The notes under the pieces: model-generated
Told to the model about the DNA's origin: nothing
Database searches by the model: none
What the model saw: only the letters and a program-made list of their open reading frames with translations
Part shown: one piece after another, positions 1 to 64,000 of the stretch
Layout: each line of letters starts with the position of its first letter
Position numbering within the stretch: the stretch's first letter is position 1
Translations under genes and position numbers: made by a program
From: Gammaproteobacteria bacterium
Lineage (GTDB): Bacteria; Pseudomonadota; Gammaproteobacteria; Xanthomonadales; Marinicellaceae
Direction of reading: 5' to 3'
Assembly: GCA_030430025.1 (NCBI GenBank)
Contig: JAUIGR010000013.1
Coordinates: 1 to 64,000, forward strand
Length of the DNA stretch: 64,000 bases

Positions 1-83
1 TACATGGTCCTTATGATGTTGGAGCGGATGAATACATTTGGACTGATGATGTGATTTTTATGGATGGATTTGAGAATCTTTAA
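1..83 (+). CDS. C-terminal end of secreted beta-helix protein (partial)
   Basis: Only the last 26 codons are in the window; the first complete codon is at base 3 and the gene ends with TAA at 81-83. The visible protein includes YDVGADEY followed by DDVIFMDGFENL. The same GADE plus D-x-I-F-x-D-G-F ending closes two complete right-handed beta-helix proteins further along, so this is probably a third member of that family, which is exported and carries a choice-of-anchor Q type C-terminal region. Family membership is inferred from 26 residues only. The gene converges on the NlpC/P60 gene, with a long hairpin between them. Confidence 0.7.
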   Translation, partial: HGPYDVGADEYIWTDDVIFMDGFENL

Positions 84-98
84 ATAACTTTTAAGATC

Positions 99-141
99 AT
101 GGCTTGATTCGGCTGTTGTTGATAACAGCGAATCGAGCCAT
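99..141. terminator. Long hairpin between convergent genes
   Basis: Arms 99-117 and 124-141 pair over about 18 bp with one G.U and one bulged G around a 6-base loop. It lies exactly between the ends of two convergent genes (83 plus, 147 minus). There is no clear T-tract on the plus side, and on the minus side a short A/T-rich stretch follows. It is probably a bidirectional terminator or an RNA 3' end stabiliser. Confidence 0.6.
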
Positions 142-146
142 GGACA

Positions 147-617
147 TTATAGTTTAGCATTGATCATTCGGCTGGCTTTCCAGAAGTTCGCTCGCCAGAA
201 TTCTGACTCTAAATCTGAAATAGTAATGCCTTGGGAAGAGGAGGCGTGTAAAAAGCGGCCCTTTTCTAAGTATATTCCGACATGTAATATAACTCCTTGT
301 TCTTGCATGGTAAAAAATACCAGATCACCTGCTTTCAGGTTGTTCATTGAAATTTTTTTACCTAAGACAGATTGTTTTTTTGTGGTCCTGGGTAGTGTTA
401 TATTGAAATTTTCGAAAAAAACATTTGAAGTAAAGCCAGAACAGTCAATACCTTGTTGATTCATACCTCCCAATAAATAAGGTGTGTTTTGCCATTTCTG
501 ATGACTTGCATATAGTTTATCCAATATCGCTTTTTCTCCCAAGAGACAGGGGGAGTTGCAGCAACCTGACATGATTATACAAAATAAGGCTAAAAGGTAT
601 TGCTTGAGTGATGCCAT
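147..617 (-). CDS. NlpC/P60 family lipoprotein, putative cell-wall peptidase
   Basis: The 156-residue protein starts with a lipoprotein signal, with MSGC placing the lipidated Cys at residue 19. The rest is one NlpC/P60 domain: catalytic Cys59 in IDCSGF, His112 in LHVGIYL and a further His124 in FLHASSS, the usual Cys-His-polar triad spacing. Family members hydrolyse peptide bonds in peptidoglycan stems. The protein is expected to sit in the periplasm on the inner face of the outer membrane, like Spr/MepS, but it is not clearly one named orthologue. The start is chosen because it gives a good lipobox signal. The gene ends at the hairpin that separates it from the convergent partial gene. Confidence 0.88.
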   Translation of the reverse strand: MASLKQYLLALFCIIMSGCCNSPCLLGEKAILDKLYASHQKWQNTPYLLGGMNQQGIDCSGFTSNVFFENFNITLPRTTKKQSVLGKKISMNNLKAGDLVFFTMQEQGVILHVGIYLEKGRFLHASSSQGITISDLESEFWRANFWKASRMINAKL

Positions 618-645
618 GCTTGCTTATGTAACCACTTTTATAACT

Positions 646-1746
646 TTATGGATCTATGATTTTGGTGTGTTGTTCTGGCTGGTTTGTAGTTTGGTTAGCC
701 CATGTGATGGGTGTGGCCAGTGAAAGCTTGTGAGTTGATTGCAAATCAAAAGCAGCCCGGTTGATGGCATAACGGGCTGGTTTAATGCGATAAACTGATT
801 CTATCCGGTAATTCATTCGCCATTCAATGGCATGATCACCTGGATTATACAATACCAGTTTGGGTGTTTTCTCGGGGTCTAAATATTTTTCAAGCTGGCA
901 GGCACGTTGCCAAACTTCAGTAATAAAGGCCTCGACATGTTCCGATGGTGTGTCGTAACCAATTTTAAAATTCACGTAATCATTCCATGCTCGAGAATCC
1001 ACTTTATTCAGCACTTCGATCGGATGAGCGCGCAGCAACCTATTTGAAACGATGATGCTGTGTTTTTGGATGACATCATAAAAAGTAGTCTCGGTTAAAG
1101 TCATGCGGCGTACTACAGCGAAAACATCCAATGATTTGATACGACAAACTACGCCTGGTGCTATATCGCCGTTGTATAACAGAACCAAACCACTGACAGC
1201 GTCATGTGCCCATGCTTCCTTGGTTCCGAAAAGAATCACTAACAGGCCACCAATGACACCCGTGGCTTGCAGCCATGCAGTGACTTCCCAAATATTAATC
1301 AGCAACAATAGAGAAACAATAATGGACCCTAACAGAATTACTATGTAACCCATTTCTGACTGATAAGTTCTCGATTTAATCGTTTCCCCTTCGACTGTGC
1401 GTTCTTTGCCGAAGGCTTTGATGGTCCAAGTATGAGAAAACTGAGTAAACAAATACCCCAGCACGCAAACCAACCCTGTTTGTGAAATTTTGATAAAAAT
1501 ATCACTGTGACTGGCACGGGTTCCCCACTGGTAGTTAATTAACCAGTCGAAAAAATACACTGATAACAGTACCATATTGATCAGGCGCAGGTGTCTGATC
1601 CTTTTACCATTGATATTGGTTTTGTCTGATGGCACCAAATAATTAAAGATGATAGGTGCTAAAAACAACAGAACAATATTGAGGGTAATGGCAGTTTTAC
1701 CAAATATTGATAGACTCTGATAGTATTGGCTGAGTGATTCAATCAT
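646..1746 (-). CDS. MscS-family mechanosensitive ion channel
   Basis: This 366-residue membrane protein has hydrophobic helices at roughly 18-38, 55-72, 84-103 and 133-152. They are followed by the pore-lining Gly/Ala-rich segment at about 155-190 (TGVIGGLLVILFG then AHDAVSGLVLLY) that defines MscS channels. A cytoplasmic beta domain and mixed C-terminal domain follow. The family opens under membrane tension to release solutes during osmotic downshock. Its N-terminus overlaps the end of the upstream saccharopine-dehydrogenase-like gene by 8 bases, so the two are probably co-transcribed. The exact MscS subtype cannot be assigned. Confidence 0.88.
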   Translation of the reverse strand: MIESLSQYYQSLSIFGKTAITLNIVLLFLAPIIFNYLVPSDKTNINGKRIRHLRLINMVLLSVYFFDWLINYQWGTRASHSDIFIKISQTGLVCVLGYLFTQFSHTWTIKAFGKERTVEGETIKSRTYQSEMGYIVILLGSIIVSLLLLINIWEVTAWLQATGVIGGLLVILFGTKEAWAHDAVSGLVLLYNGDIAPGVVCRIKSLDVFAVVRRMTLTETTFYDVIQKHSIIVSNRLLRAHPIEVLNKVDSRAWNDYVNFKIGYDTPSEHVEAFITEVWQRACQLEKYLDPEKTPKLVLYNPGDHAIEWRMNYRIESVYRIKPARYAINRAAFDLQSTHKLSLATPITWANQTTNQPEQHTKIIDP

Positions 1747-2827
1747 ATTTCTTTTCTATAATCACATCTTCTTTTGCCAAATCAGTGATGATTTGTTTAA
1801 ACCAACTGTGGTTTTGGCCAATGATTTCCGGTGGCAAAACACCATGAGGCAAGGTATGGTTCGTAGCTAACCTCAAGCCTGCAGCACAGGTATAGCCGGT
1901 GGTGCGAGCCATCGAGCTGATGTTGTTAATTTCATCATAATGATCAATTAATTGATAAGTTTCTTCGATAGCTTGTCCATCTTTAGTGCCTTTGGCTTTA
2001 ATTTGCATGACCGTCAAATCGGGTTCATTGTCAGCAAACTGCCATTGTTCAAGGAGTACTTTTGCTGTGTTTTCAATGTGTTTTGGCGTAAAAAAACCAG
2101 CATCAATTAATTTTTGGATGAATTGAGCATGGCCATTGTATCTAATGGTTTTTTCACTCATATTTGGAATATTGACGGTTTGTAGTAAAGAGCGCAGGCC
2201 ATCGGTATTGAAGGCTTCCATATGTCCAATTCCTTTAAAGTACACTGATTCAATCTCACTCATGGCTGGGAAAATAACCTGTTTCCCATGTCGCTTCATT
2301 CGAGCAGGTCGCGTGTACTCTTCAATAACATCAAGCGGTGCAAAGGGGGCTTTGTACTCAAAGGGTTTTAGACGTTCAACAGGAACGCCACCAACCATAC
2401 AGGTAAAATCATCGACTTCATCAAAATGTTCAACAAAATGACCGGCAAATAAATTAGATAATCCGGGAGCCAAACCAAAATCAACAACAGCCGTTACATT
2501 TTTTTGTTTCGCTAACGCGTCCAAAGATAAAGCATCTTCTGCAAAGAAAGAGATGTCGACCACATTTTTTTCGAGTTCAATCAACTGCTTTAAACAATTA
2601 AATCCCATCCGACTGGGTAAGGCGCCCACTACCCAATCAAAACCTGTACTGATTTGAGATAATGTTTGAAAATCACTGACATCGGCACTGATGAGGCTGA
2701 GTTGTGATGACAAATGAGTTAAATGGGCTATCGATAAATCAACCAAAGTGACCTGATTATCTTGTGATAAGTTTTGTGCAATGGCGGCGCCAATTCTGCC
2801 ACCACCGAGTACCAATACATTGTTCAT
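1739..2827 (-). CDS. Saccharopine dehydrogenase-like oxidoreductase
   Basis: The 362-residue protein begins with a Rossmann nucleotide-binding signature, GGGRIGAAIA at residues 8-17, with an acidic residue in LVDLS at the end of strand 2. The C-terminal half resembles the saccharopine dehydrogenase / Lys9 catalytic domain (for example DFGLAPGLSNLFAG). Family members oxidise or form secondary amines of amino acids, such as saccharopine or carboxynorspermidine. The specific substrate is not evident. It overlaps pgpA upstream by 4 bases (ATGA) and the MscS gene downstream by 8, so it lies in the glyA-to-MscS block. Confidence 0.8.
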   Translation of the reverse strand: MNNVLVLGGGRIGAAIAQNLSQDNQVTLVDLSIAHLTHLSSQLSLISADVSDFQTLSQISTGFDWVVGALPSRMGFNCLKQLIELEKNVVDISFFAEDALSLDALAKQKNVTAVVDFGLAPGLSNLFAGHFVEHFDEVDDFTCMVGGVPVERLKPFEYKAPFAPLDVIEEYTRPARMKRHGKQVIFPAMSEIESVYFKGIGHMEAFNTDGLRSLLQTVNIPNMSEKTIRYNGHAQFIQKLIDAGFFTPKHIENTAKVLLEQWQFADNEPDLTVMQIKAKGTKDGQAIEETYQLIDHYDEINNISSMARTTGYTCAAGLRLATNHTLPHGVLPPEIIGQNHSWFKQIITDLAKEDVIIEKKYD

Positions 2828-3306
2828 TGTAAAAATACCTTTGATAAGTGTAATAACAAGCAGGCAAGAAATCCCGCCGCAATATCGTCGACCATAATAC
2901 CCAAACCACCAAAAAGGTGTTTATCTAGCCACTTTATAGGGAATGGTTTTATTATGTCGAAAAAACGAAAAAGAGTGAAACCGATGATGATGTTTTGCCA
3001 ACTGAGTGGTACCATAAAGAAGGTCAGCCAAAGACCGACAAACTCATCCCAAACAATACCGCTGTGATCGTGTACACCCAGGCGTTGTGAGGTATATTGG
3101 CAAAGGTGAACTCCCATCATGAAGGTTAACAATAGTACCGTCAGTTGAGCAAACCAGGGCAGTGGTTGCCACAACCATAAGAATGGAAGTGCGGCCAACG
3201 TACCAACAGTTCCTGGGGCTTTGGGTGCCAATCCACTACCAAAACCAAAGGCCAAAAAACCGGCAATAGAGCCGAAAGCCACTTTTTTTTCCTGGTTAAT
3301 CATCAA
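2824..3306 (-). CDS. pgpA: Phosphatidylglycerophosphatase A
   Basis: PgpA removes the phosphate from phosphatidylglycerophosphate to give phosphatidylglycerol in the inner membrane. The 160-residue protein has the family hallmarks: GSGLAPKAPGTVGTL near residue 23, WDEFVG near 86, DIIKPFPIKWLD and a final DDIAAG motif, with hydrophobic helices between them. The gene sits directly behind thiL, overlapping it by 4 bases (ATGA), in the common gammaproteobacterial order nusB-thiL-pgpA. Confidence 0.96.
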   Translation of the reverse strand: MMINQEKKVAFGSIAGFLAFGFGSGLAPKAPGTVGTLAALPFLWLWQPLPWFAQLTVLLLTFMMGVHLCQYTSQRLGVHDHSGIVWDEFVGLWLTFFMVPLSWQNIIIGFTLFRFFDIIKPFPIKWLDKHLFGGLGIMVDDIAAGFLACLLLHLSKVFLQ

Positions 3307-4244
3307 TTGAAATGGGCGTAGCCGAATCGTTGGAATGTGATGGGTTCGTTATGATGACAAACTTGTAACTGTGGATTGGCTGTCACTACACCAATGATGG
3401 AACAGTCTTTGGGTAATTTATTTTTTTTATGTTCTGGGAAAGTAAAGCATAACTGATAATCATCACCACCAGTTAAGGCATGTTGTAGCCAATCACTTTG
3501 ACTCTTGATGACAGGCCTAACAGGAATCTGCTCAACATTAATTTTGGCACCAACGTTACTTGATAGGCAAATATGACCCAGGTCAGCTAATAAGCCATCA
3601 GAAACATCAATCACCGCGTTGGCTATATTTTTTAATGGTTCAATCATATCAAGCCGGGGAGTGGGTCGATGTAAAGCTTTATCACATAATGCATCCAAAT
3701 ATGGGTTGGCCAAAGCGAAAGCCGCACTGCCTAAGTAGCCAGTAACAGCAATTAAGTCGCCTACTTGGGCATGGCCCCTTCTTTTGATGTCCTCCAATGG
3801 CGCTTCACCGAAGACCGTTATTGTGACAGCACAAGGGCCCTGAGTGGTATCACCCCCTATCAACGCGACATCATGTTTGGATAACAAATCTGCAAACCCA
3901 TTAATAAACCCTTCAAACCAATAAGACTGAAATTCAGGCATGGTTAGGTTAAGCGTTACCCATTGAGGTTTAACTCCCATTGATGCCAAGTCACTGAAAC
4001 TAACCGCTAAACACTTATGTCCTATGTCATTGGCATCATCATCGACTTTAAAATGTGTGCCCTCTACCAAGGTGTCGGTACTGACGACTAGCTTATCCAA
4101 GCCATTGCATTTCAGAATAGCAGCATCATCACCAATGCCCATGATCACACTGTCTTTATTATGGTGACAGATTTTCTTGATTTGTTCAATCAGATCAAAC
4201 TCGATGAGGTGACTCCATTTCTGCTGCACGTGTATGTTTGGCAA
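3303..4244 (-). CDS. thiL: Thiamine-monophosphate kinase
   Basis: ThiL phosphorylates thiamine monophosphate with ATP to give the cofactor thiamine diphosphate. Signature motifs are GIGDDAAIL, STDTLVEGTHF, GGDTTQG and the late DVSDGL, all binding Mg-ATP and substrate. The product is 313 residues, a normal length. With the ATG chosen, it overlaps the end of nusB by 50 bases, longer than usual. A GTG at codon 6 would shorten the overlap to 35 bases and place the conserved EFDLI segment nearer the N-terminus, so the start is uncertain. Confidence 0.95.
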   Translation of the reverse strand: MPNIHVQQKWSHLIEFDLIEQIKKICHHNKDSVIMGIGDDAAILKCNGLDKLVVSTDTLVEGTHFKVDDDANDIGHKCLAVSFSDLASMGVKPQWVTLNLTMPEFQSYWFEGFINGFADLLSKHDVALIGGDTTQGPCAVTITVFGEAPLEDIKRRGHAQVGDLIAVTGYLGSAAFALANPYLDALCDKALHRPTPRLDMIEPLKNIANAVIDVSDGLLADLGHICLSSNVGAKINVEQIPVRPVIKSQSDWLQHALTGGDDYQLCFTFPEHKKNKLPKDCSIIGVVTANPQLQVCHHNEPITFQRFGYAHFN

Positions 4245-4656
4245 TTTGTGTTAAAACACCATTAACAAATGTATGTCCACCCTCTCCACCAAACTCTGTA
4301 GCCATTAAGATGGCTTCGTTAATAACCACTTTAAAAGGTGTTTCGATGTGGTTAAGTAATTCATATGTGGCAATATTTAACACAGCGTACTCTACTGCAC
4401 CAACGGCTGATCTTTCTCGACCAAGATATGGGTTGATGATGCCTTCTATTTCGCTGCGATTTTTCTCAATGAAACATAAGGCTTGCTTAAAAAACTCCGT
4501 ATCGACTTTAGCAAAATCTTGCTCTTCTAAGAACTGTTCAACCACCGCTTTGGCACTCAAGTCGTTATAATGCATTTGATACAAAGCCTGAACCAACCGT
4601 TTTCGAGCGCGATGCTTTCTTGCCAGGGCTTCAGGTAGTTTTTTGTTCTTTTTCAT
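4195..4656 (-). CDS. nusB: Transcription antitermination factor NusB
   Basis: The small all-helical protein has 153 residues. The N-terminal ARKRLVQALYQMHYN and the later AVEYAVLNIATYEL and PFKVVINEAILMATEFGG segments are characteristic of NusB. With NusE (S10) it binds boxA RNA and supports antitermination on rRNA operons. It lies 5 bases behind glyA and overlaps thiL, indicating one operon. ribH, often found before nusB in gammaproteobacteria, is absent here and glyA takes that position. Confidence 0.95.
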   Translation of the reverse strand: MKKNKKLPEALARKHRARKRLVQALYQMHYNDLSAKAVVEQFLEEQDFAKVDTEFFKQALCFIEKNRSEIEGIINPYLGRERSAVGAVEYAVLNIATYELLNHIETPFKVVINEAILMATEFGGEGGHTFVNGVLTQIAKHTRAAEMESPHRV

Positions 4657-4661
4657 TTATA

Positions 4662-5915
4662 CTATCCATATACTGGAAATTGCTGACATAATTGCGATAC
4701 TTTATCACGAACTTTGATGATGGTATCATCATTGTCGATGTTATCGAGGATGTCACATATCCAGTGAGTAATGTGTTCAAACTCTTTGGCAGAAAATCCG
4801 CGAGTGGTGCCAGCGGGTGTGCCTAATCGTAATCCAGAAGTTACAAAAGGTGATCTTGGATCATTAGGCACTGCGTTTTTATTGACGGTAATGTGAGCTT
4901 CGCCAAGACGGGCTTCAGCTTCTTTGCCAGTCATGTCTTTATCAACTAAATCGAGTAAAAATAAATGATTTTCGGTGCCACCAGAAACCACATGGTAGCC
5001 GCGAGAAATAAACACATTGGCCATGGTCTGTGCGTTGGTAATTACATTTTGCTGATAATTTTTGAAAGTAGGTTCAAGCGCTTCTTTAAAAGCCACTGCT
5101 TTGGCGGCTATCACATGCATCAAAGGGCCACCTTGGATACCGGGAAACACCACTGAATTCAGTTTCTTCTCAAGAACTTCATTCGCTTTTGCCAGAATAA
5201 TACCTCCACGAGGGCCGCGCAAGGTTTTGTGGGTAGTAGATGTAGTGACATCTGCGATACCAACGGGAGAAGGGTATTCGCCTGCGGCGACCAAACCTGC
5301 CACGTGGGCCATATCAACCATGAAATAGGCGTTCACTTCATCGGCAATGTCTCGAAACTTTTGCCAATCAATGCGCTTGGAATAAGCTGAAAAGCCACCA
5401 ACGATCAGTTTAGGCCGATGTTCTAATGCCAGTGCTCGAACATGGTCAAAATCTATGGTACCGGAGGTTTCATTGATGCCGTATTGGACGGAATTGTATA
5501 ATTTACCTGAAAGATTGACTTTGGCACCATGGGTTAAGTGACCGCCGTGAGCCAATGACATACCCAAGATGGTGTCGCCTGGTTGTAACAAAGCAAAATA
5601 GACGGCTTGGTTAGCCTGGGAGCCTGAATGTGGTTGAACATTGGCGTAATCGGCACCAAACAACGCTTTCGCTCGATCAATAGCCAATTGTTCAGCTACG
5701 TCAACATGTTCGCAACCTCCATAATAGCGCTTTCCTGGGTAGCCTTCCGCATATTTATTAGTGAGTTGACTACCTTGTGTTTCCATCACCGCGGGAGATG
5801 TGTAATTTTCTGAGGCGATGAGTTCAATGTGGTCTTCTTGTCTTTGATTTTCTGCGACCACAGCAGCATACAGTTCAGGGTCTATGTTGGCCAAATTTTT
5901 TGAGCGGTCAAACAT
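4662..5915 (-). CDS. glyA: Serine hydroxymethyltransferase
   Basis: GlyA is a PLP enzyme that interconverts serine and glycine and charges tetrahydrofolate with a one-carbon unit. The PLP lysine lies in [15 protein letters not shown]. Starting at the ATG at 5915 makes it Lys230, next to the E. coli position 229; a start five codons upstream is also open. Other hallmarks are [25 protein letters not shown] and DMAHVAGL. The product is about 417 residues, the normal length. The gene heads the glyA-nusB-thiL-pgpA run and is preceded by the hemJ terminator. I see no glycine riboswitch in the short leader. Confidence 0.97.
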
Positions 5916-5982
5916 GGTTGTCACAATCAATTGAGAAAGAACCGTATTTTACTACGTTGTTAGTGAGATAAGTACTCAAATG

Positions 5983-6006
5983 AAAAAAGCCTTAAAGTAT
6001 CAGGCT
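5983..6006 (-). terminator. Rho-independent terminator after hemJ
   Basis: Read on the minus strand, AGCCT, a 9-base loop and AGGCT are followed directly by six T residues. It lies 13 bases past the hemJ stop and before the glyA start, so it should separate the two transcripts. Confidence 0.75.
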
Positions 6007-6018
6007 ATTGTATAAAAA

Positions 6019-6450
6019 CTAAAAAGGTTTGGCTAATACCAAGTATATTACCGTGAATAGGATAAAGACGGGAAGCTCGTTGAATACCCGAAACCAAACA
6101 TGATTTCGTTTTTCAGCATTGGTTTCAAATTTTTTGTATATGTGTATGCAGTAAAAATGATAGATAATCAATAACATCACTAAAATCATTTTACTGATAA
6201 ACCAGCCTTGCTTGACATATGTCAACCAAGATGTACCTGTTAAAGCATAAACTAACGAAATAGCAGAAAGGATCGTGCCATAGAAAGTGAAATTCATCAT
6301 TTTTATCAGCCTTTGCTCCATACCAAGTAGCAGCTGTTTCTGTTCATTGCTATTATTCATAGCATGATTGACAAACAGCCGTGGTAAATAAAACAAACAG
6401 GCAAACCAGCTGACAACGAAAAAGACATGAAAAGTTTTAATGATCAGCAT
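6019..6450 (-). CDS. hemJ: Protoporphyrinogen IX oxidase HemJ
   Basis: HemJ is the membrane enzyme that oxidises protoporphyrinogen IX to protoporphyrin IX in haem synthesis. The product is a hydrophobic protein of about 143 residues with four helices. Its N-terminus, IIKTFHVFFVVSWF followed by LFYLPRLFVNHA, is the HemJ signature and contains the conserved His thought to bind haem. The ATG at 6450 fits the family N-terminus; one six codons upstream (6468) is also open. It is transcribed alone, with a terminator behind it and a divergent gene 45-63 bases upstream. Confidence 0.92.
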   Translation of the reverse strand: MLIIKTFHVFFVVSWFACLFYLPRLFVNHAMNNSNEQKQLLLGMEQRLIKMMNFTFYGTILSAISLVYALTGTSWLTYVKQGWFISKMILVMLLIIYHFYCIHIYKKFETNAEKRNHVWFRVFNELPVFILFTVIYLVLAKPF

Positions 6451-6512
6451 CGAATCTACTTCTAGCACGAGATGAATAGGTATAATGCGTTATTTCCAAA
6501 AATTTTGCAAAC

Positions 6513-7226
6513 ATGACGGTTGAAACACCTAAATACGTACTTCAAAAAGCAGGCAAGCCTGAAACTTTCTATCAAAAGCATAAATTGTCTTTTTGGCTTT
6601 CGATAGTGGCTTTGACTGTTTACATGTTTGGTCGTTATACCAATTTTGAGGTTTTACAAACGCTTAAAAGCCAACAAAAGACGTTGGTGACTGAAAATCA
6701 AAACTTATTAGCCGAAAATGAAGAGTTAAGATTTCAAGTTAGCCAGTGGGAAGTAGAGGCAAAGGTAAAGTCTCAAGCCATTAAAGAATTACAATTGATT
6801 ATTGAACAAAACGAAACAATGCTTTCTGATTTACAATCTGAGATTGTTTTTTTTGAAAATTTATTAACTAATCCAATAAAGGCACAAGGAGTCCATGTTT
6901 TTAACATACATGTCAAAGAAACAGGTTCATATGTTAATCTACAAGTGGTTTTAGCGCAAAAAATAACCAAAGCTCGTGAGAAATCAGGTACCATTGAGAT
7001 GTATTTAAGAGGAATAAAGGGAGAGTCTGGACAAATCCTGAATTTAACTCAATTGTTTGACCTGACAGACAGATTCCAACTTAAATACTTTCAGATCATG
7101 AATTTTGGCATTGAAATTCCAGATGATTTTCGTCCCACTGAGTTAATAGTGAAAACGACAGTCAAAGGAGATAAGCCACTAGTTACTGAAGAAACGTTTA
7201 TCTGGTCTGACATTTTAAATAGCTAA
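6513..7226 (+). CDS. Membrane-anchored coiled-coil protein (DUF6776-like)
   Basis: The 237-residue protein has one transmembrane helix at about residues 27-44, then a Leu/Glu/Gln-rich coiled coil at about 50-115, then a mixed beta domain. I link it to the DUF6776-type proteins that precede bactofilin and erpA in many gammaproteobacteria, from topology and context rather than a motif. The function is unknown. It overlaps the first possible start of the bactofilin gene, suggesting a joint envelope or cytoskeletal role. Confidence 0.7.
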   Translation: MTVETPKYVLQKAGKPETFYQKHKLSFWLSIVALTVYMFGRYTNFEVLQTLKSQQKTLVTENQNLLAENEELRFQVSQWEVEAKVKSQAIKELQLIIEQNETMLSDLQSEIVFFENLLTNPIKAQGVHVFNIHVKETGSYVNLQVVLAQKITKAREKSGTIEMYLRGIKGESGQILNLTQLFDLTDRFQLKYFQIMNFGIEIPDDFRPTELIVKTTVKGDKPLVTEETFIWSDILNS

Positions 7227-7243
7227 TGTACAGGAAACATCCT

Positions 7244-7678
7244 ATGTTTAATTCAAAAACCAATAAGAACAGCGAGCACAATATGTCAACAAATAATACA
7301 AAAAATTTAGAAACAATCATCGGCAAAGGTACCCAAATCAAGGGTGATATGACTTTTTCAGGGACTATGTATGTTGAGGGTATGATAGATGGTTCGGTGG
7401 TGGCTACTAACAGTGATGATACCTTGAGTATTATTCAGTCAGGGCGAATAAAAGGATCAATACAAGCGGGTAATTTGGTGATTAGTGGCCGAGTTGAAGG
7501 CGATATTAAGGCTACAGGTAAAATAGAGGTGGCTGCATCGGCCAGAATTGATGGTAATATTCATTACACCAATATTGAAATGGAAACAGGATCTCAGGTT
7601 AACGGTCAGTTGGTTTATCAAGGCGGTGAAGTGACTCCCATTAAGAAAGACGCTAAAGATGGAAAACAGTCGCATTGA
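7244..7678 (+). CDS. Bactofilin (polymer-forming cytoskeletal protein)
   Basis: About 144 residues. The core is a run of short right-handed beta-helix turns with regular Gly and Ile/Val spacing ([41 protein letters not shown]), the bactofilin fold. Unstructured tails flank it. Bactofilins self-assemble into filaments that organise cell-wall or envelope functions. I prefer the ATG at 7244, since AGGA lies about 8 bases upstream; an in-frame ATG at 7226 is also open. The gene overlaps erpA by 20 bases. Confidence 0.93.
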
Positions 7679-7994
7679 ACTGTCTGCACAGGCTGCTCAA
7701 AAAGTCACTCAGTTGATTTTAGAAGAAATGAATCCTGATCTTAAATTCAGGGTATATATTATTGGTGGAGGGTGTTCAGGTTTTCAGTATGGTTTTGCAT
7801 TTGAAGAGGAAAGCATGGAGGGTGATATCATGTTGGAACAACAAGGTGTGCAACTTATGATTGACCCAATGAGTTTTCCATATTTAATGGGGTCGACTAT
7901 TGATTATCTGGAAGATTTGCAAGGTTCTCGTTTTGTTGTTTCTAACCCCAATGCGAAAACCACTTGTGGTTGTGGCAGTTCATTTTCGGTATGA
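7659..7994 (+). CDS. erpA: Iron-sulfur cluster insertion protein ErpA
   Basis: This A-type Fe-S carrier delivers clusters to apo-proteins. The three ligand cysteines are present: Cys39 in [11 protein letters not shown], and Cys103 and Cys105 in [11 protein letters not shown] at the very C-terminus. The [10 protein letters not shown] and NPNAK segments match ErpA better than IscA. At 111 residues the length is normal. The start lies inside the bactofilin gene, and its TGA stop overlaps the nudC ATG (ATGA), so translation is probably coupled through the block. Confidence 0.96.
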
Positions 7995-8875
7995 GTTCTA
8001 TAGATATTTATTTTACGCGCACCGAATTGGATCGATGCGCTAACATGAGAGACCAAAAACAGAGATTAAAACAGTTAAAAAAATTCAAACCTTGTCATTA
8101 CGTTCCAGTATTTCTTGGAAATCATCTTTATTTAAAGAATGAAGATCACTTTTATGTCAGCAATCAGCCAATGGGTGGGTTAAAGTCAGAAATTTTTCTG
8201 GGAATTTTGAATGAAGAGTTATGGTTTGGTTGTTCTTTGACGGAAGAAGAGGCCCGTAAGCTAGAAAGACAAAAAGACGGTTCATTTCAATCATTACGGC
8301 AGTATGCATTGGCGCTGGATGACGATCAGGGTCACGTGGCTTTGTATTCCAGGGGCATGGATTTATGGCATAGACATCGTCTTTATTGTTCTATCTGTGG
8401 TACCAAAAATAAAGTTGAGAGCTCAGGACATAAAATGATTTGTGAGAATGGTCATGAACACTTTCCACATATCGAGCCTGCGGTGATCGTTTTGGTGTCC
8501 AAGGGTAATAAGTGTTTACTCGGTAGAAAGCATTCTTGGCCTCCCAATGTGTACTCGACATTGGCGGGTTTTGTGGAAGCGGGTGAGTCCATTGAAGATG
8601 CGGTACATCGCGAGGTATATGAGGAGTCTAATATACGGATTAAAAACCTCAAGTATTTTGGCTCACAACCTTGGCCTTTTCCTTCATCTTTAATGGTTGC
8701 TTTCAAGGCGGAAGCCCGCAGTGATGATATTCGATTAGATGATGAAATGGAGGATGTTCGTTGGTTCGATCGTGATGACTTAATCAACTGGGTCAAAGAG
8801 GGCAGTATTATTTTGTCGCCACGATTTAGTGTGGCAAGCAGTCTGATTTCTGACTTTATTGGCTCGGTGGGTTGA
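7991..8875 (+). CDS. nudC: NAD(H)/RNA-cap pyrophosphatase NudC
   Basis: NudC hydrolyses NADH and can remove NAD caps from RNA. A Nudix box is present ([20 protein letters not shown]), followed by SQPWPFPSS, the motif that marks the NADH-specific NudC branch. A zinc-ribbon precedes it: the first pair is CSIC, but the second half reads CENGH instead of a CxxC pair, so the fourth ligand is altered. The start at 7991 overlaps the erpA stop (ATGA) and is preferred over an ATG nine codons upstream. The Nudix box ends EESNI rather than EExG. Confidence 0.93.
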
Positions 8876-8878
8876 TGG

Positions 8879-9697
8879 ATGCCAGAATTACCTGAAGTCG
8901 AAACTACACGTCGAGGTGTTGAACCTTGGGTGGTTGGGAACATTATTTTATCGAGTTGGCATTCATCGAAAAACATGAGGTATCCTTGGCCCAGAGCCTT
9001 AAGAAACCTCAACGGACAACAGGTTGTTGCCACGAAAAGAAGAGCCAAGTATCTATTGTTTGAGTTGGCTGATGGGAGTCATTTGATTATACATTTGGGG
9101 ATGTCTGGTATGGTTCGTATCTCCCAAGCGACAGAGAACAAAATAACACACGATCATTTAGTTTTGGATTTTGTAGATGGTTTATCTTTGGTATTGAATG
9201 ACCCCAGAAGGTTTGGTTTTGTGTTGTGGGAACGAGGTCAACTTGATGACTTACCATTGTTTTCAAAACTGGGGCCAGAGCCTTTCGATCCTCAATTTGA
9301 TGGAGGTCATTTAAAAAAGGCTGCCAGTGGTCGCAAGATCACTGTGAAAGCATTGATTATGAGTAATTCGGTCGTGGTAGGTGTGGGTAACATTTATGCA
9401 TCAGAAGCGCTGTTTTTAGCTAAAATCAATCCTTATAGATCAGCAAATAACATCAGTTTTGAGCGATACCAAAGACTGGCTGAAGCGATTGTTAGTGTGC
9501 TTAAAAAAGCCATTGAGGCAGGTGGAACTACCTTAAAAAACTTCAGAAAAAGTGATGGTAAACCTGGTTATTTTCAGCAGCAGTTGAATGTTTATGGCAG
9601 ACAAGGAATGGATTGTTTTCAATGTCACACTCTCATTAGTATGAAGCAAATTAATCGACGTGCAACATACCACTGTCCCAAATGCCAGCATTATTGA
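8879..9697 (+). CDS. mutM: Formamidopyrimidine-DNA glycosylase
   Basis: MutM (Fpg) excises 8-oxoguanine and formamidopyrimidines and nicks the abasic site. All catalytic features are visible: N-terminal MPELPEVET with catalytic Pro2 and Glu3, Lys57 in ATKRRAKYLL, the PGYFQQQLNVYGR region and a C-terminal zinc finger (CFQC then CPKC). The 272-residue length is normal. The start is 3 bases behind the nudC stop. Pairing with nudC groups two nucleotide or base clean-up enzymes in one transcript. Confidence 0.97.
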   Translation: MPELPEVETTRRGVEPWVVGNIILSSWHSSKNMRYPWPRALRNLNGQQVVATKRRAKYLLFELADGSHLIIHLGMSGMVRISQATENKITHDHLVLDFVDGLSLVLNDPRRFGFVLWERGQLDDLPLFSKLGPEPFDPQFDGGHLKKAASGRKITVKALIMSNSVVVGVGNIYASEALFLAKINPYRSANNISFERYQRLAEAIVSVLKKAIEAGGTTLKNFRKSDGKPGYFQQQLNVYGRQGMDCFQCHTLISMKQINRRATYHCPKCQHY

Positions 9698-9909
9698 TCC
9701 AAATCTTATTTTTGTTGATTCGGTCTGCTGTTGTATTGAAAAAGATCTTTACTCGATTAGTAGATAAAGATGAAACGTCTAGGAAGCAGTCACTGTGGGT
9801 TGAAAACCTTGTTAATAACCGGCTATTAATAGGGGTTTTCGGCTTGATAGGTTATTTTTTAAAACGAGCTGTCAACTATCCAGAACAGAGCAAAGATTTT
9901 TGGAAATAA
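9682..9909 (+). CDS. Small hypothetical membrane protein
   Basis: A 75-codon ORF overlaps the end of mutM by 16 bases and ends 7 bases before the CNNM gene. The product has a hydrophobic N-terminal stretch (about residues 4-20) and a second around 47-63, with charged residues between. I do not recognise it. Its position in a tight run of same-strand genes favours a real gene, but there is no convincing ribosome binding site and no homology I can name. Confidence 0.4.
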   Translation: MPALLIQILFLLIRSAVVLKKIFTRLVDKDETSRKQSLWVENLVNNRLLIGVFGLIGYFLKRAVNYPEQSKDFWK

Positions 9910-9916
9910 GTTAATT

Positions 9917-10981
9917 ATGATTCTTTTAATACTTTATGTTTGTGGTGCACTATTTTTTTCTTTTTTGTGTTCAATTGCTGAAGCGGTGTTATTAAGTGTT
10001 ACTCCTGCTTATGTGGCAAAACTAAAAAAAACATCACCTCAGAAATCTGAACGTATTAGACAGCTTCGTTTCGAGCAAGTCGATCAATCCTTAGCAGCCA
10101 TCTTAACGCTTAATACCATCGCTCACACCGTTGGGGCTATTGTCGCTGGGGCAAAGGCAACGCATGTTTTTGGTGATGCGTGGATAGGTGTATTTTCCGC
10201 TATCATCACTGTGTTGATTTTATTTTTTTCTGAGATCGTACCTAAAACCATTGGGGCCGTATATTGGAAACAACTAGTCAACGCTGTCGCTATTTTTGTA
10301 TCACTTCTGATTAAAATGCTCTATCCTTTAATATGGTTATCCGAGCTGGTGACTAAACTAATATCCAAAGGAAAACAGCAACATGGATTCAATCGAGACG
10401 AATTTTTGGCTATGGCAGGTTTAGGTCAAATAGCTGGACACATTGATGAACATGAATCTCGGATTTTTCATAACTTATTCAAGCTTAATACCTTAAAAGC
10501 CAAAGATGTGATGACACCTCGTGCGGTTATTCATTCACTGTCAGCCAGTGACAAATTATCAGAGGTGGCAGATCAAGTCAGACAAAGTCAATTTTCCCGT
10601 ATTCCTCTTACCAATCAGTCGGTAGATGATATAGATTCTTTTGTTCTGAAGACTGATGTGCTTTCAGCAATAATAGAAAGTCAGTCAGGTGTTTTATCAA
10701 GTTTCAGTCGAGAGATGACTTGTGTTATTGAGGACATGACATTACCGTCGCTTTTGGATGAATTGTTGAAACTGAAACAGCACATGGTGCTGGTTGTTAA
10801 TGAATATGGAGACACTGCTGGCCTAGTAACTTTAGAAGATGTGGTTGAAACATTGTTAGGTTTAGAAATTGTTGATGAGGCTGATCGCATACGTGATATG
10901 CAATCCTTTGCCCGGGCTCAGTGGAAAAAACGTGCACAGGCGAGGGGATTACGAATGGATGATTTATCGAATACAGATTGA
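9917..10981 (+). CDS. CNNM/DUF21 membrane protein with CBS domains
   Basis: The 354-residue protein has an N-terminal DUF21 (CNNM) region with about four helices over residues 1-140, including FSFLCSIAEAVLLSV and FFSEIVPKTIGA. Paired CBS domains follow from about 195 to 320 (VMTPRAVI, MVLVVNEYGDTAGLVTLEDVVE). Proteins of this type transport or sense Mg2+/Co2+ and are often labelled hemolysin-like or CorC. The usual C-terminal CorC/HlyC domain seems to be missing, the tail after the CBS pair being only about 35 residues. Confidence 0.9.
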   Translation: MILLILYVCGALFFSFLCSIAEAVLLSVTPAYVAKLKKTSPQKSERIRQLRFEQVDQSLAAILTLNTIAHTVGAIVAGAKATHVFGDAWIGVFSAIITVLILFFSEIVPKTIGAVYWKQLVNAVAIFVSLLIKMLYPLIWLSELVTKLISKGKQQHGFNRDEFLAMAGLGQIAGHIDEHESRIFHNLFKLNTLKAKDVMTPRAVIHSLSASDKLSEVADQVRQSQFSRIPLTNQSVDDIDSFVLKTDVLSAIIESQSGVLSSFSREMTCVIEDMTLPSLLDELLKLKQHMVLVVNEYGDTAGLVTLEDVVETLLGLEIVDEADRIRDMQSFARAQWKKRAQARGLRMDDLSNTD

Positions 10982-11019
10982 CCGAAATTATAATCGGGCC
11001 AGGCTGCTGTTTTCATAGA

Positions 11020-11054
11020 ACCATGCTGCTCGTCTTTTAGGCGAGCAGCATGGT
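11020..11054. terminator. Perfect 13-bp hairpin between convergent genes
   Basis: Arms 11020-11032 and 11042-11054 are perfect inverted repeats (ACCATGCTGCTCG and its complement) with a 9-base loop. It lies between the CNNM gene (plus, ends 10981) and the P-domain gene (minus, ends 11120). No T-run follows on either side, so it may act as a 3' end hairpin rather than a textbook terminator. Confidence 0.6.
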
Positions 11055-11119
11055 GGCGGTATTCAAGTGAATCTGTGCATGTAAGCGATTTGTATCATTG
11101 ATTCACTCATTAGCTTTCA

Positions 11120-12448
11120 CTATTGTTGAAAGCCATTCTCAAAAATCAGATCAAAAAAGGCCAAAGGGTCATCAGGAATAGGAACATCAGTATCACCAAC
11201 AGCAAGATTTGTTTGAATCTTGAGCGATTGACCAGAAAGGACAAGTATTTGATTTTGTCCCACCCCCCATTGTACGCTAAATTCTCCATCACCCGGTCCA
11301 AATGGTAGTCCAGTGTTCTGTAGGTCATCAACTTGGTCATCATTCAAAATTGATGCAATGCTACCGTTTGTCGCTGCTTGATAAGCATCATTTCCTCCTG
11401 CTGCATAAGCTCCAAAATACTGTTGTTCTACGCTGTCATTAAAATGGATCACATTGGGATCTTGTGCTAATGAGAATTCATCTGAAAGAGGCGTTAAAAT
11501 ATCTAGATTAAGCAATTGGTATACACTGATCGTATCTGGAGAAACGGTAGGATTGGTGAGATATAGAGTCGTTTTTAAAAGAGCTGAGGTATTACCTGTG
11601 CTTTCAATTTCATAAACCACTTGTGCAAATTCACTTCCGCTCTCACTATCAACCCAACGTAAAGTGGCTTTCTGTCCATCATAAACGGCACTGACGGGTA
11701 ATCCGAGACTGTCTTCTTGCATTCCCGCAGAAGTTCTGAAAAACCATTTTGATGTTCCTAGATATTCATTACCATTTACTGAAAAATTAAATCGAGTGCC
11801 CAAAGAATCGATTTCATAAGTAGCATTACCATCACTGATCTGGCCGGATAAATCAACACCAAATGATAAGCTTGCATCTTCCACATAGCCAAGATTTCCA
11901 ACTTGGTCATCTATGAAAATTAGCTTCCATTGACCATTAATCTCTCCAACACTTTCAACAAAGTCGTTAAGAGAGGTTTCGGGTGCTGGATTTGTGTTTT
12001 GGTTAATACCACCACTTTCTGTGGTTTTGAATGTTCCAGAGTCTAATATGTCATTTTGAGCGAATAGTGCTGCATCCCACCAGTGGTCAGAGTTGGGAGG
12101 TGGGTTATCGCTGAAAGAGTACACATTACCAAGACCCAACTCAGTACCATAGCCAGTACAACTATTGACAGCGCCTGTTTTACCAAACAGGACATGTTGT
12201 TCTCCACTAGGAGCCTCGATAATTGCGGTCAGGTTATCGATCGATGTATGGACAATTTCAGTAGCAACTTTCAAAGAGGTGATAGGATTTATGATTCCAT
12301 AGACATCAAATGTGATTTCCAAAGGCTCTCCATCAACACCACAAATGCCTTGGCTATCGGGGATGTCCCCAAAACCGTTACCAGTGAACTCAACTGCATA
12401 AGTATTCGAACTGGCCAATAAAATAAAAAAGAAAATGATTCTGTACAT
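11120..12448 (-). CDS. Secreted P-domain protein with D-L-I-F-type C-terminal tail
   Basis: The ATG at 12448 has AGGGG about 8 bases upstream and gives a signal peptide ending near TYA; the longer reading frame lacks both. Residues about 30-205 look like a proprotein-convertase P domain (VHTSIDNLTAIIEAPSGEQ, later NGQWKLIFIDD), a beta-sandwich normally found behind subtilisin or metallopeptidase domains. No protease domain is present. The rest is of unknown fold. The protein ends FFDLIFENGFQQ, the tail shared with four other secreted proteins here. It lies 120 bases behind the PepSY gene, so co-transcription with that operon is possible but unproven. Confidence 0.75.
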   Translation of the reverse strand: MYRIIFFFILLASSNTYAVEFTGNGFGDIPDSQGICGVDGEPLEITFDVYGIINPITSLKVATEIVHTSIDNLTAIIEAPSGEQHVLFGKTGAVNSCTGYGTELGLGNVYSFSDNPPPNSDHWWDAALFAQNDILDSGTFKTTESGGINQNTNPAPETSLNDFVESVGEINGQWKLIFIDDQVGNLGYVEDASLSFGVDLSGQISDGNATYEIDSLGTRFNFSVNGNEYLGTSKWFFRTSAGMQEDSLGLPVSAVYDGQKATLRWVDSESGSEFAQVVYEIESTGNTSALLKTTLYLTNPTVSPDTISVYQLLNLDILTPLSDEFSLAQDPNVIHFNDSVEQQYFGAYAAGGNDAYQAATNGSIASILNDDQVDDLQNTGLPFGPGDGEFSVQWGVGQNQILVLSGQSLKIQTNLAVGDTDVPIPDDPLAFFDLIFENGFQQ

Positions 12449-12568
12449 AGGTTTTCCCCTAATAAATATAAGCTTGTACAATACAATCGAAATTTTTAAC
12501 AATAGAAGGTCATTGATTTCAAAATAATGTGATTGAATTGATGCCAGCTTGAATATTTGAATGACTAT

Positions 12569-13291
12569 TTAGTCTTGGGAACTGCGCTGAGAAGGTTTGA
12601 AAAACAAGTAAATGCCAGAAAGTGACAAATAAAGCAGAGCGAACCCGGAAAGTGTATTTAACCATATGCTGCTTTTCAATCCTGAGTGGATGCCATATAA
12701 GACTTTATCAAAACTTAAACGCTGACCCAAAGCGATGGGCAATAACCGTTTTTGTTCGTCTACTTTTAAAGACCGTGGTGACGGAAATGTTATATTGACA
12801 GTTACGTTGGTTGGATGCCAATGACCTTGTTTGTTCATCAGCCAGTGCTTATTATTAACCCAAATCAGTAAATTTCTATCATAAAAAGCCAACCCTTGAA
12901 TGGGATTTGGTACGCCATCAAAAGCATCTAACTGCTGGCTGATTTGGCCTTGTTCATTGAACCAGTACAGTGTGCTCTTAGTTGCTACAATCCATTGTTG
13001 TCCATTGTGAATAGCAGCGACTAGCTGTTGTTCTATGGAAGTGTTTTGACCATTAATGATGACTTGATCATCAATTTGATAGAGTGTTTGATGGTTGCTT
13101 TCCCAGGCTTGTTGATGGTGGCCATAATTAAACCACTGAAGGATGGCATTTTGACTTACATACGATCGGTTGAGCCCCAGGTAATTAGCATGTTGTAACA
13201 ACAAACCGGTGACGGTCAATTGTAGCAACCACAAAGCCGATAACAATCCTACCCAGCGATGAATTTTTCTGAATAATCGACGTTTATGCAT
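12569..13291 (-). CDS. PepSY-type membrane protein, putative electron-transfer partner
   Basis: The 240-residue protein has an N-terminal helix beginning FRKIHRWVGLLSALW, a periplasmic region of about 170 residues, and a second helix region near the C-terminus after GIHSGLKSS. This two-helix layout with conserved His at each membrane boundary is that of PepSY-associated TM proteins, some of which bind haem and act as membrane reductases. It lies 10 bases behind an FMN-binding protein gene. Inference: it passes electrons across the inner membrane to the flavoprotein. Confidence 0.75.
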   Translation of the reverse strand: MHKRRLFRKIHRWVGLLSALWLLQLTVTGLLLQHANYLGLNRSYVSQNAILQWFNYGHHQQAWESNHQTLYQIDDQVIINGQNTSIEQQLVAAIHNGQQWIVATKSTLYWFNEQGQISQQLDAFDGVPNPIQGLAFYDRNLLIWVNNKHWLMNKQGHWHPTNVTVNITFPSPRSLKVDEQKRLLPIALGQRLSFDKVLYGIHSGLKSSIWLNTLSGFALLYLSLSGIYLFFKPSQRSSQD

Positions 13292-13301
13292 AGGAATATT
13301 A

Positions 13302-13823
13302 TTATGGCAATTGTTGTTGCAGAAACAAGGCCAGTTCAGCCTGTTTTTTTATGGCATTAACTGAAAGTGTTGCCCCGGAAATGCTATCGATGTCTTTTTG
13401 CCAGTTGTCTTCCGGTTTGTTGCTGGCGCCGATGAATTGATTTGTGAACCAGGGTATTTGTACTTCCCCTCCCCTGGATTCTCGATATATCAAAACTTTT
13501 ATCTGGGAGATTAGATGAGATTCAATAACCACTGCCGTAGTGATGTTACGTTCCTTGCCTAACTCATCAAGAATCCAAATGGTTCTGTTTTCGTTCCGCC
13601 AATAGCGGTAACTTAAGTTGCTTACGGGGTGATCAAGAATAGCCTCAACGTTTTTTTTAAGGTCAGCTTTAACCCAGAGTCTTTTGGGCTTGGGGACCTG
13701 TTCCTTGAACTGGCTGTCTAAAAAAGCAGTAATATTGTCTTGTTCTTCTGCGGTATAGGACCAGCCAATGTTGGTCAACAATAGGCTGGTTATGATCAGT
13801 GTTTTGATGCCACTTAAAGTCAA
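13302..13823 (-). CDS. Periplasmic FMN-binding domain protein
   Basis: The 173-residue protein has an N-terminal signal peptide (ends near GWS) and an FMN_bind domain. The motif DSISGATLS at residues 146-154 fits the covalent flavinylation site D-x(2-3)-[ST]-G-A-[ST]-x-[ST], so Thr152 is the predicted FMN attachment residue, added by ApbE in known cases. No apbE is in the window. The gene overlaps the porin gene by 4 bases (ATGA) and is followed by the PepSY gene, an arrangement typical of flavin-based extracytosolic electron transfer. Confidence 0.85.
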   Translation of the reverse strand: MTLSGIKTLIITSLLLTNIGWSYTAEEQDNITAFLDSQFKEQVPKPKRLWVKADLKKNVEAILDHPVSNLSYRYWRNENRTIWILDELGKERNITTAVVIESHLISQIKVLIYRESRGGEVQIPWFTNQFIGASNKPEDNWQKDIDSISGATLSVNAIKKQAELALFLQQQLP

Positions 13824-15028
13824 AATGAATAACCTACACCGAGGTTAAAACCATCGTTAGAACCACCGTCTTTTTGATCCTGATAGTCCACTTTGAAAAC
13901 GGTGTTGGGTGTCAACCAGTAGTTCATGCCAATATCAAACTGGTTTTTGTCCAAGCTGCTGTCATCAGCAGCGTTGTTGTTATATGATGAATAGCGAGCA
14001 AAAACACCATATTGACGATCTTGACCAAAGCGGTATGAAGGTTCAATATAATAACCTGATTGTTGTTCACGGGCCGCATTAACCCATGCCACATTGTCAT
14101 CGAGATTCCACTCAGCATATAAGGCTCGCAAACCAAAACCACCACGGTGGTATTGCAAGTTAGCTTCAAACAAATCGGCAGCAACATTAAGAATCCCTTG
14201 GGTGAGGTCCGTTTGGTGTTGATAGGTTGCCGCCAGTTTTAATCCAGGTAAAGGGCTATACCTTAGTCGAGCAGTGTAGGCTAAATCGGAAGCTTTGGCT
14301 TCAGCTACTTTTTGCCGACCACTGCGAATGATGAAGGCACTATCACCTGAAGTTGGGGTGTTCAAACCGCTTGACATGAACAAATCAAAACCAAACTGGT
14401 TATTAATTTGTTTGTTGAAACCGATACCGGCTTCCCACCAAGTAGCTGGAATAATGTTTTTTTCTACTGGATTACGCTCAACTCCATAAAAAGTATTGGG
14501 TTCATGGGTTTCATTGAGTATACCGACAGGAATCAAATTAACACCAAAGGTTGCTTTGGTATGTTCATTGAACATGTGTTCAATGTATGCTTGTTCCAAT
14601 TCCACTTCACCCGGTTTACCATCACCTGATAGCGCATGTTCCAATTCAAGCTCGGAAAAAAATCGGGTTTTTTCGTTGAAATCATGAGCAAAGAACAACA
14701 CGAAGCGATGAAAATCAATGTCTTCACCTGAGTCAAGATTATTGTAATGTAGTTCACCATATCCACCAATTTTGGTGCGGGTTTTCACTTCGGAGGAAGC
14801 TTCGATGGCATCAGATACCACCGTTAGGGCTTCATTCTGTTCTGCCATTTGCTCTTCAGTTTGAATAAGCGTTGATTCCTGACTTTCTAGTTTTGCCTGT
14901 AAGGCTTCAATGGTTTTTTGTTGTTGCTGAATAATTTGCCACATTTCTTCAGGAGAAGGTGTTTTTTCTGAAGCTCCCATGACAGTGGTGGCGAATGTTA
15001 TCGATAACAGCAGGCTGGCTTTTTTCAT
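13820..15028 (-). CDS. Outer-membrane porin with N-terminal coiled coil
   Basis: The ATG at 15028 gives a signal peptide ending near VMGAS. A short coiled coil (about residues 25-75, rich in Gln/Glu/Leu) follows, then an outer-membrane beta-barrel beginning KIGGYGELHYN and ending in GVGYSF, with the terminal Phe expected by the BAM machinery. It resembles porins of the phosphate-selective O/P or OprB-like type; the substrate is unknown. The first gene of the porin-FMN-PepSY operon, it has a Fur-like site about 55 bases upstream of its start, suggesting iron control. The longer ORF start at 15103 would run through that site and is rejected. Confidence 0.85.
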   Translation of the reverse strand: MKKASLLLSITFATTVMGASEKTPSPEEMWQIIQQQQKTIEALQAKLESQESTLIQTEEQMAEQNEALTVVSDAIEASSEVKTRTKIGGYGELHYNNLDSGEDIDFHRFVLFFAHDFNEKTRFFSELELEHALSGDGKPGEVELEQAYIEHMFNEHTKATFGVNLIPVGILNETHEPNTFYGVERNPVEKNIIPATWWEAGIGFNKQINNQFGFDLFMSSGLNTPTSGDSAFIIRSGRQKVAEAKASDLAYTARLRYSPLPGLKLAATYQHQTDLTQGILNVAADLFEANLQYHRGGFGLRALYAEWNLDDNVAWVNAAREQQSGYYIEPSYRFGQDRQYGVFARYSSYNNNAADDSSLDKNQFDIGMNYWLTPNTVFKVDYQDQKDGGSNDGFNLGVGYSF

Positions 15029-15080
15029 GGTATTTAGGTTAATTCGAAAATAATATCTGCGGATTCTAATCTTATAGAGA

Positions 15081-15103
15081 ACGATTATCAACACGATTAT
15101 CAT
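15081..15103 (-). promoter_or_regulatory. Candidate Fur box upstream of porin operon
   Basis: On the minus strand the site reads TGATAATC, then GTGT, then TGATAATCGT. These are two exact GATAATC heptamers 12 bases apart, the direct GATAAT repeats found in Fur boxes. It lies 55-75 bases before the porin start codon, in promoter position. The assignment is by motif only. Confidence 0.6.
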
Positions 15104-15104
15104 A

Positions 15105-15477
15105 TTGTTTTTTTAGCTTCCCTATAACAACAAGATTTTGACCTGAGGTTGGTGCCATTTTGGTGAGTTGTTATTAGCACAAAAGGAACAAGCTTGAGGG
15201 CACCTCTACTAATGAGATAATCAAGCAATCATCAGCAACAACTTTTGTTGATGTTATCGATAGATATGTTATGACTTAATAGCCAGCCAGATATGTCAGA
15301 TTCTATCAATATGAAGGAGATGTTACTGACCTCTTGTATGATAAATCAACGAGGGTCAGTACGGTTTTAATTAGTCGGACCTGAAAAATGCATAACGTAT
15401 TGTTAAATATCAAGAGTTACTTCAATTTTGCCCATTTTTTCGACCAGGAAACAGAATGTCACGATGCATTTTTATTC
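15105..15477. other. Noncoding stretch upstream of the hairpin array
   Basis: About 370 bases between the porin promoter and the hairpin array hold no gene I can support. The sequence is AT-rich with no recognisable RNA gene. Together with the array it makes a gap of about 655 bases, the largest in the window. Confidence 0.6.
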
Positions 15478-15658
15478 GCCGCTTCCATGCGGCTCTCAGG
15501 CTAACGTGAAAAAGTTTTCCAGAAACTTTTTTATGGTCGACGGTGTGGCACAAGGACGTGCCACCTTGAGCCATCAGGCTCAAGTAAGGTCAAAAAACAT
15601 CAGCAAAATCACACTTTTGCGCTTAAGTGTTTTTTTGACCGATGCTGGAAAAGGCCAG
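15478..15658. repeat. Array of at least five consecutive hairpins
   Basis: Palindromes follow one another almost without gaps. GCCGC/GCGGC lies at 15478-15493. AAAAAGTTT/AAACTTTTT spans 15509-15531. GTGGCAC/GTGCCAC spans 15545-15564, and CTTGAGCC/GGCTCAAG 15565-15584. A long two-part stem spans 15588-15640 (GGTC plus an A-run pairing with a T-run plus GACC, with an inner GCAAAA/TTTTGC). CTGG/CCAG lies at 15645-15658. The array sits just past the stop of the OmpA-like gene. It looks like a composite extragenic palindromic element or a structured RNA. An 83-codon ORF crosses it but is probably chance. Confidence 0.75.
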
Positions 15659-15683
15659 GAAGGACTTTTTCAGGACTGACTAA

Positions 15684-16319
15684 TTATTCAGTGGCTGTGA
15701 TGTAAAGTTCCACTCGACGGTTTTGTTTTCTGCCCATCTCATTTTGATTGCTTGCGATTGGTTGTTGTTCACCACGTCCCGAAGGATTGAGGCGTCTGCC
15801 AGGTATACCTTGGTTGTTTAGGTACTGTGCGACATTTTTGGCGCGTTCAAATGACAATTGTTGATTGTATTCTTCAGTTCCAGTATTGTCGGTATGTCCG
15901 ATGATATCTAATGAGGTGTCTTTATATTTGTATAGTACTTTAGCCACGGAGTTTAAAGTCGAATAGAAGTTACTTTTTATATCCGATTGGTTGGTATTGA
16001 AGGTAATGTGTCCAGGCATGATCAATTGAATTTGGTCACCTTGCCTTGCAACACGTACACCTGTACCTTCCAACTCTTCCCTCAATTCTTTTTCCTGATG
16101 GTCCATATAGGCACCTACACCAGCACCGATGGCAGCACAACCAGCTGCTGCATTGCGGGCAGATTTACTGTTTCTGGTAGCCCCAATTAATCCACAAACC
16201 ACTGCGCCAGCCGCGCCATATTTGACACTTTTTCTGACACGTTCTTCGCCTGTATAAGGGTCTGTGGTACAGGCAGACAATGAAATAAATAGGGTCATAA
16301 TAGGTATCATCTTTCTCAT
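15684..16319 (-). CDS. OmpA-family lipoprotein with glycine zipper
   Basis: The 211-residue protein has a lipoprotein signal with LSAC placing Cys17 at the cleavage point. A glycine-zipper segment follows (about residues 35-70, GAAGAVVCGLIGA), then an OmpA C-terminal domain from about 100. That domain carries the peptidoglycan-binding signature (IIGHTDNTGTEEYNQQLS, later RRVELYI). It resembles YiaD-type proteins, which tether the outer membrane to the wall. It is separated from panD by 165 bases and probably has its own promoter. Confidence 0.92.
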   Translation of the reverse strand: MRKMIPIMTLFISLSACTTDPYTGEERVRKSVKYGAAGAVVCGLIGATRNSKSARNAAAGCAAIGAGVGAYMDHQEKELREELEGTGVRVARQGDQIQLIMPGHITFNTNQSDIKSNFYSTLNSVAKVLYKYKDTSLDIIGHTDNTGTEEYNQQLSFERAKNVAQYLNNQGIPGRRLNPSGRGEQQPIASNQNEMGRKQNRRVELYITATE

Positions 16320-16459
16320 ATTGAGTATCTCCTAAAGGCTTGTAAGCTTGTTTTCATATGGTTTCAGTCAAACAGTGATCTTTATTAATAGTGAAAGGTT
16401 GCATACGTTATCACTATAAGAATTAATATATTGTGAAAATAACGGAAAAATGTTGGGAG

Positions 16460-16474
16460 ACCCTGTCTCAGGGT
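16460..16474 (-). terminator. Possible terminator after panD
   Basis: A 6-bp perfect hairpin ACCCTG/CAGGGT with a 3-base loop lies 11 bases past the panD stop. On the minus strand it is followed at some distance by a short T-run. It is a weak but well placed candidate for the end of the CoA operon. Confidence 0.35.
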
Positions 16475-16484
16475 GTGTCTCTAT

Positions 16485-16877
16485 TCATGCTGCGTGATCA
16501 AAATTTTCTTTTTTATGAGTTTCCGCATTTTTCAAGGATTTGATGTTGTTTTGGCTATCAACAAACACCAGATGTGGCTGATGGGTTTTTGCTTCTTCAG
16601 CATCAACCAAACAATAAGCGGCCAGAATCACTAAATCACCAGGCTGGTTGAGGCGTGCAGCAGCACCGTTCAGACAAATTTCACCTTTACCTCCTTCAAT
16701 CACGTATGTCGTTAAGCGTGAGCCTGAGTTGCAATTAAGAACATCAATTTGTTGATTAATTAGCAGGCCGGCAGCTTTAATTAAATCTGGACAGATAGAA
16801 ACAGAGCCTTCATAGTTTAAATTGGCATCGGTGACGGTGGCTCGGTGGATTTTGCTGTGTAACATGGTTAAATTCAT
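16485..16877 (-). CDS. panD: Aspartate 1-decarboxylase
   Basis: PanD makes beta-alanine from aspartate for pantothenate synthesis. It is a self-cleaving pyruvoyl enzyme; the cleavage site Gly-Ser is seen in NYEGSVSI. With the ATG at 16877 the Ser is residue 25, exactly as in E. coli, which favours this start; an ATG four codons upstream overlaps the coaX stop (ATGA). Other hallmarks are LHSKIHRATVT and NGAAARLNQPGDLVIL. It is the last gene of the operon. Confidence 0.95.
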   Translation of the reverse strand: MNLTMLHSKIHRATVTDANLNYEGSVSICPDLIKAAGLLINQQIDVLNCNSGSRLTTYVIEGGKGEICLNGAAARLNQPGDLVILAAYCLVDAEEAKTHQPHLVFVDSQNNIKSLKNAETHKKENFDHAA

Positions 16878-16885
16878 GGTAGTTC

Positions 16886-17668
16886 TCATTTGTTGTTTAT
16901 TTGATTGATTTTGTATGCAATGAACAGGCCTTTGAGGACCAAATCGGGCACAATGTGATCAAAAATATCGGAGTCTCTATAGATGCTGGTGAAACCACCT
17001 GTGCCAATGATCACAGGTTTGTTGCCTTTGAAATTTTGTTTGATTAGACCAGTCATAATTTCCTTCATGGCTCCCAAGACTCCAAAATAAAGACCTGATT
17101 GGATACTTTCGTTAGTGGTTTTGCCAAGTACTTGTTCTTTATTGATGATTTCGACAGCTCCCAGTTTAGAAGTTCCAGAGGCCAGTGCTTTCATAGACAT
17201 TTTCAGACCCGGTAAGATGACACCACCGAGGTAAACTTTGTTGCTGTTGATGGCACAGAAAGTAGTGGCAGTGCCTAAATCAATAACAATCGCATCTTGA
17301 TTGGGGTAAAGGTGTGTTACAGCTATGGCGTTTGCGATGCGATCGGCACCGACTTCTAGCGGGTTACGATAACCTATTTGCAAACCTGTTTTGACACCGG
17401 CTTGGAGGATGAATGGCTCGATACCAAAATATTTTTGGCAGCAGGCATTAATGGGATATTGAACTTCAGGTACTACTGAACATAACGCAATGGCATTGAT
17501 TCGTTCGGGAGTAATGTCATTCTCTCGTAAAACAGCACGCAGGAATACACCATATTCATCAGAAGACGCGCCAGTTTTTGAGGCCATGCGGAACTGAATC
17601 TGTAGCGTATCACCGTCAAACACTCCACCGTGCATGTGACTGTTTCCAATGTCAAGACATAATATCAT
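16886..17668 (-). CDS. coaX: Type III pantothenate kinase
   Basis: CoaX phosphorylates pantothenate, the first committed step to CoA. The 260-residue protein shows the type III signatures: N-terminal LCLDIGNSHMHGG, the GADRIANAIA segment, DLGTATTFCAI and IIGTGGFTS. Type III kinases are not inhibited by CoA and are unrelated in fold to CoaA. The start overlaps the coaB stop by 4 bases (ATGA). Confidence 0.95.
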   Translation of the reverse strand: MILCLDIGNSHMHGGVFDGDTLQIQFRMASKTGASSDEYGVFLRAVLRENDITPERINAIALCSVVPEVQYPINACCQKYFGIEPFILQAGVKTGLQIGYRNPLEVGADRIANAIAVTHLYPNQDAIVIDLGTATTFCAINSNKVYLGGVILPGLKMSMKALASGTSKLGAVEIINKEQVLGKTTNESIQSGLYFGVLGAMKEIMTGLIKQNFKGNKPVIIGTGGFTSIYRDSDIFDHIVPDLVLKGLFIAYKINQINNK

Positions 17669-18327
17669 GCGGCTTGCTCTTGTTGTTGCAAGACTTGGTC
17701 ACACATGGCTTCAGGTGATGAGCATGGAATGACCTTACCGTTGCGATGATATAAGTTCAAAGGGTGTTGATCGTTGGTGATTTCTGGTAGGTTGTTTTGT
17801 GCCACATAATCGACCACACCGTGACTGAACAGTTTGTCCACTGCTGATTTGATGTGTTTGGAGCATTGGGTGTTGGTTAATTTAAAGCCGACCAATAACA
17901 AGTTGGGATTAATCGACCAAGTTTTGATGTGGTCAATCAGTTTGGGGTTACGCTCTAGGCATATTTTCATGTCATTAACTGTTGAAATTTTGCAGTTTCT
18001 GTCAGCCGTAACCAGTACATCATTAAACATCACACCTGTGACCTTAAAATCACTGACAGCAGCGGCATGAAACACTACATCATAGTGCCATTTTGAAAGG
18101 CTTCTTTTAAGGGCTTTGTGCAAATCACCATAGGTTTCAAAAGCAAGTTGTTCTTTTGAAATTTTTGGTCTAACAGCGTCTTTGGCTCCCAGCCAGGTTA
18201 CGTGATGTCCTTTGGAGCTCAAATGTTCAGCCAGTTGAGCTCCAGTACGACCGCTACTGCAATTGCCAATGTAACGAACGCCATCGATGTATTCTCGAGT
18301 ACCTCCGGCAGTGATTAAAATATTCAT
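17665..18327 (-). CDS. coaB: Stand-alone phosphopantothenate-cysteine ligase
   Basis: The 220-residue protein corresponds to the C-terminal DFP half of the usual CoaBC fusion. N-terminal ITAGGTREYIDGVRYIGN and SSGRTGAQLAEHL form the nucleotide-binding region. FHAAAVSDFKV is the conserved active-site region, with a Lys in the expected place. It joins cysteine to 4-phosphopantothenate with a nucleotide triphosphate. It overlaps coaC by 4 bases and coaX by 4. A separate CoaB is unusual in gammaproteobacteria, which mostly fuse it to CoaC. Confidence 0.88.
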   Translation of the reverse strand: MNILITAGGTREYIDGVRYIGNCSSGRTGAQLAEHLSSKGHHVTWLGAKDAVRPKISKEQLAFETYGDLHKALKRSLSKWHYDVVFHAAAVSDFKVTGVMFNDVLVTADRNCKISTVNDMKICLERNPKLIDHIKTWSINPNLLLVGFKLTNTQCSKHIKSAVDKLFSHGVVDYVAQNNLPEITNDQHPLNLYHRNGKVIPCSSPEAMCDQVLQQQEQAA

Positions 18328-18854
18328 GATAGTTGCTCCACAAATTCTAAAATATCGGTCACTTCTGGCATCCTTCCTTCTCCCTGCTCACCACAGGCTA
18401 GGTTACCTTTAGCTATTGGCATCACTTTCACATTCCAATTGGCCAACTGCTTTATTGATGACTGGGTCGCAGGGTACTGCCACATCATGCTGTTCATGGC
18501 AGGAACGATGATCATTGGCTTACCGAGACCATAAGCAGCAATCCAGGTTGTGGTGATGACATCATCTGCGATACCACGGGCTATTTTATTAATGACATTT
18601 GCGGAGGCCGGACAGAGGATGATCTGGTCGGCCCAACGACTGTGATGGATATGGTCCATCATCGCTCCGGGCTCAAATGTGTCCGTCATCACAGGTCTTT
18701 GGCTCAATCCTTCTAGAGTAGCCAGCCCCAGAAACTCAAATACCGATTTTGATGTGATTATCTGAACGACATCCCCTTGTTTTGTCCATTCAGAGATCAG
18801 GCCAGTGGCTTTAGCGCAAGCAATCGAGCCAGTCATTAATAACAGTCGGTTCAT
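18324..18854 (-). CDS. coaC: Stand-alone phosphopantothenoylcysteine decarboxylase
   Basis: The 176-residue flavoprotein matches the N-terminal half of CoaBC. MTGSIACAKA opens the FMN-binding fold, DHIHHSRWAD contains the catalytic His, PAMNSMMW is the conserved substrate clamp and ACGEQGEGRM carries the catalytic Cys. It decarboxylates phosphopantothenoylcysteine to 4-phosphopantetheine. The gene starts 4 bases inside panC and ends 4 bases inside coaB, so the two halves are translated separately but adjacently. Confidence 0.9.
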   Translation of the reverse strand: MNRLLLMTGSIACAKATGLISEWTKQGDVVQIITSKSVFEFLGLATLEGLSQRPVMTDTFEPGAMMDHIHHSRWADQIILCPASANVINKIARGIADDVITTTWIAAYGLGKPMIIVPAMNSMMWQYPATQSSIKQLANWNVKVMPIAKGNLACGEQGEGRMPEVTDILEFVEQLS

Positions 18855-19618
18855 GCGACCTCCCTGGAATTAAAAGGTACATTGTCAATTAACCTGACTT
18901 TGCCCAAAGTGGCAGCAACATACAAACGGTCATCAATTATGGTCAGGTAGTCAACAATAAAGCCGAGCTGACTCAGCTGTTGTTTCATTTGCTCAAGTGG
19001 TAAGTCCGAAGTCAAAATGGCATACAAAGCAGGAGCAATAGCACGTTGTTCATTGGTTAAACGAAGGTTTCTTGAACTCATAGCCAATCCATCTGCCTCC
19101 CGGATAGTGGGACAAGGAACAATAACAATGTCCAGAAAAAATGCTTCAACCATGCCCTGTATTAGTTGCAGTTGTTGTTGATCTTTTTCGCCAAAGTAAG
19201 CTTTAGTTGGCTTAACTAAATTGAATAGTTTCATTACCACCGACAGCACACCGTCAAAATGGCCAGGTCGATGTTGGCCACATAAATTCTTACTTAAACT
19301 GTTCTCACAGACTTGATAGCGGTAGTTATCAGGATAGAGTTGCTCAAAGCCAGGTAAAAACACCGCGTCGACACCAATTGCTTTAAGGGCTGCGATATCA
19401 ACATCATGGGTTTTGGGGTATTGTTCCAAGTCACTGGTCTGATCAAACTGGGTTGGGTTGATGAAAATGCTGACCAAAACCGTTCGGCAATTTTGCTGGG
19501 CTGCCCTAACTAATGATAAATGACCTTGATGCAAGGCCCCCATTGTAGGAACAAAACCAACATCAGTTTGTTGCACTCTCCAGTCCTTCAAAGCCGCCAA
19601 GTCTTTGATGATGTTCAT
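18851..19618 (-). CDS. panC: Pantothenate synthetase
   Basis: PanC condenses pantoate and beta-alanine using ATP. Visible motifs are VPTMGALHQGHLSLV (the HxGH adenylation signature), SIFINPTQF, FGEKDQQQLQLI and SSRNLRLT. The 255-residue length is slightly short of E. coli PanC. It overlaps panB and coaC by 4 bases each. Confidence 0.96.
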   Translation of the reverse strand: MNIIKDLAALKDWRVQQTDVGFVPTMGALHQGHLSLVRAAQQNCRTVLVSIFINPTQFDQTSDLEQYPKTHDVDIAALKAIGVDAVFLPGFEQLYPDNYRYQVCENSLSKNLCGQHRPGHFDGVLSVVMKLFNLVKPTKAYFGEKDQQQLQLIQGMVEAFFLDIVIVPCPTIREADGLAMSSRNLRLTNEQRAIAPALYAILTSDLPLEQMKQQLSQLGFIVDYLTIIDDRLYVAATLGKVRLIDNVPFNSREVA

Positions 19619-20400
19619 CGATAAAACTCCTGATGGTTGGGAAAGTCACCTTTTTTGACATCCTCAGTGAATTGATTAAAGGCGTTTTTAAACAAGCTGG
19701 TGGCGTCCAGATATTTGCGAACAAACTTTGGGCTGAACTTCGATGGGTATCCTAACAAGTCATGCATCACCAGCACTTGACCATCGGTATCCGCCCCTGC
19801 ACCAATGCCGATGGTCATGATATCGCTGGCATTAACAATTCGAGTGGTCAAAGCTGCGGGTATACACTCAAGCACCACGGCAAAAGCGCCCAAATCTTGT
19901 AACTGTTTGACAGCGTTAACAATGGCAGCCGCTGCATGTTCATCACGACCTTGTATCTTAAACTCCCCAAACTGGTTGATGGATTGAGGAGTCAAACCAA
20001 CATGACCCATTACTGGCACACCTGACTGAACAATGTGCTTAATCAGTGATTCATTGCCTGACACGCCTTCGAGTTTAATGGCGTGAGCACCTGCTTTCAT
20101 TAAGGACTCAACAGCCATCATGTTACTGTCCAGTGATTTACGAAATGACAAAAATGGCATGTCTGCAACGATGAACTTATCTGGTGCTCCTTTGACAACA
20201 GCCTTGGTGTGCAAGGCCATGATTTCAGTGTTGATAGGTAATGTTGAGGTTTCTCCATGCATCACCATGGCTGCTGAATCCCCAACCAAAATCATATCGA
20301 TATCACTCTGATTGATGATGGTGGCAGAAGCAAAGTCGTAGCAAGTGACTATTGCCAGTTTCTCTTTTTGTCTTTTTTCTAACAGTTCATTGATGTTCAT
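19615..20400 (-). CDS. panB: 3-methyl-2-oxobutanoate hydroxymethyltransferase
   Basis: PanB adds a hydroxymethyl group to ketoisovalerate to make ketopantoate. Motifs include IVTCYDFASA, LVGDSAAMV, ADMPFLSF, GHVGLTPQSI and VLECIPA with the catalytic Glu. The ATG at 20400 overlaps the preceding stop (ATGA) and matches the usual N-terminus, so the reading frame extension to 20439 is not used. About 261 residues. Confidence 0.96.
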   Translation of the reverse strand: MNINELLEKRQKEKLAIVTCYDFASATIINQSDIDMILVGDSAAMVMHGETSTLPINTEIMALHTKAVVKGAPDKFIVADMPFLSFRKSLDSNMMAVESLMKAGAHAIKLEGVSGNESLIKHIVQSGVPVMGHVGLTPQSINQFGEFKIQGRDEHAAAAIVNAVKQLQDLGAFAVVLECIPAALTTRIVNASDIMTIGIGAGADTDGQVLVMHDLLGYPSKFSPKFVRKYLDATSLFKNAFNQFTEDVKKGDFPNHQEFYR

Positions 20401-21143
20401 TGGATTGCCTGTGATGCTGTTTTGTGGATATTTTGCCAATCAACAAATGCCTGATAAATGGGGCCCAGTTCATTGCTGTTCATAGCATGTAAGTGGTTGA
20501 TGATGGTTTGGTGATCGTTGCGAACAAAGGGACCCGTTAAGGCTGTTTCAGGGGAGTTGATGAAATTATCGACGACTTGTTTAAGATATGGATTCATCAA
20601 GGTTTGAGGCAAATCGATAGTTTGTAGCTGATTAATGATCGCTTGCCACAGCATTTGTGGGAAATTACCAGCCATCACACACAAGGCGTGATAGGCTGTT
20701 TTGTTGTTCGTGCTGATATGGTAATAAGGATTGTTCAACTTAGGAAAAATTTGGTCAAATAACATTCCTTTTTGACAAACGAAAGGAACCTGTTGATAAG
20801 TTTCCAGATCATAAAGCTGTTCACCAAAAGTCATCAATGGGTGGCATGATTGGGCTTGAGGTATGTGTAAAGCACCAGAAAAATGGATCAGTTGATGATT
20901 TTCCAGTTCAGGGTGTTGTGAGATGAAAGAGGCAATGGCATCATCTTTGATTAACAGCAAGACATGGTCAGAGTTTTTGAGGACTTGTGTTAATGACGGG
21001 TCTGAGAATATAGCCAGTTTGTCATGCCGATACCACCTATTGTAAGTGACATCAAGCAAATCAAAGTAATGTGCTACGTGATGTGCCATGTGACCATTGC
21101 CAATAAGGCAATAGCGCGGGGGTACCTGTCGATTCACAATCAA
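20397..21143 (-). CDS. panG: Rossmann/DUF2520 protein, candidate PanG-type ketopantoate reductase
   Basis: The 248-residue protein has an N-terminal Rossmann motif (IGNGHMAHHVA, about residues 14-24). A segment HFSGALHIP then CHPLMTFG follows, and a C-terminal helical domain whose ALTGPFVRNDHQTIINHL is the DUF2520 signature. Family knowledge: a protein of this kind, PanG, was shown to be a ketopantoate reductase in Francisella. Here it is first in an operon holding panB, panC, coaC, coaB, coaX and panD and no PanE, so it should supply the missing reduction of ketopantoate to pantoate. The specific symbol is inferred from family and position. Confidence 0.75.
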   Translation of the reverse strand: MIVNRQVPPRYCLIGNGHMAHHVAHYFDLLDVTYNRWYRHDKLAIFSDPSLTQVLKNSDHVLLLIKDDAIASFISQHPELENHQLIHFSGALHIPQAQSCHPLMTFGEQLYDLETYQQVPFVCQKGMLFDQIFPKLNNPYYHISTNNKTAYHALCVMAGNFPQMLWQAIINQLQTIDLPQTLMNPYLKQVVDNFINSPETALTGPFVRNDHQTIINHLHAMNSNELGPIYQAFVDWQNIHKTASQAIQ

Positions 21144-21275
21144 GTCCTCATTAATACTTACTTTATTCAGGTTTTGGGGTTACCCACCTGACCAGTCACT
21201 GTTCACGAGAATCAGTGCTGTTTACAATTATAAGGGTAATTATCTGAATATCAAATGAAGTCGTTTTAATTGGTA

Positions 21276-21860
21276 TTAAACGGAAACAAGAAAAGTGCGG
21301 ACACCATCTAAAAACATTTGCACAGCAATGGCGATCAATAACATGCCCATTAACCGTTCAATAGCAATCATACCTCTTTTACCTAATACATTTTGCAAAG
21401 CAGTAGCAAAAAAGAGTATTGTTGCCGATAGAAACCAAGAAATAAATAAGGCAATGGCGAGGACATCGATTTGGTCAGGGTGTTTACTAACCAATAAAAT
21501 CAATGTCGCCATAATTGATGGGCCAGCCACTAGCGGAACAGCCAGTGGTACTAATAAGGGATCGCCTGTTATTTCTTCATCATCATAACCCTTGCTAACA
21601 GGAAAAATCATACGTAAGGCAATGATGAATAAAATGATGGCGCCAGCTATGGAAATGGAAATTTGCTCTAAATGTAAAAACTCCAACATCTGGCGGCCAA
21701 AAAGCAAGAATAAAAACAAAATTGCCAAGGCAAGCAGTAATTCCCGGGCCAAAACTTTGTATCGATTCTCACATTTTTCCAGATGTGACAGAAAAATCGG
21801 TATGTTGCCTAATGGATCAAGAATTAAAAACAACAATATGGTTGCTGATAAAATATCCAT
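21276..21860 (-). CDS. MarC family membrane protein
   Basis: The 194-residue inner-membrane protein has six hydrophobic helices. LFLILDPLGNIPIFLSHL at the N-terminus and ALRMIFP plus PLVAGPSIMATLILL are MarC/YhgN signatures. The function of the family is unknown; an early link to multiple antibiotic resistance was not upheld. It lies 13 bases behind bamD on the same strand. Confidence 0.92.
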   Translation of the reverse strand: MDILSATILLFLILDPLGNIPIFLSHLEKCENRYKVLARELLLALAILFLFLLFGRQMLEFLHLEQISISIAGAIILFIIALRMIFPVSKGYDDEEITGDPLLVPLAVPLVAGPSIMATLILLVSKHPDQIDVLAIALFISWFLSATILFFATALQNVLGKRGMIAIERLMGMLLIAIAVQMFLDGVRTFLVSV

Positions 21861-21873
21861 GGCAAATCAGCCA

Positions 21874-22704
21874 CTAAAATGGCCACATGTCAGACCAGTC
21901 CAACAGTTCTGTTTTCAAGCTCATTTTGCCTGTTGTTAAATAATCTTCGTTTGGAAAGTTAGCAGCCAATTGGGCTTTACTCTGTTCCGCTAGTTCAGGC
22001 TCTTCAAGTTTATAATAAGCTTCTGTCATCAGTGCTAAAGCGATTGGCGTGGCGGGTGTGTCTTGGTATGATTCCAATACAAATTTACAACGGCTTAGGG
22101 CAGCAATCGGTGCACCTCGGCGCAAATAGTATTTAGCCACCTGAACCTCATAAGCTGCTAATTGATTTTTTAGATAAATCATCCGCTTGTGAGCATCTGC
22201 TGCATATGTACTGTCTGGGAATCTTTCAATATGATTTTTGAATGCGGTGAAAGCATTGCGTATGTTTTCTAAATTGTGGTCAGCAACGTCTGGTGGATTA
22301 GCACGTTCCAAAAAACCACGATCACTGTTGAAGTAAATCAAACCCTTAAGATAATAGGCATAATCTAAGTTCTTGTGTGCCGGATAATTTTTGATGAAGC
22401 GGTCAACTGTGACTACCGCCTCTTCCATTTTATAGGTTTTGTATTGAGCATAGGCCAGCTCTAAATACCCTTGTTCTGTATAGTGTCCAAATGGGTAATG
22501 ACTACGTAAATCTTTATATTTCTCAGTGGCCGATGACCATGCACCAGCATCCAGTGCACGCTTGGCTTCTAGATACATTTCTAAATCAGTTTTTCTGGTA
22601 ACTTCTACTTCACGGACTTCATTTTTTTTACTACAACCTTGCAGTACCATCAAAATCATCAGCAGTGACCAGATAACTATTTTTGAACTATTGCGAACAA
22701 CCAT
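21874..22704 (-). CDS. bamD: Outer-membrane assembly lipoprotein BamD
   Basis: BamD is the essential lipoprotein of the BAM complex that inserts beta-barrels. The signal peptide ends LQGC with Cys24 lipidated. TPR-like helical repeats follow (SATEKYKDLRSHYPFGHYTEQGYLELAYAQY region, KNYPAHKNLDYAYYLKG). The 276-residue length fits. The divergent placement against rluD-pgeF is the classic gammaproteobacterial arrangement. Confidence 0.96.
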   Translation of the reverse strand: MVVRNSSKIVIWSLLMILMVLQGCSKKNEVREVEVTRKTDLEMYLEAKRALDAGAWSSATEKYKDLRSHYPFGHYTEQGYLELAYAQYKTYKMEEAVVTVDRFIKNYPAHKNLDYAYYLKGLIYFNSDRGFLERANPPDVADHNLENIRNAFTAFKNHIERFPDSTYAADAHKRMIYLKNQLAAYEVQVAKYYLRRGAPIAALSRCKFVLESYQDTPATPIALALMTEAYYKLEEPELAEQSKAQLAANFPNEDYLTTGKMSLKTELLDWSDMWPF

Positions 22705-22738
22705 CAGTGTATTCCTTAAATTTTAGTACAATAAGCGC

Positions 22739-23740
22739 ATGGATTCTAACCAACAGCACATTCAAGAAGAGTTAAATATCAGTCCTGAAGAGGCAGGTCA
22801 ACGGATTGACCAGTATTTGACCAATCTGTTTGCAGAACACTCGCGCGCCACATGGCAACAATGGATAAAACAAGGCCATGTTAAAATAAACGGCCATGAT
22901 ACCAAAAGCAAAACCCTTTTAAAAGGATTTGAAATGATCAGTATCGACGTCAAGCTAGAACAAGCGGTCGATCATCAATCCGAAAAAATGGACCTTGACA
23001 TACTTTTTGAGGATGAGTACTTATTGATTTTGAACAAGCCAGTTGGATTGGTGGTCCATCCAGGTAGTGGTAATCCAACGGGAACTTTGCTTAACGGACT
23101 ATTGGCACTGAATGATCATCAAGTTATGTTGCCGAGGGCTGGGATTGTTCACAGGCTAGATAAGGACACCTCAGGTTTGATGGTCGTTGCCAAAACAACA
23201 GAGACTCAAAATAAGCTGATCAATTTATTAAAAACGCATGACATTAAACGTCAGTATTTATGCGTGGTCCGTGGACAAATCTCACAGTCAGGGACGGTCA
23301 ATGCAGCGATTGGTCGACACAAAACACAACGCATCAAAATGGCCGTTAATTTTGATGGTAAATCAGCAGTAACGCATTATCAACCATTGGAAGTGTTTGA
23401 TCATTTCAGTTACTTACAGGTTGAGTTAGAAACAGGGCGGACGCATCAAATTCGTGTTCACATGCATCATTTGGGACATCCATTAGTAGGAGACCCATTA
23501 TATGGGAACCCTAAGCGAGTCGATCCATCTGTTAATGATGAGCTTAAAGTATTGATACGGCAATTTCCTCGTCAAGCACTACACGCACAACAGTTAACAT
23601 TTGATCATCCCATTACCCATAAGTCTGTTTGTGTTGAATCTCCTCTGCCCAGTGATTTATCAGATCTTCTGTCTGAATTAGAAATATTAGATTTAAAAAA
23701 TAATGATTTTGATGAGATGGAGGTTGAGTATTGCGAATGA
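22739..23740 (+). CDS. rluD: 23S rRNA pseudouridine synthase RluD
   Basis: RluD forms pseudouridines in helix 69 of 23S rRNA. The 333-residue protein has an N-terminal S4 RNA-binding domain (about residues 18-75), the catalytic Asp141 in IVHRLDKDTSGLMVV, and late motifs TGRTHQIRVHMHHLGHPLVGDP. It starts 34 bases from bamD on the other strand. Confidence 0.95.
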   Translation: MDSNQQHIQEELNISPEEAGQRIDQYLTNLFAEHSRATWQQWIKQGHVKINGHDTKSKTLLKGFEMISIDVKLEQAVDHQSEKMDLDILFEDEYLLILNKPVGLVVHPGSGNPTGTLLNGLLALNDHQVMLPRAGIVHRLDKDTSGLMVVAKTTETQNKLINLLKTHDIKRQYLCVVRGQISQSGTVNAAIGRHKTQRIKMAVNFDGKSAVTHYQPLEVFDHFSYLQVELETGRTHQIRVHMHHLGHPLVGDPLYGNPKRVDPSVNDELKVLIRQFPRQALHAQQLTFDHPITHKSVCVESPLPSDLSDLLSELEILDLKNNDFDEMEVEYCE

Positions 23741-23817
23741 CGGTTTGTTACAGTTTCCTCCCGTGTCAGTTATGTTTTAATGAAGATTTTGGTTAATCCT
23801 ATTATTTTTTCAGATCG

Positions 23818-24516
23818 ATGACGACATTTATCAAGCGTGTTTTTCCGACAACTGTTTGTGCGGTACAAACCACTCGTATTTGGGGCGAAGATGATGATTT
23901 TGATGCTCATTCACTTCAACAAGGTGGTTTTCAGACAACGACGTTTATTGATCAGTTTGATATTCCCCGTGGTATTCACTGGCTTAAGCAAAAGCATGGT
24001 TCCACCGTTGTTGATGCAGATTTACTAACGTCAGCTGTTGAGGCTGATGCTTGTTATACTTCAACGCCGGGTGTAGTGTGTGCGGTGATTACTGCTGATT
24101 GTCTACCTGTATTAATTGCTGACCGTCAGGCGACTTGGGTGGCTGCTGTTCATTGTGGTTGGCGTGGTTTGTTTCAGAATATACTCGTTGAAACGATTGC
24201 AAAGTTTGGCGGCGATACTAGTGACTTGGTGGTGTGGTTAGGGCCTTGTATTCAGCGTCAGGCTTATGAAGTTGATGTTCCTTTTTTACAGCAATTTATC
24301 GAAGCTCACCCTCAGATGACTGATGCTTTTGACCCTGTCGTTAATGGTAAGAGCCAAGCAGACCTCCCATTGATTGCCAAGAAACAGCTCGTCAATCTAG
24401 GAGTACAACACATATATCAGTCCTCTGATTGTACATTTTCAATGGCTGATCAATATCATTCATGGCGGCGAGATAAGTGTTCTAAAAGAATGGCCAGTTT
24501 GATCTGGTTTTTATGA
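23818..24516 (+). CDS. pgeF: Laccase-domain purine nucleoside phosphorylase / PgeF
   Basis: The 232-residue YfiH-type protein has the metal-binding and catalytic signatures ITADCLPVLI and VHCGWRGLFQN, and LGPCIQRQAYEV. Family members act on purine nucleosides, and PgeF has also been described as a peptidoglycan editing factor. It follows rluD, as is usual. Confidence 0.93.
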   Translation: MTTFIKRVFPTTVCAVQTTRIWGEDDDFDAHSLQQGGFQTTTFIDQFDIPRGIHWLKQKHGSTVVDADLLTSAVEADACYTSTPGVVCAVITADCLPVLIADRQATWVAAVHCGWRGLFQNILVETIAKFGGDTSDLVVWLGPCIQRQAYEVDVPFLQQFIEAHPQMTDAFDPVVNGKSQADLPLIAKKQLVNLGVQHIYQSSDCTFSMADQYHSWRRDKCSKRMASLIWFL

Positions 24517-24585
24517 CTATTGGCATAACCGCGTTTATATCACTGATGTTAGAATAAAATATCGAATACTCTGGAAAATTAAAGC

Positions 24586-27500
24586 GTGATACTTACTGAA
24601 GCTTCTTTATCAAACAGGGTGGCAGTTACTGTTGGGGTCATTATGGTGCTGCTGTTTGGCATCATCAGTCTTAATAGGTTACCTGTTCAAATGGCTCCTA
24701 ATATAGAAAGACCCATTATCACAGTGACTACCAGTTGGCCAGGCGCTGCGCCTGAAGAAGTGGAATCAGAGATTTTGGAGTTGCAAGAGCAAGTGTTCCG
24801 CGGCATGCCTGGTGTTGAAAGGATGACTGCCAATGCCAGCTATTCACAAGCCAGCATCAATTTAGAGTTTGATATTGAAGTTGATTTTCAAAAGTCTTTG
24901 ATCGATGTCATTAATCGATTGAACCAAGTGCCTTCGTATCCGGTAGATGCCAATGAGCCTACATTGCTCATTGGGGGCAATCAATTTGGCAACACTATTG
25001 CGTGGTTTGCGATCCGGCCATTACCCGATAATGATCGATCCATTGTTACTTATCAAGATTTTGTTAATGACAATGTACTGCCAAGATTTGAACAAATTAA
25101 TGGTGTTTCCTCAGCCAATGCCTTTGGTGGCCGGGGCTATGAGGTCAGGATCACTTTTGATCCACATTTAGCTGCAGCCATGGGGGTTGATTTGACAAAG
25201 ATTACGGCCCTGGCCGGTAATTTTAACAACACTTCTTTGGGCACAAAAGATGTAGGCAAACGACGTTACACTTTGCGTTTTGAAGGTAAGTACAATTATC
25301 AGGATCTCAATGACTTCATTATTGAGTGGCGCGATGGCCAGCCTGTCTATTTGAAAGATATTGCCGTTGTTGAAAAGGTCATGCAGGATGCTACGGGTGG
25401 ACTTTACCAGAATGGTGGTCCATCGATTGCCACTAATATCATACCTGAGGCAGGTGTTAACTTGCTTGACCTCATGGATGACATCAAAGCCAAGACTTTG
25501 GAAATTGAAGAACAGTTGTTAAAACCTGTGGGTTTATCTATTGTCCAAGTCTATGATGAATCGATCTACACCAATCAATCTGTTTTGATGGTGAGGAATA
25601 ACTTGATTCTGGGCATGATGTTGGCCATTTTTATTTTGTGGGTCTTTTTAAGGAAAACGACACCAGCTTTGATTGTAGCGGTTGCCATTCCAATCTGCCT
25701 TTTGGGTACCTTTGTTTTTCTTGATGGCTTGGGTCGGACATTGAATATCATTTCACTGGCGGGTTTGGCTTTTGCCACCGGCATGGTTTTGGATGCTGCC
25801 ATTGTGGTATTAGAAAATATAGTCAGGCATCGTGAAACGGGTAAGTCAGGTAAAGAAGCTGCGCTGATTGGAGCAAAACAAGTTTGGGGTGCATTACTTG
25901 CTTCGACGGCAACTACTGTGGCCATCTTTTTACCGGTCGTCTTTCTTAAAGACGAAGCAGGTCAACTTTTTACTGATTTGGCATTGACCATTTCTGTAGC
26001 AGTTATTCTGTCGCTACTGGTTGCTGTTACCGTATTACCAGCAGCTACTGTTAAATTTATAAATTCGGATGATTTTGACGACAGACAGATTAAAATTTGG
26101 GACAAGATTACTGCCTTAGTTAATCGGCTTACAGTCAATCGTTCGACTCAAAAAGCATGGGTTTTTATTCTCATTGTCATACCACTTACCATAGCCTATT
26201 TTATTAGACCTTCTGCTGATTATTTGCCTGAAGGTAAAAGAAATTTTGCTTTTGCTGGTTTGTTTCCACAGCCAGGCATATCTGTGAAAGCTTCTCAAAA
26301 AGAATTGGCTGAAGTGTTGCTAGGTCGTTTACAACCCTACTTGGATGGAGAGAAAACGCCACACATTGAAAATTATTTTCTGGGCATTTTTGGTAATCAG
26401 GCTTTTTTTGGTTTTCGGGTCCTAAACAACGAGGAAATGGATGACATGCTAAAAATCGTTAACCGTGAAATACTGACGGGTATTCCAGATACTTTTGGTT
26501 TTGCAGGGAGAGCGCCTGTTTTCGGAGGAGCCAGGGGTGGCAGAAATATCAATGTAGACTTGCAGGCAGATGATTTTGATAGTTTATTGATAGCTGGACA
26601 GCTTGCTATGGGGATGATTCAAGGGTTGATCCCTGGTGCTCAGATACAACCACAACCCAGTCTTGAACTCGGCGCTCCGGAATTAAGTATTACGCCTAAT
26701 GATCGTGCCATTGTCGAGGCGGGTTGGACACGAAATCAGTTATCACCTGTATTAAGGGCTTTTGGAACCGGTGCTTTCGTTGGTGAGTATTTTGATGGCA
26801 ACAAGCGAATGAATGTGATGCTTCGATCGAGTGAATGGGATAGCCCTGAGGCATTAGCTACCATGCCGTTATATACCGCCAATGGTGATGTGGTGCCATT
26901 AGATGAATTGACTTTTATAGAAAGAACAGCAGGGCCATCTCAAATTTTACGTGTTGACCGCAAGAGGACGTTGACTCTACAAGTCAAACCACCTGCTGAA
27001 ATGGCATTGGAAGATGCTATTCAGGTTCTAAAATCACAACTGACATCACAACTATTGCCTTTGTTACCCGAAAATGGCACCATTGCTTACCGAGGAACGG
27101 CCGAGGCGCTTGATACCGCATTGAGTAGTTTGACGGGTTCATTTTTGTTGGCAGTAATTATTTTATATTTGTTGATTTCCGCGATGTTTCAATCTTTTAA
27201 AGATGCATTGTTGGTCGTGACTACTTTACCCATGGCTACAGTTGGTGGCTTGATTGGATTGCGGTTATTGGATTTTGTATTAAGTCAGTCTACTGGTGTT
27301 GGTCAAAGTCTTGATCTTTTAACCATGATTGGATTCGTTATTTTGTTAGGGTTAGTTGTTAATAATGCCATTTTATTGGTTCTCAGAGCCAGAGATTCGG
27401 AAAAGGCAGGTATGTCAACAGAGGATGCCGTTTCAAATGCCATTCGGTTGCGATTACGACCAATATTTATGAGTACCTTCACCAGTATTTTTGGCATGTT

Positions 27501-27642
27501 ACCATTATTGCTAATGCCTGGTTCAGGTACCGAACTATATCGTGGCTTAGCCGCTGTTATTGTTGGCGGCATGCTGATAAGTACATTATTTACACTAGTG
27601 TTACTTCCCAGTTTACTCAAATTAACAGGATCCAATCAATGA
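24586..27642 (+). CDS. RND efflux transporter inner-membrane permease (HAE1-like)
   Basis: The 1018-residue AcrB-like pump starts at a GTG. It has the two-fold repeat of six helices plus a large periplasmic loop: LPVQMAPNIERPIITVTTSWPGAAPEEVE after helix 1, and GLVVNNAILLVLRARD near helix 10. In helix 4 the usual Asp-Asp proton-relay pair reads GMVLDAAIVVLEN, so the second Asp is Ala. It exports hydrophobic compounds, powered by the proton gradient. The adaptor gene overlaps its end by 4 bases; no outer-membrane TolC partner is in the window. Confidence 0.93.
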   Translation: MILTEASLSNRVAVTVGVIMVLLFGIISLNRLPVQMAPNIERPIITVTTSWPGAAPEEVESEILELQEQVFRGMPGVERMTANASYSQASINLEFDIEVDFQKSLIDVINRLNQVPSYPVDANEPTLLIGGNQFGNTIAWFAIRPLPDNDRSIVTYQDFVNDNVLPRFEQINGVSSANAFGGRGYEVRITFDPHLAAAMGVDLTKITALAGNFNNTSLGTKDVGKRRYTLRFEGKYNYQDLNDFIIEWRDGQPVYLKDIAVVEKVMQDATGGLYQNGGPSIATNIIPEAGVNLLDLMDDIKAKTLEIEEQLLKPVGLSIVQVYDESIYTNQSVLMVRNNLILGMMLAIFILWVFLRKTTPALIVAVAIPICLLGTFVFLDGLGRTLNIISLAGLAFATGMVLDAAIVVLENIVRHRETGKSGKEAALIGAKQVWGALLASTATTVAIFLPVVFLKDEAGQLFTDLALTISVAVILSLLVAVTVLPAATVKFINSDDFDDRQIKIWDKITALVNRLTVNRSTQKAWVFILIVIPLTIAYFIRPSADYLPEGKRNFAFAGLFPQPGISVKASQKELAEVLLGRLQPYLDGEKTPHIENYFLGIFGNQAFFGFRVLNNEEMDDMLKIVNREILTGIPDTFGFAGRAPVFGGARGGRNINVDLQADDFDSLLIAGQLAMGMIQGLIPGAQIQPQPSLELGAPELSITPNDRAIVEAGWTRNQLSPVLRAFGTGAFVGEYFDGNKRMNVMLRSSEWDSPEALATMPLYTANGDVVPLDELTFIERTAGPSQILRVDRKRTLTLQVKPPAEMALEDAIQVLKSQLTSQLLPLLPENGTIAYRGTAEALDTALSSLTGSFLLAVIILYLLISAMFQSFKDALLVVTTLPMATVGGLIGLRLLDFVLSQSTGVGQSLDLLTMIGFVILLGLVVNNAILLVLRARDSEKAGMSTEDAVSNAIRLRLRPIFMSTFTSIFGMLPLLLMPGSGTELYRGLAAVIVGGMLISTLFTLVLLPSLLKLTGSNQ

Positions 27643-28676
27643 AACACAGATTGCATAAAATCGCTATATTGAGCACATTAATATTCTCTTCTCAAGGATG
27701 GTCTCAATTTGGCCCTGCTCTGGTTAAAGTTGAATCTGCTGAGATAAGATCAATGGCTCCTGTAAGGGTTGTTGCTGCATTCTCAAAAGCCAAATACATT
27801 ACCAACATCAAAGCAGAATCATCAGGTCGAGTGGTAGATTTAGCCTTTGTTGGTGATGTTATCAAACAGGGAGAAACATTAGGTACTATCGCAGATGATG
27901 AGTATGCACTCAGATACACAGAGCTACAAAATGCCATTGCATCAGAGCAAGCTAACCTTGATTATCTCAAGTCGGAAGCACAGCGTTTATCAAAAATGAG
28001 CCAACAAAATTTGACCTCGCAATCTGCTTTGGACAAAAATGACTCAGATTTAAAAGCATCACAAGCCAACTTGGCACAAGCCAAAGCACGTTTGGCACAA
28101 CTTCAAAATGAGATAGATAAATTAACGCCCAAAGCACCATACGATGCTTTTGTTACAGAGCATTATGCGCAGCCAGGACAGTTTATACATGAAGGCGATG
28201 ATTTTCTCAAAATCATGTCAAAAAGTTACACAGAAATAGTTGCCCACCTGCCAATAAAGTACAAGCACATGATCAAAAAAGGGGCAGTTTGGCAGTATCA
28301 GGGCAATGATGACCAGATATATCAAGCGACTGTATTAGGGTTTGTTCCAGCTGCCACTAATAATAGCCGTCAAATTGAGGTGAGATTAACAGATAATAGT
28401 GATCAATTGATACCTGGAGAGCCTATAAAACTTTGGGTTCCCACTACAGAAAAAAGGGACGTGTTGGCCGTTCCTAGAGACGCTTTGGTTTTGAGGAAAG
28501 ACGATATTTTTATTTATGCCATAAAAGACGACAAAGCAGTTAAAATTTCCATTAAACCAGGTATTGCTGTTGGTGACTACATTGAAGTAATAGGACAGTT
28601 GGATGTAGGCTCACTGATAGTTGTTCGAGGTAATGAACGGTTAATGGATGGGCAGGATGTGCAAATATTACCATAG
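27639..28676 (+). CDS. RND efflux periplasmic adaptor (membrane fusion protein)
   Basis: The 345-residue protein has a signal peptide (ends near GWSQ), a biotinyl-lipoyl-like segment (IKAESSGRVVDLAFVGDVIKQG), an alpha-helical hairpin coiled coil at about residues 90-170, and beta-barrel and proximal domains ending VVRGNERLMDGQDVQILP. It links the RND pump to an outer-membrane channel. The order permease then adaptor is the reverse of acrAB but seen in other RND loci. Confidence 0.92.
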   Translation: MKHRLHKIAILSTLIFSSQGWSQFGPALVKVESAEIRSMAPVRVVAAFSKAKYITNIKAESSGRVVDLAFVGDVIKQGETLGTIADDEYALRYTELQNAIASEQANLDYLKSEAQRLSKMSQQNLTSQSALDKNDSDLKASQANLAQAKARLAQLQNEIDKLTPKAPYDAFVTEHYAQPGQFIHEGDDFLKIMSKSYTEIVAHLPIKYKHMIKKGAVWQYQGNDDQIYQATVLGFVPAATNNSRQIEVRLTDNSDQLIPGEPIKLWVPTTEKRDVLAVPRDALVLRKDDIFIYAIKDDKAVKISIKPGIAVGDYIEVIGQLDVGSLIVVRGNERLMDGQDVQILP

Positions 28677-28705
28677 GAATAATAACCCACTCCCTTTCTT
28701 TTTCG

Positions 28706-29608
28706 TTAGTTCTTGATTGCGTGCAGTAGCAACTCCCCAAGTTTTTTGAACTCTTCACTCCGAGTGCTGGCTTGTCGCCAGGCCAAACCTATGGTTCGAT
28801 TGGCTTTAAAAGGTAGATCAGAAATAATTAACCCCTGTTGAAGCAATAAAGGTGAGTTAAGAGCCATTTCAGGAACAAAACTGATGCCCAGGTCTTGTTT
28901 CACCATCTCAATTAGGGTCATCATTGAACTACTTGCCAGGTGACTGACTTTGTCAATGTGTTTGATATGGCATGCACTTAAAGCATGATCTCTAAGGCAG
29001 TGGCCATCCTCCAGCAACAAAATAGAACCATTGGCGACTTGTTCTAAATCAAAGGCTTCTTTGGTGATGAAACGACTGTCATCGGCAGTGATTAATTTGA
29101 ATTCATCATGCCATAGAGGGTGGGCATGAACACCACGCATATCATAAGGTAGAGCCAATAAGATAACATCCAGTTGACCTGCCATTAGGGCTTGATAAAT
29201 GACATCAGATTGACCCTCATGTAAAACCAATGTCAATTCAGGGTGTTGTTCTTTCAGTGCGGGTAAAAATTTAGGCAGAATAAATGGGCCAATGGTAGGA
29301 ATGACTCCTAATGATAAGTCACCAGTCAATGGTTTTAATTGACCCTTGGCAATGTCCAGTAGCTGGTTTAATTCACGCATCATTTTCTGCGTTTGTTGAT
29401 ATATTTCTCGGCCAAGATTAGTCACTGTGACTTGTTTGTTCGTTCGGTCTACCAATTGTCCACCTAAAGCATTTTCCAGGTCTTTAATGGCAACACTGAA
29501 TGCGGATTGTGAAACATAACAGCTGTCAGCAGCCTTGCCGAAATGGTTGTGTTCCACCAATGCTAAAAAGTAGCTCAATTGTTTGATTGTAGGGTAATGC
29601 TGAATCAA
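28706..29608 (-). CDS. oxyR: Hydrogen-peroxide-sensing LysR regulator OxyR
   Basis: The 300-residue LysR-type activator has an N-terminal winged helix (about 5-65). The redox pair is Cys204 and Cys213 in EDGHCLRDHALSAC, with the same spacing as E. coli Cys199-Cys208, so it should form the disulfide that switches on peroxide defence genes. It overlaps pepN upstream by 4 bases (ATGA) and so is probably expressed from the pepN promoter. No katG or ahpC is nearby. Confidence 0.94.
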   Translation of the reverse strand: MIQHYPTIKQLSYFLALVEHNHFGKAADSCYVSQSAFSVAIKDLENALGGQLVDRTNKQVTVTNLGREIYQQTQKMMRELNQLLDIAKGQLKPLTGDLSLGVIPTIGPFILPKFLPALKEQHPELTLVLHEGQSDVIYQALMAGQLDVILLALPYDMRGVHAHPLWHDEFKLITADDSRFITKEAFDLEQVANGSILLLEDGHCLRDHALSACHIKHIDKVSHLASSSMMTLIEMVKQDLGISFVPEMALNSPLLLQQGLIISDLPFKANRTIGLAWRQASTRSEEFKKLGELLLHAIKN

Positions 29609-32229
29609 TTTTTTAATGCCCTATTAGCAATCTCAAATACATTGGAAGACAAAGATTCAGTTCGATAAACTTGTTCTATTGCTGCTTTCATCAAATCCCT
29701 ACTGGCTGCATCATATTGTTTATAGTCATTGAATAAACTCATCATTCTTGATGCAATTTGTGGATTCAAAGCATCCAATGCCAACACCTGTTCTGCTAAG
29801 AACTGGTATCCACTGCCATCTTTGGCATGAAATTGAGTGACATTCGCTGCACAAAAAGTACCAATCAAGCTACGGACAGCATTAGGGTTTTTGAGAGAAA
29901 AGGACTCATGAACCATCAATGATTTGACATGATTTAAAGTGCCCGACTTTGGAACAGTGGCTTGAATGGATAACCATTTGTTAATCATCAATGGATGCTG
30001 CTTCCATTGTTCATAATGACTATCCAGAAGTGACTCATTACCAGGAACTTGGTGGTGTGCCAGAAGCGTCAAAGCAGTGATTTTATCAGTATAATTATTG
30101 GCTTCATGATATTGAGATTCACACATTTGGTGTGTTTCTTTTAGCTCTGAATGCATTAAATACCATAAACAACGGTTTTTCAGACTACGCCTGGCAACTT
30201 GTTCAGGTGTGACTTGATAGTCTCCTGATTGAAAGTTTTGATTGAAAACAGATAATAGCTCAATACTCAATTCTTTAACTAAGCAATCGACAACCCACTC
30301 CTTCGCCTGATGCAGAATATGAACATTGACATCTTCCATATCAACCATCATGCTTTTAATGGTAGGAAGTGTTATAGCCTCTGAGACAAGCGCAGGATCA
30401 TTTGTATCATCTAATAAAACATGTCTGAACGCATCTAATAAGTATTTAGGAAATTCAAAATCGATGCCTTTTTGTAATGAGTGATATTTAGACAAAATAA
30501 CCTGTTTTTGCATTCGTTGCGCAGCATCCCAGCAGTTAAAAGGATCATGGTCATATTTCATCAAAAAAGACAGTTGTTGTGTATCAACATCATGTTTCAC
30601 TTTGACTGGTGCAGAAAAGTTCTGAAACAATGACACCACGGGTTCTTCGGTAATATTTTCAAATACAAATTGCTGCTTTTCCTTAGTTAGTTCAAGAACC
30701 AGCTGCTGGTCGCCCGAATCATTCATCGGCAGAGGTTGACCTTCCTTGTCGTAAAGCATGATTCGCATTGGGATATGCATAGCTTGCCAAGGTGCGTCGC
30801 CAGAATAACTTTTTGGTGCAAATTGTTGAATGTTTATTGTTAATTGTTGTTTTTCAGCATCATGTTCCGTACTGACATTAACTTCAGGAGTGCCATTTTG
30901 TGAGTACCATAGCTCAAATTGATCAAGATTTTTACCGTTGGCATCAGCCATCGCAAGACGAAAATCGTTACAACTGACAGCGTGACCATCATGGCGGTCA
31001 AAATACAGTTTCATGCCTTTTTGGAAGCCTGTTTCACCTAGTAAGGTGTGGTACATACGGACTACCTCTGAACCTTTTTCATATACAGTTAAAGTGTAGA
31101 AATTGTTGATTTCCATATACGAATCTGGTCTCACAGGGTGAGACATTGGGCCAGCATCTTCTGCAAATTGTGCGCTCTTCAGGTAGCGAATGTCTTCTAT
31201 TCTTTTTACTGCTCGTGATTGTAAATCTGAAGTGAACTCTTGATCTCTAAAAACAGTTAAACCTTCCTTAAGGCTCAATTGAAACCAGTCCTTGCAAGTT
31301 ACTCTATTGCCTGTCCAGTTATGAAAATATTCATGTCCAATGACAGCTTCAATACCAATGAAGTCATGATCTGTGGCGGTATCTGGTCTGGCCAATACAT
31401 ATTTTGAATTGAAGATGTTCAGCCCCTTGTTTTCCATGGCGCCCATATTGAAATCATCGGTGGCGACAATGTTGTAATGATCCAAATCATAAGCAAGCCC
31501 AAATCTGACTTCATCCCACTGCATGGCATTAATTAAAGATTTCATGGCAAAGTTGCATGAGTCTATGTTGCGTGCTTCTGTATATATCCGAAGTTGAACA
31601 TCTCTTCCTTCTGATGTTCTGTAATGATCCTCTATGTATTCGAGTCGTCCAGCCACCAAAGCAAATAAATAACACGGTTTCGGATGAGGGTCTTGCCATT
31701 TGACATAGTGCCTGCCTTCAGACAATGTACCTGAGGCTAAGAAATTTCCATTAGAAAGCAAAACGGGATATGCTTGTTTATTAGCCACAATGGTTACCGT
31801 AAAGGGCGCTAATACATCAGGTCTATCAAGGTAATAGGTGATTTTTCTGAAACCTTCAGCTTCACATTGCGTTAGGAAAGAATCACCTGATTGGTATAGT
31901 CCTTCTAGTTCAGTATTTCTATTTGGATAAATGACCACTTCTGTTTGTAGTTCAAACATGTCAGGTAAGTCATGCAAGTGTAGTTGTTTTTCATTTACTT
32001 CAAAACTATTGGAACTTAACGATTGACCATTGATTAGAATTTTTTTTAATTCTAAATCAATACCATCAAGAGATAGTTGATTGTTCGAGTGGCTGTTTCG
32101 ATACAGTCTGAGTTTTGATTTGACGGTAGTCCTTTCTGCTTCGATAATGAAAGCTAAATCAACCTGTTCAACCCAGTAATTAGGTGGTTTATAGTCTTTT
32201 CTGTAGTGGGTTTGCTTTTCTTCGCTCAT
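29605..32229 (-). CDS. pepN: Aminopeptidase N
   Basis: The 874-residue M1 zinc aminopeptidase has the exopeptidase motif GAMEN at 263-267, and the zinc site His299-Glu300 and His303 in VIGHEYFHNWTG with Glu322. The length and the Tyr-rich central region match bacterial PepN, which removes N-terminal residues from peptides in the cytoplasm. It is followed by oxyR with a 4-base overlap and preceded by tatC 26 bases away. Confidence 0.97.
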   Translation of the reverse strand: MSEEKQTHYRKDYKPPNYWVEQVDLAFIIEAERTTVKSKLRLYRNSHSNNQLSLDGIDLELKKILINGQSLSSNSFEVNEKQLHLHDLPDMFELQTEVVIYPNRNTELEGLYQSGDSFLTQCEAEGFRKITYYLDRPDVLAPFTVTIVANKQAYPVLLSNGNFLASGTLSEGRHYVKWQDPHPKPCYLFALVAGRLEYIEDHYRTSEGRDVQLRIYTEARNIDSCNFAMKSLINAMQWDEVRFGLAYDLDHYNIVATDDFNMGAMENKGLNIFNSKYVLARPDTATDHDFIGIEAVIGHEYFHNWTGNRVTCKDWFQLSLKEGLTVFRDQEFTSDLQSRAVKRIEDIRYLKSAQFAEDAGPMSHPVRPDSYMEINNFYTLTVYEKGSEVVRMYHTLLGETGFQKGMKLYFDRHDGHAVSCNDFRLAMADANGKNLDQFELWYSQNGTPEVNVSTEHDAEKQQLTINIQQFAPKSYSGDAPWQAMHIPMRIMLYDKEGQPLPMNDSGDQQLVLELTKEKQQFVFENITEEPVVSLFQNFSAPVKVKHDVDTQQLSFLMKYDHDPFNCWDAAQRMQKQVILSKYHSLQKGIDFEFPKYLLDAFRHVLLDDTNDPALVSEAITLPTIKSMMVDMEDVNVHILHQAKEWVVDCLVKELSIELLSVFNQNFQSGDYQVTPEQVARRSLKNRCLWYLMHSELKETHQMCESQYHEANNYTDKITALTLLAHHQVPGNESLLDSHYEQWKQHPLMINKWLSIQATVPKSGTLNHVKSLMVHESFSLKNPNAVRSLIGTFCAANVTQFHAKDGSGYQFLAEQVLALDALNPQIASRMMSLFNDYKQYDAASRDLMKAAIEQVYRTESLSSNVFEIANRALKN

Positions 32230-32255
32230 GGTTAACGGATTTTAGTGCAATGTGG

Positions 32256-33020
32256 TTATTTTTTAAACCCAGTTATTCCACCTTTGTGTTCAGTGCGTTG
32301 ATTTTTCAGTGATCGGCCCATCAGCAACCCTGTTTCAAATAAAAGCCACATAGGAAGTGCTAATAAAGTTTGTGATGCAGGGTCAGGTGGGGTTAAAAGC
32401 ATACCTAGAATAAATAGTCCTATTATGACGTAGGGCCTGGAGGCAGCCAACTTCTCGGCTGTAGTAACTCCTAGAACAATCATGATGATCACTGCCACAG
32501 GGATTTCAAAAGCCAAACCAAAAGCAAAAAACAGGCGAACAACAATATCTAGGTAAGAGTTAATGTCGGGCATGTACGTCACCCCTTTGGGTGCGATTCC
32601 TGGAAGGAAGTCAAATAAAATCGGAAAAACCACAAAAAAAGCGAAAGCACATCCTAGATAAAATAAAAAAATACTGGAAAGCAAGATGGGTTTAGCTATG
32701 CGTTTCTCATGTTGGTATAGCCCAGGAGCTACGAAAGCCCATATTTGGTACATTATTATGGGCATAGATAGCATCACTGCTAAAACAATGACTAATTTGA
32801 AAGGGGTCAAGAAAGGTGATAACACGCCAGTGGCGATCATACTGTTACTTTGCGACAAATTTTCTAACACAGGTTTAGCGACTAGGGTATAAATGTCTCC
32901 TGCGAAAGGAAACATCAAAACCACCAAGACCAGTACCGATATGACCGCCCTGAGTAGGCGACTTCTTAGTTCAACTAAATGGCTGACCAGTGTTTGCTCC
33001 TGGCCACCTGGAGAAGTCAT
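32256..33020 (-). CDS. tatC: Twin-arginine translocase subunit TatC
   Basis: TatC is the core receptor of the Tat pathway exporting folded proteins. The 254-residue protein has six helices with the conserved N-terminus SHLVELRSRLLRA and the FAFGLAFEIPV segment. It overlaps tatB by 4 bases. Confidence 0.97.
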   Translation of the reverse strand: MTSPGGQEQTLVSHLVELRSRLLRAVISVLVLVVLMFPFAGDIYTLVAKPVLENLSQSNSMIATGVLSPFLTPFKLVIVLAVMLSMPIIMYQIWAFVAPGLYQHEKRIAKPILLSSIFLFYLGCAFAFFVVFPILFDFLPGIAPKGVTYMPDINSYLDIVVRLFFAFGLAFEIPVAVIIMIVLGVTTAEKLAASRPYVIIGLFILGMLLTPPDPASQTLLALPMWLLFETGLLMGRSLKNQRTEHKGGITGFKK

Positions 33021-33334
33021 TTTAGACGCTCTCCTGAGTCACGAACCTTTTCATTCGTCTCTTTACTAGGGGCAAAAGCATCTTCCACATCCTTATTCAA
33101 CTCTTGTGTGATGAGTTCAGCTTCTTTTTTTAAAGCATTTTCTTTTAATTGAGCTTTTACTGCTTCAATTTCGAGTTCTTGCTCAACTTCTGCCTTGATT
33201 CGGTCAAATGAGCGTCTGATTTTACCAATATATATGCCTATTTTTCGAGCAACCACAGGTAAACGTTCAGGCCCAATAACAATCAGCATGACAACAAAAA
33301 CAACCAGCAACTCGCTGAAGCCTATATCAAACAT
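33017..33334 (-). CDS. tatB: Twin-arginine translocase subunit TatB
   Basis: The 105-residue protein has one N-terminal helix with FDIGFSELLVVFVVMLIVIG and the conserved GPERLP, then an amphipathic helix and a charged tail, the TatB layout. It forms the substrate receptor with TatC. It is 6 bases behind tatA. Confidence 0.95.
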   Translation of the reverse strand: MFDIGFSELLVVFVVMLIVIGPERLPVVARKIGIYIGKIRRSFDRIKAEVEQELEIEAVKAQLKENALKKEAELITQELNKDVEDAFAPSKETNEKVRDSGERLK

Positions 33335-33340
33335 GATGAT

Positions 33341-33553
33341 TTATTTTTCAGGTGACTGCTTTTCAGATTCAGTAGATTTTTGTGGCGCCTGATCAGACAG
33401 TTCTTTGGTATCATCCTCATCATCGGCCATACCCTTTTTAAACCCTTTGACTGCACTACCCAAGTCGCTGCCAATATTTCTGAGTTTTTTAGTTCCAAAA
33501 ATCAAAGCGACCACTAACAAGATGATTAACAGTTGGGGCATACTAATACCCAT
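33341..33553 (-). CDS. tatA: Twin-arginine translocase subunit TatA
   Basis: TatA forms the pore-like oligomer of the Tat system. The ATG at 33553 has GGAG 8 bases upstream and gives the standard N-terminus [20 protein letters not shown] followed by TKKLRNIG, about 70 residues. The longer reading frame, with 38 extra residues, has no family match and is rejected. The gene order tatA-tatB-tatC is standard. Confidence 0.95.
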
Positions 33554-33623
33554 CTCAACAACTCCAAAATGTATAATAGGGACATTATAGCCCGTGAAGA
33601 AGAAAAAATCGTGAAGTAAGGTG

Positions 33624-34520
33624 TTATTTGCGTTTGATTTGTTGCCCGGTAACAACAAAAAGGACAAACAGCAGCGTCATCAAAGACCACCAATTATTAG
33701 TGGGTATTTGTACAACTGATGATCCAGTTCCAGTAAGTTCGCATTCGCCTGGTGGGGCAATCGCCAACGACTCAATACCAACCAATGTATCGGCGATGTA
33801 ATCTGCTTGACCAGTTGTAGTATTGATTTTGAAAATACGGCTGGGATATGGGTCCAAAGGATCAGAAAGGCGCAAATTAATGACCATCCATAGTTGTCCG
33901 GTGGCGTCAAAAGCCAAGCCAGAGCCAGCCAGCTGAATACCCCCACCTAAGTCACCCATGTGGCCAACTACTGTTGCTTGTGCAGTGTTTTTATCAATAC
34001 GGTATAAATGATGATCAGCAGAAGCCACAGCATATAGGTCATCACCCCAGGCTGCCAGCGATGTGAAATTGTGACCTGTGTTACCGACCAGTTGAGCCAT
34101 TCCGGTAGATTCGTTAACGATGTACAGTTCATTTGTATGATTAACAGCAGCATATAGAAAACCATCACATGCAAATGTCAATCCAAAATCATAACTGTCT
34201 TGTACTGATCCAAACCCCATATTGTGGGTTACATTTGCTACCGGTAAAGCCACACCCTGTAGCGTGTCAATTTGAACCAATGTTTTAGTGTTGTCATCAG
34301 CACCAAAAAGCTTGTTTCCTGGAGACATTGCTAAGCCTTCAACAGCAATAAACGGGTCCGATAGTTTTCCTTTGCTTTCGTAGCTACCTGTTTCTAGGTC
34401 AATAATTACCAGATGATCTGTTAAATCGATGCTGTCATCAGCCACAGCATAAGCAGTCACTGCCCCGGCAGAAAATGGAGCTGTCACTAAAGCAAACAAG
34501 CTGATGAGCAGATGTTTCAT
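33624..34520 (-). CDS. Secreted beta-propeller-like protein with IPTL-CTERM-type tail
   Basis: The 298-residue protein has a signal peptide ending near SAGA and repeated beta motifs typical of surface propellers ([26 protein letters not shown]). Its C-terminus is [21 protein letters not shown] then QQIKRK: an IPT motif, a hydrophobic helix and basic residues. That is the three-part layout of IPTL-CTERM sorting signals. It lacks the D-L-I-F tail of the other secreted proteins here. It is probably anchored and processed at the cell surface. Confidence 0.75.
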
Positions 34521-34664
34521 GAAAATTATTAATATAGTAATTAAGCAAATTTATCGTATTTTCAGCATATTAGCAAAAATATTCAGAGGAAACAAGCAAC
34601 GTTTACTGACAATTATATGGTTCAGAAAGAATTTTGTAATAATTTAATGTTAAATAAACAAAAA

Positions 34665-35237
34665 CTAATGAGGCATGAGCTGTTTAGCTACATAGTTAAT
34701 GTATTTTTGTATGTTATCGTTGTCTTTAAGCTTACCATGCAACGTTTTTGCCATGTGTAAATAGCCTACATAAACTGAATAGGCCAATAAAGCTTGTTGT
34801 TTGGCATCCATTTCAGATAGTCCAATTTCTTGGTATGCTTGTTGGAGGTAACCAAGTCTTTCTAATGTCACTTCTTTCAAAACTTTGGCTACCACACCAT
34901 GTTGTCTGTCAGCCAGCAAAGTGGCGTATACCAGATGACTTTGAGAGGGCTCTGCACAAAGGAAAAACCAAGCTTTGAGCCGTTCATGAGGGTCATCGAT
35001 TGAAAAAATTCTATCTGATATTAATGCTTGATCATCATTGCGCCAACGCTTCAAGGCAGACTCAATTAGATCCATTCGACTAGAAAAATGCCAATAAAAA
35101 CTACCCTTGGTGACACCGAGTGTTTTTGCTAAAGATTCTACAGCGATGGTGCCGACACCATGATGTGCGATTACATCGAGGGTTGCTAATTCCCAATCCT
35201 CGGGATTCAAAGATTTTTTCTTATTGTTGTTTTTCAT
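34665..35237 (-). CDS. TetR family transcriptional regulator
   Basis: The 190-residue protein has an N-terminal helix-turn-helix (about residues 18-62, VESLAKTLGVTKGSFYWHF) and a ligand-binding helical C-terminal domain. It is divergent from fadE, and two matching palindromes lie on the fadE promoter, so it probably represses fadE and possibly itself in response to acyl-CoA or a fatty-acid signal. The ligand is inference. Confidence 0.92.
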   Translation of the reverse strand: MKNNNKKKSLNPEDWELATLDVIAHHGVGTIAVESLAKTLGVTKGSFYWHFSSRMDLIESALKRWRNDDQALISDRIFSIDDPHERLKAWFFLCAEPSQSHLVYATLLADRQHGVVAKVLKEVTLERLGYLQQAYQEIGLSEMDAKQQALLAYSVYVGYLHMAKTLHGKLKDNDNIQKYINYVAKQLMPH

Positions 35238-35318
35238 TTTGTATGAACCGAGTAAGCTTTCTTTGTTTTATGTATCATAGCGGCTAAACGGCACAGGTCA
35301 ATAAAAAACAAACGTAAC

Positions 35319-35371
35319 CATACGCTGACGTATTGACAACCAGTCAACTATCATCCATACTAATGCGTATG
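35319..35371 (+). promoter_or_regulatory. fadE promoter with two matching TetR-type operators
   Basis: A promoter is visible: TTGACA at 35333-35338 and CATACT at 35356-35361 with a 17-base spacer, 31 bases before the fadE ATG. Two 16-base sites of the form CATAC-N5-CGTAT-N lie at 35319-35334 and 35356-35371. One overlaps the -35 and one contains the -10, and they start 37 bases apart. Each is an inverted repeat on its own. Binding at either would block RNA polymerase. Confidence 0.65.
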
Positions 35372-35392
35372 TTACCGAATTGAGACTTATTT

Positions 35393-37864
35393 ATGGGTTT
35401 TTTAACATTATTAGGGTTGATTCTTGCAGCCACGTTGGCTTCAGCTTATGCTAGGACTAGCATAAAAACCTGGGCCATTGTTACGGCCATTATTCTGGTG
35501 GCTGGTATTATATATTTTGAAACAGGATTTTGGTCTTCTACTGCAGCCGCCATTTTGTTTGTTATTCCAGCTGTGTTTTTAAATAACAAACCGCTCCGTC
35601 AACAACATTTCACCAAACCTTTTTTATCATTTTATAGAAAAGCATTACCCGAGCTGTCTGAGACGGAAAAAGTGGCTCTTGAAGCAGGTACTGTTTATTG
35701 GGACGCCGAACTTTTTAGTGGTAAGCCTGATTTCAGGAAACTACATAATATTAAAAGACCTGAGTTGACCGCTGATGAACAAGCATTTCTTGATGGTCCG
35801 GTAGCTGAGTTATGTGCCATGCTGGATGAACATCAATATAATCATGAAAGCGGAAACATGCCGAAAAATGTATGGGACTTCTTAATGAAGAATAAGTTCT
35901 TTGCGATGATCATTCCTAAACAGTATGGAGGTCTTGGTTTTACAGCATTGGCTCATTCTGCGGTGTTACAGAAAGTTTCATCACGCAGCACTGTTGCTGC
36001 AGCAACAGTGGCTGTCCCTAATTCTTTGGGTCCAGCTGAGTTGCTTTTAGAGTATGGTACAGAGGAACAAAAAGATCATTATTTAACACGGCTAGCCGAA
36101 GGTAAAGAAATTCCGTGTTTTGGTTTGACAGCACCATCAGCTGGATCAGATGCTACCTCTATTCCTGATATTGGAGTAGTTTGTAAGAAAAAAGTTGGTG
36201 GCAAAGAAGTGTTGGGTGTTAGTTTAACTTTTGACAAGCGCTATATCACCTTAGCTCCAGTCGCTACGGTAGTCGGCCTGGCTTTTCAAATGATGGATCC
36301 TGATGGTTTGCTCGGAGATAAAAAACAGTTGGGTATTACATTGGCACTGATTCCTCGTGATACAGAGGGTATGAAAATTGGTCGTCGGCATTTGCCTTTG
36401 GATGTGATGTTTATGAATGGCCCCATTCGTGGTAAAGATGTCTTTATCCCAATGGATTATATTATTGGTGGCCAAAAAATGATTGGGCACGGTTGGCGGA
36501 TGTTGGTCGAATGCTTATCTGTGGGTCGTGCTATTTCACTTCCATCCTGCTCAACGGGTGGGGCGAAGATGGTGGCATGGGGTACTGGTGCCTACGCTCG
36601 TATCAGAAAACAATTCAATTTGCCGATTGGTCGTTTTGAAGGTATTGAAGAAGCGTTATGCCGCATTGCTGGTAAAGTTTATTCTTCAGCAGCTGTCTCA
36701 ACTATGACGGCATTGGCTGTTGATCGAGGTGAACGACCTGCTGTTCCTTCAGCAATTGCTAAAATGCATACTACTGAAATGGCCCGTAGCATCATACAAG
36801 ATGCGATGGACATTCATGGTGGCAAAGGCATCATCATGGGACCTCGAAATTATCTGGGTCGTGCTTGGATGGGTTCTCCTATATGGATTACGGTTGAGGG
36901 GGCTAATATCCTGACAAGAAGTATGATTATTTTTGGACAAGGTGCCATTCGTTGTCACCCCTACGTACTGAAAGAAATGGAAGCGGCTCGTCTTGAAGAT
37001 CGTGATGAATCTTTACGTCAATTTGATGATTTATTGTTTAGACATATAGGATACAGTTTCCAAAATGGAGTACGCTCCTTCTTTCAGGGTCTTGGTACCT
37101 GGCGGTTTGAACGCAGTCCTGGTGATAAATTCAGCAAGAAGTTCTACTCAAAAATTACTCGTTACAGTGCTGCTTTTGGTTTTGCAGCGGATGTGTCAAT
37201 GTTAAGTTTGGGAGGGTCGATGAAGAAGCGTGAAAAAACTTCTGCCCGATTAGGTGATGTTTTGAGTCATTTATATATGGCTTCTGCAGTATTGAAAAGA
37301 TATCGTGACCAAGGTTCCCAACATGCGGATCAACCCATTGTTGCTTGGGCATTGCACAATCACTTTTACGAGATTGAACAGGCGTTGAAGATGCTGAGTT
37401 ACAATTTTCCTAACAAGGCAGTGGGAATTTTCTTACGTCGGGTGATTTTTCCTTTGGGTACTCACGAGTTACCCCCCGGGGACCGATTAGGTCACAAGGT
37501 GGCGAGTTTATTACTTTTCCCTAATGAGACACGCCAGCGTCTAACTGATGGTATTGACCGTGATGAATCTGAACATCACTTGGTAGCTCATATGAACAGA
37601 GTGCTTTCTAAAGTGATTGATACAGAGCCATTAGAGCGACGTGTATTGAAAGCCATTAAAGGCGGTCAAATAGATGAAATTGATCCATCATTACAGTTAA
37701 AACAAGCTCTTGAAAAAAACATTATCAGTAAAAATGAACATAATCTGTTAGTAAAAGTACGTAAAGAAGTAGCAGAGATCATTGCCGTGGATGATTTTCC
37801 ATTCGATGCCTTTGATCGTGCCCAGACTCAAATTCCTGATGATGAACAAGATAAAGTAGCTTAA
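35393..37864 (+). CDS. fadE: Acyl-CoA dehydrogenase FadE
   Basis: FadE catalyses the first oxidation step of fatty-acid beta-oxidation. The 823-residue length matches the long FadE type (E. coli about 814). Two N-terminal hydrophobic segments (residues 1-20, 28-62) precede the acyl-CoA dehydrogenase core, with FGLTAPSAGSDATS, DIHGGKGI and WITVEGANILTRSMIIFGQG. The C-terminal FadE-specific domain is present. It is transcribed away from the TetR gene. Confidence 0.95.
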   Translation: MGFLTLLGLILAATLASAYARTSIKTWAIVTAIILVAGIIYFETGFWSSTAAAILFVIPAVFLNNKPLRQQHFTKPFLSFYRKALPELSETEKVALEAGTVYWDAELFSGKPDFRKLHNIKRPELTADEQAFLDGPVAELCAMLDEHQYNHESGNMPKNVWDFLMKNKFFAMIIPKQYGGLGFTALAHSAVLQKVSSRSTVAAATVAVPNSLGPAELLLEYGTEEQKDHYLTRLAEGKEIPCFGLTAPSAGSDATSIPDIGVVCKKKVGGKEVLGVSLTFDKRYITLAPVATVVGLAFQMMDPDGLLGDKKQLGITLALIPRDTEGMKIGRRHLPLDVMFMNGPIRGKDVFIPMDYIIGGQKMIGHGWRMLVECLSVGRAISLPSCSTGGAKMVAWGTGAYARIRKQFNLPIGRFEGIEEALCRIAGKVYSSAAVSTMTALAVDRGERPAVPSAIAKMHTTEMARSIIQDAMDIHGGKGIIMGPRNYLGRAWMGSPIWITVEGANILTRSMIIFGQGAIRCHPYVLKEMEAARLEDRDESLRQFDDLLFRHIGYSFQNGVRSFFQGLGTWRFERSPGDKFSKKFYSKITRYSAAFGFAADVSMLSLGGSMKKREKTSARLGDVLSHLYMASAVLKRYRDQGSQHADQPIVAWALHNHFYEIEQALKMLSYNFPNKAVGIFLRRVIFPLGTHELPPGDRLGHKVASLLLFPNETRQRLTDGIDRDESEHHLVAHMNRVLSKVIDTEPLERRVLKAIKGGQIDEIDPSLQLKQALEKNIISKNEHNLLVKVRKEVAEIIAVDDFPFDAFDRAQTQIPDDEQDKVA

Positions 37865-38117
37865 ATAATGAGTTGACCTTGAAATACTGACGTTTGGACT
37901 TTCATGATCCATTGAATATAGTTCTGCAATCCGTTCTTATGCCCTATTTTTGTCGACCATACGGACGGATTTTATTTTTTCAAAATCAAAATAATAACCT
38001 CATATATGACCCGTTTTTTAGAAAAACACGGTGGAGCGATTATGGGGACTATACTTTTATCATTAAGAGATAAAGTCAAATAGTCGTTAGTTACATCGTT
38101 TATGTATGAGGTGAGAC

Positions 38118-39802
38118 GTGAAAACGAAAATCAAATTATTTTTTTAGGGCTGTTATTTCCTGTGCTATCGGCACTAGCAAACAATAACCAACTACAGGGT
38201 ACGCCACTTATAGTAACGGTTGGACCAATGTCTGATTCAGCTTGTGACTACAATAGTCTAGCCACTGCTTTGCTTAATGACCCTGACCAGCAACGTATTT
38301 TCAGAGTGGCAAGCAATGGTTCTCCTTATGAATCCAGTATTGTGATATTTGCTGATTACCCTTCACTTACCATTGAAGGTGGCTATGCAAATTGTTCAGA
38401 TGCTGCAGCAGGCATAACATCAGAAGTAATGCGTCCTATTATCTATTCCACTAATAACATCGGTATAGATTTGCTAGCACAGTCCGGAGATCCAGTCACT
38501 ATTACACTCTCCAACCTCGTAATAGTGAATAATGTGGTTGGTCTTTGGGCATCAAGGAATGCACCAACCGATTTGGTTCTTGAAAATGTCGAGATCAAAA
38601 ATAACAGTGGTCGAGGGGTGATTATTGATGGAATAGACGTAGATGTAACCCTGATTGACTCTCATATAACAATGAATCAGGGAGGTGGTCTCAAATGCGA
38701 AGACAGCGCATTGAGCTCTGTCAGAATTGAAGGTAACAGTTCCATTAATAGCAATATCAGTAGCTACTCTGGGGGTGGTTTAGAAATCAAAAATGGTTGT
38801 GATGCCCATATCTACGCACCGGCCTCAATCAGTAACAATTCAGCAAATGATCACGGCGGTGGTGTTCATGTCGCAGGTGGTTCACGATTATTTTTATATG
38901 GGGTAATCGTAGATAATAATAAAGCTGATGCTGATAACGACTTTAGTGGCTCAGGTGGTGGTGTTTACGTCACTGGATCAGAAAGTTATGTTTACGCTCC
39001 CAATACAACTTTCGAGTTAAATAGTGCTTGGTTAGGTGGTGCTTTTATGGCAGATGATCAGGCTATATTTCAGACATTTGCAGAATCTTCTGAAGAGTAT
39101 CCATGTTTGGAGTCAGGACTCTGTGTTGGGTTATACAATAATACAGCTCAGTTCACTGGAGGTGCGTTTTATGCTTCAAATGGAGCCAATATTTTAATAG
39201 CTCATGCTTACATTAGTGGTAGTACAGCATTATCCTCTGCGGTTGGAACTGTTGAAAGCAGTGCAATTGTGGATATGGAGGGAGTCATGGTTGTTAATAA
39301 TGGTAATGCTCAATCTAATGAAAATACATTATCTGTCAACAGTTCAGGTGTGTTAAATCTGAAACATGTGACTTTAGCTGATAATTATGGTGCCTCGAGT
39401 CATTTATCAGTAACTAACCCTGGAAACTTGAGTGTGAAGTCCAGTATCATCCACAGTGAGAATCAGACATTTTCGGTCGTTTCTGGTGATCTTTCATCAT
39501 TTGATATAGAGTGTGTGATCGTCAGTGAAACTGATTCTTTTGGACCTCCAGGAAGTACGGTTGAGGTTAATGATCCTTTATTTGTTGATCGGATGAGTGG
39601 TGATTATCACTTGCGTCCTGAGTCGCCTGCGATTGATTATTGCTATCAGGCTGCCCAACTGACTGTGGGTCTTGGTTATGATCTGGATTTTGAAGAGCGT
39701 AATCACGACATTGTTGATATAGTTAACAAGCATGGTGCTTATGACTTGGGTGCAGATGAAAGCCATTATGACAGCGACCTGATTTTTAGAGACGGTTTTT
39801 AA
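38118..39802 (+). pseudogene. Secreted beta-helix protein, frame broken by a T7 tract after the signal start
   Basis: The main frame (from 38102) encodes a right-handed beta-helix protein with many Gly/Asn-rich turns, a choice-of-anchor Q type segment (DPLFVDRMSGDYHL, SPAIDYC, then GADE) and a C-terminal DLIFRDGF. Its own ATG at 38102 has no ribosome site and no clean signal. A GTG at 38118 has GAGGTGA 4 bases upstream and begins MKTKIKLFF, then meets TAG at 38145 after seven T residues (38139-38145). One extra T joins the frames to give MKTKIKLFFLGLLFPVLSALA, a complete signal peptide. Phase variation, ribosomal slippage or a read error are all possible; no decay is seen in the rest of the gene. 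Confidence 0.65.
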
Positions 39803-39845
39803 ACGAACTGAGTTTTTAATGACTAAATATCGTTAACTAAATCGC

Positions 39846-39873
39846 AAAAAGCGAGCCTGATCGCTGGCTTTTT
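39846..39873. terminator. Bidirectional terminator
   Basis: AAAAAGC-G-AGC pairs with GCT-G-GCTTTTT around a 6-base loop, one internal mismatch. The T5 on one side and A5 on the other allow it to stop both the beta-helix gene (plus) and the sigma-factor gene (minus). Confidence 0.8.
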
Positions 39874-39984
39874 GATCGAGCGATATAGCTTAAATGATAT
39901 TTAGTCCACTTTGAATTACCTTTTTGAGGCCTGTGTTTTAAATAAGGTGAGCTCAAGGATGAAAAACCTAGGAAGGCCGTTCGA

Positions 39985-40605
39985 TTATTCGTTATCCAGT
40001 TGAGATTTAATATAAGCACGGGCGAAGCGTATTTTCTCGTTGACTGAATTTTCAGAACATTCGAATAGTTTTTCTAACTCTTTGTTGGTTAAAGAGGTGT
40101 AAAACTTCAAAGATACCATTTGAGCGATTTCTTTATTTCGTTTTTGTAAATTGTTGAAAGCTTGCTCTAAAGCAAAAATATTAATTAATGAAACGTCAAC
40201 CTTGATCTCCAGTCGGTCAAAGTCATCGATTTCTGTTCTTAAAAGCTTTCCTCCTCGTTTAATGGCTTTTTTCTTACGTAGGTTATCGATCACAATGTCT
40301 CTCAGTATTTGAGTAACTAGAGAAAAATAATGGTATCTTGAGCTGAACAGTAAATTGTTTTTTTTATATAGCTTCAAAAGCGCATCATGTAGAACTTCTC
40401 CTGCATCCATTGTTACTGGCCCGTATCTCATGATAATGGAGTTGGCAATTGTTTTTAATTCATCATAAATCTCAGAAGAAAGGTCCAAAAATAGGTTATT
40501 ATTTAACTCTTGTGTAAAGTCATTAAGCACATTACTATCCACATCGCACACCAAATATTTTATAAACTTAAACATCCCACCGAAAAAAATGCATGGATGG
40601 GTCAT
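39985..40605 (-). CDS. ECF-type sigma-70 factor (Sigma70_ECF family)
   Basis: The 206-residue protein (196 from the second Met) has a sigma region 2 with MDAGEVLHDALLKLYKK and ILRDIVIDNLRKKKA, and a region 4 with LTNKELEKLFECSENSVNEKIRFARA. This is the ECF-like group with a longer linker, often regulated by membrane or kinase partners. No anti-sigma factor is next to it. It is divergent from a small lipoprotein, and converges on the beta-helix gene. The targets are unknown. Confidence 0.82.
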   Translation of the reverse strand: MTHPCIFFGGMFKFIKYLVCDVDSNVLNDFTQELNNNLFLDLSSEIYDELKTIANSIIMRYGPVTMDAGEVLHDALLKLYKKNNLLFSSRYHYFSLVTQILRDIVIDNLRKKKAIKRGGKLLRTEIDDFDRLEIKVDVSLINIFALEQAFNNLQKRNKEIAQMVSLKFYTSLTNKELEKLFECSENSVNEKIRFARAYIKSQLDNE

Positions 40606-40718
40606 TTATTACTTATGAATCCAGATCATTTGATTGTAATTTGTGAAGTAATAGACAAAAATGTGTCTAGCAAGATTGAAATACAACTAACAGTGTAAAC
40701 AATAGCCGGGAGGCTGAG

Positions 40719-41135
40719 ATGAAGAGCTTGGTATATTTTATGATGATTGCTGTTTTGGCAGCATGTGCTCGTACACCTGAGTTTTCACGACCTGACTATT
40801 CAAAATTTGTCACCAGTCAGGAACTGAAATCAGTGGATAGGATCAGGCAATTTAAGATGATCGGTTGGCATCCATTGGATGACCACTTTTTTATTCTCAG
40901 TGCTTCAATAAAGCGTCATTATTTGATTGAAATGATGGGATTTTGTCATGATTTGTCATACGTGCAAACGATCAGACTTAATCAATCTATGCGGGGTATA
41001 TTGCAAAGCAAGTTTGACTCAATTACCATTGATACCTATCCTAATCCCAGTCGTCAATGTACCATTGGAAAGATTTATGAAATCACTCCAGAGCAAAAAT
41101 CAATGTTGGTGAGCGACAAGAGGTCTTATGAGTAA
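40719..41135 (+). CDS. Small lipoprotein (DUF6491-like)
   Basis: The 138-residue protein has a lipobox LAAC with Cys16 and a good ribosome site (GGGAGG) before the ATG. The segment FKMIGWHPLDDHFFILSASIKRHYLIEMMGFC with an internal Cys and a later Cys resembles DUF6491 family proteins, of unknown function. It lies divergent from the sigma-factor gene, which could control it. Confidence 0.7.
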   Translation: MKSLVYFMMIAVLAACARTPEFSRPDYSKFVTSQELKSVDRIRQFKMIGWHPLDDHFFILSASIKRHYLIEMMGFCHDLSYVQTIRLNQSMRGILQSKFDSITIDTYPNPSRQCTIGKIYEITPEQKSMLVSDKRSYE

Positions 41136-41183
41136 ATTGCTAAAAAGACCTTCTTGGGTTTAAAAATTTCAAGGTAACTTCCA

Positions 41184-43302
<2,119 letters not shown>

Positions 43303-43304
43303 GC

Positions 43305-44942
<1,638 letters not shown>

Positions 44943-45141
44943 TTAAAAGATAGTGAACTCAGAAAGGAGCTGTATTATAGCGGATGGCTGTTTTTAATAC
45001 CACGAAAAGGGCTCATTTAGTCATTCTAGAAGAGGGCAGAGGTTAAAGTTATTCATTCTCTGCACTGACTTTTGACACTGTTAGACCAATCAGATATGTG
45101 CTATTTTGATTGTTAACTTGCTTCTTTAAAAAGGAACTCTT

Positions 45142-45360
45142 GTGGAACTGTTGTTGGGCGTTATTATTCTGTATATCGTGATCAAATGTTTTGGTTTCGT
45201 ACTATTGTTATTGGTGTTGCCCTTGTTAATGGTCATGACAGTCTTTGGTATTTTGTCTTTGGTTTTATTATTGCTTAGTGTTTTGGTCTTCGGTTTTGTC
45301 AAATTGTTATTGTTACCAGTTTTATTATTGTTGCTGGCACCTCTGGCTATTTTCTCTTAA
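45142..45360 (+). CDS. Small Leu-rich membrane protein
   Basis: A 72-codon ORF begins at a GTG with AAAGGA 5-10 bases upstream. It is almost all Leu/Val/Ile/Phe, with two or three predicted membrane helices and very few charged residues. I do not recognise it. The ribosome site and clean stop support a real gene; its low complexity argues for caution. Confidence 0.5.
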   Translation: MELLLGVIILYIVIKCFGFVLLLLVLPLLMVMTVFGILSLVLLLLSVLVFGFVKLLLLPVLLLLLAPLAIFS

Positions 45361-45675
45361 AGCATTTTCATTAAACTTCATAAGTTGTTGATTTTTATAA
45401 ACATTAATATTTTTTATTTGTTTAAAAAATATTAATGGTTCAAATTTGGCTACTGTTTTAATTCATATTAGAATAATTTAATTTAATTTGAATTTTTTTG
45501 ACCTTCTTCTGCGAAAAAAGTCGATGACTATCAGTGTGTGATTGAAAGTTTTTAAAAATGAGAGCTGTGCTTGATCCATGTAACTAAAAAAAAACAAACC
45601 CTAATTTGCTTTTGATCATTCTATATATAAAACCACAGAGTCAAGCACAACTCCAAACACAAAAGGAGTTTAGAT
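45361..45675. other. Leader region of the subtilase pair, with inverted arms
   Basis: The 315 bases contain no gene. They hold an AT-rich promoter-like zone (TATATATAA at 45622-45630) and two 13-base arms, GAGCTGTGCTTGA at 45562-45574 and TCAAGCACAACTC at 45641-45653. The arms are inverted copies with one mismatch, 66 bases apart. AAAGGAG precedes the first subtilase ATG. Confidence 0.6.
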
Positions 45676-47325
45676 ATGAATATATTGAATTCATTGACTG
45701 TTGGTGTGCTTATGTGTTTTTGTTTATCAGGAGTTTATGCCCAGAATGATGAGCAATCCCGCTTGAAGCAGCGGACACCCCATAATAAAAATCAATTTGA
45801 AAATATGACTTATGATGAAGACTCGGTTCGGATTGTCTTCAAGTTACATGATGGCAGTGGCGTTAGGTCGAGAAATGGTCTGTTGTATATTGATCAATCA
45901 GCTCAAGACGAACAGAAATTAAAAAAACGAGGTGTGCAACCGATGAAGGTTGCGGAACAAGTGTCAACACTGAATCAGCTTATTAGAAGTAGTGAACTTG
46001 AATCTTTTTTGCTGTTTGATGGCAGAGAGAGGGAGTTGTCTGATTGGAGTGCACAAGCTGAACGATATTGGGGAGAAGAATTGGCGGAATTATCTACATA
46101 TCAGCAGTTGGTTCTTCATGACGGTGGTCGAAGTCCTCGTTTACCTGAGTTGATCCGTGAAATCCGAACTTTTAATCTTGTTGAAACGGTTTATATGGAA
46201 CCGATTGCTTTACCACATTTAGATTACCTACAAGGTGAAGAGACACCTCCTGATCCTCATGTTTGTAAAACAGCCCCTTTAGATGAGGAAGCTGGTGACC
46301 TTACATCCTATCAAGGTTACCGTGGTCCAGGTCCGGTTGGGTTAGGTGTCGATGCGATAGCCGCTTTACCTGGTGGTCAAGGAGCAGGTATTCGGATCAT
46401 TGATATTGAAGGTGGCTACGATGACCACAGTGACAGAAAACAGGCACAATATACTGTTGGTAATATAAATCAATATTACGAGTCGCATGGCAGTGCCGTT
46501 CTGGGCGTGATAGGAATGAAAGACAATGGCATAGGCTTGACGGGACTAGCACCAGAAGCCTGGTTAGGTTTTCGTGCTATCTATAATGCTAACTTGTTTG
46601 ATGATTGGATTGAAGCAAATAGTTCAAGTGCCAATGTTGCATCAAACATTTATTGGGCAGCCCAACATTCTTTGAATGGTGTGGTTTTAATCGAGTTACA
46701 GCGCCCTGGCCCAATTGATCCTAATTGCCACTGTGGTAATACGTGTGCAGCCATAGCTGTTGAGTTTTGGCCGGCTGAATTTGATGTAATCAAGGCGGCA
46801 GTAGGTAATGGAGTATCTGTTGTGCAGGCAGCTGGTAATGGTGGAAGAAATCTTGATAGTGGGGTTTTAGGTGTCTGTAATGGTGGTTGTTTTGATCGGG
46901 ATAATCGCGACTCAGGTTCTGTTTTGGTTTCAGGAAGTCTCAGTGATGGAGTAACACCCGTGTGTGAGATATATGGAAGCCCCAACTATGGAACCCGAAT
47001 CGATGTCCACAGTTGGTCAGAAAATATCGCTACAGCCGGTTATAAGGATTTGTATGACAGTGATATGATGTGTAACGATTATCAGGCTAAATTTGGTGGT
47101 ACTTCTGGTGCTTCAGCCTTAATTGCTGGAGTGGTGACAGCTTTGCAAGGGATACATTTGGCTTACTCTGGAGAAAAAATGGATGCCTTAGCGCTCAGAG
47201 ACCTTTTGCGGGATACCGGTTATCCTCAAGTGGAACTTAAAGAGCCCATTGAAGGCGGTCAGAATATATTAATTGGTCCCCATCCAAATCTGGAATTGGC
47301 AGCGGATATCATCTTAGGGAATTAA
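45676..47325 (+). CDS. Secreted S8 family serine peptidase (subtilase) 1
   Basis: 549 residues with a signal peptide ending VYAQ and a propeptide-like region to about residue 210. The catalytic domain has Asp243 (RIIDIEGGY), His271 (ESHGSAVLGVI), the oxyanion Asn388 (AAGNGG) and Ser477 (GGTSGASALIAG). A Cys-rich insertion CHCGNTC at 351-357 precedes the shared PAEFDVI motif. It is expected to be an exported protease. There is no D-L-I-F tail. It is followed at once by a second subtilase. Confidence 0.88.
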   Translation: MNILNSLTVGVLMCFCLSGVYAQNDEQSRLKQRTPHNKNQFENMTYDEDSVRIVFKLHDGSGVRSRNGLLYIDQSAQDEQKLKKRGVQPMKVAEQVSTLNQLIRSSELESFLLFDGRERELSDWSAQAERYWGEELAELSTYQQLVLHDGGRSPRLPELIREIRTFNLVETVYMEPIALPHLDYLQGEETPPDPHVCKTAPLDEEAGDLTSYQGYRGPGPVGLGVDAIAALPGGQGAGIRIIDIEGGYDDHSDRKQAQYTVGNINQYYESHGSAVLGVIGMKDNGIGLTGLAPEAWLGFRAIYNANLFDDWIEANSSSANVASNIYWAAQHSLNGVVLIELQRPGPIDPNCHCGNTCAAIAVEFWPAEFDVIKAAVGNGVSVVQAAGNGGRNLDSGVLGVCNGGCFDRDNRDSGSVLVSGSLSDGVTPVCEIYGSPNYGTRIDVHSWSENIATAGYKDLYDSDMMCNDYQAKFGGTSGASALIAGVVTALQGIHLAYSGEKMDALALRDLLRDTGYPQVELKEPIEGGQNILIGPHPNLELAADIILGN

Positions 47326-47326
47326 T

Positions 47327-48811
47327 ATGCGTTTTTTAGTATCGATTTGCTTTGGATCGTTGATGTTGATCTCGGTTAATGCTCAGGAATCCCAGAGAGT
47401 CTTACCATTTTCCAAAAACTGGGCCAATCAACTGGCCCAATCGGATCAAATGCATGATCGTCTTGTGATTAAATTTTCAGAGCAATTAGGCATTAGGTTA
47501 AGGCAAGAAAATTTTGTTTCAACACAACTGGATGATCCAGATGTACAGCAGCAGCTGCGAAAAGTAATGACTCTGATCAGTCAGTTCAACTTGAAAGTTG
47601 AGCGGTTGTTCACCGTTTCAGAACGAGTCCTTGATCGCTTTAGCCAAAATGTTTCTGGACAATTAAATAAATCAGTTGCAGATTTGAATGGCTATTTTCA
47701 GTTAGTATGGCGAAACCAACCTGTAGATTTAAATTTAGCTGAATTGGTAGTTGCTTTGAATCGTTTTGAAGTCATCGAAGTGGCTTATCTGGAGGCACCA
47801 ACAGTTGAGTTGCAAAGTGCTTTGCTTGTCAATGACTTGGTGATGCCTGGAACCACACCGCTGTTGGTGCAGCATCAGGGATATTTGAAAGATGCGCCCA
47901 TTGGTGTCGGTTTAAGTGGTGCTTGGGATACACCAGGTGGTACCGGATCAGGCATCAGATTAATGGTTTATGACAACAATTACAATGCTAATCACGAGGA
48001 TTTACCTGATTTATTTGTTAGTTCCGGAGTTAATCCTGGCGTTAATCCGGATCATGGAACAGCAGTGCTTGGAATACTTGGTGCCAAACACAATGGTTTG
48101 GGTTTAAAAGGAGCTGTTTATGATGCTGAGATTGGTTTTCAAAAGTCAGCTACTGTAGTTCAATCCCATGCTGATTTATTGTTTAAAGCAGCTAATTATT
48201 TGGACTTCGGAGACATTTTGGTCATTGAAGTGGCTAAAAAGGTTAATGCTTTGGGCTTTGAATGTCCTTGTAATCCAACACAAGCAAACGCTGTACCTTT
48301 GGAGTTTTACCCAGCTGAGTTTGATGTCATTTCGACACTGGTAGCCAGTGGAATAGTGGTCGTTCAGGCTGCTGGTAATGGTTGTGTTGACTTTGACAGT
48401 GTTGTTTTTGAAGATCTTTATGGTGTTGATCACTCAGGGGCTTTCTGGGTCTCTGCAGGGTTGTCTGATGTCAGAGCCCCAACCTGTTACGCTAACTATG
48501 GTGAACGTGTTGATTTTCATGCTTGGGGTGAATCAGTGGCCGCATTGGGATTTGTTAGAGAGGAAGAGGAACCTTTATTTGATAAAGGTTTGAATCGGCT
48601 TTACGGCTCAAATTTTGGTGGCAGTTCTTCAGCAGCTCCTATTGTTTCGGCCTGTGCTGCGAGCATTCAGGGACAGGCATTAACTAAGTATGGTGAGGCA
48701 CTTGCTCCAGCGGAGTTGAAAGCATTACTTTTGAGTAATGCCCAGCCGCAAATAGAGGACTTTGACCGACCTATTGGTCCAATGCCTGATGTGGGTACTT
48801 TGGAACTTTAG
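47327..48811 (+). CDS. Secreted S8 family serine peptidase (subtilase) 2
   Basis: 494 residues, signal peptide ending VNAQ, same layout as its neighbour: Asp216 (MVYDNNYN), His243 (DHGTAVLGI), Asn351 (AAGNGC) and Ser434 in GGSSSAAPIVS. The CPCN segment and FYPAEFDVIS match the Cys insertion and motif of subtilase 1, so the two are tandem duplicates that have diverged greatly. It starts one base behind the first gene and is surely in one operon. Substrates are unknown. Confidence 0.87.
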   Translation: MRFLVSICFGSLMLISVNAQESQRVLPFSKNWANQLAQSDQMHDRLVIKFSEQLGIRLRQENFVSTQLDDPDVQQQLRKVMTLISQFNLKVERLFTVSERVLDRFSQNVSGQLNKSVADLNGYFQLVWRNQPVDLNLAELVVALNRFEVIEVAYLEAPTVELQSALLVNDLVMPGTTPLLVQHQGYLKDAPIGVGLSGAWDTPGGTGSGIRLMVYDNNYNANHEDLPDLFVSSGVNPGVNPDHGTAVLGILGAKHNGLGLKGAVYDAEIGFQKSATVVQSHADLLFKAANYLDFGDILVIEVAKKVNALGFECPCNPTQANAVPLEFYPAEFDVISTLVASGIVVVQAAGNGCVDFDSVVFEDLYGVDHSGAFWVSAGLSDVRAPTCYANYGERVDFHAWGESVAALGFVREEEEPLFDKGLNRLYGSNFGGSSSAAPIVSACAASIQGQALTKYGEALAPAELKALLLSNAQPQIEDFDRPIGPMPDVGTLEL

Positions 48812-48822
48812 ATATGACTTGT

Positions 48823-48862
48823 GACCTCGGTATGATTTTCGATGAAGAATCACACTGAGGTC
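48823..48862. terminator. Hairpin between subtilase and TRAP genes
   Basis: Arms 48823-48837 and 48848-48862 (GACCTCGGTATGATT with its complement) pair over 15 bases with one G.U and one mismatch. It lies between two convergent genes (48811 plus, 48885 minus) and probably stops transcription from both. Confidence 0.6.
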
Positions 48863-48884
48863 CCTCTGTGTTCAAGTGTTTGGA

Positions 48885-50228
48885 TTAAAAGATGATCACC
48901 AAATCAGGCCACAATAACAATATACCCATCATCAATAGCTGTAAAATAATGAATGGTGTTACACCACGATATAATGTGCGGGTGTTAACGTCAGTGACTC
49001 CCCGCAAATAGAACAGGGCGAAACCAAATGGTGGTGTCAGGAATGACGTTTGTAGATTAATAGCAATCAACACTCCCAACCAAACAGGGTCAAACCCCAT
49101 CATCAATAACACGGGCCCAATGATCGGAATGACCACAAATGTAATTTCTATAAAATCGAGAATAAAACCCAGTAAGAACAGTACCAACATCACTAACAAT
49201 AAGGCTGAATACTTACCACCTGGTAAATTACTTAAAATGGCATGAACGGCTTCGTCGCCTTTGAAACCTTTAAAGACCAAAGAAAACAAAGCCGCACCAA
49301 TTAGAATCATGAACACCATCGATGTTACTTTGACTGTTTCTTTAAGAGCCGATTGCAACATGGCCATGGTTAATTGCCCATGCCAAGCAGCTAATGTCAA
49401 AGCACCAACTGAACCCACTGATGCAGCCTCTGTAGGTGTGGCCAGACCAGTGATAATCGATCCCAGTACTGCCAGGATCAACAGCAAAGGAGGCATCAGT
49501 GATTGAAGTAAAGTCTTGGTTGAAACGGTGGTTTCGAGTACTACCCGAGGCATCGCCTGTGGTCGCCAAATCCTCACTGCTAACAAATATAATGCATACA
49601 GCAGTACCAAAAATAGGCCGGGCATCAGCGCCCCCATAAACAGATCTTGCACTGATACGGTCTTAGGGTTGAAAACATTCAAGGATAATTGTGCTTGTTG
49701 ATAAGCGTTGGAAAGCACATCACCTAATAGCACCAACACAATAGATGGAGGAATGATTTGACCCAAGGTGCCCGATGCACAAATGGTTCCTGCTGCCAAA
49801 CCTTCATCATAACCGTGTTTCTTCATCACAGGCATTGCTAATAAGCCAAGAGTCACTACAGTTGCACCAACAATTCCTGTGCTGGCTGCCAGCAACATTC
49901 CGACCAGCAATAAAGCAAAGCCTAGTCCACCTCGTTGACCGCCCATTAACGCTGCCAGACTCTGCAGCAGTGATTCTGCCAGTTTCGCTCGCTCCAATAC
50001 TACGCCCATGAACACAAAAATGGGCACGGCCATTAAAGTGACATTATTAAGAATACCATTGAGACGATTGGGCATGGCAGCCAAAAAGGCCCCATCAAAC
50101 CAACCTGTTAGATAACCAATCCCTGCAAACCACAAAGACACGCCGCCCAAAGTGAATGCTACTGGAAAGCCGGTCATTAAAACCAGCGTTACTGCTATAA
50201 ATAGCATCAAGGCCCACCAGGCTTCCAT
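48885..50228 (-). CDS. dctM: TRAP transporter large permease DctM
   Basis: The 447-residue membrane protein has about twelve helices and TRAP large-subunit motifs (TGFPVAFTLGG, ASTGIVGATVVTLGLLAMP, FLTPPFGFALFYLRG). TRAP systems move organic acids with the sodium gradient, using a periplasmic binding protein. It overlaps dctQ by one base. No binding protein gene lies in the window. Confidence 0.93.
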   Translation of the reverse strand: MEAWWALMLFIAVTLVLMTGFPVAFTLGGVSLWFAGIGYLTGWFDGAFLAAMPNRLNGILNNVTLMAVPIFVFMGVVLERAKLAESLLQSLAALMGGQRGGLGFALLLVGMLLAASTGIVGATVVTLGLLAMPVMKKHGYDEGLAAGTICASGTLGQIIPPSIVLVLLGDVLSNAYQQAQLSLNVFNPKTVSVQDLFMGALMPGLFLVLLYALYLLAVRIWRPQAMPRVVLETTVSTKTLLQSLMPPLLLILAVLGSIITGLATPTEAASVGSVGALTLAAWHGQLTMAMLQSALKETVKVTSMVFMILIGAALFSLVFKGFKGDEAVHAILSNLPGGKYSALLLVMLVLFLLGFILDFIEITFVVIPIIGPVLLMMGFDPVWLGVLIAINLQTSFLTPPFGFALFYLRGVTDVNTRTLYRGVTPFIILQLLMMGILLLWPDLVIIF

Positions 50229-50740
50229 TACCTGTTCTCCTTAATGGCCTGAATACCTTTGATTAGATCAATCCCAAACGCCATGGCCAAAGTCAGTGGC
50301 ATCATCAGTAATAGAGTTTTGAACATCCACACCAATGGCAGACCTCCAGTTTCTGCAGATTGCTCCCAACGTGACCAGGCATCAACGACATAGGGCCAGC
50401 AAGACCATAATAAAAACAGTATCATGGGTAAAGCTAACAATAATATGCCCAACAGATTTACCCATCGCTTTTTTAATATTGAAAAATTTTGATAAAAGAC
50501 ATCGACACGTACGTGCCGGTCACTCCTCCAGGCATAAACCATGCCCAGCATTAAAGCTGTGGCGTGACAATACAGTGCCAACTCCTGCACCGGAATCGAC
50601 ACCACGTCAAATAAATTGCGAGAGACTACTGTTACAAAACTGAACAATACCATCAGCAAGGTCAGCCAACCCAACAAAGTACCATAACGTTCTATCAATT
50701 TTCGATCAGCCATGTTTAAAAAATCTAAGAATCTTAACAC
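50228..50740 (-). CDS. dctQ: TRAP transporter small permease DctQ
   Basis: The 170-residue membrane protein has four helices with the small-subunit motif VVSRNLFDVVSIPVQELALY and GMVYAWRSDRHVRVDVFY. It pairs with DctM. The gene lies 123 bases from the DUF11 gene upstream, so the dctQM pair has its own transcript. Confidence 0.9.
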   Translation of the reverse strand: MLRFLDFLNMADRKLIERYGTLLGWLTLLMVLFSFVTVVSRNLFDVVSIPVQELALYCHATALMLGMVYAWRSDRHVRVDVFYQNFSILKKRWVNLLGILLLALPMILFLLWSCWPYVVDAWSRWEQSAETGGLPLVWMFKTLLLMMPLTLAMAFGIDLIKGIQAIKENR

Positions 50741-50821
50741 ATGGCTATCGGCCTCAAGCCATTTGGAGATATAGAATGTGTCTTAACAGACCCTAGATTT
50801 GGATCCTATAAGACAAATAGA

Positions 50822-50848
50822 GGGCGACCTTGATGATTTTGGCCGCCC
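50822..50848 (-). terminator. Terminator after the DUF11 protein gene
   Basis: On the minus strand GGGCGGCC and GGTCGCCC form an 8-bp stem with one G.U and an 11-base loop, followed by TCTATTTG. It lies 15 bases past the stop of the large secreted-protein gene. Confidence 0.65.
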
Positions 50849-50863
50849 ATGACCAAAGCTGAA

Positions 50864-53800
50864 TTATTCTGTTTCAAACCCATCAGTAAAAATTAAATCC
50901 GCATCTTGCCAAATCAGTTCATCCAAATGCAGCATCACTGCTTCAGAAGTATTTTTGGAAATGACGCTACAGCGTGCTGCTAGAGCCGCAGGATCGGTCC
51001 ATAAAATACCCTGGTATTGTAGCCACTGACCAGGTGCGATGGTTTGAGTCAATGTCGTAGAGTCACTGCTTAACACATCACTACAGTCAATTTGTGAAGA
51101 TGAAGCACAGCTAAGTATGATTTCACCAGTCATGATTTGCATCAAGTCACCCAGCACATTGACGCCAATACGATATGGCCAGTTACTCATGACTGATTGG
51201 CATTGTGAGACACCGACATTTGAACCATTAGGACTGACAATTTCAATACTTCCGGAAATCTCGGCACCATTAACATCTGGCTCGGTAACCTCGGAAACCA
51301 TCACTTGCATGTCTCCTTCAACTTGCCACTCCCATGGAGAGGGTACGAAATCTAATGGATCACAAGAGTCAAGGTAAGCGTTTTCAAAAAGATTGGTTTG
51401 GTCAACTCTGAAAGGGTGTATCAGATTATTGCTAATAAAAAACTGATTCGACAACTCAAGGGTGTTACCAGCTGCATCTGTGATGCCATCACAAAGGAAC
51501 AAGCCATAAACACCGCTATTGAGTTCCTCAGCTAAATCAAGTATAACTTCAGGGTTGTTGATGAAGTTATCTGCGGTGATCATCGATATGGAGATCTCGC
51601 TGTCATCGCCTAATGGCGAACCACATTGTAAAGTCTGTATGTCCTCATCGAGACCAGCATCTATAAGCATGTAATTTTCGAATTCGTCCAATCCTTGGAA
51701 ATTACCTTGATCATCGAGCAAGGACAAACGGAGTTGATTAACCGGTATATTAATTTGTTCACAAGCTGAGATGGCCTGGTTGCTTACTTCATCTTGGACA
51801 GAAGTAACCAATGGTCTGATGATGTCAATAGGTGTCAATACTGTGTCATCATCAGGGTTCGGTGCATTGCTGGCACTTAAGTGAGCTGTGTTTGACAGTT
51901 CTGTCAAAGGGCCATTGATGTTGCTATCAGTTTTAACCGCAAAGAAGGCATTGCCTTTGTCATGGCCATCCAGTGAACCCAGAGTCAATATACACTGTGA
52001 ACCTGCGAAGTTATTGGGTGTACATGCCCAACCAGGTGTACTACTGGCTGGTTGGAAAGTGGTGAAATCAGGCACTGTTTCTTCCAATGTGACATCAATG
52101 GCATTGCGATTACCATCATTAAAGTAAATCAAAGTGTAATTGATGATTTTATCCAATCCTGCAGTAATCCCGCCATCAGTTTTCACCAGCCTCAAATCAG
52201 CATCAGCGATGACAGGAGTGATGTCGTTAGCTACGACAGTGGTTGCATTGGTGGCAGTGATAGACACAGTGTTGTCCAGCTCGGTGATGAATTCATCGAC
52301 TGGGTCAGTCAGCTGTAATGCAAAAGCCACGCTACTATTCTCTCCACCTCCCAGTGTTGGTATGTCATATGTACAGCTATCGAGAATACAATTCCATCCA
52401 GGACTGCTGTTACTGGGGTCAAAAGATGTTTGTGCCAAAATGCTTTCATTAATGACCACAGTATCCGCATCCTGGTTACCCATATTGGCATAATCTATGA
52501 TATAGATGATTGATTGACCAGGCTCTACTGACAAACCACCATCGGATTTGCTCAGTGTCAAAACAGCTGAAGAGGTGATGGGTGTGGTGTCATTGGCATT
52601 GACTTGTGAGGCATTACTGGCTAGTGCACTGGCACCATTCGATACTTCAGTTGTTCCCGCTGGCACTGATGTGATCACGTCGACCACAAAATCAATCACT
52701 ACTGCCGTTCCCCCTACTGTCCCAGCATCATAAGTACAGATTGAACCGGCAATGATGTCATTACAGTTCCAGCCAGGGTCACTGGCTCCGACATTAAAGC
52801 TGGTGAGTGTAGGAACGGTTTCGGTGATTACTGCCTGGTCAGTTAGTTCATTACCTGTATTGGATAACGTCACTTGATAAGTAATACTGTCTCCAGGTAT
52901 GGCAGTGATATCTCCATCTGATTTAGTCAGAGAAAGGGTTGCTGCTGCAGTGATGGGTGTGTCATCGCTGGCCATAATGACATCAGCTGTGTTGTTAGCG
53001 GTTATGCTGGCACTGTTACTTACTTGAGTGGTTCCAGCAGATACATAGTCAACTACCTGAACAGCAAAAGTTACTTGACCGTTGCCACCTGGTGATAAGT
53101 CGTTCGGATTGATTGTACATGTGCTACCCGCATTGTTATTGGGTAAACAGGCCCAGCCTGGAGTACTACTGCCGGGCAGAAAAGAGGTATTGACAGGCAC
53201 TGTTTCTGTGATTTCAAGTCCAGATGTTGCACCAGTGCCTGGTGCATTATTGAAATCCAGTGTGTAAGTGATAGTACCTCCAGGAATGGCACTGACATCG
53301 CCATCATCTTTAGTCATACTCAACATCGGTCCTGGCAGCACTTCAATACCTTGGTAGCCATTGGTTTGTACCAAAACGGGATTCTCAATATTGACGTTGT
53401 TGGCTTGTTCTGTATTCAGATCAACATCATATAGGCTCCAGGTGCCACCATTAGGTCGACCAATGAAAAAGAATAAACTTGATTGACTGTCGAGTGCACT
53501 GAGTCCAGATGCTGTAGTTACAGGATCACCAAAATCAATTTCTATATTAGCAGCCTGACCCGGTTCACCACCCTCTTCTATTTCGGTGAAACCGATTAAA
53601 CTTCTGGCACCGCTGCCCGGTGTATAAAGCACCCACAGCACATCAGTGCTCTTATCCCACTCCAGCCCATAGATAACACTGGGTGTAAAAGCACCCCAAA
53701 AATCTTCAAGTAATAAAGCATAGTGCGTATCAGCGTTGTCGGTGTCAATTACATACAAACTATCCTCTATCATCACAAAAACTCGATTATTGGCAGAATC

Positions 53801-54316
53801 TCCTGTTAATAATCCGCTGGCAAGTGCTGAACCTGATGGAGCAATGGCGGCATCATGTGGTGTAACGACACCAGTGGTCGGATTGATGATAGCCAATTCT
53901 ATGTCAACACCTCGATCAAACAAACCATATAAAATACCGTCAGGTTCATCATACCAAACACCCCAATTGTTGCTGGTGGTGTAACCAGCGGTTAATAAAG
54001 GGTTAGTCAAAGTGATACCAGAGCTCAGGTCAACGGTATAAATTCGGTCCTCATTACTGCTGTTTCTGGCAACAAAATAAGATCGATTGTCATTAACATT
54101 CAAGGCCGTAGCCCCTGTGGTCATCGCCAGCGTCCCGGTTTCAACTGATGTCGAATTGCCTAGTAGAGATATGTTGCCATCTGATTGATTGATGGTGCCT
54201 ATTTGTCGGTGACCAATGTTTGGGTTAGGCAAACCAAAGACACCATAAATTTCTTGGGCCCATAATTGACCAGATAACAAAAAAAGTAAGCCAATGACCG
54301 AAATTTTAACATTCAT
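50864..54316 (-). CDS. Large secreted protein with four DUF11 repeats and D-L-I-F-type tail
   Basis: The ATG at 54316 with AGGGGGGAG upstream gives a signal peptide ending LWAQ. Numbered from the upstream ATG (54352), residues about 35-340 look like a beta-propeller-type domain. Four DUF11 repeats follow, starting near 344, 472, 597 and 719, each opening with L-[ST]-x-[ST]-K-x-D-G-x-[IVL] and containing PGW and Cys pairs. A region of unknown fold with several Cys leads to DLIFTDGFETE. DUF11 proteins are usually surface adhesins or envelope proteins. About 1150 residues. Confidence 0.82.
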   Translation of the reverse strand: MNVKISVIGLLFLLSGQLWAQEIYGVFGLPNPNIGHRQIGTINQSDGNISLLGNSTSVETGTLAMTTGATALNVNDNRSYFVARNSSNEDRIYTVDLSSGITLTNPLLTAGYTTSNNWGVWYDEPDGILYGLFDRGVDIELAIINPTTGVVTPHDAAIAPSGSALASGLLTGDSANNRVFVMIEDSLYVIDTDNADTHYALLLEDFWGAFTPSVIYGLEWDKSTDVLWVLYTPGSGARSLIGFTEIEEGGEPGQAANIEIDFGDPVTTASGLSALDSQSSLFFFIGRPNGGTWSLYDVDLNTEQANNVNIENPVLVQTNGYQGIEVLPGPMLSMTKDDGDVSAIPGGTITYTLDFNNAPGTGATSGLEITETVPVNTSFLPGSSTPGWACLPNNNAGSTCTINPNDLSPGGNGQVTFAVQVVDYVSAGTTQVSNSASITANNTADVIMASDDTPITAAATLSLTKSDGDITAIPGDSITYQVTLSNTGNELTDQAVITETVPTLTSFNVGASDPGWNCNDIIAGSICTYDAGTVGGTAVVIDFVVDVITSVPAGTTEVSNGASALASNASQVNANDTTPITSSAVLTLSKSDGGLSVEPGQSIIYIIDYANMGNQDADTVVINESILAQTSFDPSNSSPGWNCILDSCTYDIPTLGGGENSSVAFALQLTDPVDEFITELDNTVSITATNATTVVANDITPVIADADLRLVKTDGGITAGLDKIINYTLIYFNDGNRNAIDVTLEETVPDFTTFQPASSTPGWACTPNNFAGSQCILTLGSLDGHDKGNAFFAVKTDSNINGPLTELSNTAHLSASNAPNPDDDTVLTPIDIIRPLVTSVQDEVSNQAISACEQINIPVNQLRLSLLDDQGNFQGLDEFENYMLIDAGLDEDIQTLQCGSPLGDDSEISISMITADNFINNPEVILDLAEELNSGVYGLFLCDGITDAAGNTLELSNQFFISNNLIHPFRVDQTNLFENAYLDSCDPLDFVPSPWEWQVEGDMQVMVSEVTEPDVNGAEISGSIEIVSPNGSNVGVSQCQSVMSNWPYRIGVNVLGDLMQIMTGEIILSCASSSQIDCSDVLSSDSTTLTQTIAPGQWLQYQGILWTDPAALAARCSVISKNTSEAVMLHLDELIWQDADLIFTDGFETE

Positions 54317-54346
54317 GAACTCCCCCCTTGAATTTGAATGGATAAA

Positions 54347-54371
54347 GGGCACCTCACTAATAGAGGTACCC
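54347..54371 (-). terminator. Terminator after comF-like gene
   Basis: GGGTACCTC and GAGGTGCCC (minus strand) form a 9-bp stem with one wobble and a 7-base loop, then TTTATCC. It follows the comF-like stop by about 48 bases. Confidence 0.6.
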
Positions 54372-54418
54372 TAGACATTGTAACAAAAAAACCAGCCGAT
54401 TAGATGATGAAATCCGAA

Positions 54419-55069
54419 TTATCCACGTGAACGGGCAAAGACCAGAGCAGTCACTTGTCTGACTCCGTTTTGTTTTAATGCTTTTGCGCAAGCACGTAAT
54501 GTCTGGCCTGTGGTCAAGACGTCATCCACTAGCAAAATACGATCAGCATCTAAGGGTTTTAAACAACCAAAGGCACCAGATACATTATTTTTCCTTTGTT
54601 TTGCTCTCAGTGCTGCTTGCATTTGAGTATTTTTTGGGCGAAAAAGTACATCGGTGATTAATTTTCGATTTTCAGCTTTAGCAATACTTTGAGCAATCAT
54701 TGCCGCTTGATTATAGCCACGTAATAATAAACGACGTGGGTGTAACGGGACAGGAATTAAGGGTACCTCAACAGCTATGCTACTAAGCAGAGGAATCAGT
54801 GAATCTGCCATTAACTGCGCAGCGGATAATTGTTGTCCAAATTTCAATTGATGAACCCAACGATCAACCGGGTATTGATAAAGGGTAGCATAGATTACTG
54901 TGTCGAATTCTGGTGGTGAAGTCATGCATTCGCCACATTGGGTGGCGTCAGTATTTGGCAGTGGTTTACCACATTGATAACAGCGGTAAGTTGGTTTAAT
55001 CATCAGTTGATGACAATCCTGACAAAGTGCTTGTTCCGCAGGACTTTGGCAGACAGTGCATCGTAACAT
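54419..55069 (-). CDS. comF: ComF family phosphoribosyltransferase-like protein
   Basis: The 216-residue protein has an N-terminal set of four Cys pairs (CTVC, CQDC, CYQC, CGEC) likely binding zinc, and a phosphoribosyltransferase domain with the PRPP loop ILLVDDVLTTGQT. ComF proteins take part in natural transformation in some bacteria; the catalytic role is unknown. It starts right at the smc stop. Confidence 0.9.
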   Translation of the reverse strand: MLRCTVCQSPAEQALCQDCHQLMIKPTYRCYQCGKPLPNTDATQCGECMTSPPEFDTVIYATLYQYPVDRWVHQLKFGQQLSAAQLMADSLIPLLSSIAVEVPLIPVPLHPRRLLLRGYNQAAMIAQSIAKAENRKLITDVLFRPKNTQMQAALRAKQRKNNVSGAFGCLKPLDADRILLVDDVLTTGQTLRACAKALKQNGVRQVTALVFARSRG

Positions 55070-58000
55070 TAATCTTGAGCCAATTGCGCTGCTTCAGCCA
55101 GATCGACACTAACTAAACGAGAAACACCGGCTTCACGCATTGTGACACCCATTAGCTGATGAGCAATTTCCATGGTGACCTTGTTATGGGAGACGAATAA
55201 AAATTGCACTTTTTCTGACATTTCTGCAACCATAGCTGAAAAACGACCTACATTGGCATCATCCAATGGTGCATCAACCTCATCTAACAAACAGAAAGGT
55301 GCTGGATTAAGATTAAATATAGCAAAAACCAAAGAGACTGCAGTCAGGGCTTTTTCCCCACCTGATAGTAACTGAATGGAAGAAACACGTTTGCCAGGGG
55401 GTCTTGCCATAATAGCGACGCCAGTAGTCAATAAGTCATTACCAGTTAATTCCAGATAAGCATGGCCACCACCAAACAATCTTGGGAATAGTTGTTTGAT
55501 GTTGCTATTGACAGTTTCAAATGTTTCTTTGAATAGCGTTCGAGTATCTTTATCAATCTTAGCAATGGCGCCTTCCAATGTCGATAGTGCTGCCTCTAAG
55601 TCATCATTTTGTTCATCCAAATAGGCCTTACGTTTGGACTCTTCTTCAAATTCCTCAATCGCAGCCAAATTCACAGGCTCTAATCGGATGATGCTGTGAT
55701 TTAGCCTTTCGACCTGTTCTTCTTTGCTTTCAATTTGTTGATTGATGTCTTGCGAGAGGTTGTCGGCTTCTTCCATGTCTTCAATCATTTGGGCCGCGTG
55801 AAATCCTTGGTCTTGCAGCTGCTCGTAGAAAGCAGTGGCTTTCATTTGGTTAGACTGTGTAGTGAGGTTGGCTTGTTCCAATGCAGATCGGGCATTATCT
55901 ATCCGTGACTGGTGATCGCTTCGGGCACGTTCCAGTGTGTCCAGTTCCAATTGAGAAGCAACCACAGCCTCACGCTTTTTATCACGGGCTTTTTCTGTTT
56001 CAATGCGTTCAATGATTAATTGTTCCAGTTGTTTCTGTTTCCCCGATAGTGGGTCTAGATCTTGGCTCATCTGTTTTAGCAGTTGATCTTTTCGTGTCAT
56101 GGATTGTGCCAGATTGTCTTGCGTTCTGGCCATGCTTTGTTGCAAAGCTTGCGCCTTATTTTCATGTGAGGACAGACCGATTTTTTGTTGATAGTATTGA
56201 TTCGATTTATCGTTCAACTGAGATTTGGATTGTTGGTACTGTTGTTGAATACCCTGTTGTTTTTGTTGTAATTGCTGTTTAGTGATTTCTAAAGAGGCAA
56301 TGGCATTCATCGCTTTTTCAAGCTGTCCACGTGACTCTTTGATGGCTGCTTCATCTTGTTCCAGTGCCCCAGCTATTTGTTGGTACTCTGCTGATTTTTG
56401 TTCTGCTTGTTTGAGTAATTGTTCAATGGTTTGTTGCTTGTTCAGTAGTAGACCGCTGAGTTCGGAAAGTTTTCGATGAGACATGTTCACATCCAATTGC
56501 AACTGCTCTATTTGGGCTTGTTGCTTCAGTTGCGTTGCCTTGTTGTTTTCAAAATTTTGCTGGGTTTCTGTTAAGGTCTGCTCATTGATTTCGATGTTCT
56601 GTTCTAATATTCTCAGTTCCTTCTGTCGAAGTAGAAAGCTATTTTCATGCTGTCCTATGTTCAAATGTAACCAGTGTCGATTAAGCCAGTGTCCATCAGG
56701 GGTTACCACGGATTCACCGGCTGTCAGCTGAGTGGCCATTTGTTGTGCCTGGTCAAGGTCATTGCAAATACGAATGTTGTTGAACCAGTCCAAAACAGCA
56801 TCAGGTGCTTTAACACATTCGGCCAGAGTGCCGGTTCGAGGTGCCAGTTGTCCTCTGTCTGCACGAATGGTGGTGGTCGCACCAAATGACCAATTTGCCA
56901 TCACATCTTGCCAGTTGGTTTCATTGGTAACCAGAGCTTGTAATCGTTCTTGTAACACGGTTTCCACTGCCAGTTCCCAACCAACCTCCACTTCAATCAA
57001 ATCTGACAACCTTTCACTCAGTAGTTTCGGATTGGATTCAATCCAAGTTTTCAGTTCGGGGTTATCTTTGGCTTGAGCGGCTTGCTGTAAGGCCAATAGT
57101 GAACCACGTTTACCCTTAGCCTGATGGAGTTGTTCTTGACAGTCGTTGATGGCTTGTCTTAGCAACAGTCCTTCAGCTTCATTGTCATGTTGAGCTGATT
57201 TGGCGGCTTTGAGAGCGGTTTCCAATTCTTCATGCTTGTTTTGTTGTTGCTCATTTTGTTTCTGAATATGTTTTAGTTCTGTATTCAGTTGTGACATTTC
57301 ACCATCATCATTTTTAGGCTGTACTTTTTGCAATCGTTCAGATAGTCGCATGACTTGATTTTCTAAAGATTGGATTCGGGTTTGTTCTACTTCAGCGATT
57401 CTCTTTTGTTCATTCAATACGGTTGTGTTTTCTTCCCATAAACGCCGCCAGTCCTCCATATGTGTTTCACTTTCACTGTGGAGCGTTTGTACCGACTCTA
57501 ATTCCAGTTCCAAAGCTTCCATTTCTGGTTTTAAGGATTCAATGGCCATTTGTTGTTCCTTAAACTGTAATTGGTCTTGTTGCAATTGTCTGTTCGCTTG
57601 AGAAATGTTGGTTTCTGTCTGTTCCAGGTCTCGTTTATGTCGTTCTGAAAGCGCTTGAGAGTGGGCAATGGTTTGTTCAATTTTACCGATTTCACTGTTG
57701 ATTAGATAAAGGTGTTCTTGCACTTTGTTACCGGCATCTACTAGGTTTTGGTGAGTAGTCCGCTTGGTCTCAATATTTTTTTCACTGTCTGTTTGTCCAG
57801 ACCTTGCTTGTTCAAGTGCTGTTTTTAATTGAGCTACCTGATTTTTACAGGTTTCCGCTTGTTGGTTCCATTGATACCAGCGTAAAGCCAAAACCTCTGC
57901 TTTTAAAACTTTAAATTGATCTTTGAGTTTTTTGTAACGTTCGGCATTTTTTGCCTGTCTTTGCAGGTGTTGTAGGTGTTTACCCACCTCTGTACGTAGG

Positions 58001-58587
58001 TCATCCAGACGTTCCAAATTTTCACGTGTTCGTTGGATGCGTCGTTCGGTTTCACGACGACGGTCGCGGTATTTGGAAACACCGGCAGCTTCTTCAATAT
58101 AGCCACGTAGATCCTCTGGCTTAGACTCAACAATGTTGGAAATCATACCCTGCTCAATGATCGAGTAGGATCTGGGACCTAACCCGGTGCCCAAAAACAA
58201 GTCAACGATATCTTTTTTGCGACATTTGTTGTTATTTAGGAAGTAGAATGATTGGGCATCTCGATTAACTTGCCGTTTGACAGAAATCTCGTTGTAGTTG
58301 GCATACGCTCCTCCGACCTGACCATCAGAATTGTCGAAGATAAGTTCAACTGTCGCCAAGCCAACAGGTTTTCGAGATGCTGATCCGGAAAAAATCACAT
58401 CGGTCATGGATGCGCCACGGAGCATTTTAGCTGAGGTTTCTCCCATCACCCAACGCACCGCATCAATGATATTTGATTTACCACAGCCGTTGGGTCCAAC
58501 CACTCCGATAAGATTACTGGGTAGCAATACTTCAGTTGGATCTACAAAGGACTTAAATCCTGCTATTTTGATTTTCGATAACCGCAT
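55069..58587 (-). CDS. smc: Chromosome segregation protein SMC
   Basis: The 1172-residue SMC ATPase has an N-terminal Walker A GPNGCGKSN, long coiled coils of about 170-490 and 680-1000 around a hinge (about 500-680), and a C-terminal ABC signature LLSGGEKALTA with Walker B CLLDEVDAPLDD. It organises and condenses chromosomes, normally with ScpA and ScpB, absent here. The presence of SMC rather than MukB is informative for lineage. Confidence 0.97.
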   Translation of the reverse strand: MRLSKIKIAGFKSFVDPTEVLLPSNLIGVVGPNGCGKSNIIDAVRWVMGETSAKMLRGASMTDVIFSGSASRKPVGLATVELIFDNSDGQVGGAYANYNEISVKRQVNRDAQSFYFLNNNKCRKKDIVDLFLGTGLGPRSYSIIEQGMISNIVESKPEDLRGYIEEAAGVSKYRDRRRETERRIQRTRENLERLDDLRTEVGKHLQHLQRQAKNAERYKKLKDQFKVLKAEVLALRWYQWNQQAETCKNQVAQLKTALEQARSGQTDSEKNIETKRTTHQNLVDAGNKVQEHLYLINSEIGKIEQTIAHSQALSERHKRDLEQTETNISQANRQLQQDQLQFKEQQMAIESLKPEMEALELELESVQTLHSESETHMEDWRRLWEENTTVLNEQKRIAEVEQTRIQSLENQVMRLSERLQKVQPKNDDGEMSQLNTELKHIQKQNEQQQNKHEELETALKAAKSAQHDNEAEGLLLRQAINDCQEQLHQAKGKRGSLLALQQAAQAKDNPELKTWIESNPKLLSERLSDLIEVEVGWELAVETVLQERLQALVTNETNWQDVMANWSFGATTTIRADRGQLAPRTGTLAECVKAPDAVLDWFNNIRICNDLDQAQQMATQLTAGESVVTPDGHWLNRHWLHLNIGQHENSFLLRQKELRILEQNIEINEQTLTETQQNFENNKATQLKQQAQIEQLQLDVNMSHRKLSELSGLLLNKQQTIEQLLKQAEQKSAEYQQIAGALEQDEAAIKESRGQLEKAMNAIASLEITKQQLQQKQQGIQQQYQQSKSQLNDKSNQYYQQKIGLSSHENKAQALQQSMARTQDNLAQSMTRKDQLLKQMSQDLDPLSGKQKQLEQLIIERIETEKARDKKREAVVASQLELDTLERARSDHQSRIDNARSALEQANLTTQSNQMKATAFYEQLQDQGFHAAQMIEDMEEADNLSQDINQQIESKEEQVERLNHSIIRLEPVNLAAIEEFEEESKRKAYLDEQNDDLEAALSTLEGAIAKIDKDTRTLFKETFETVNSNIKQLFPRLFGGGHAYLELTGNDLLTTGVAIMARPPGKRVSSIQLLSGGEKALTAVSLVFAIFNLNPAPFCLLDEVDAPLDDANVGRFSAMVAEMSEKVQFLFVSHNKVTMEIAHQLMGVTMREAGVSRLVSVDLAEAAQLAQD

Positions 58588-58702
58588 CGGAAGATCATTC
58601 TATTCCTTTTTATTTTAAGTTTATTCGGTTTTGTTGGGTAAACTTGCTATTTATCTGTTAATTAGTTATCTTTCCGTCCTTTATTTTTACTCAAAAACGA
58701 TC

Positions 58703-59056
58703 ATGACAACAACACCCAGTGCCGATTTAGAAGTTTTCCCAAATCCCAATCCGGAGAGGGATTATACCATCATCATTGATATTCCAGAATTCACTTGTTT
58801 GTGTCCTAAAACAGGACAGCCTGATTTTGCTACCATCAAATTAGAATATACACCAGATGAACGTTGTGTTGAACTGAAGTCACTCAAACTTTATATGTGG
58901 ACCTTTCGTGAAAAGGGCGCTTTTCATGAGGCCGTCACCAATGAGATTTTAGATCACTTGGTAGCCGCTACCAATCCGCGTTGGATGAAAGTGACGATGA
59001 AGTTCAATGTCCGTGGAGGTATATATACTGACGTGATAGTGGAGCATAAAAAGTAA
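58703..59056 (+). CDS. queF: NADPH-dependent preQ0 reductase QueF
   Basis: QueF reduces 7-cyano-7-deazaguanine (preQ0) to preQ1 in queuosine synthesis. The ATG at 58703 gives a 117-residue single-domain (short) form with the catalytic Cys34 in [10 protein letters not shown], Asp41 and [20 protein letters not shown]. The earlier ATG adds a hydrophobic stretch with no match and is rejected. It is divergent from smc. Confidence 0.93.
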
Positions 59057-59174
59057 GTTCAGTTAAGGTAAAAGTGTTTCCATTAATAGAGAAGTATTGT
59101 CGAAGTTTGTGTTTCATTCCCAACAGGCGATGTATTCTAAAAATGGGTTAGCGTTGGGGTTAAGATGAAGTTAC

Positions 59175-59393
59175 TTAGGCTAATGGAATTGATAGCGAAG
59201 GTTTTCCTTGAATTTTCAAAAAGTCAGGTGTTTGTTGGGCTTGCATCAGTACTCGAACAGCGACATCAGCACACGAGCCGCAACCACTGCTACAACCTGT
59301 TTCTGTTTGTAGCTGTGAAAGGCTGGTGACACCACCCTCAGCGGCCTCTTTAATGTCTTTTTCCGTCACCCCGTGACAAACACAAACGTACAT
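59175..59393 (-). CDS. bfd: Bacterioferritin-associated ferredoxin-like [2Fe-2S] protein
   Basis: The ATG at 59393 gives a 72-residue protein with YVCVCHGVTEKDI and GCSSGCGSC, the Cys pattern of Bfd-like [2Fe-2S] proteins that reduce bacterioferritin to release iron. A candidate Fur site lies about 40-60 bases upstream. The longer frame, which would run into that site, is rejected. No bfr gene is nearby. Confidence 0.9.
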   Translation of the reverse strand: MYVCVCHGVTEKDIKEAAEGGVTSLSQLQTETGCSSGCGSCADVAVRVLMQAQQTPDFLKIQGKPSLSIPLA

Positions 59394-59431
59394 GGCTTCT
59401 AATAAATCAATAACTGTGTGCCATTCTAGTT

Positions 59432-59450
59432 GCAAATAGGAATGATTGTC
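59432..59450 (-). promoter_or_regulatory. Candidate Fur box upstream of bfd
   Basis: The 19 bases agree with the Fur consensus at 12 of 19 positions by my alignment (GCAAATAGG-AATGATTGTC, plus strand). Bfd genes are commonly Fur-controlled, which supports the call, but the match is modest. Confidence 0.4.
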
Positions 59451-59731
59451 AACACGTTTTGCAAAAAGGTCATGCCCTCGGTGGGTTATCATCCTGCCGA
59501 TAGACTTAAAAGCGAGGGGATTTAAAAATCCAATGAATTATCAATGGGGCAGATTGGCTGGCTGTATGATTACTTTGCGCTGATTACTTGAATCCAAGTA
59601 TCATATAAAAAAATAACAGGACAATACCAATGGCCCAACCGTTGTCCTCAGGCTTGACCCGGACAGTAGTGGGTGAGTTACACAGCTGCTGTCACTGGCA
59701 ATTATTAGGTCTCAAAGTTACAATGCCAGGC

Positions 59732-60769
59732 ATGAAAGTATTGGGAATAGAATCTTCTTGCGATGAAACAGGTATCGCCATCTATGACAGCGAAAATGGT
59801 TTACTGGCCGACCAGTTGTATAGCCAAATCGAGTTGCATGGGCAGTATGGTGGTGTCGTCCCTGAGTTAGCATCACGTGATCATGTGCGGAAAATAGTTC
59901 CCTTGATTGAACAAAGTTGTCAAGAAGCCGGATTACAGTTGAGTGACATCGATGCAGTCGCTTACACTGCCGGTCCTGGGTTGATTGGTGCTTTGTTGGT
60001 AGGTGCTTGTGTCGGTAGAAGTATTGCCTGGGCTTTAGATAAACCGGCGATAGCAGTGCATCACATGGAAGGTCATTTATTAGCTCCACTGATGGAAAAG
60101 GATAAACCTGAATTTCCGTTTTTGTCTCTGCTGGTATCAGGCGGTCATACCTTACTGGTCGATGTTAAAGGTTTGGGTAATTATCAGATTTTAGGTGATA
60201 CCTTGGATGATGCAGCTGGAGAAGCTTTTGATAAAACGGCCAAATTATTGGGTTTGCCGTATCCAGGTGGCCGTCACATCGCGGCCTTGGCTGAACAGGG
60301 TGATGTTCATCGTTTTAAGTTTCCGAGGCCAATGTTGAATAGGCCTGGCCTTGAATTCAGTTTTTCTGGACTGAAAACCTTTACTCGGGTGACTTGGGAG
60401 GAACAACTGCCACTTTGTCAAAATGACAGTGAAATGGCACAGTTAAAAGCTGATATTGCAGCTTGTTTTCAGTTGGCAGTGGTGGACACTTTGAGCAAAA
60501 AGTGTTTACGGGCTATTAAGCAAACAGGCCACCATTCCTTGGTGATTGCCGGTGGCGTCAGTGCCAACTTGGCGCTGAGAGAACAGCTGACCATGATGGG
60601 TCAAAAACACCACTTTAAATCTTTTTTTCCCAAGCTAAAATACTGTACTGATAACGGTGCCATGATTGCGCTGGCTGGTGCCCTGAGGCTTCAACAAGGA
60701 CAGCACAGTGTCGATGAAGGTATTCGTGCTTATCCTCGATGGAATCTGGAACAAATTGAGGCACCATGA
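59732..60769 (+). CDS. tsaD: tRNA threonylcarbamoyladenosine transferase TsaD
   Basis: TsaD transfers the threonylcarbamoyl group to A37 of tRNAs. The ATG at 59732 gives the standard [14 protein letters not shown] start; the 34-residue upstream extension is rejected. The metal ligands His111 and His115 in [12 protein letters not shown] fit the E. coli numbering. [10 protein letters not shown] and the C-terminal [12 protein letters not shown] are present. 345 residues. It overlaps deoA by 4 bases. Confidence 0.97.
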
Positions 60770-62079
60770 CTACTTTTTTACCTCAAGAAATCATTCGCCA
60801 CAAACGTGATGGTAAAACTTTGAAAGCGGCTGAAATCGAGTTCTTCGTCAAAGGCATCGCGAATGACAGTATTTCAGAAGGTCAGATTGCCGCTTTTGCA
60901 ATGGCTGTTTATTTTCAAGGGATGAATGTCGCTGAACGCCGCATTTTGACTGATGCCATGATGCGCTCGGGCCATGTTATGGACTGGACCTCTTTTAACC
61001 TCAATGGTCCGATATTAGATAAACACTCCACTGGCGGTGTCGGTGATAAAATCAGCTTCATGTTAGCGCCTATCATGGCGGCTTGTGGTGCTTATGTGCC
61101 GATGATTTGTGGTCGGGGTTTGGGGCATACTGGTGGTACTTTTGATAAATTCGAAGCCATTCCAGGTTACAACACCACACCGGATTTCAAAACATTCCAA
61201 TGTGTCACTGCAGATGTGGGTTGTGCGGTGATAGGGCAAACGCCGATGATTGCCACTGCTGATCGACGTGTTTACGCCACCCGAGACATTACGGCTACAG
61301 TGGAGGCTATCCCATTGATCACTGCTTCGATCTTATCGAAAAAGTTAGCAGCTGGATTAGAAGGACTGGTGATGGACATCAAAACTGGCAACGGCGCCTT
61401 TGCTGAAACCGAGGATTTTGCTGTCGACATCGCCACCAGCATTGTCACAGTATCGCCGATTCCAACGGCAGCCATTTTAACTGACATGAATCAGGTGATA
61501 GGTTATTGTGCTGGTCATGTTACCGAAGTGCAAGAGTCACTGGCCTATCTGAAAGGTGATCAAGGTGAACCCATGATGCATGAAGTGGTTCTGGCTTTGT
61601 GTGGACGTCTGCTTTGTTTGGGTGGTTTAGCAACAGACCAAAGGCAGGCTGAATCTCTGGTAGAACAGGCCTTGTCTTCAGGTTTGGCTCTGGAAAAGTT
61701 TGCCAAAATGGTAGCAGCGTTGGGTGGCCCCACCGATTTTGTTGAACGCAGTCAATCTTATTTAACGCCCGCCCCTATCATCGAAGATGTTTTCATTCAA
61801 GCGCCGGGGTATTTACAGCAAATGAATAGCCGCGAGGTCGGTCTGTCGATTATCCAGCTTGGTGGTGGTCGAAGGGTGGCCACAGACACCATTGATCACT
61901 GCGTCGGTTATTCCAATTTTGCCAAAGTGGGTGATTATCTAGATCATCATAGACCCCTTGCCACCATCCATGCCCGTGATGAGGTCAGCCTTGAGCGAGC
62001 CAAATCACAGCTATTAGCCGCCGTGACGATGACAGCTCAACCACCTCAACCAGCCAGCATGATCATCAAAACACTTTGA
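60766..62079 (+). CDS. deoA: Thymidine phosphorylase
   Basis: DeoA splits thymidine into thymine and deoxyribose-1-phosphate. The 437-residue protein has [12 protein letters not shown] and [16 protein letters not shown], the phosphate and substrate-binding motifs of the pyrimidine-nucleoside phosphorylase family. It is coupled to tsaD by a 4-base overlap (ATGA), an unusual pairing. It is followed by a terminator. Confidence 0.95.
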
Positions 62080-62110
62080 TTATCACAAGATCAAAATTGA
62101 CAACAAAATA

Positions 62111-62135
62111 AAAAGCCGGCACAAGTCCGGCTTTT
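62111..62135. terminator. Bidirectional terminator
   Basis: AAAAGCCGG and CCGGCTTTT form a perfect 9-bp stem with a 7-base loop, with A/T runs on both sides. It lies between deoA (plus) and the beta-helix gene (minus). Confidence 0.85.
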
Positions 62136-62161
62136 GAAAAATTTCTGTTATTTATAGTTAA

Positions 62162-63757
62162 TCAGTTATCCCCTTCAAAATCATCTTCGAAAATCAGGTC
62201 ATAAGCCCCAGCCTGGTACTCATCGGCACCCAAATCATAGACACCACCATTATCAACACCATCCTGATCATAACCGCGAGACTGGCCATCGATGTCTCCT
62301 GGGTAAGTAACATTGACATTGGCCGCACTGGTACAAAAATCGATGGCTGGAGAAGAGGCTTGGAGGTGGTAGTCACCATTATTTGCATCCACGAACAAAG
62401 GATTACCTACTTGTACAGTACCGTCAGCTGTAAATGAATCTGTTTCATTGACAAGTGCGCAGGTGATGTTAAATGAAACCATACCGCCATCAGCAAATAC
62501 CAGTTGATCTTCGTAAATGATACTGGATGAAATATTGATGGAAGCATCTTCTCCATAAATTGATGAGGTACTTACGTTATTATCTGTTAGGGTGACATAG
62601 CTCATATTCAAGGTGGTGTCACTACCTTTAGCAGCTACTATATAATCTGCACCGTCAGTATTAACATTATCGCTAATAATACTGTTTTCAATGGTAACAG
62701 TACCACCAGAATCAACTGAACCAAGAGCACCTTGAACCAGATTATGATTTAGTATCCGTGACTGTGTTAGTAATAAAGATGCATTATTCCTGATACGAAA
62801 AGCATTATTCAAACCTGCCCCATTTCCTTCAAGTCTCAAGCCATGCCCACTTATTTCAGCACCTTTAGTCGCATAGAAAGCACCACCACTGCCCGCTTCA
62901 TTCAAACTCAAGCTTGTCGTATTGTTAGAAAGCTGTGATTGGGTCAATGTGACAGAGGTTCCTTCATCTGTTGCGTATACACCAGCACCACCACCAATAA
63001 TGTCGCCTAAAGCGACATTGGATTGAATATTTACACCATGTAAGTTGACTTGAGCACCTGAACTAACATAAACACCACCGCCCTGCCGTTCGGCTGAATT
63101 ACCAGTAATACTTGTTGATGAAACATTTACTTGACACCCATTATTCACTAACATACCGCCTCCAAATGCTAGAGAGGTATTGTTAATCAGTTCACTATTA
63201 CCGATGATTGTTATCGAGTTCATTGGCCCACTACAGGCTAAACCGGAATCACTGTTCTGGTCAATCATTATGTTATCAAGAACCACTGTTTGAGCACCTC
63301 CATTGAAAGTTACACCACTCTTGCTATTTTGTAAGGTTCTCACATTCTTCAAGGTTAAGTTGACAGTGGTATTGGCCACTAGGATGCCATGACGCCCTTG
63401 TTGCACGTTCATGTTTTCCAAGTTAATCGTTGAAGGCTGGTCGCCAATAATTCTGATCACTGAAAGATTATCGTCCGGACTGAAAAGATTGAATACAGCT
63501 TCTGGATTTTTAATGTTTGCCTCTGCGTTTTCACAACTGGTGTAGCCTCCGATGATATCAACATCTAGACTAACCAGAGCTAAATTTTCCATGTAATTTA
63601 GATTGTTGACCACCCGAATTTCGTTGGCATCACCGTTAATAACATCATCAAGGGCATCTGCTATGTTGTCATGATTACAGTCACCAAAGCCCACCGTCAC
63701 AACAGCCTGTAATTGTGAAGCTGTTATTATCAATAGTGTTAATAAAATAGATTTCAT
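62162..63757 (-). CDS. Secreted right-handed beta-helix protein with D-L-I-F-type tail
   Basis: The ATG at 63757 has AAAGGAGA 7 bases upstream and gives the signal peptide MKSILLTLLIITASQLQA; the longer frame is rejected. The body (about 530 residues) is made of short Asn/Gly-rich beta-helix turns (GGGMLVNNGCQVNVSS, GGGVYVSSGAQVNLHG). A choice-of-anchor Q type segment follows (NPLFVDANNGDYHL, SPAIDFC, GADE), ending DLIFEDDFEGDN. It is a paralogue of the gene at 38118 and of the partial gene at 1-83. Likely extracellular or surface-bound. Confidence 0.85.
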   Translation of the reverse strand: MKSILLTLLIITASQLQAVVTVGFGDCNHDNIADALDDVINGDANEIRVVNNLNYMENLALVSLDVDIIGGYTSCENAEANIKNPEAVFNLFSPDDNLSVIRIIGDQPSTINLENMNVQQGRHGILVANTTVNLTLKNVRTLQNSKSGVTFNGGAQTVVLDNIMIDQNSDSGLACSGPMNSITIIGNSELINNTSLAFGGGMLVNNGCQVNVSSTSITGNSAERQGGGVYVSSGAQVNLHGVNIQSNVALGDIIGGGAGVYATDEGTSVTLTQSQLSNNTTSLSLNEAGSGGAFYATKGAEISGHGLRLEGNGAGLNNAFRIRNNASLLLTQSRILNHNLVQGALGSVDSGGTVTIENSIISDNVNTDGADYIVAAKGSDTTLNMSYVTLTDNNVSTSSIYGEDASINISSSIIYEDQLVFADGGMVSFNITCALVNETDSFTADGTVQVGNPLFVDANNGDYHLQASSPAIDFCTSAANVNVTYPGDIDGQSRGYDQDGVDNGGVYDLGADEYQAGAYDLIFEDDFEGDN

Positions 63758-64000
63758 TTTTTTCTCCTTTAGTTTTATCAATACATACTCTCCACCGAAA
63801 AAAAATACCAAAAGGGTCATAAAAATGTTCAAAAATGAAATTTTGCTTACTGGATTGCTGTTTTACACACTAAAGGAGCAGAAACTTTAGGTAATCCTAT
63901 GTGATTGAATAATCAGACAAACGTATATCGGGAAGCGCAGTGACTTCAGCATAGGATGATCATAGATAAAATTAAAAATGTCTGATAGACAGCCGCCTAA

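What the first reader, a model, noticed from the sequence alone, without database searches (positions are those of the whole stretch)
16485..21143. Complete pantothenate-to-phosphopantetheine operon with DUF2520 reductase and split coaC/coaB
Seven genes with overlaps of 4 bases run DUF2520-panB-panC-coaC-coaB-coaX-panD. PanE and the fused CoaBC, normal in gammaproteobacteria, are both replaced. A DUF2520-like protein, PanG, is a ketopantoate reductase in Francisella. Here the operon context predicts the same role and covers every step to 4-phosphopantetheine.
Basis: partly seen in the sequence, partly recalled or inferred. Interest (0 to 1): 0.6.

Follow-up and report, generated by a model that had tools for sequence, protein, structure and literature searches.

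The report
Complete vitamin B5-to-phosphopantetheine gene cluster
A marine Marinicella bacterium keeps seven coenzyme A precursor genes in one tight row, with an already described substitute for the usual ketopantoate reductase and with a normally fused two-in-one enzyme cut back into two genes; this is a tidy variant of known biology, not a new system.

Summary
The seven-gene operon is real: DUF2520/panG-panB-panC-coaC-coaB-coaX-panD, minus strand, 16485-21143, all six junctions 4-base ATGA overlaps. By its relatives the genome is a Marinicella. No panE, ilvC or fused coaBC reaches its cut-off in the genome and ilvD gives no match. The DUF2520 protein is therefore the best candidate ketopantoate reductase, as published for Francisella PanG. 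In the 33 genomes held of its family, the 25 with DUF2520 are exactly the 25 with panC. The other half needs correcting: coaBC was not replaced. Sister genera carry the operon with coaBC fused in the same slot, and the Marinicella split genes are sister to those fused ones in a tree: in-place fission, with at least one other origin of the split elsewhere (single origin rejected, p 3e-26). CoaB of this operon is streptococcal-like, fused or split. Against exclusivity: in the order sample 14 of 42 panC+ genomes without panE or ilvC also lack DUF2520.

The parts
20397..21143 (-). panG: Rossmann + DUF2520 protein, predicted NADPH-dependent ketopantoate reductase (likely start GTG at 21137)
   Evidence: PF10728 68.2 bits; only DUF2520 match in the genome; AlphaFold mean pLDDT 95.1; closest solved folds 3d1l and 2i76
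19615..20400 (-). panB: ketopantoate hydroxymethyltransferase
   Evidence: TIGR00222 285.6 bits, cut-off 207.55
18851..19618 (-). panC: pantothenate synthetase (C-terminal part short against the TIGR model)
   Evidence: TIGR00018 263.5 bits, cut-off 212.75, profile 1-211 of 283; PF02569 profile 7-267 of 268
18324..18854 (-). coaC: stand-alone phosphopantothenoylcysteine decarboxylase, the first half of a split coaBC
   Evidence: TIGR00521 positions 7-176, 150.7 bits; fused in sister genera
17665..18327 (-). coaB: stand-alone phosphopantothenate-cysteine ligase, the second half of a split coaBC, streptococcal-like
   Evidence: NF005231 125 bits, TIGR02114 115 bits, TIGR00521 positions 188-389 92 bits; best solved relative 2gk4
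16886..17668 (-). coaX: type III pantothenate kinase
   Evidence: TIGR00671 199.3 bits, cut-off 58.2; NF009855 315.5, cut-off 233
16485..16889 (-). panD: aspartate 1-decarboxylase
   Evidence: TIGR00223 148.3 bits, cut-off 106
21227..21254 (-). candidate sigma-70-type promoter TTGATA-16-TATAAT in the gap before panG
   Evidence: 11 of 12 matches, the best of the region; the number of such sites overall is not above shuffles, 10 against a mean of 11.4
18324..18327 (-). ATGA overlap at the coaC/coaB fission point
   Evidence: same 4-base overlap in 12 of 14 Marinicella-group loci read and in 6 of 9 split loci of other lineages

Best explanation
This is one transcription unit that makes 4'-phosphopantetheine from ketoisovalerate and aspartate. 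PanB makes ketopantoate; the DUF2520 protein (PanG) reduces it to pantoate with NADPH; PanD makes beta-alanine; PanC joins them to pantothenate; CoaX phosphorylates; CoaB adds cysteine; CoaC decarboxylates. Because the genome shows neither panE nor ilvC, PanG is its only ketopantoate reductase of a known type. Because ilvC and ilvD are both missing, ketoisovalerate is probably made from imported valine rather than de novo. CoaB and CoaC are the two halves of a formerly fused CoaBC that split in place at its interdomain linker in the Marinicella stem; the ATGA overlap couples their translation. Shown: gene identities, overlaps, absences at the stated thresholds, conservation, tree. Inferred: activity of PanG, its cofactor, co-transcription, valine as source, and coupling.
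For: Gene identities and overlaps. Own genome: best panE-model hit 28.7 bits against a cut-off of 141, best ilvC-model hit 23.7 against 226; the six ORFs scanned under the stronger weak hits are TrkA, GpsA, 3-hydroxyisobutyrate dehydrogenase, an SDR, AhcY and a hydroxyacid dehydrogenase; no ilvD match. The same models find panE over cut-off in 8, ilvC in 14, ilvD in 14 and CoaBC in 13 of 14 control genomes. Family of 33 genomes: DUF2520 in 25, panC in the same 25, neither in the other 8. Order sample of 200: among 181 panC+ genomes panE is over cut-off in 7 of 78 with DUF2520 and 62 of 103 without. In 78 of 80 named loci found by PanG alone, panB follows on the same strand, and in 25 of 80 all seven genes are present. 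Fission: fused coaBC over cut-off in all 7 panG+ genomes of sister genera g2 and g4, two separate halves in 18 of 18 of the own genus; Marinicella splits sister to four fused rows (19 rows 99/97), one origin of all splits rejected, p 3.2e-26. G15, G17, D67, H87, H101, H152, N160, R208 and D210 are identical in 66 of 66 aligned PanG sequences (65 of the 80 loci plus the window were aligned).
Against: No assay. 14 of 42 panC+ order genomes lacking panE and ilvC have no DUF2520 either, so some unlisted or very divergent reductase exists nearby. The genome is 97.5% complete in 114 contigs, so a missed panE or ilvC is possible. The own genome has 3-hydroxyisobutyrate dehydrogenase and a related hydroxyacid dehydrogenase that might moonlight. 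In the order sample only up to 10 candidates per genome were scored for panE and ilvC. The Marinicella split clade has 94/99 and 93/98 support, not starred. Fission rather than fusion depends on the fused lineages lying outside; the drawing was rooted at the midpoint. The Fisher p (2.8e-13) ignores relatedness.
Confidence: 0.87

Rival explanations
1. The DUF2520 protein is an oxidoreductase of another substrate (for example a hydroxyacid or imine) and ketopantoate is reduced by a moonlighting hydroxyacid dehydrogenase elsewhere in the genome.
For: The fold is shared with many NADP oxidoreductases: after 3d1l and 2i76 the best matches are prephenate dehydrogenase and imine reductases (Foldseek ranks pyrroline-5-carboxylate reductases next); the genome has 3-hydroxyisobutyrate dehydrogenase and a second hydroxyacid dehydrogenase; 14 of 42 panC+ panE- ilvC- genomes lack DUF2520.
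Against: panB adjacency in 78 of 80 loci, exact co-occurrence with panC in the family, and the function of the Francisella relative as stated in citing passages.
Confidence: 0.09
2. The split coaC and coaB were imported as separate streptococcal-type genes and replaced a fused coaBC.
For: CoaB scores higher with the stand-alone streptococcal-type models than with the fused model, and its best solved relative is 2gk4, which I recall as the Streptococcus pneumoniae protein.
Against: Five fused CoaBC of the same operon in other lineages have the same streptococcal-like CoaB domain; window CoaC is about 62% identical to the fused protein of sister genus g2 against 41% to the split one of L084; tree and AU test.
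Confidence: 0.04
3. The ATGA at coaC/coaB is an assembly error or a slippage site, and a fused CoaBC is made.
For: The two halves are adjacent with a 4-base overlap.
Against: Two separate ORFs in 18 of 18 genus genomes, one genome per species; the linker of fused relatives (8-12 residues in g2) is reduced to 0-7 residues at the end of CoaC.
Confidence: 0.03

Closest known systems
PanG of Francisella (FTT1388; Miller et al. 2013, J Bacteriol, not held; known here through passages of papers that cite it)
   Same: DUF2520-type protein serving as ketopantoate reductase in a genome without panE
   Different: Not compared letter by letter (no Francisella record in hand). Here it heads a seven-gene unit reaching phosphopantetheine in a marine genus.
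panB-panG-panC sets of Wolbachia wMeur1 and the cat-flea strain, and of Riesia (PMC9903615, passages and section 16 read)
   Same: panG together with panB and panC, horizontally acquired in Wolbachia
   Different: No coa genes are mentioned with them in the passages read; here the set runs on to coaC-coaB-coaX-panD.
Bifunctional CoaBC (TIGR00521)
   Same: Both domains present in the same order and slot; fused in sister genera
   Different: Two separate polypeptides here; divergent CoaB domain
Streptococcal stand-alone CoaB and CoaC (TIGR02114, TIGR02113)
   Same: Separate genes; CoaB shares the KIS and GFKL stretches with 2gk4
   Different: Below both curated cut-offs (115 of 217, 125 of 261); separate origin of the split is inferred, no streptococcal row was in the tree
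B. subtilis 'PanG' (YkpB; PMC11487621, passages read)
   Same: Name and reaction
   Different: That paper puts YkpB in the same orthologous group as PanE, and B. subtilis has no DUF2520 match among the controls: a name clash

Membership tests
PanG (DUF2520-type ketopantoate reductase) | DUF2520 domain over the Pfam gathering score | tested here: met
   68.2 bits, cut-off 25
PanG (DUF2520-type ketopantoate reductase) | N-terminal Rossmann domain with G-x-G | tested here: met
   G15 and G17 in 66 of 66 rows; fold model and matches to NADP oxidoreductases
PanG (DUF2520-type ketopantoate reductase) | Only ketopantoate reductase of a known type in its genome (no panE, no ilvC) | tested here: met
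   genome 97.5% complete
PanG (DUF2520-type ketopantoate reductase) | Orthology with Francisella FTT1388 by direct comparison | not tested
   No Francisella record was in hand; the link rests on a passage of PMC4572677, which lists FTT1388 as a homologue of a DUF2520 protein
PanG (DUF2520-type ketopantoate reductase) | NADPH-dependent reduction of ketopantoate | not testable with these tools
   needs an assay
PanE/ApbA (TIGR00745) | match to the PanE model | tested here: not met
   the DUF2520 protein has no NCBIfam family at 0.001; no place in the genome over the cut-off
CoaBC (TIGR00521) | both activities on one polypeptide, over 219.7 bits | tested here: not met
   two ORFs, 148.9 and 90 bits
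Streptococcal CoaB (TIGR02114) | curated cut-off 217.2 bits | tested here: not met
   115.3 bits
Streptococcal CoaC (TIGR02113) | curated cut-off 261.4 bits | tested here: not met
   125 bits
Type III pantothenate kinase (CoaX) | TIGR00671 cut-off 58.2 bits | tested here: met
   199.3 bits

The most novel reading that the evidence does not exclude
A self-contained CoA-precursor module, panG-panB-panC-coaBC-coaX-panD, with its own CoaBC subfamily (streptococcal-like CoaB, fused or split), moves between phyla as a unit; within it CoaBC has been split at least twice, usually ending in an ATGA overlap that keeps the halves translationally coupled; and when the whole module is lost, as apparently in 7 of 11 genomes of sister genus g2, the bacterium has no recognisable CoaBC and lives on imported pantetheine.
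Probability: 0.35. Interest if true: 0.5.

Novelty: new variant of a known kind. Interest (0 to 1): 0.35.

Why it matters
It offers a marine system outside the pathogens in which PanG is the only ketopantoate reductase of a known type, so the family could be studied there. It also gives an evolutionary series (fused and split CoaBC in the same operon slot, at least two origins of the split) for testing why two enzymes were ever fused. It corrects the idea that the split genes are a replacement.

Tried and rejected
Streptococcal replacement of coaBC: rejected by operon slot, identity and tree. Hidden panE or ilvC: six ORFs (L002, L003, L004, L008, L010, L013) under the 11 panE-model and 5 ilvC-model places were scanned and are other enzymes; the places not scanned all have E above 0.06. 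Exclusive dependence on DUF2520 in the whole order: not upheld, 14 of 42 exceptions. A structural match to PanE itself: none among the 50 rows shown by either fold search, which decides nothing; one ketol-acid reductoisomerase is Foldseek rank 50. Catalytic idea: the invariant His152 and Asn160 have the same spacing as Lys176 and Asn184 of E. coli PanE as I recall them; left as a lead, since no coordinates could be superposed. A literature search for CoaBC with 'gene fission' gave 0 papers and for Marinicella with pantothenate 3 papers, none on this subject by title and start of abstract. Phage records: no match to PanG; plasmid records: 3 distant matches of 24% identity, in Legionella, Arthrobacter and Monoglobus; panB or panC is not annotated beside it in the two with gene tables, and the Arthrobacter stretch carries no annotation. 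Rfam and tRNA scans of the window: nothing. Promoter-like sites: not above shuffles.
Full report
OBSERVATION. The window carries, on the minus strand from 21143 down to 16485, seven ORFs of 248, 261, 255, 176, 220, 260 and 134 residues. Pfam names them DUF2520, PanB, PanC, Flavoprotein, DFP, Pan_kinase and Asp_decarbox, all over the gathering score. All six junctions are 4-base ATGA overlaps. The gap of 132 bases before panG (21144-21275) holds an 11-of-12 promoter-like site at 21254-21227; such sites overall are not above shuffles. panG probably starts at GTG 21137, not TTG 21143.

ORGANISM. A scan of one genome per species with an alignment of 24 DUF2520 proteins returned, among the nearest relatives, Marinicella marina, litoralis, sediminis, meishanensis, gelatinilytica and pacifica. 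In the CoaC+CoaB tree the window row groups with two unnamed gammaproteobacterial bins and then with them. NCBI places the genus in Marinicellaceae, Lysobacterales, Gammaproteobacteria. The own genome has 3.08 Mb in 114 contigs, 97.5% complete. The species itself was not named by any search. The named loci and the unnamed relatives overlap, as several contig lengths coincide, so they are not independent samples; the tree used the named set only.

KETOPANTOATE REDUCTASE. In the own genome the PanE model reaches 28.7 bits against a cut-off of 141, the IlvC model 23.7 against 226, and IlvD gives no match. The same searches find panE over cut-off in 8, ilvC in 14 and ilvD in 14 of 14 control genomes. 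The six ORFs scanned under the stronger weak matches are TrkA, GpsA, 3-hydroxyisobutyrate dehydrogenase, an SDR, AhcY and a hydroxyacid dehydrogenase. DUF2520 occurs once. Of 18 genomes of the genus, 18 have DUF2520, 0 have a panE match at E 1e-15 (at most 10 candidates scored per genome) and 6 lack ilvC. In the family (33 genomes returned when 100 were asked for) DUF2520 and panC are present in the same 25 and absent from the same 8. In a sample of 200 genomes of the order, 80 have DUF2520, 70 panE over cut-off, 145 ilvC and 181 panC. Among the 181, panE is over cut-off in 7 of 78 with DUF2520 and 62 of 103 without (Fisher p 2.8e-13, relatedness ignored). Among 42 with panC but neither panE nor ilvC, 28 have DUF2520 and 14 do not. 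The 14 are unexplained and speak against DUF2520 as the only alternative.

GENOMIC CONTEXT. Of 131 relatives confirmed, the best 80 were kept. In 78 of 80 panB follows panG on the same strand, panC is present in 76, coaX in 60, coaC in 54, coaB in 52, panD in 34, and all seven in 25. Some contigs end early, so these are lower bounds. coaC and coaB on that strand are fused in 29 loci and split in 23. The record titles include Bdellovibrionota, Neomarinimicrobiota, Ignavibacterium, Riflebacteria, Thermoanaerobaculales, Acidobacteria and Coxiellaceae or Legionellales; many are metagenome bins whose names may be wrong. Of the five records titled Coxiellaceae or Legionellales, three (L138, L151, L165) have panG-panB-panC-panD-coaX without coaBC, and two (L153, L172) show panG-panB-panC only.

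STRUCTURE. The AlphaFold model of the panG product has mean pLDDT 95.1 and pTM 0.87. The nearest solved structures are 3d1l (Z 16.6, rmsd 3.3, 228 aligned) and 2i76 (Z 15.9, rmsd 3.1, 218 aligned), which also match the sequence profile at E 5e-23 and 3e-19 and are named only as a putative NADP oxidoreductase and a hypothetical protein. Prephenate dehydrogenase and imine reductases follow at Z 12-14. Eighteen positions are invariant in 66 sequences (the window and 65 of the 80 loci), among them His87, His101, His152, Asn160, Arg208 and Asp210; His152, Asn160, Arg208 and Asp210 recur in both solved relatives. My suggestion that His152 takes the place of the catalytic lysine of PanE is inference from recalled numbering.

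SPLIT coaC AND coaB. No fused coaBC is seen in the own genome: only the two halves, 148.9 and 90 bits, while the model is over cut-off in 13 of 14 controls. In the family all 18 genomes of the own genus have two separate halves, all 7 panG+ genomes of genera g2 and g4 have a fused gene over the cut-off, and G019 (g3, no panG) has a fused one of 350 bits. The fused gene sits in the same operon slot. Between the two domains the fused rows have 8-25 residues (8-12 in g2); the split CoaC of the Marinicella group ends 0-7 residues after the domain, and CoaB starts at once. The tree of 54 rows places the 15 Marinicella-group split rows together (94/99, not starred), sister to four fused rows (19 rows, 99/97), inside a larger set of fused rows. 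One origin for all 24 split rows is rejected, p 3.2e-26; one origin for the nine other split rows is not rejected, p 0.25 (without L169). So the Marinicella split is best read as local fission, with at least one further origin elsewhere. The junction is a 4-base ATGA overlap in 12 of 14 Marinicella-group loci (exceptions L106, L162), in the window, and in 6 of 9 other split loci (exceptions L147, L160, L173). CoaB of this operon resembles the streptococcal type whether split or fused: the five fused proteins scanned score 101-121 bits with NF005231 against 50 for the one canonical CoaBC scanned (L169), which scores 417 with TIGR00521 against 267-296 for the five. All stay below the streptococcal cut-offs.

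MECHANISM. Seven enzymes for seven steps, as in Best explanation. With ilvC and ilvD not found, ketoisovalerate must come from valine or another route; this is inferred and was not tested further (ilvE, transporters). CoaD and CoaE were not looked for.

KNOWN OR NEW. PanG as ketopantoate reductase is published (Miller et al. 2013; not held; its content is known here only from citing passages in PMC4494066, PMC4207893, PMC5449765 and PMC4572677, and from recall). panB-panG-panC sets are described for Wolbachia and Riesia (PMC9903615, passages and section 16). B. subtilis 'PanG' is put with PanE in one orthologous group, a name clash (PMC11487621, passages); that species has no DUF2520 match in the controls. 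The review PMC7770189 (passages) calls CoaBC fusion bacterial and separate genes eukaryotic. The in-place fission of coaBC was not found in print in the one search made for it. Verdict: a new variant of a known kind, modest interest.

Noticed in passing
family f1 genomes G028, G128, G143, G153, G167, G182, G187 (genus g2): Seven of 11 genomes of the sister genus lack DUF2520, panC and any CoaBC match at 1e-10 together, one of them given as 100% complete; the whole operon seems lost as a unit, which would leave no recognisable CoaBC.
   Followed up: partly
order sample: G014, G024, G026, G055, G059, G060, G075, G110, G116, G144, G146, G170, G184, G191: panC present but no panE, ilvC or DUF2520 match at the thresholds used: another or a very divergent ketopantoate reductase is implied.
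   Followed up: no
window 18851-19618: PanC is short (255 residues) and matches the TIGR model only to position 211 of 283; several same-genus genomes show the same.
   Followed up: no
order sample, 35 DUF2520 genomes left after the operon type was set apart (many of family f9): A longer DUF2520 type, about 290 residues in many rows, may also stand in for panE: 3 of 35 have panE over cut-off, and 18 of 35 have neither panE nor ilvC.
   Followed up: partly
L095:3986-4810: coaX appears as two ORFs in this metagenome bin, perhaps a sequencing frameshift.
   Followed up: no
window 55069-58587: Strong AT skew (-0.34) at 56-58 kb coincides with an SMC-like 1172-residue ORF (identified by eye from the translation); ordinary.
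   Followed up: yes
G019:C1:772273-773127: panE-like match with two in-frame TGA in a family member that lacks panC: a decayed gene perhaps.
   Followed up: no
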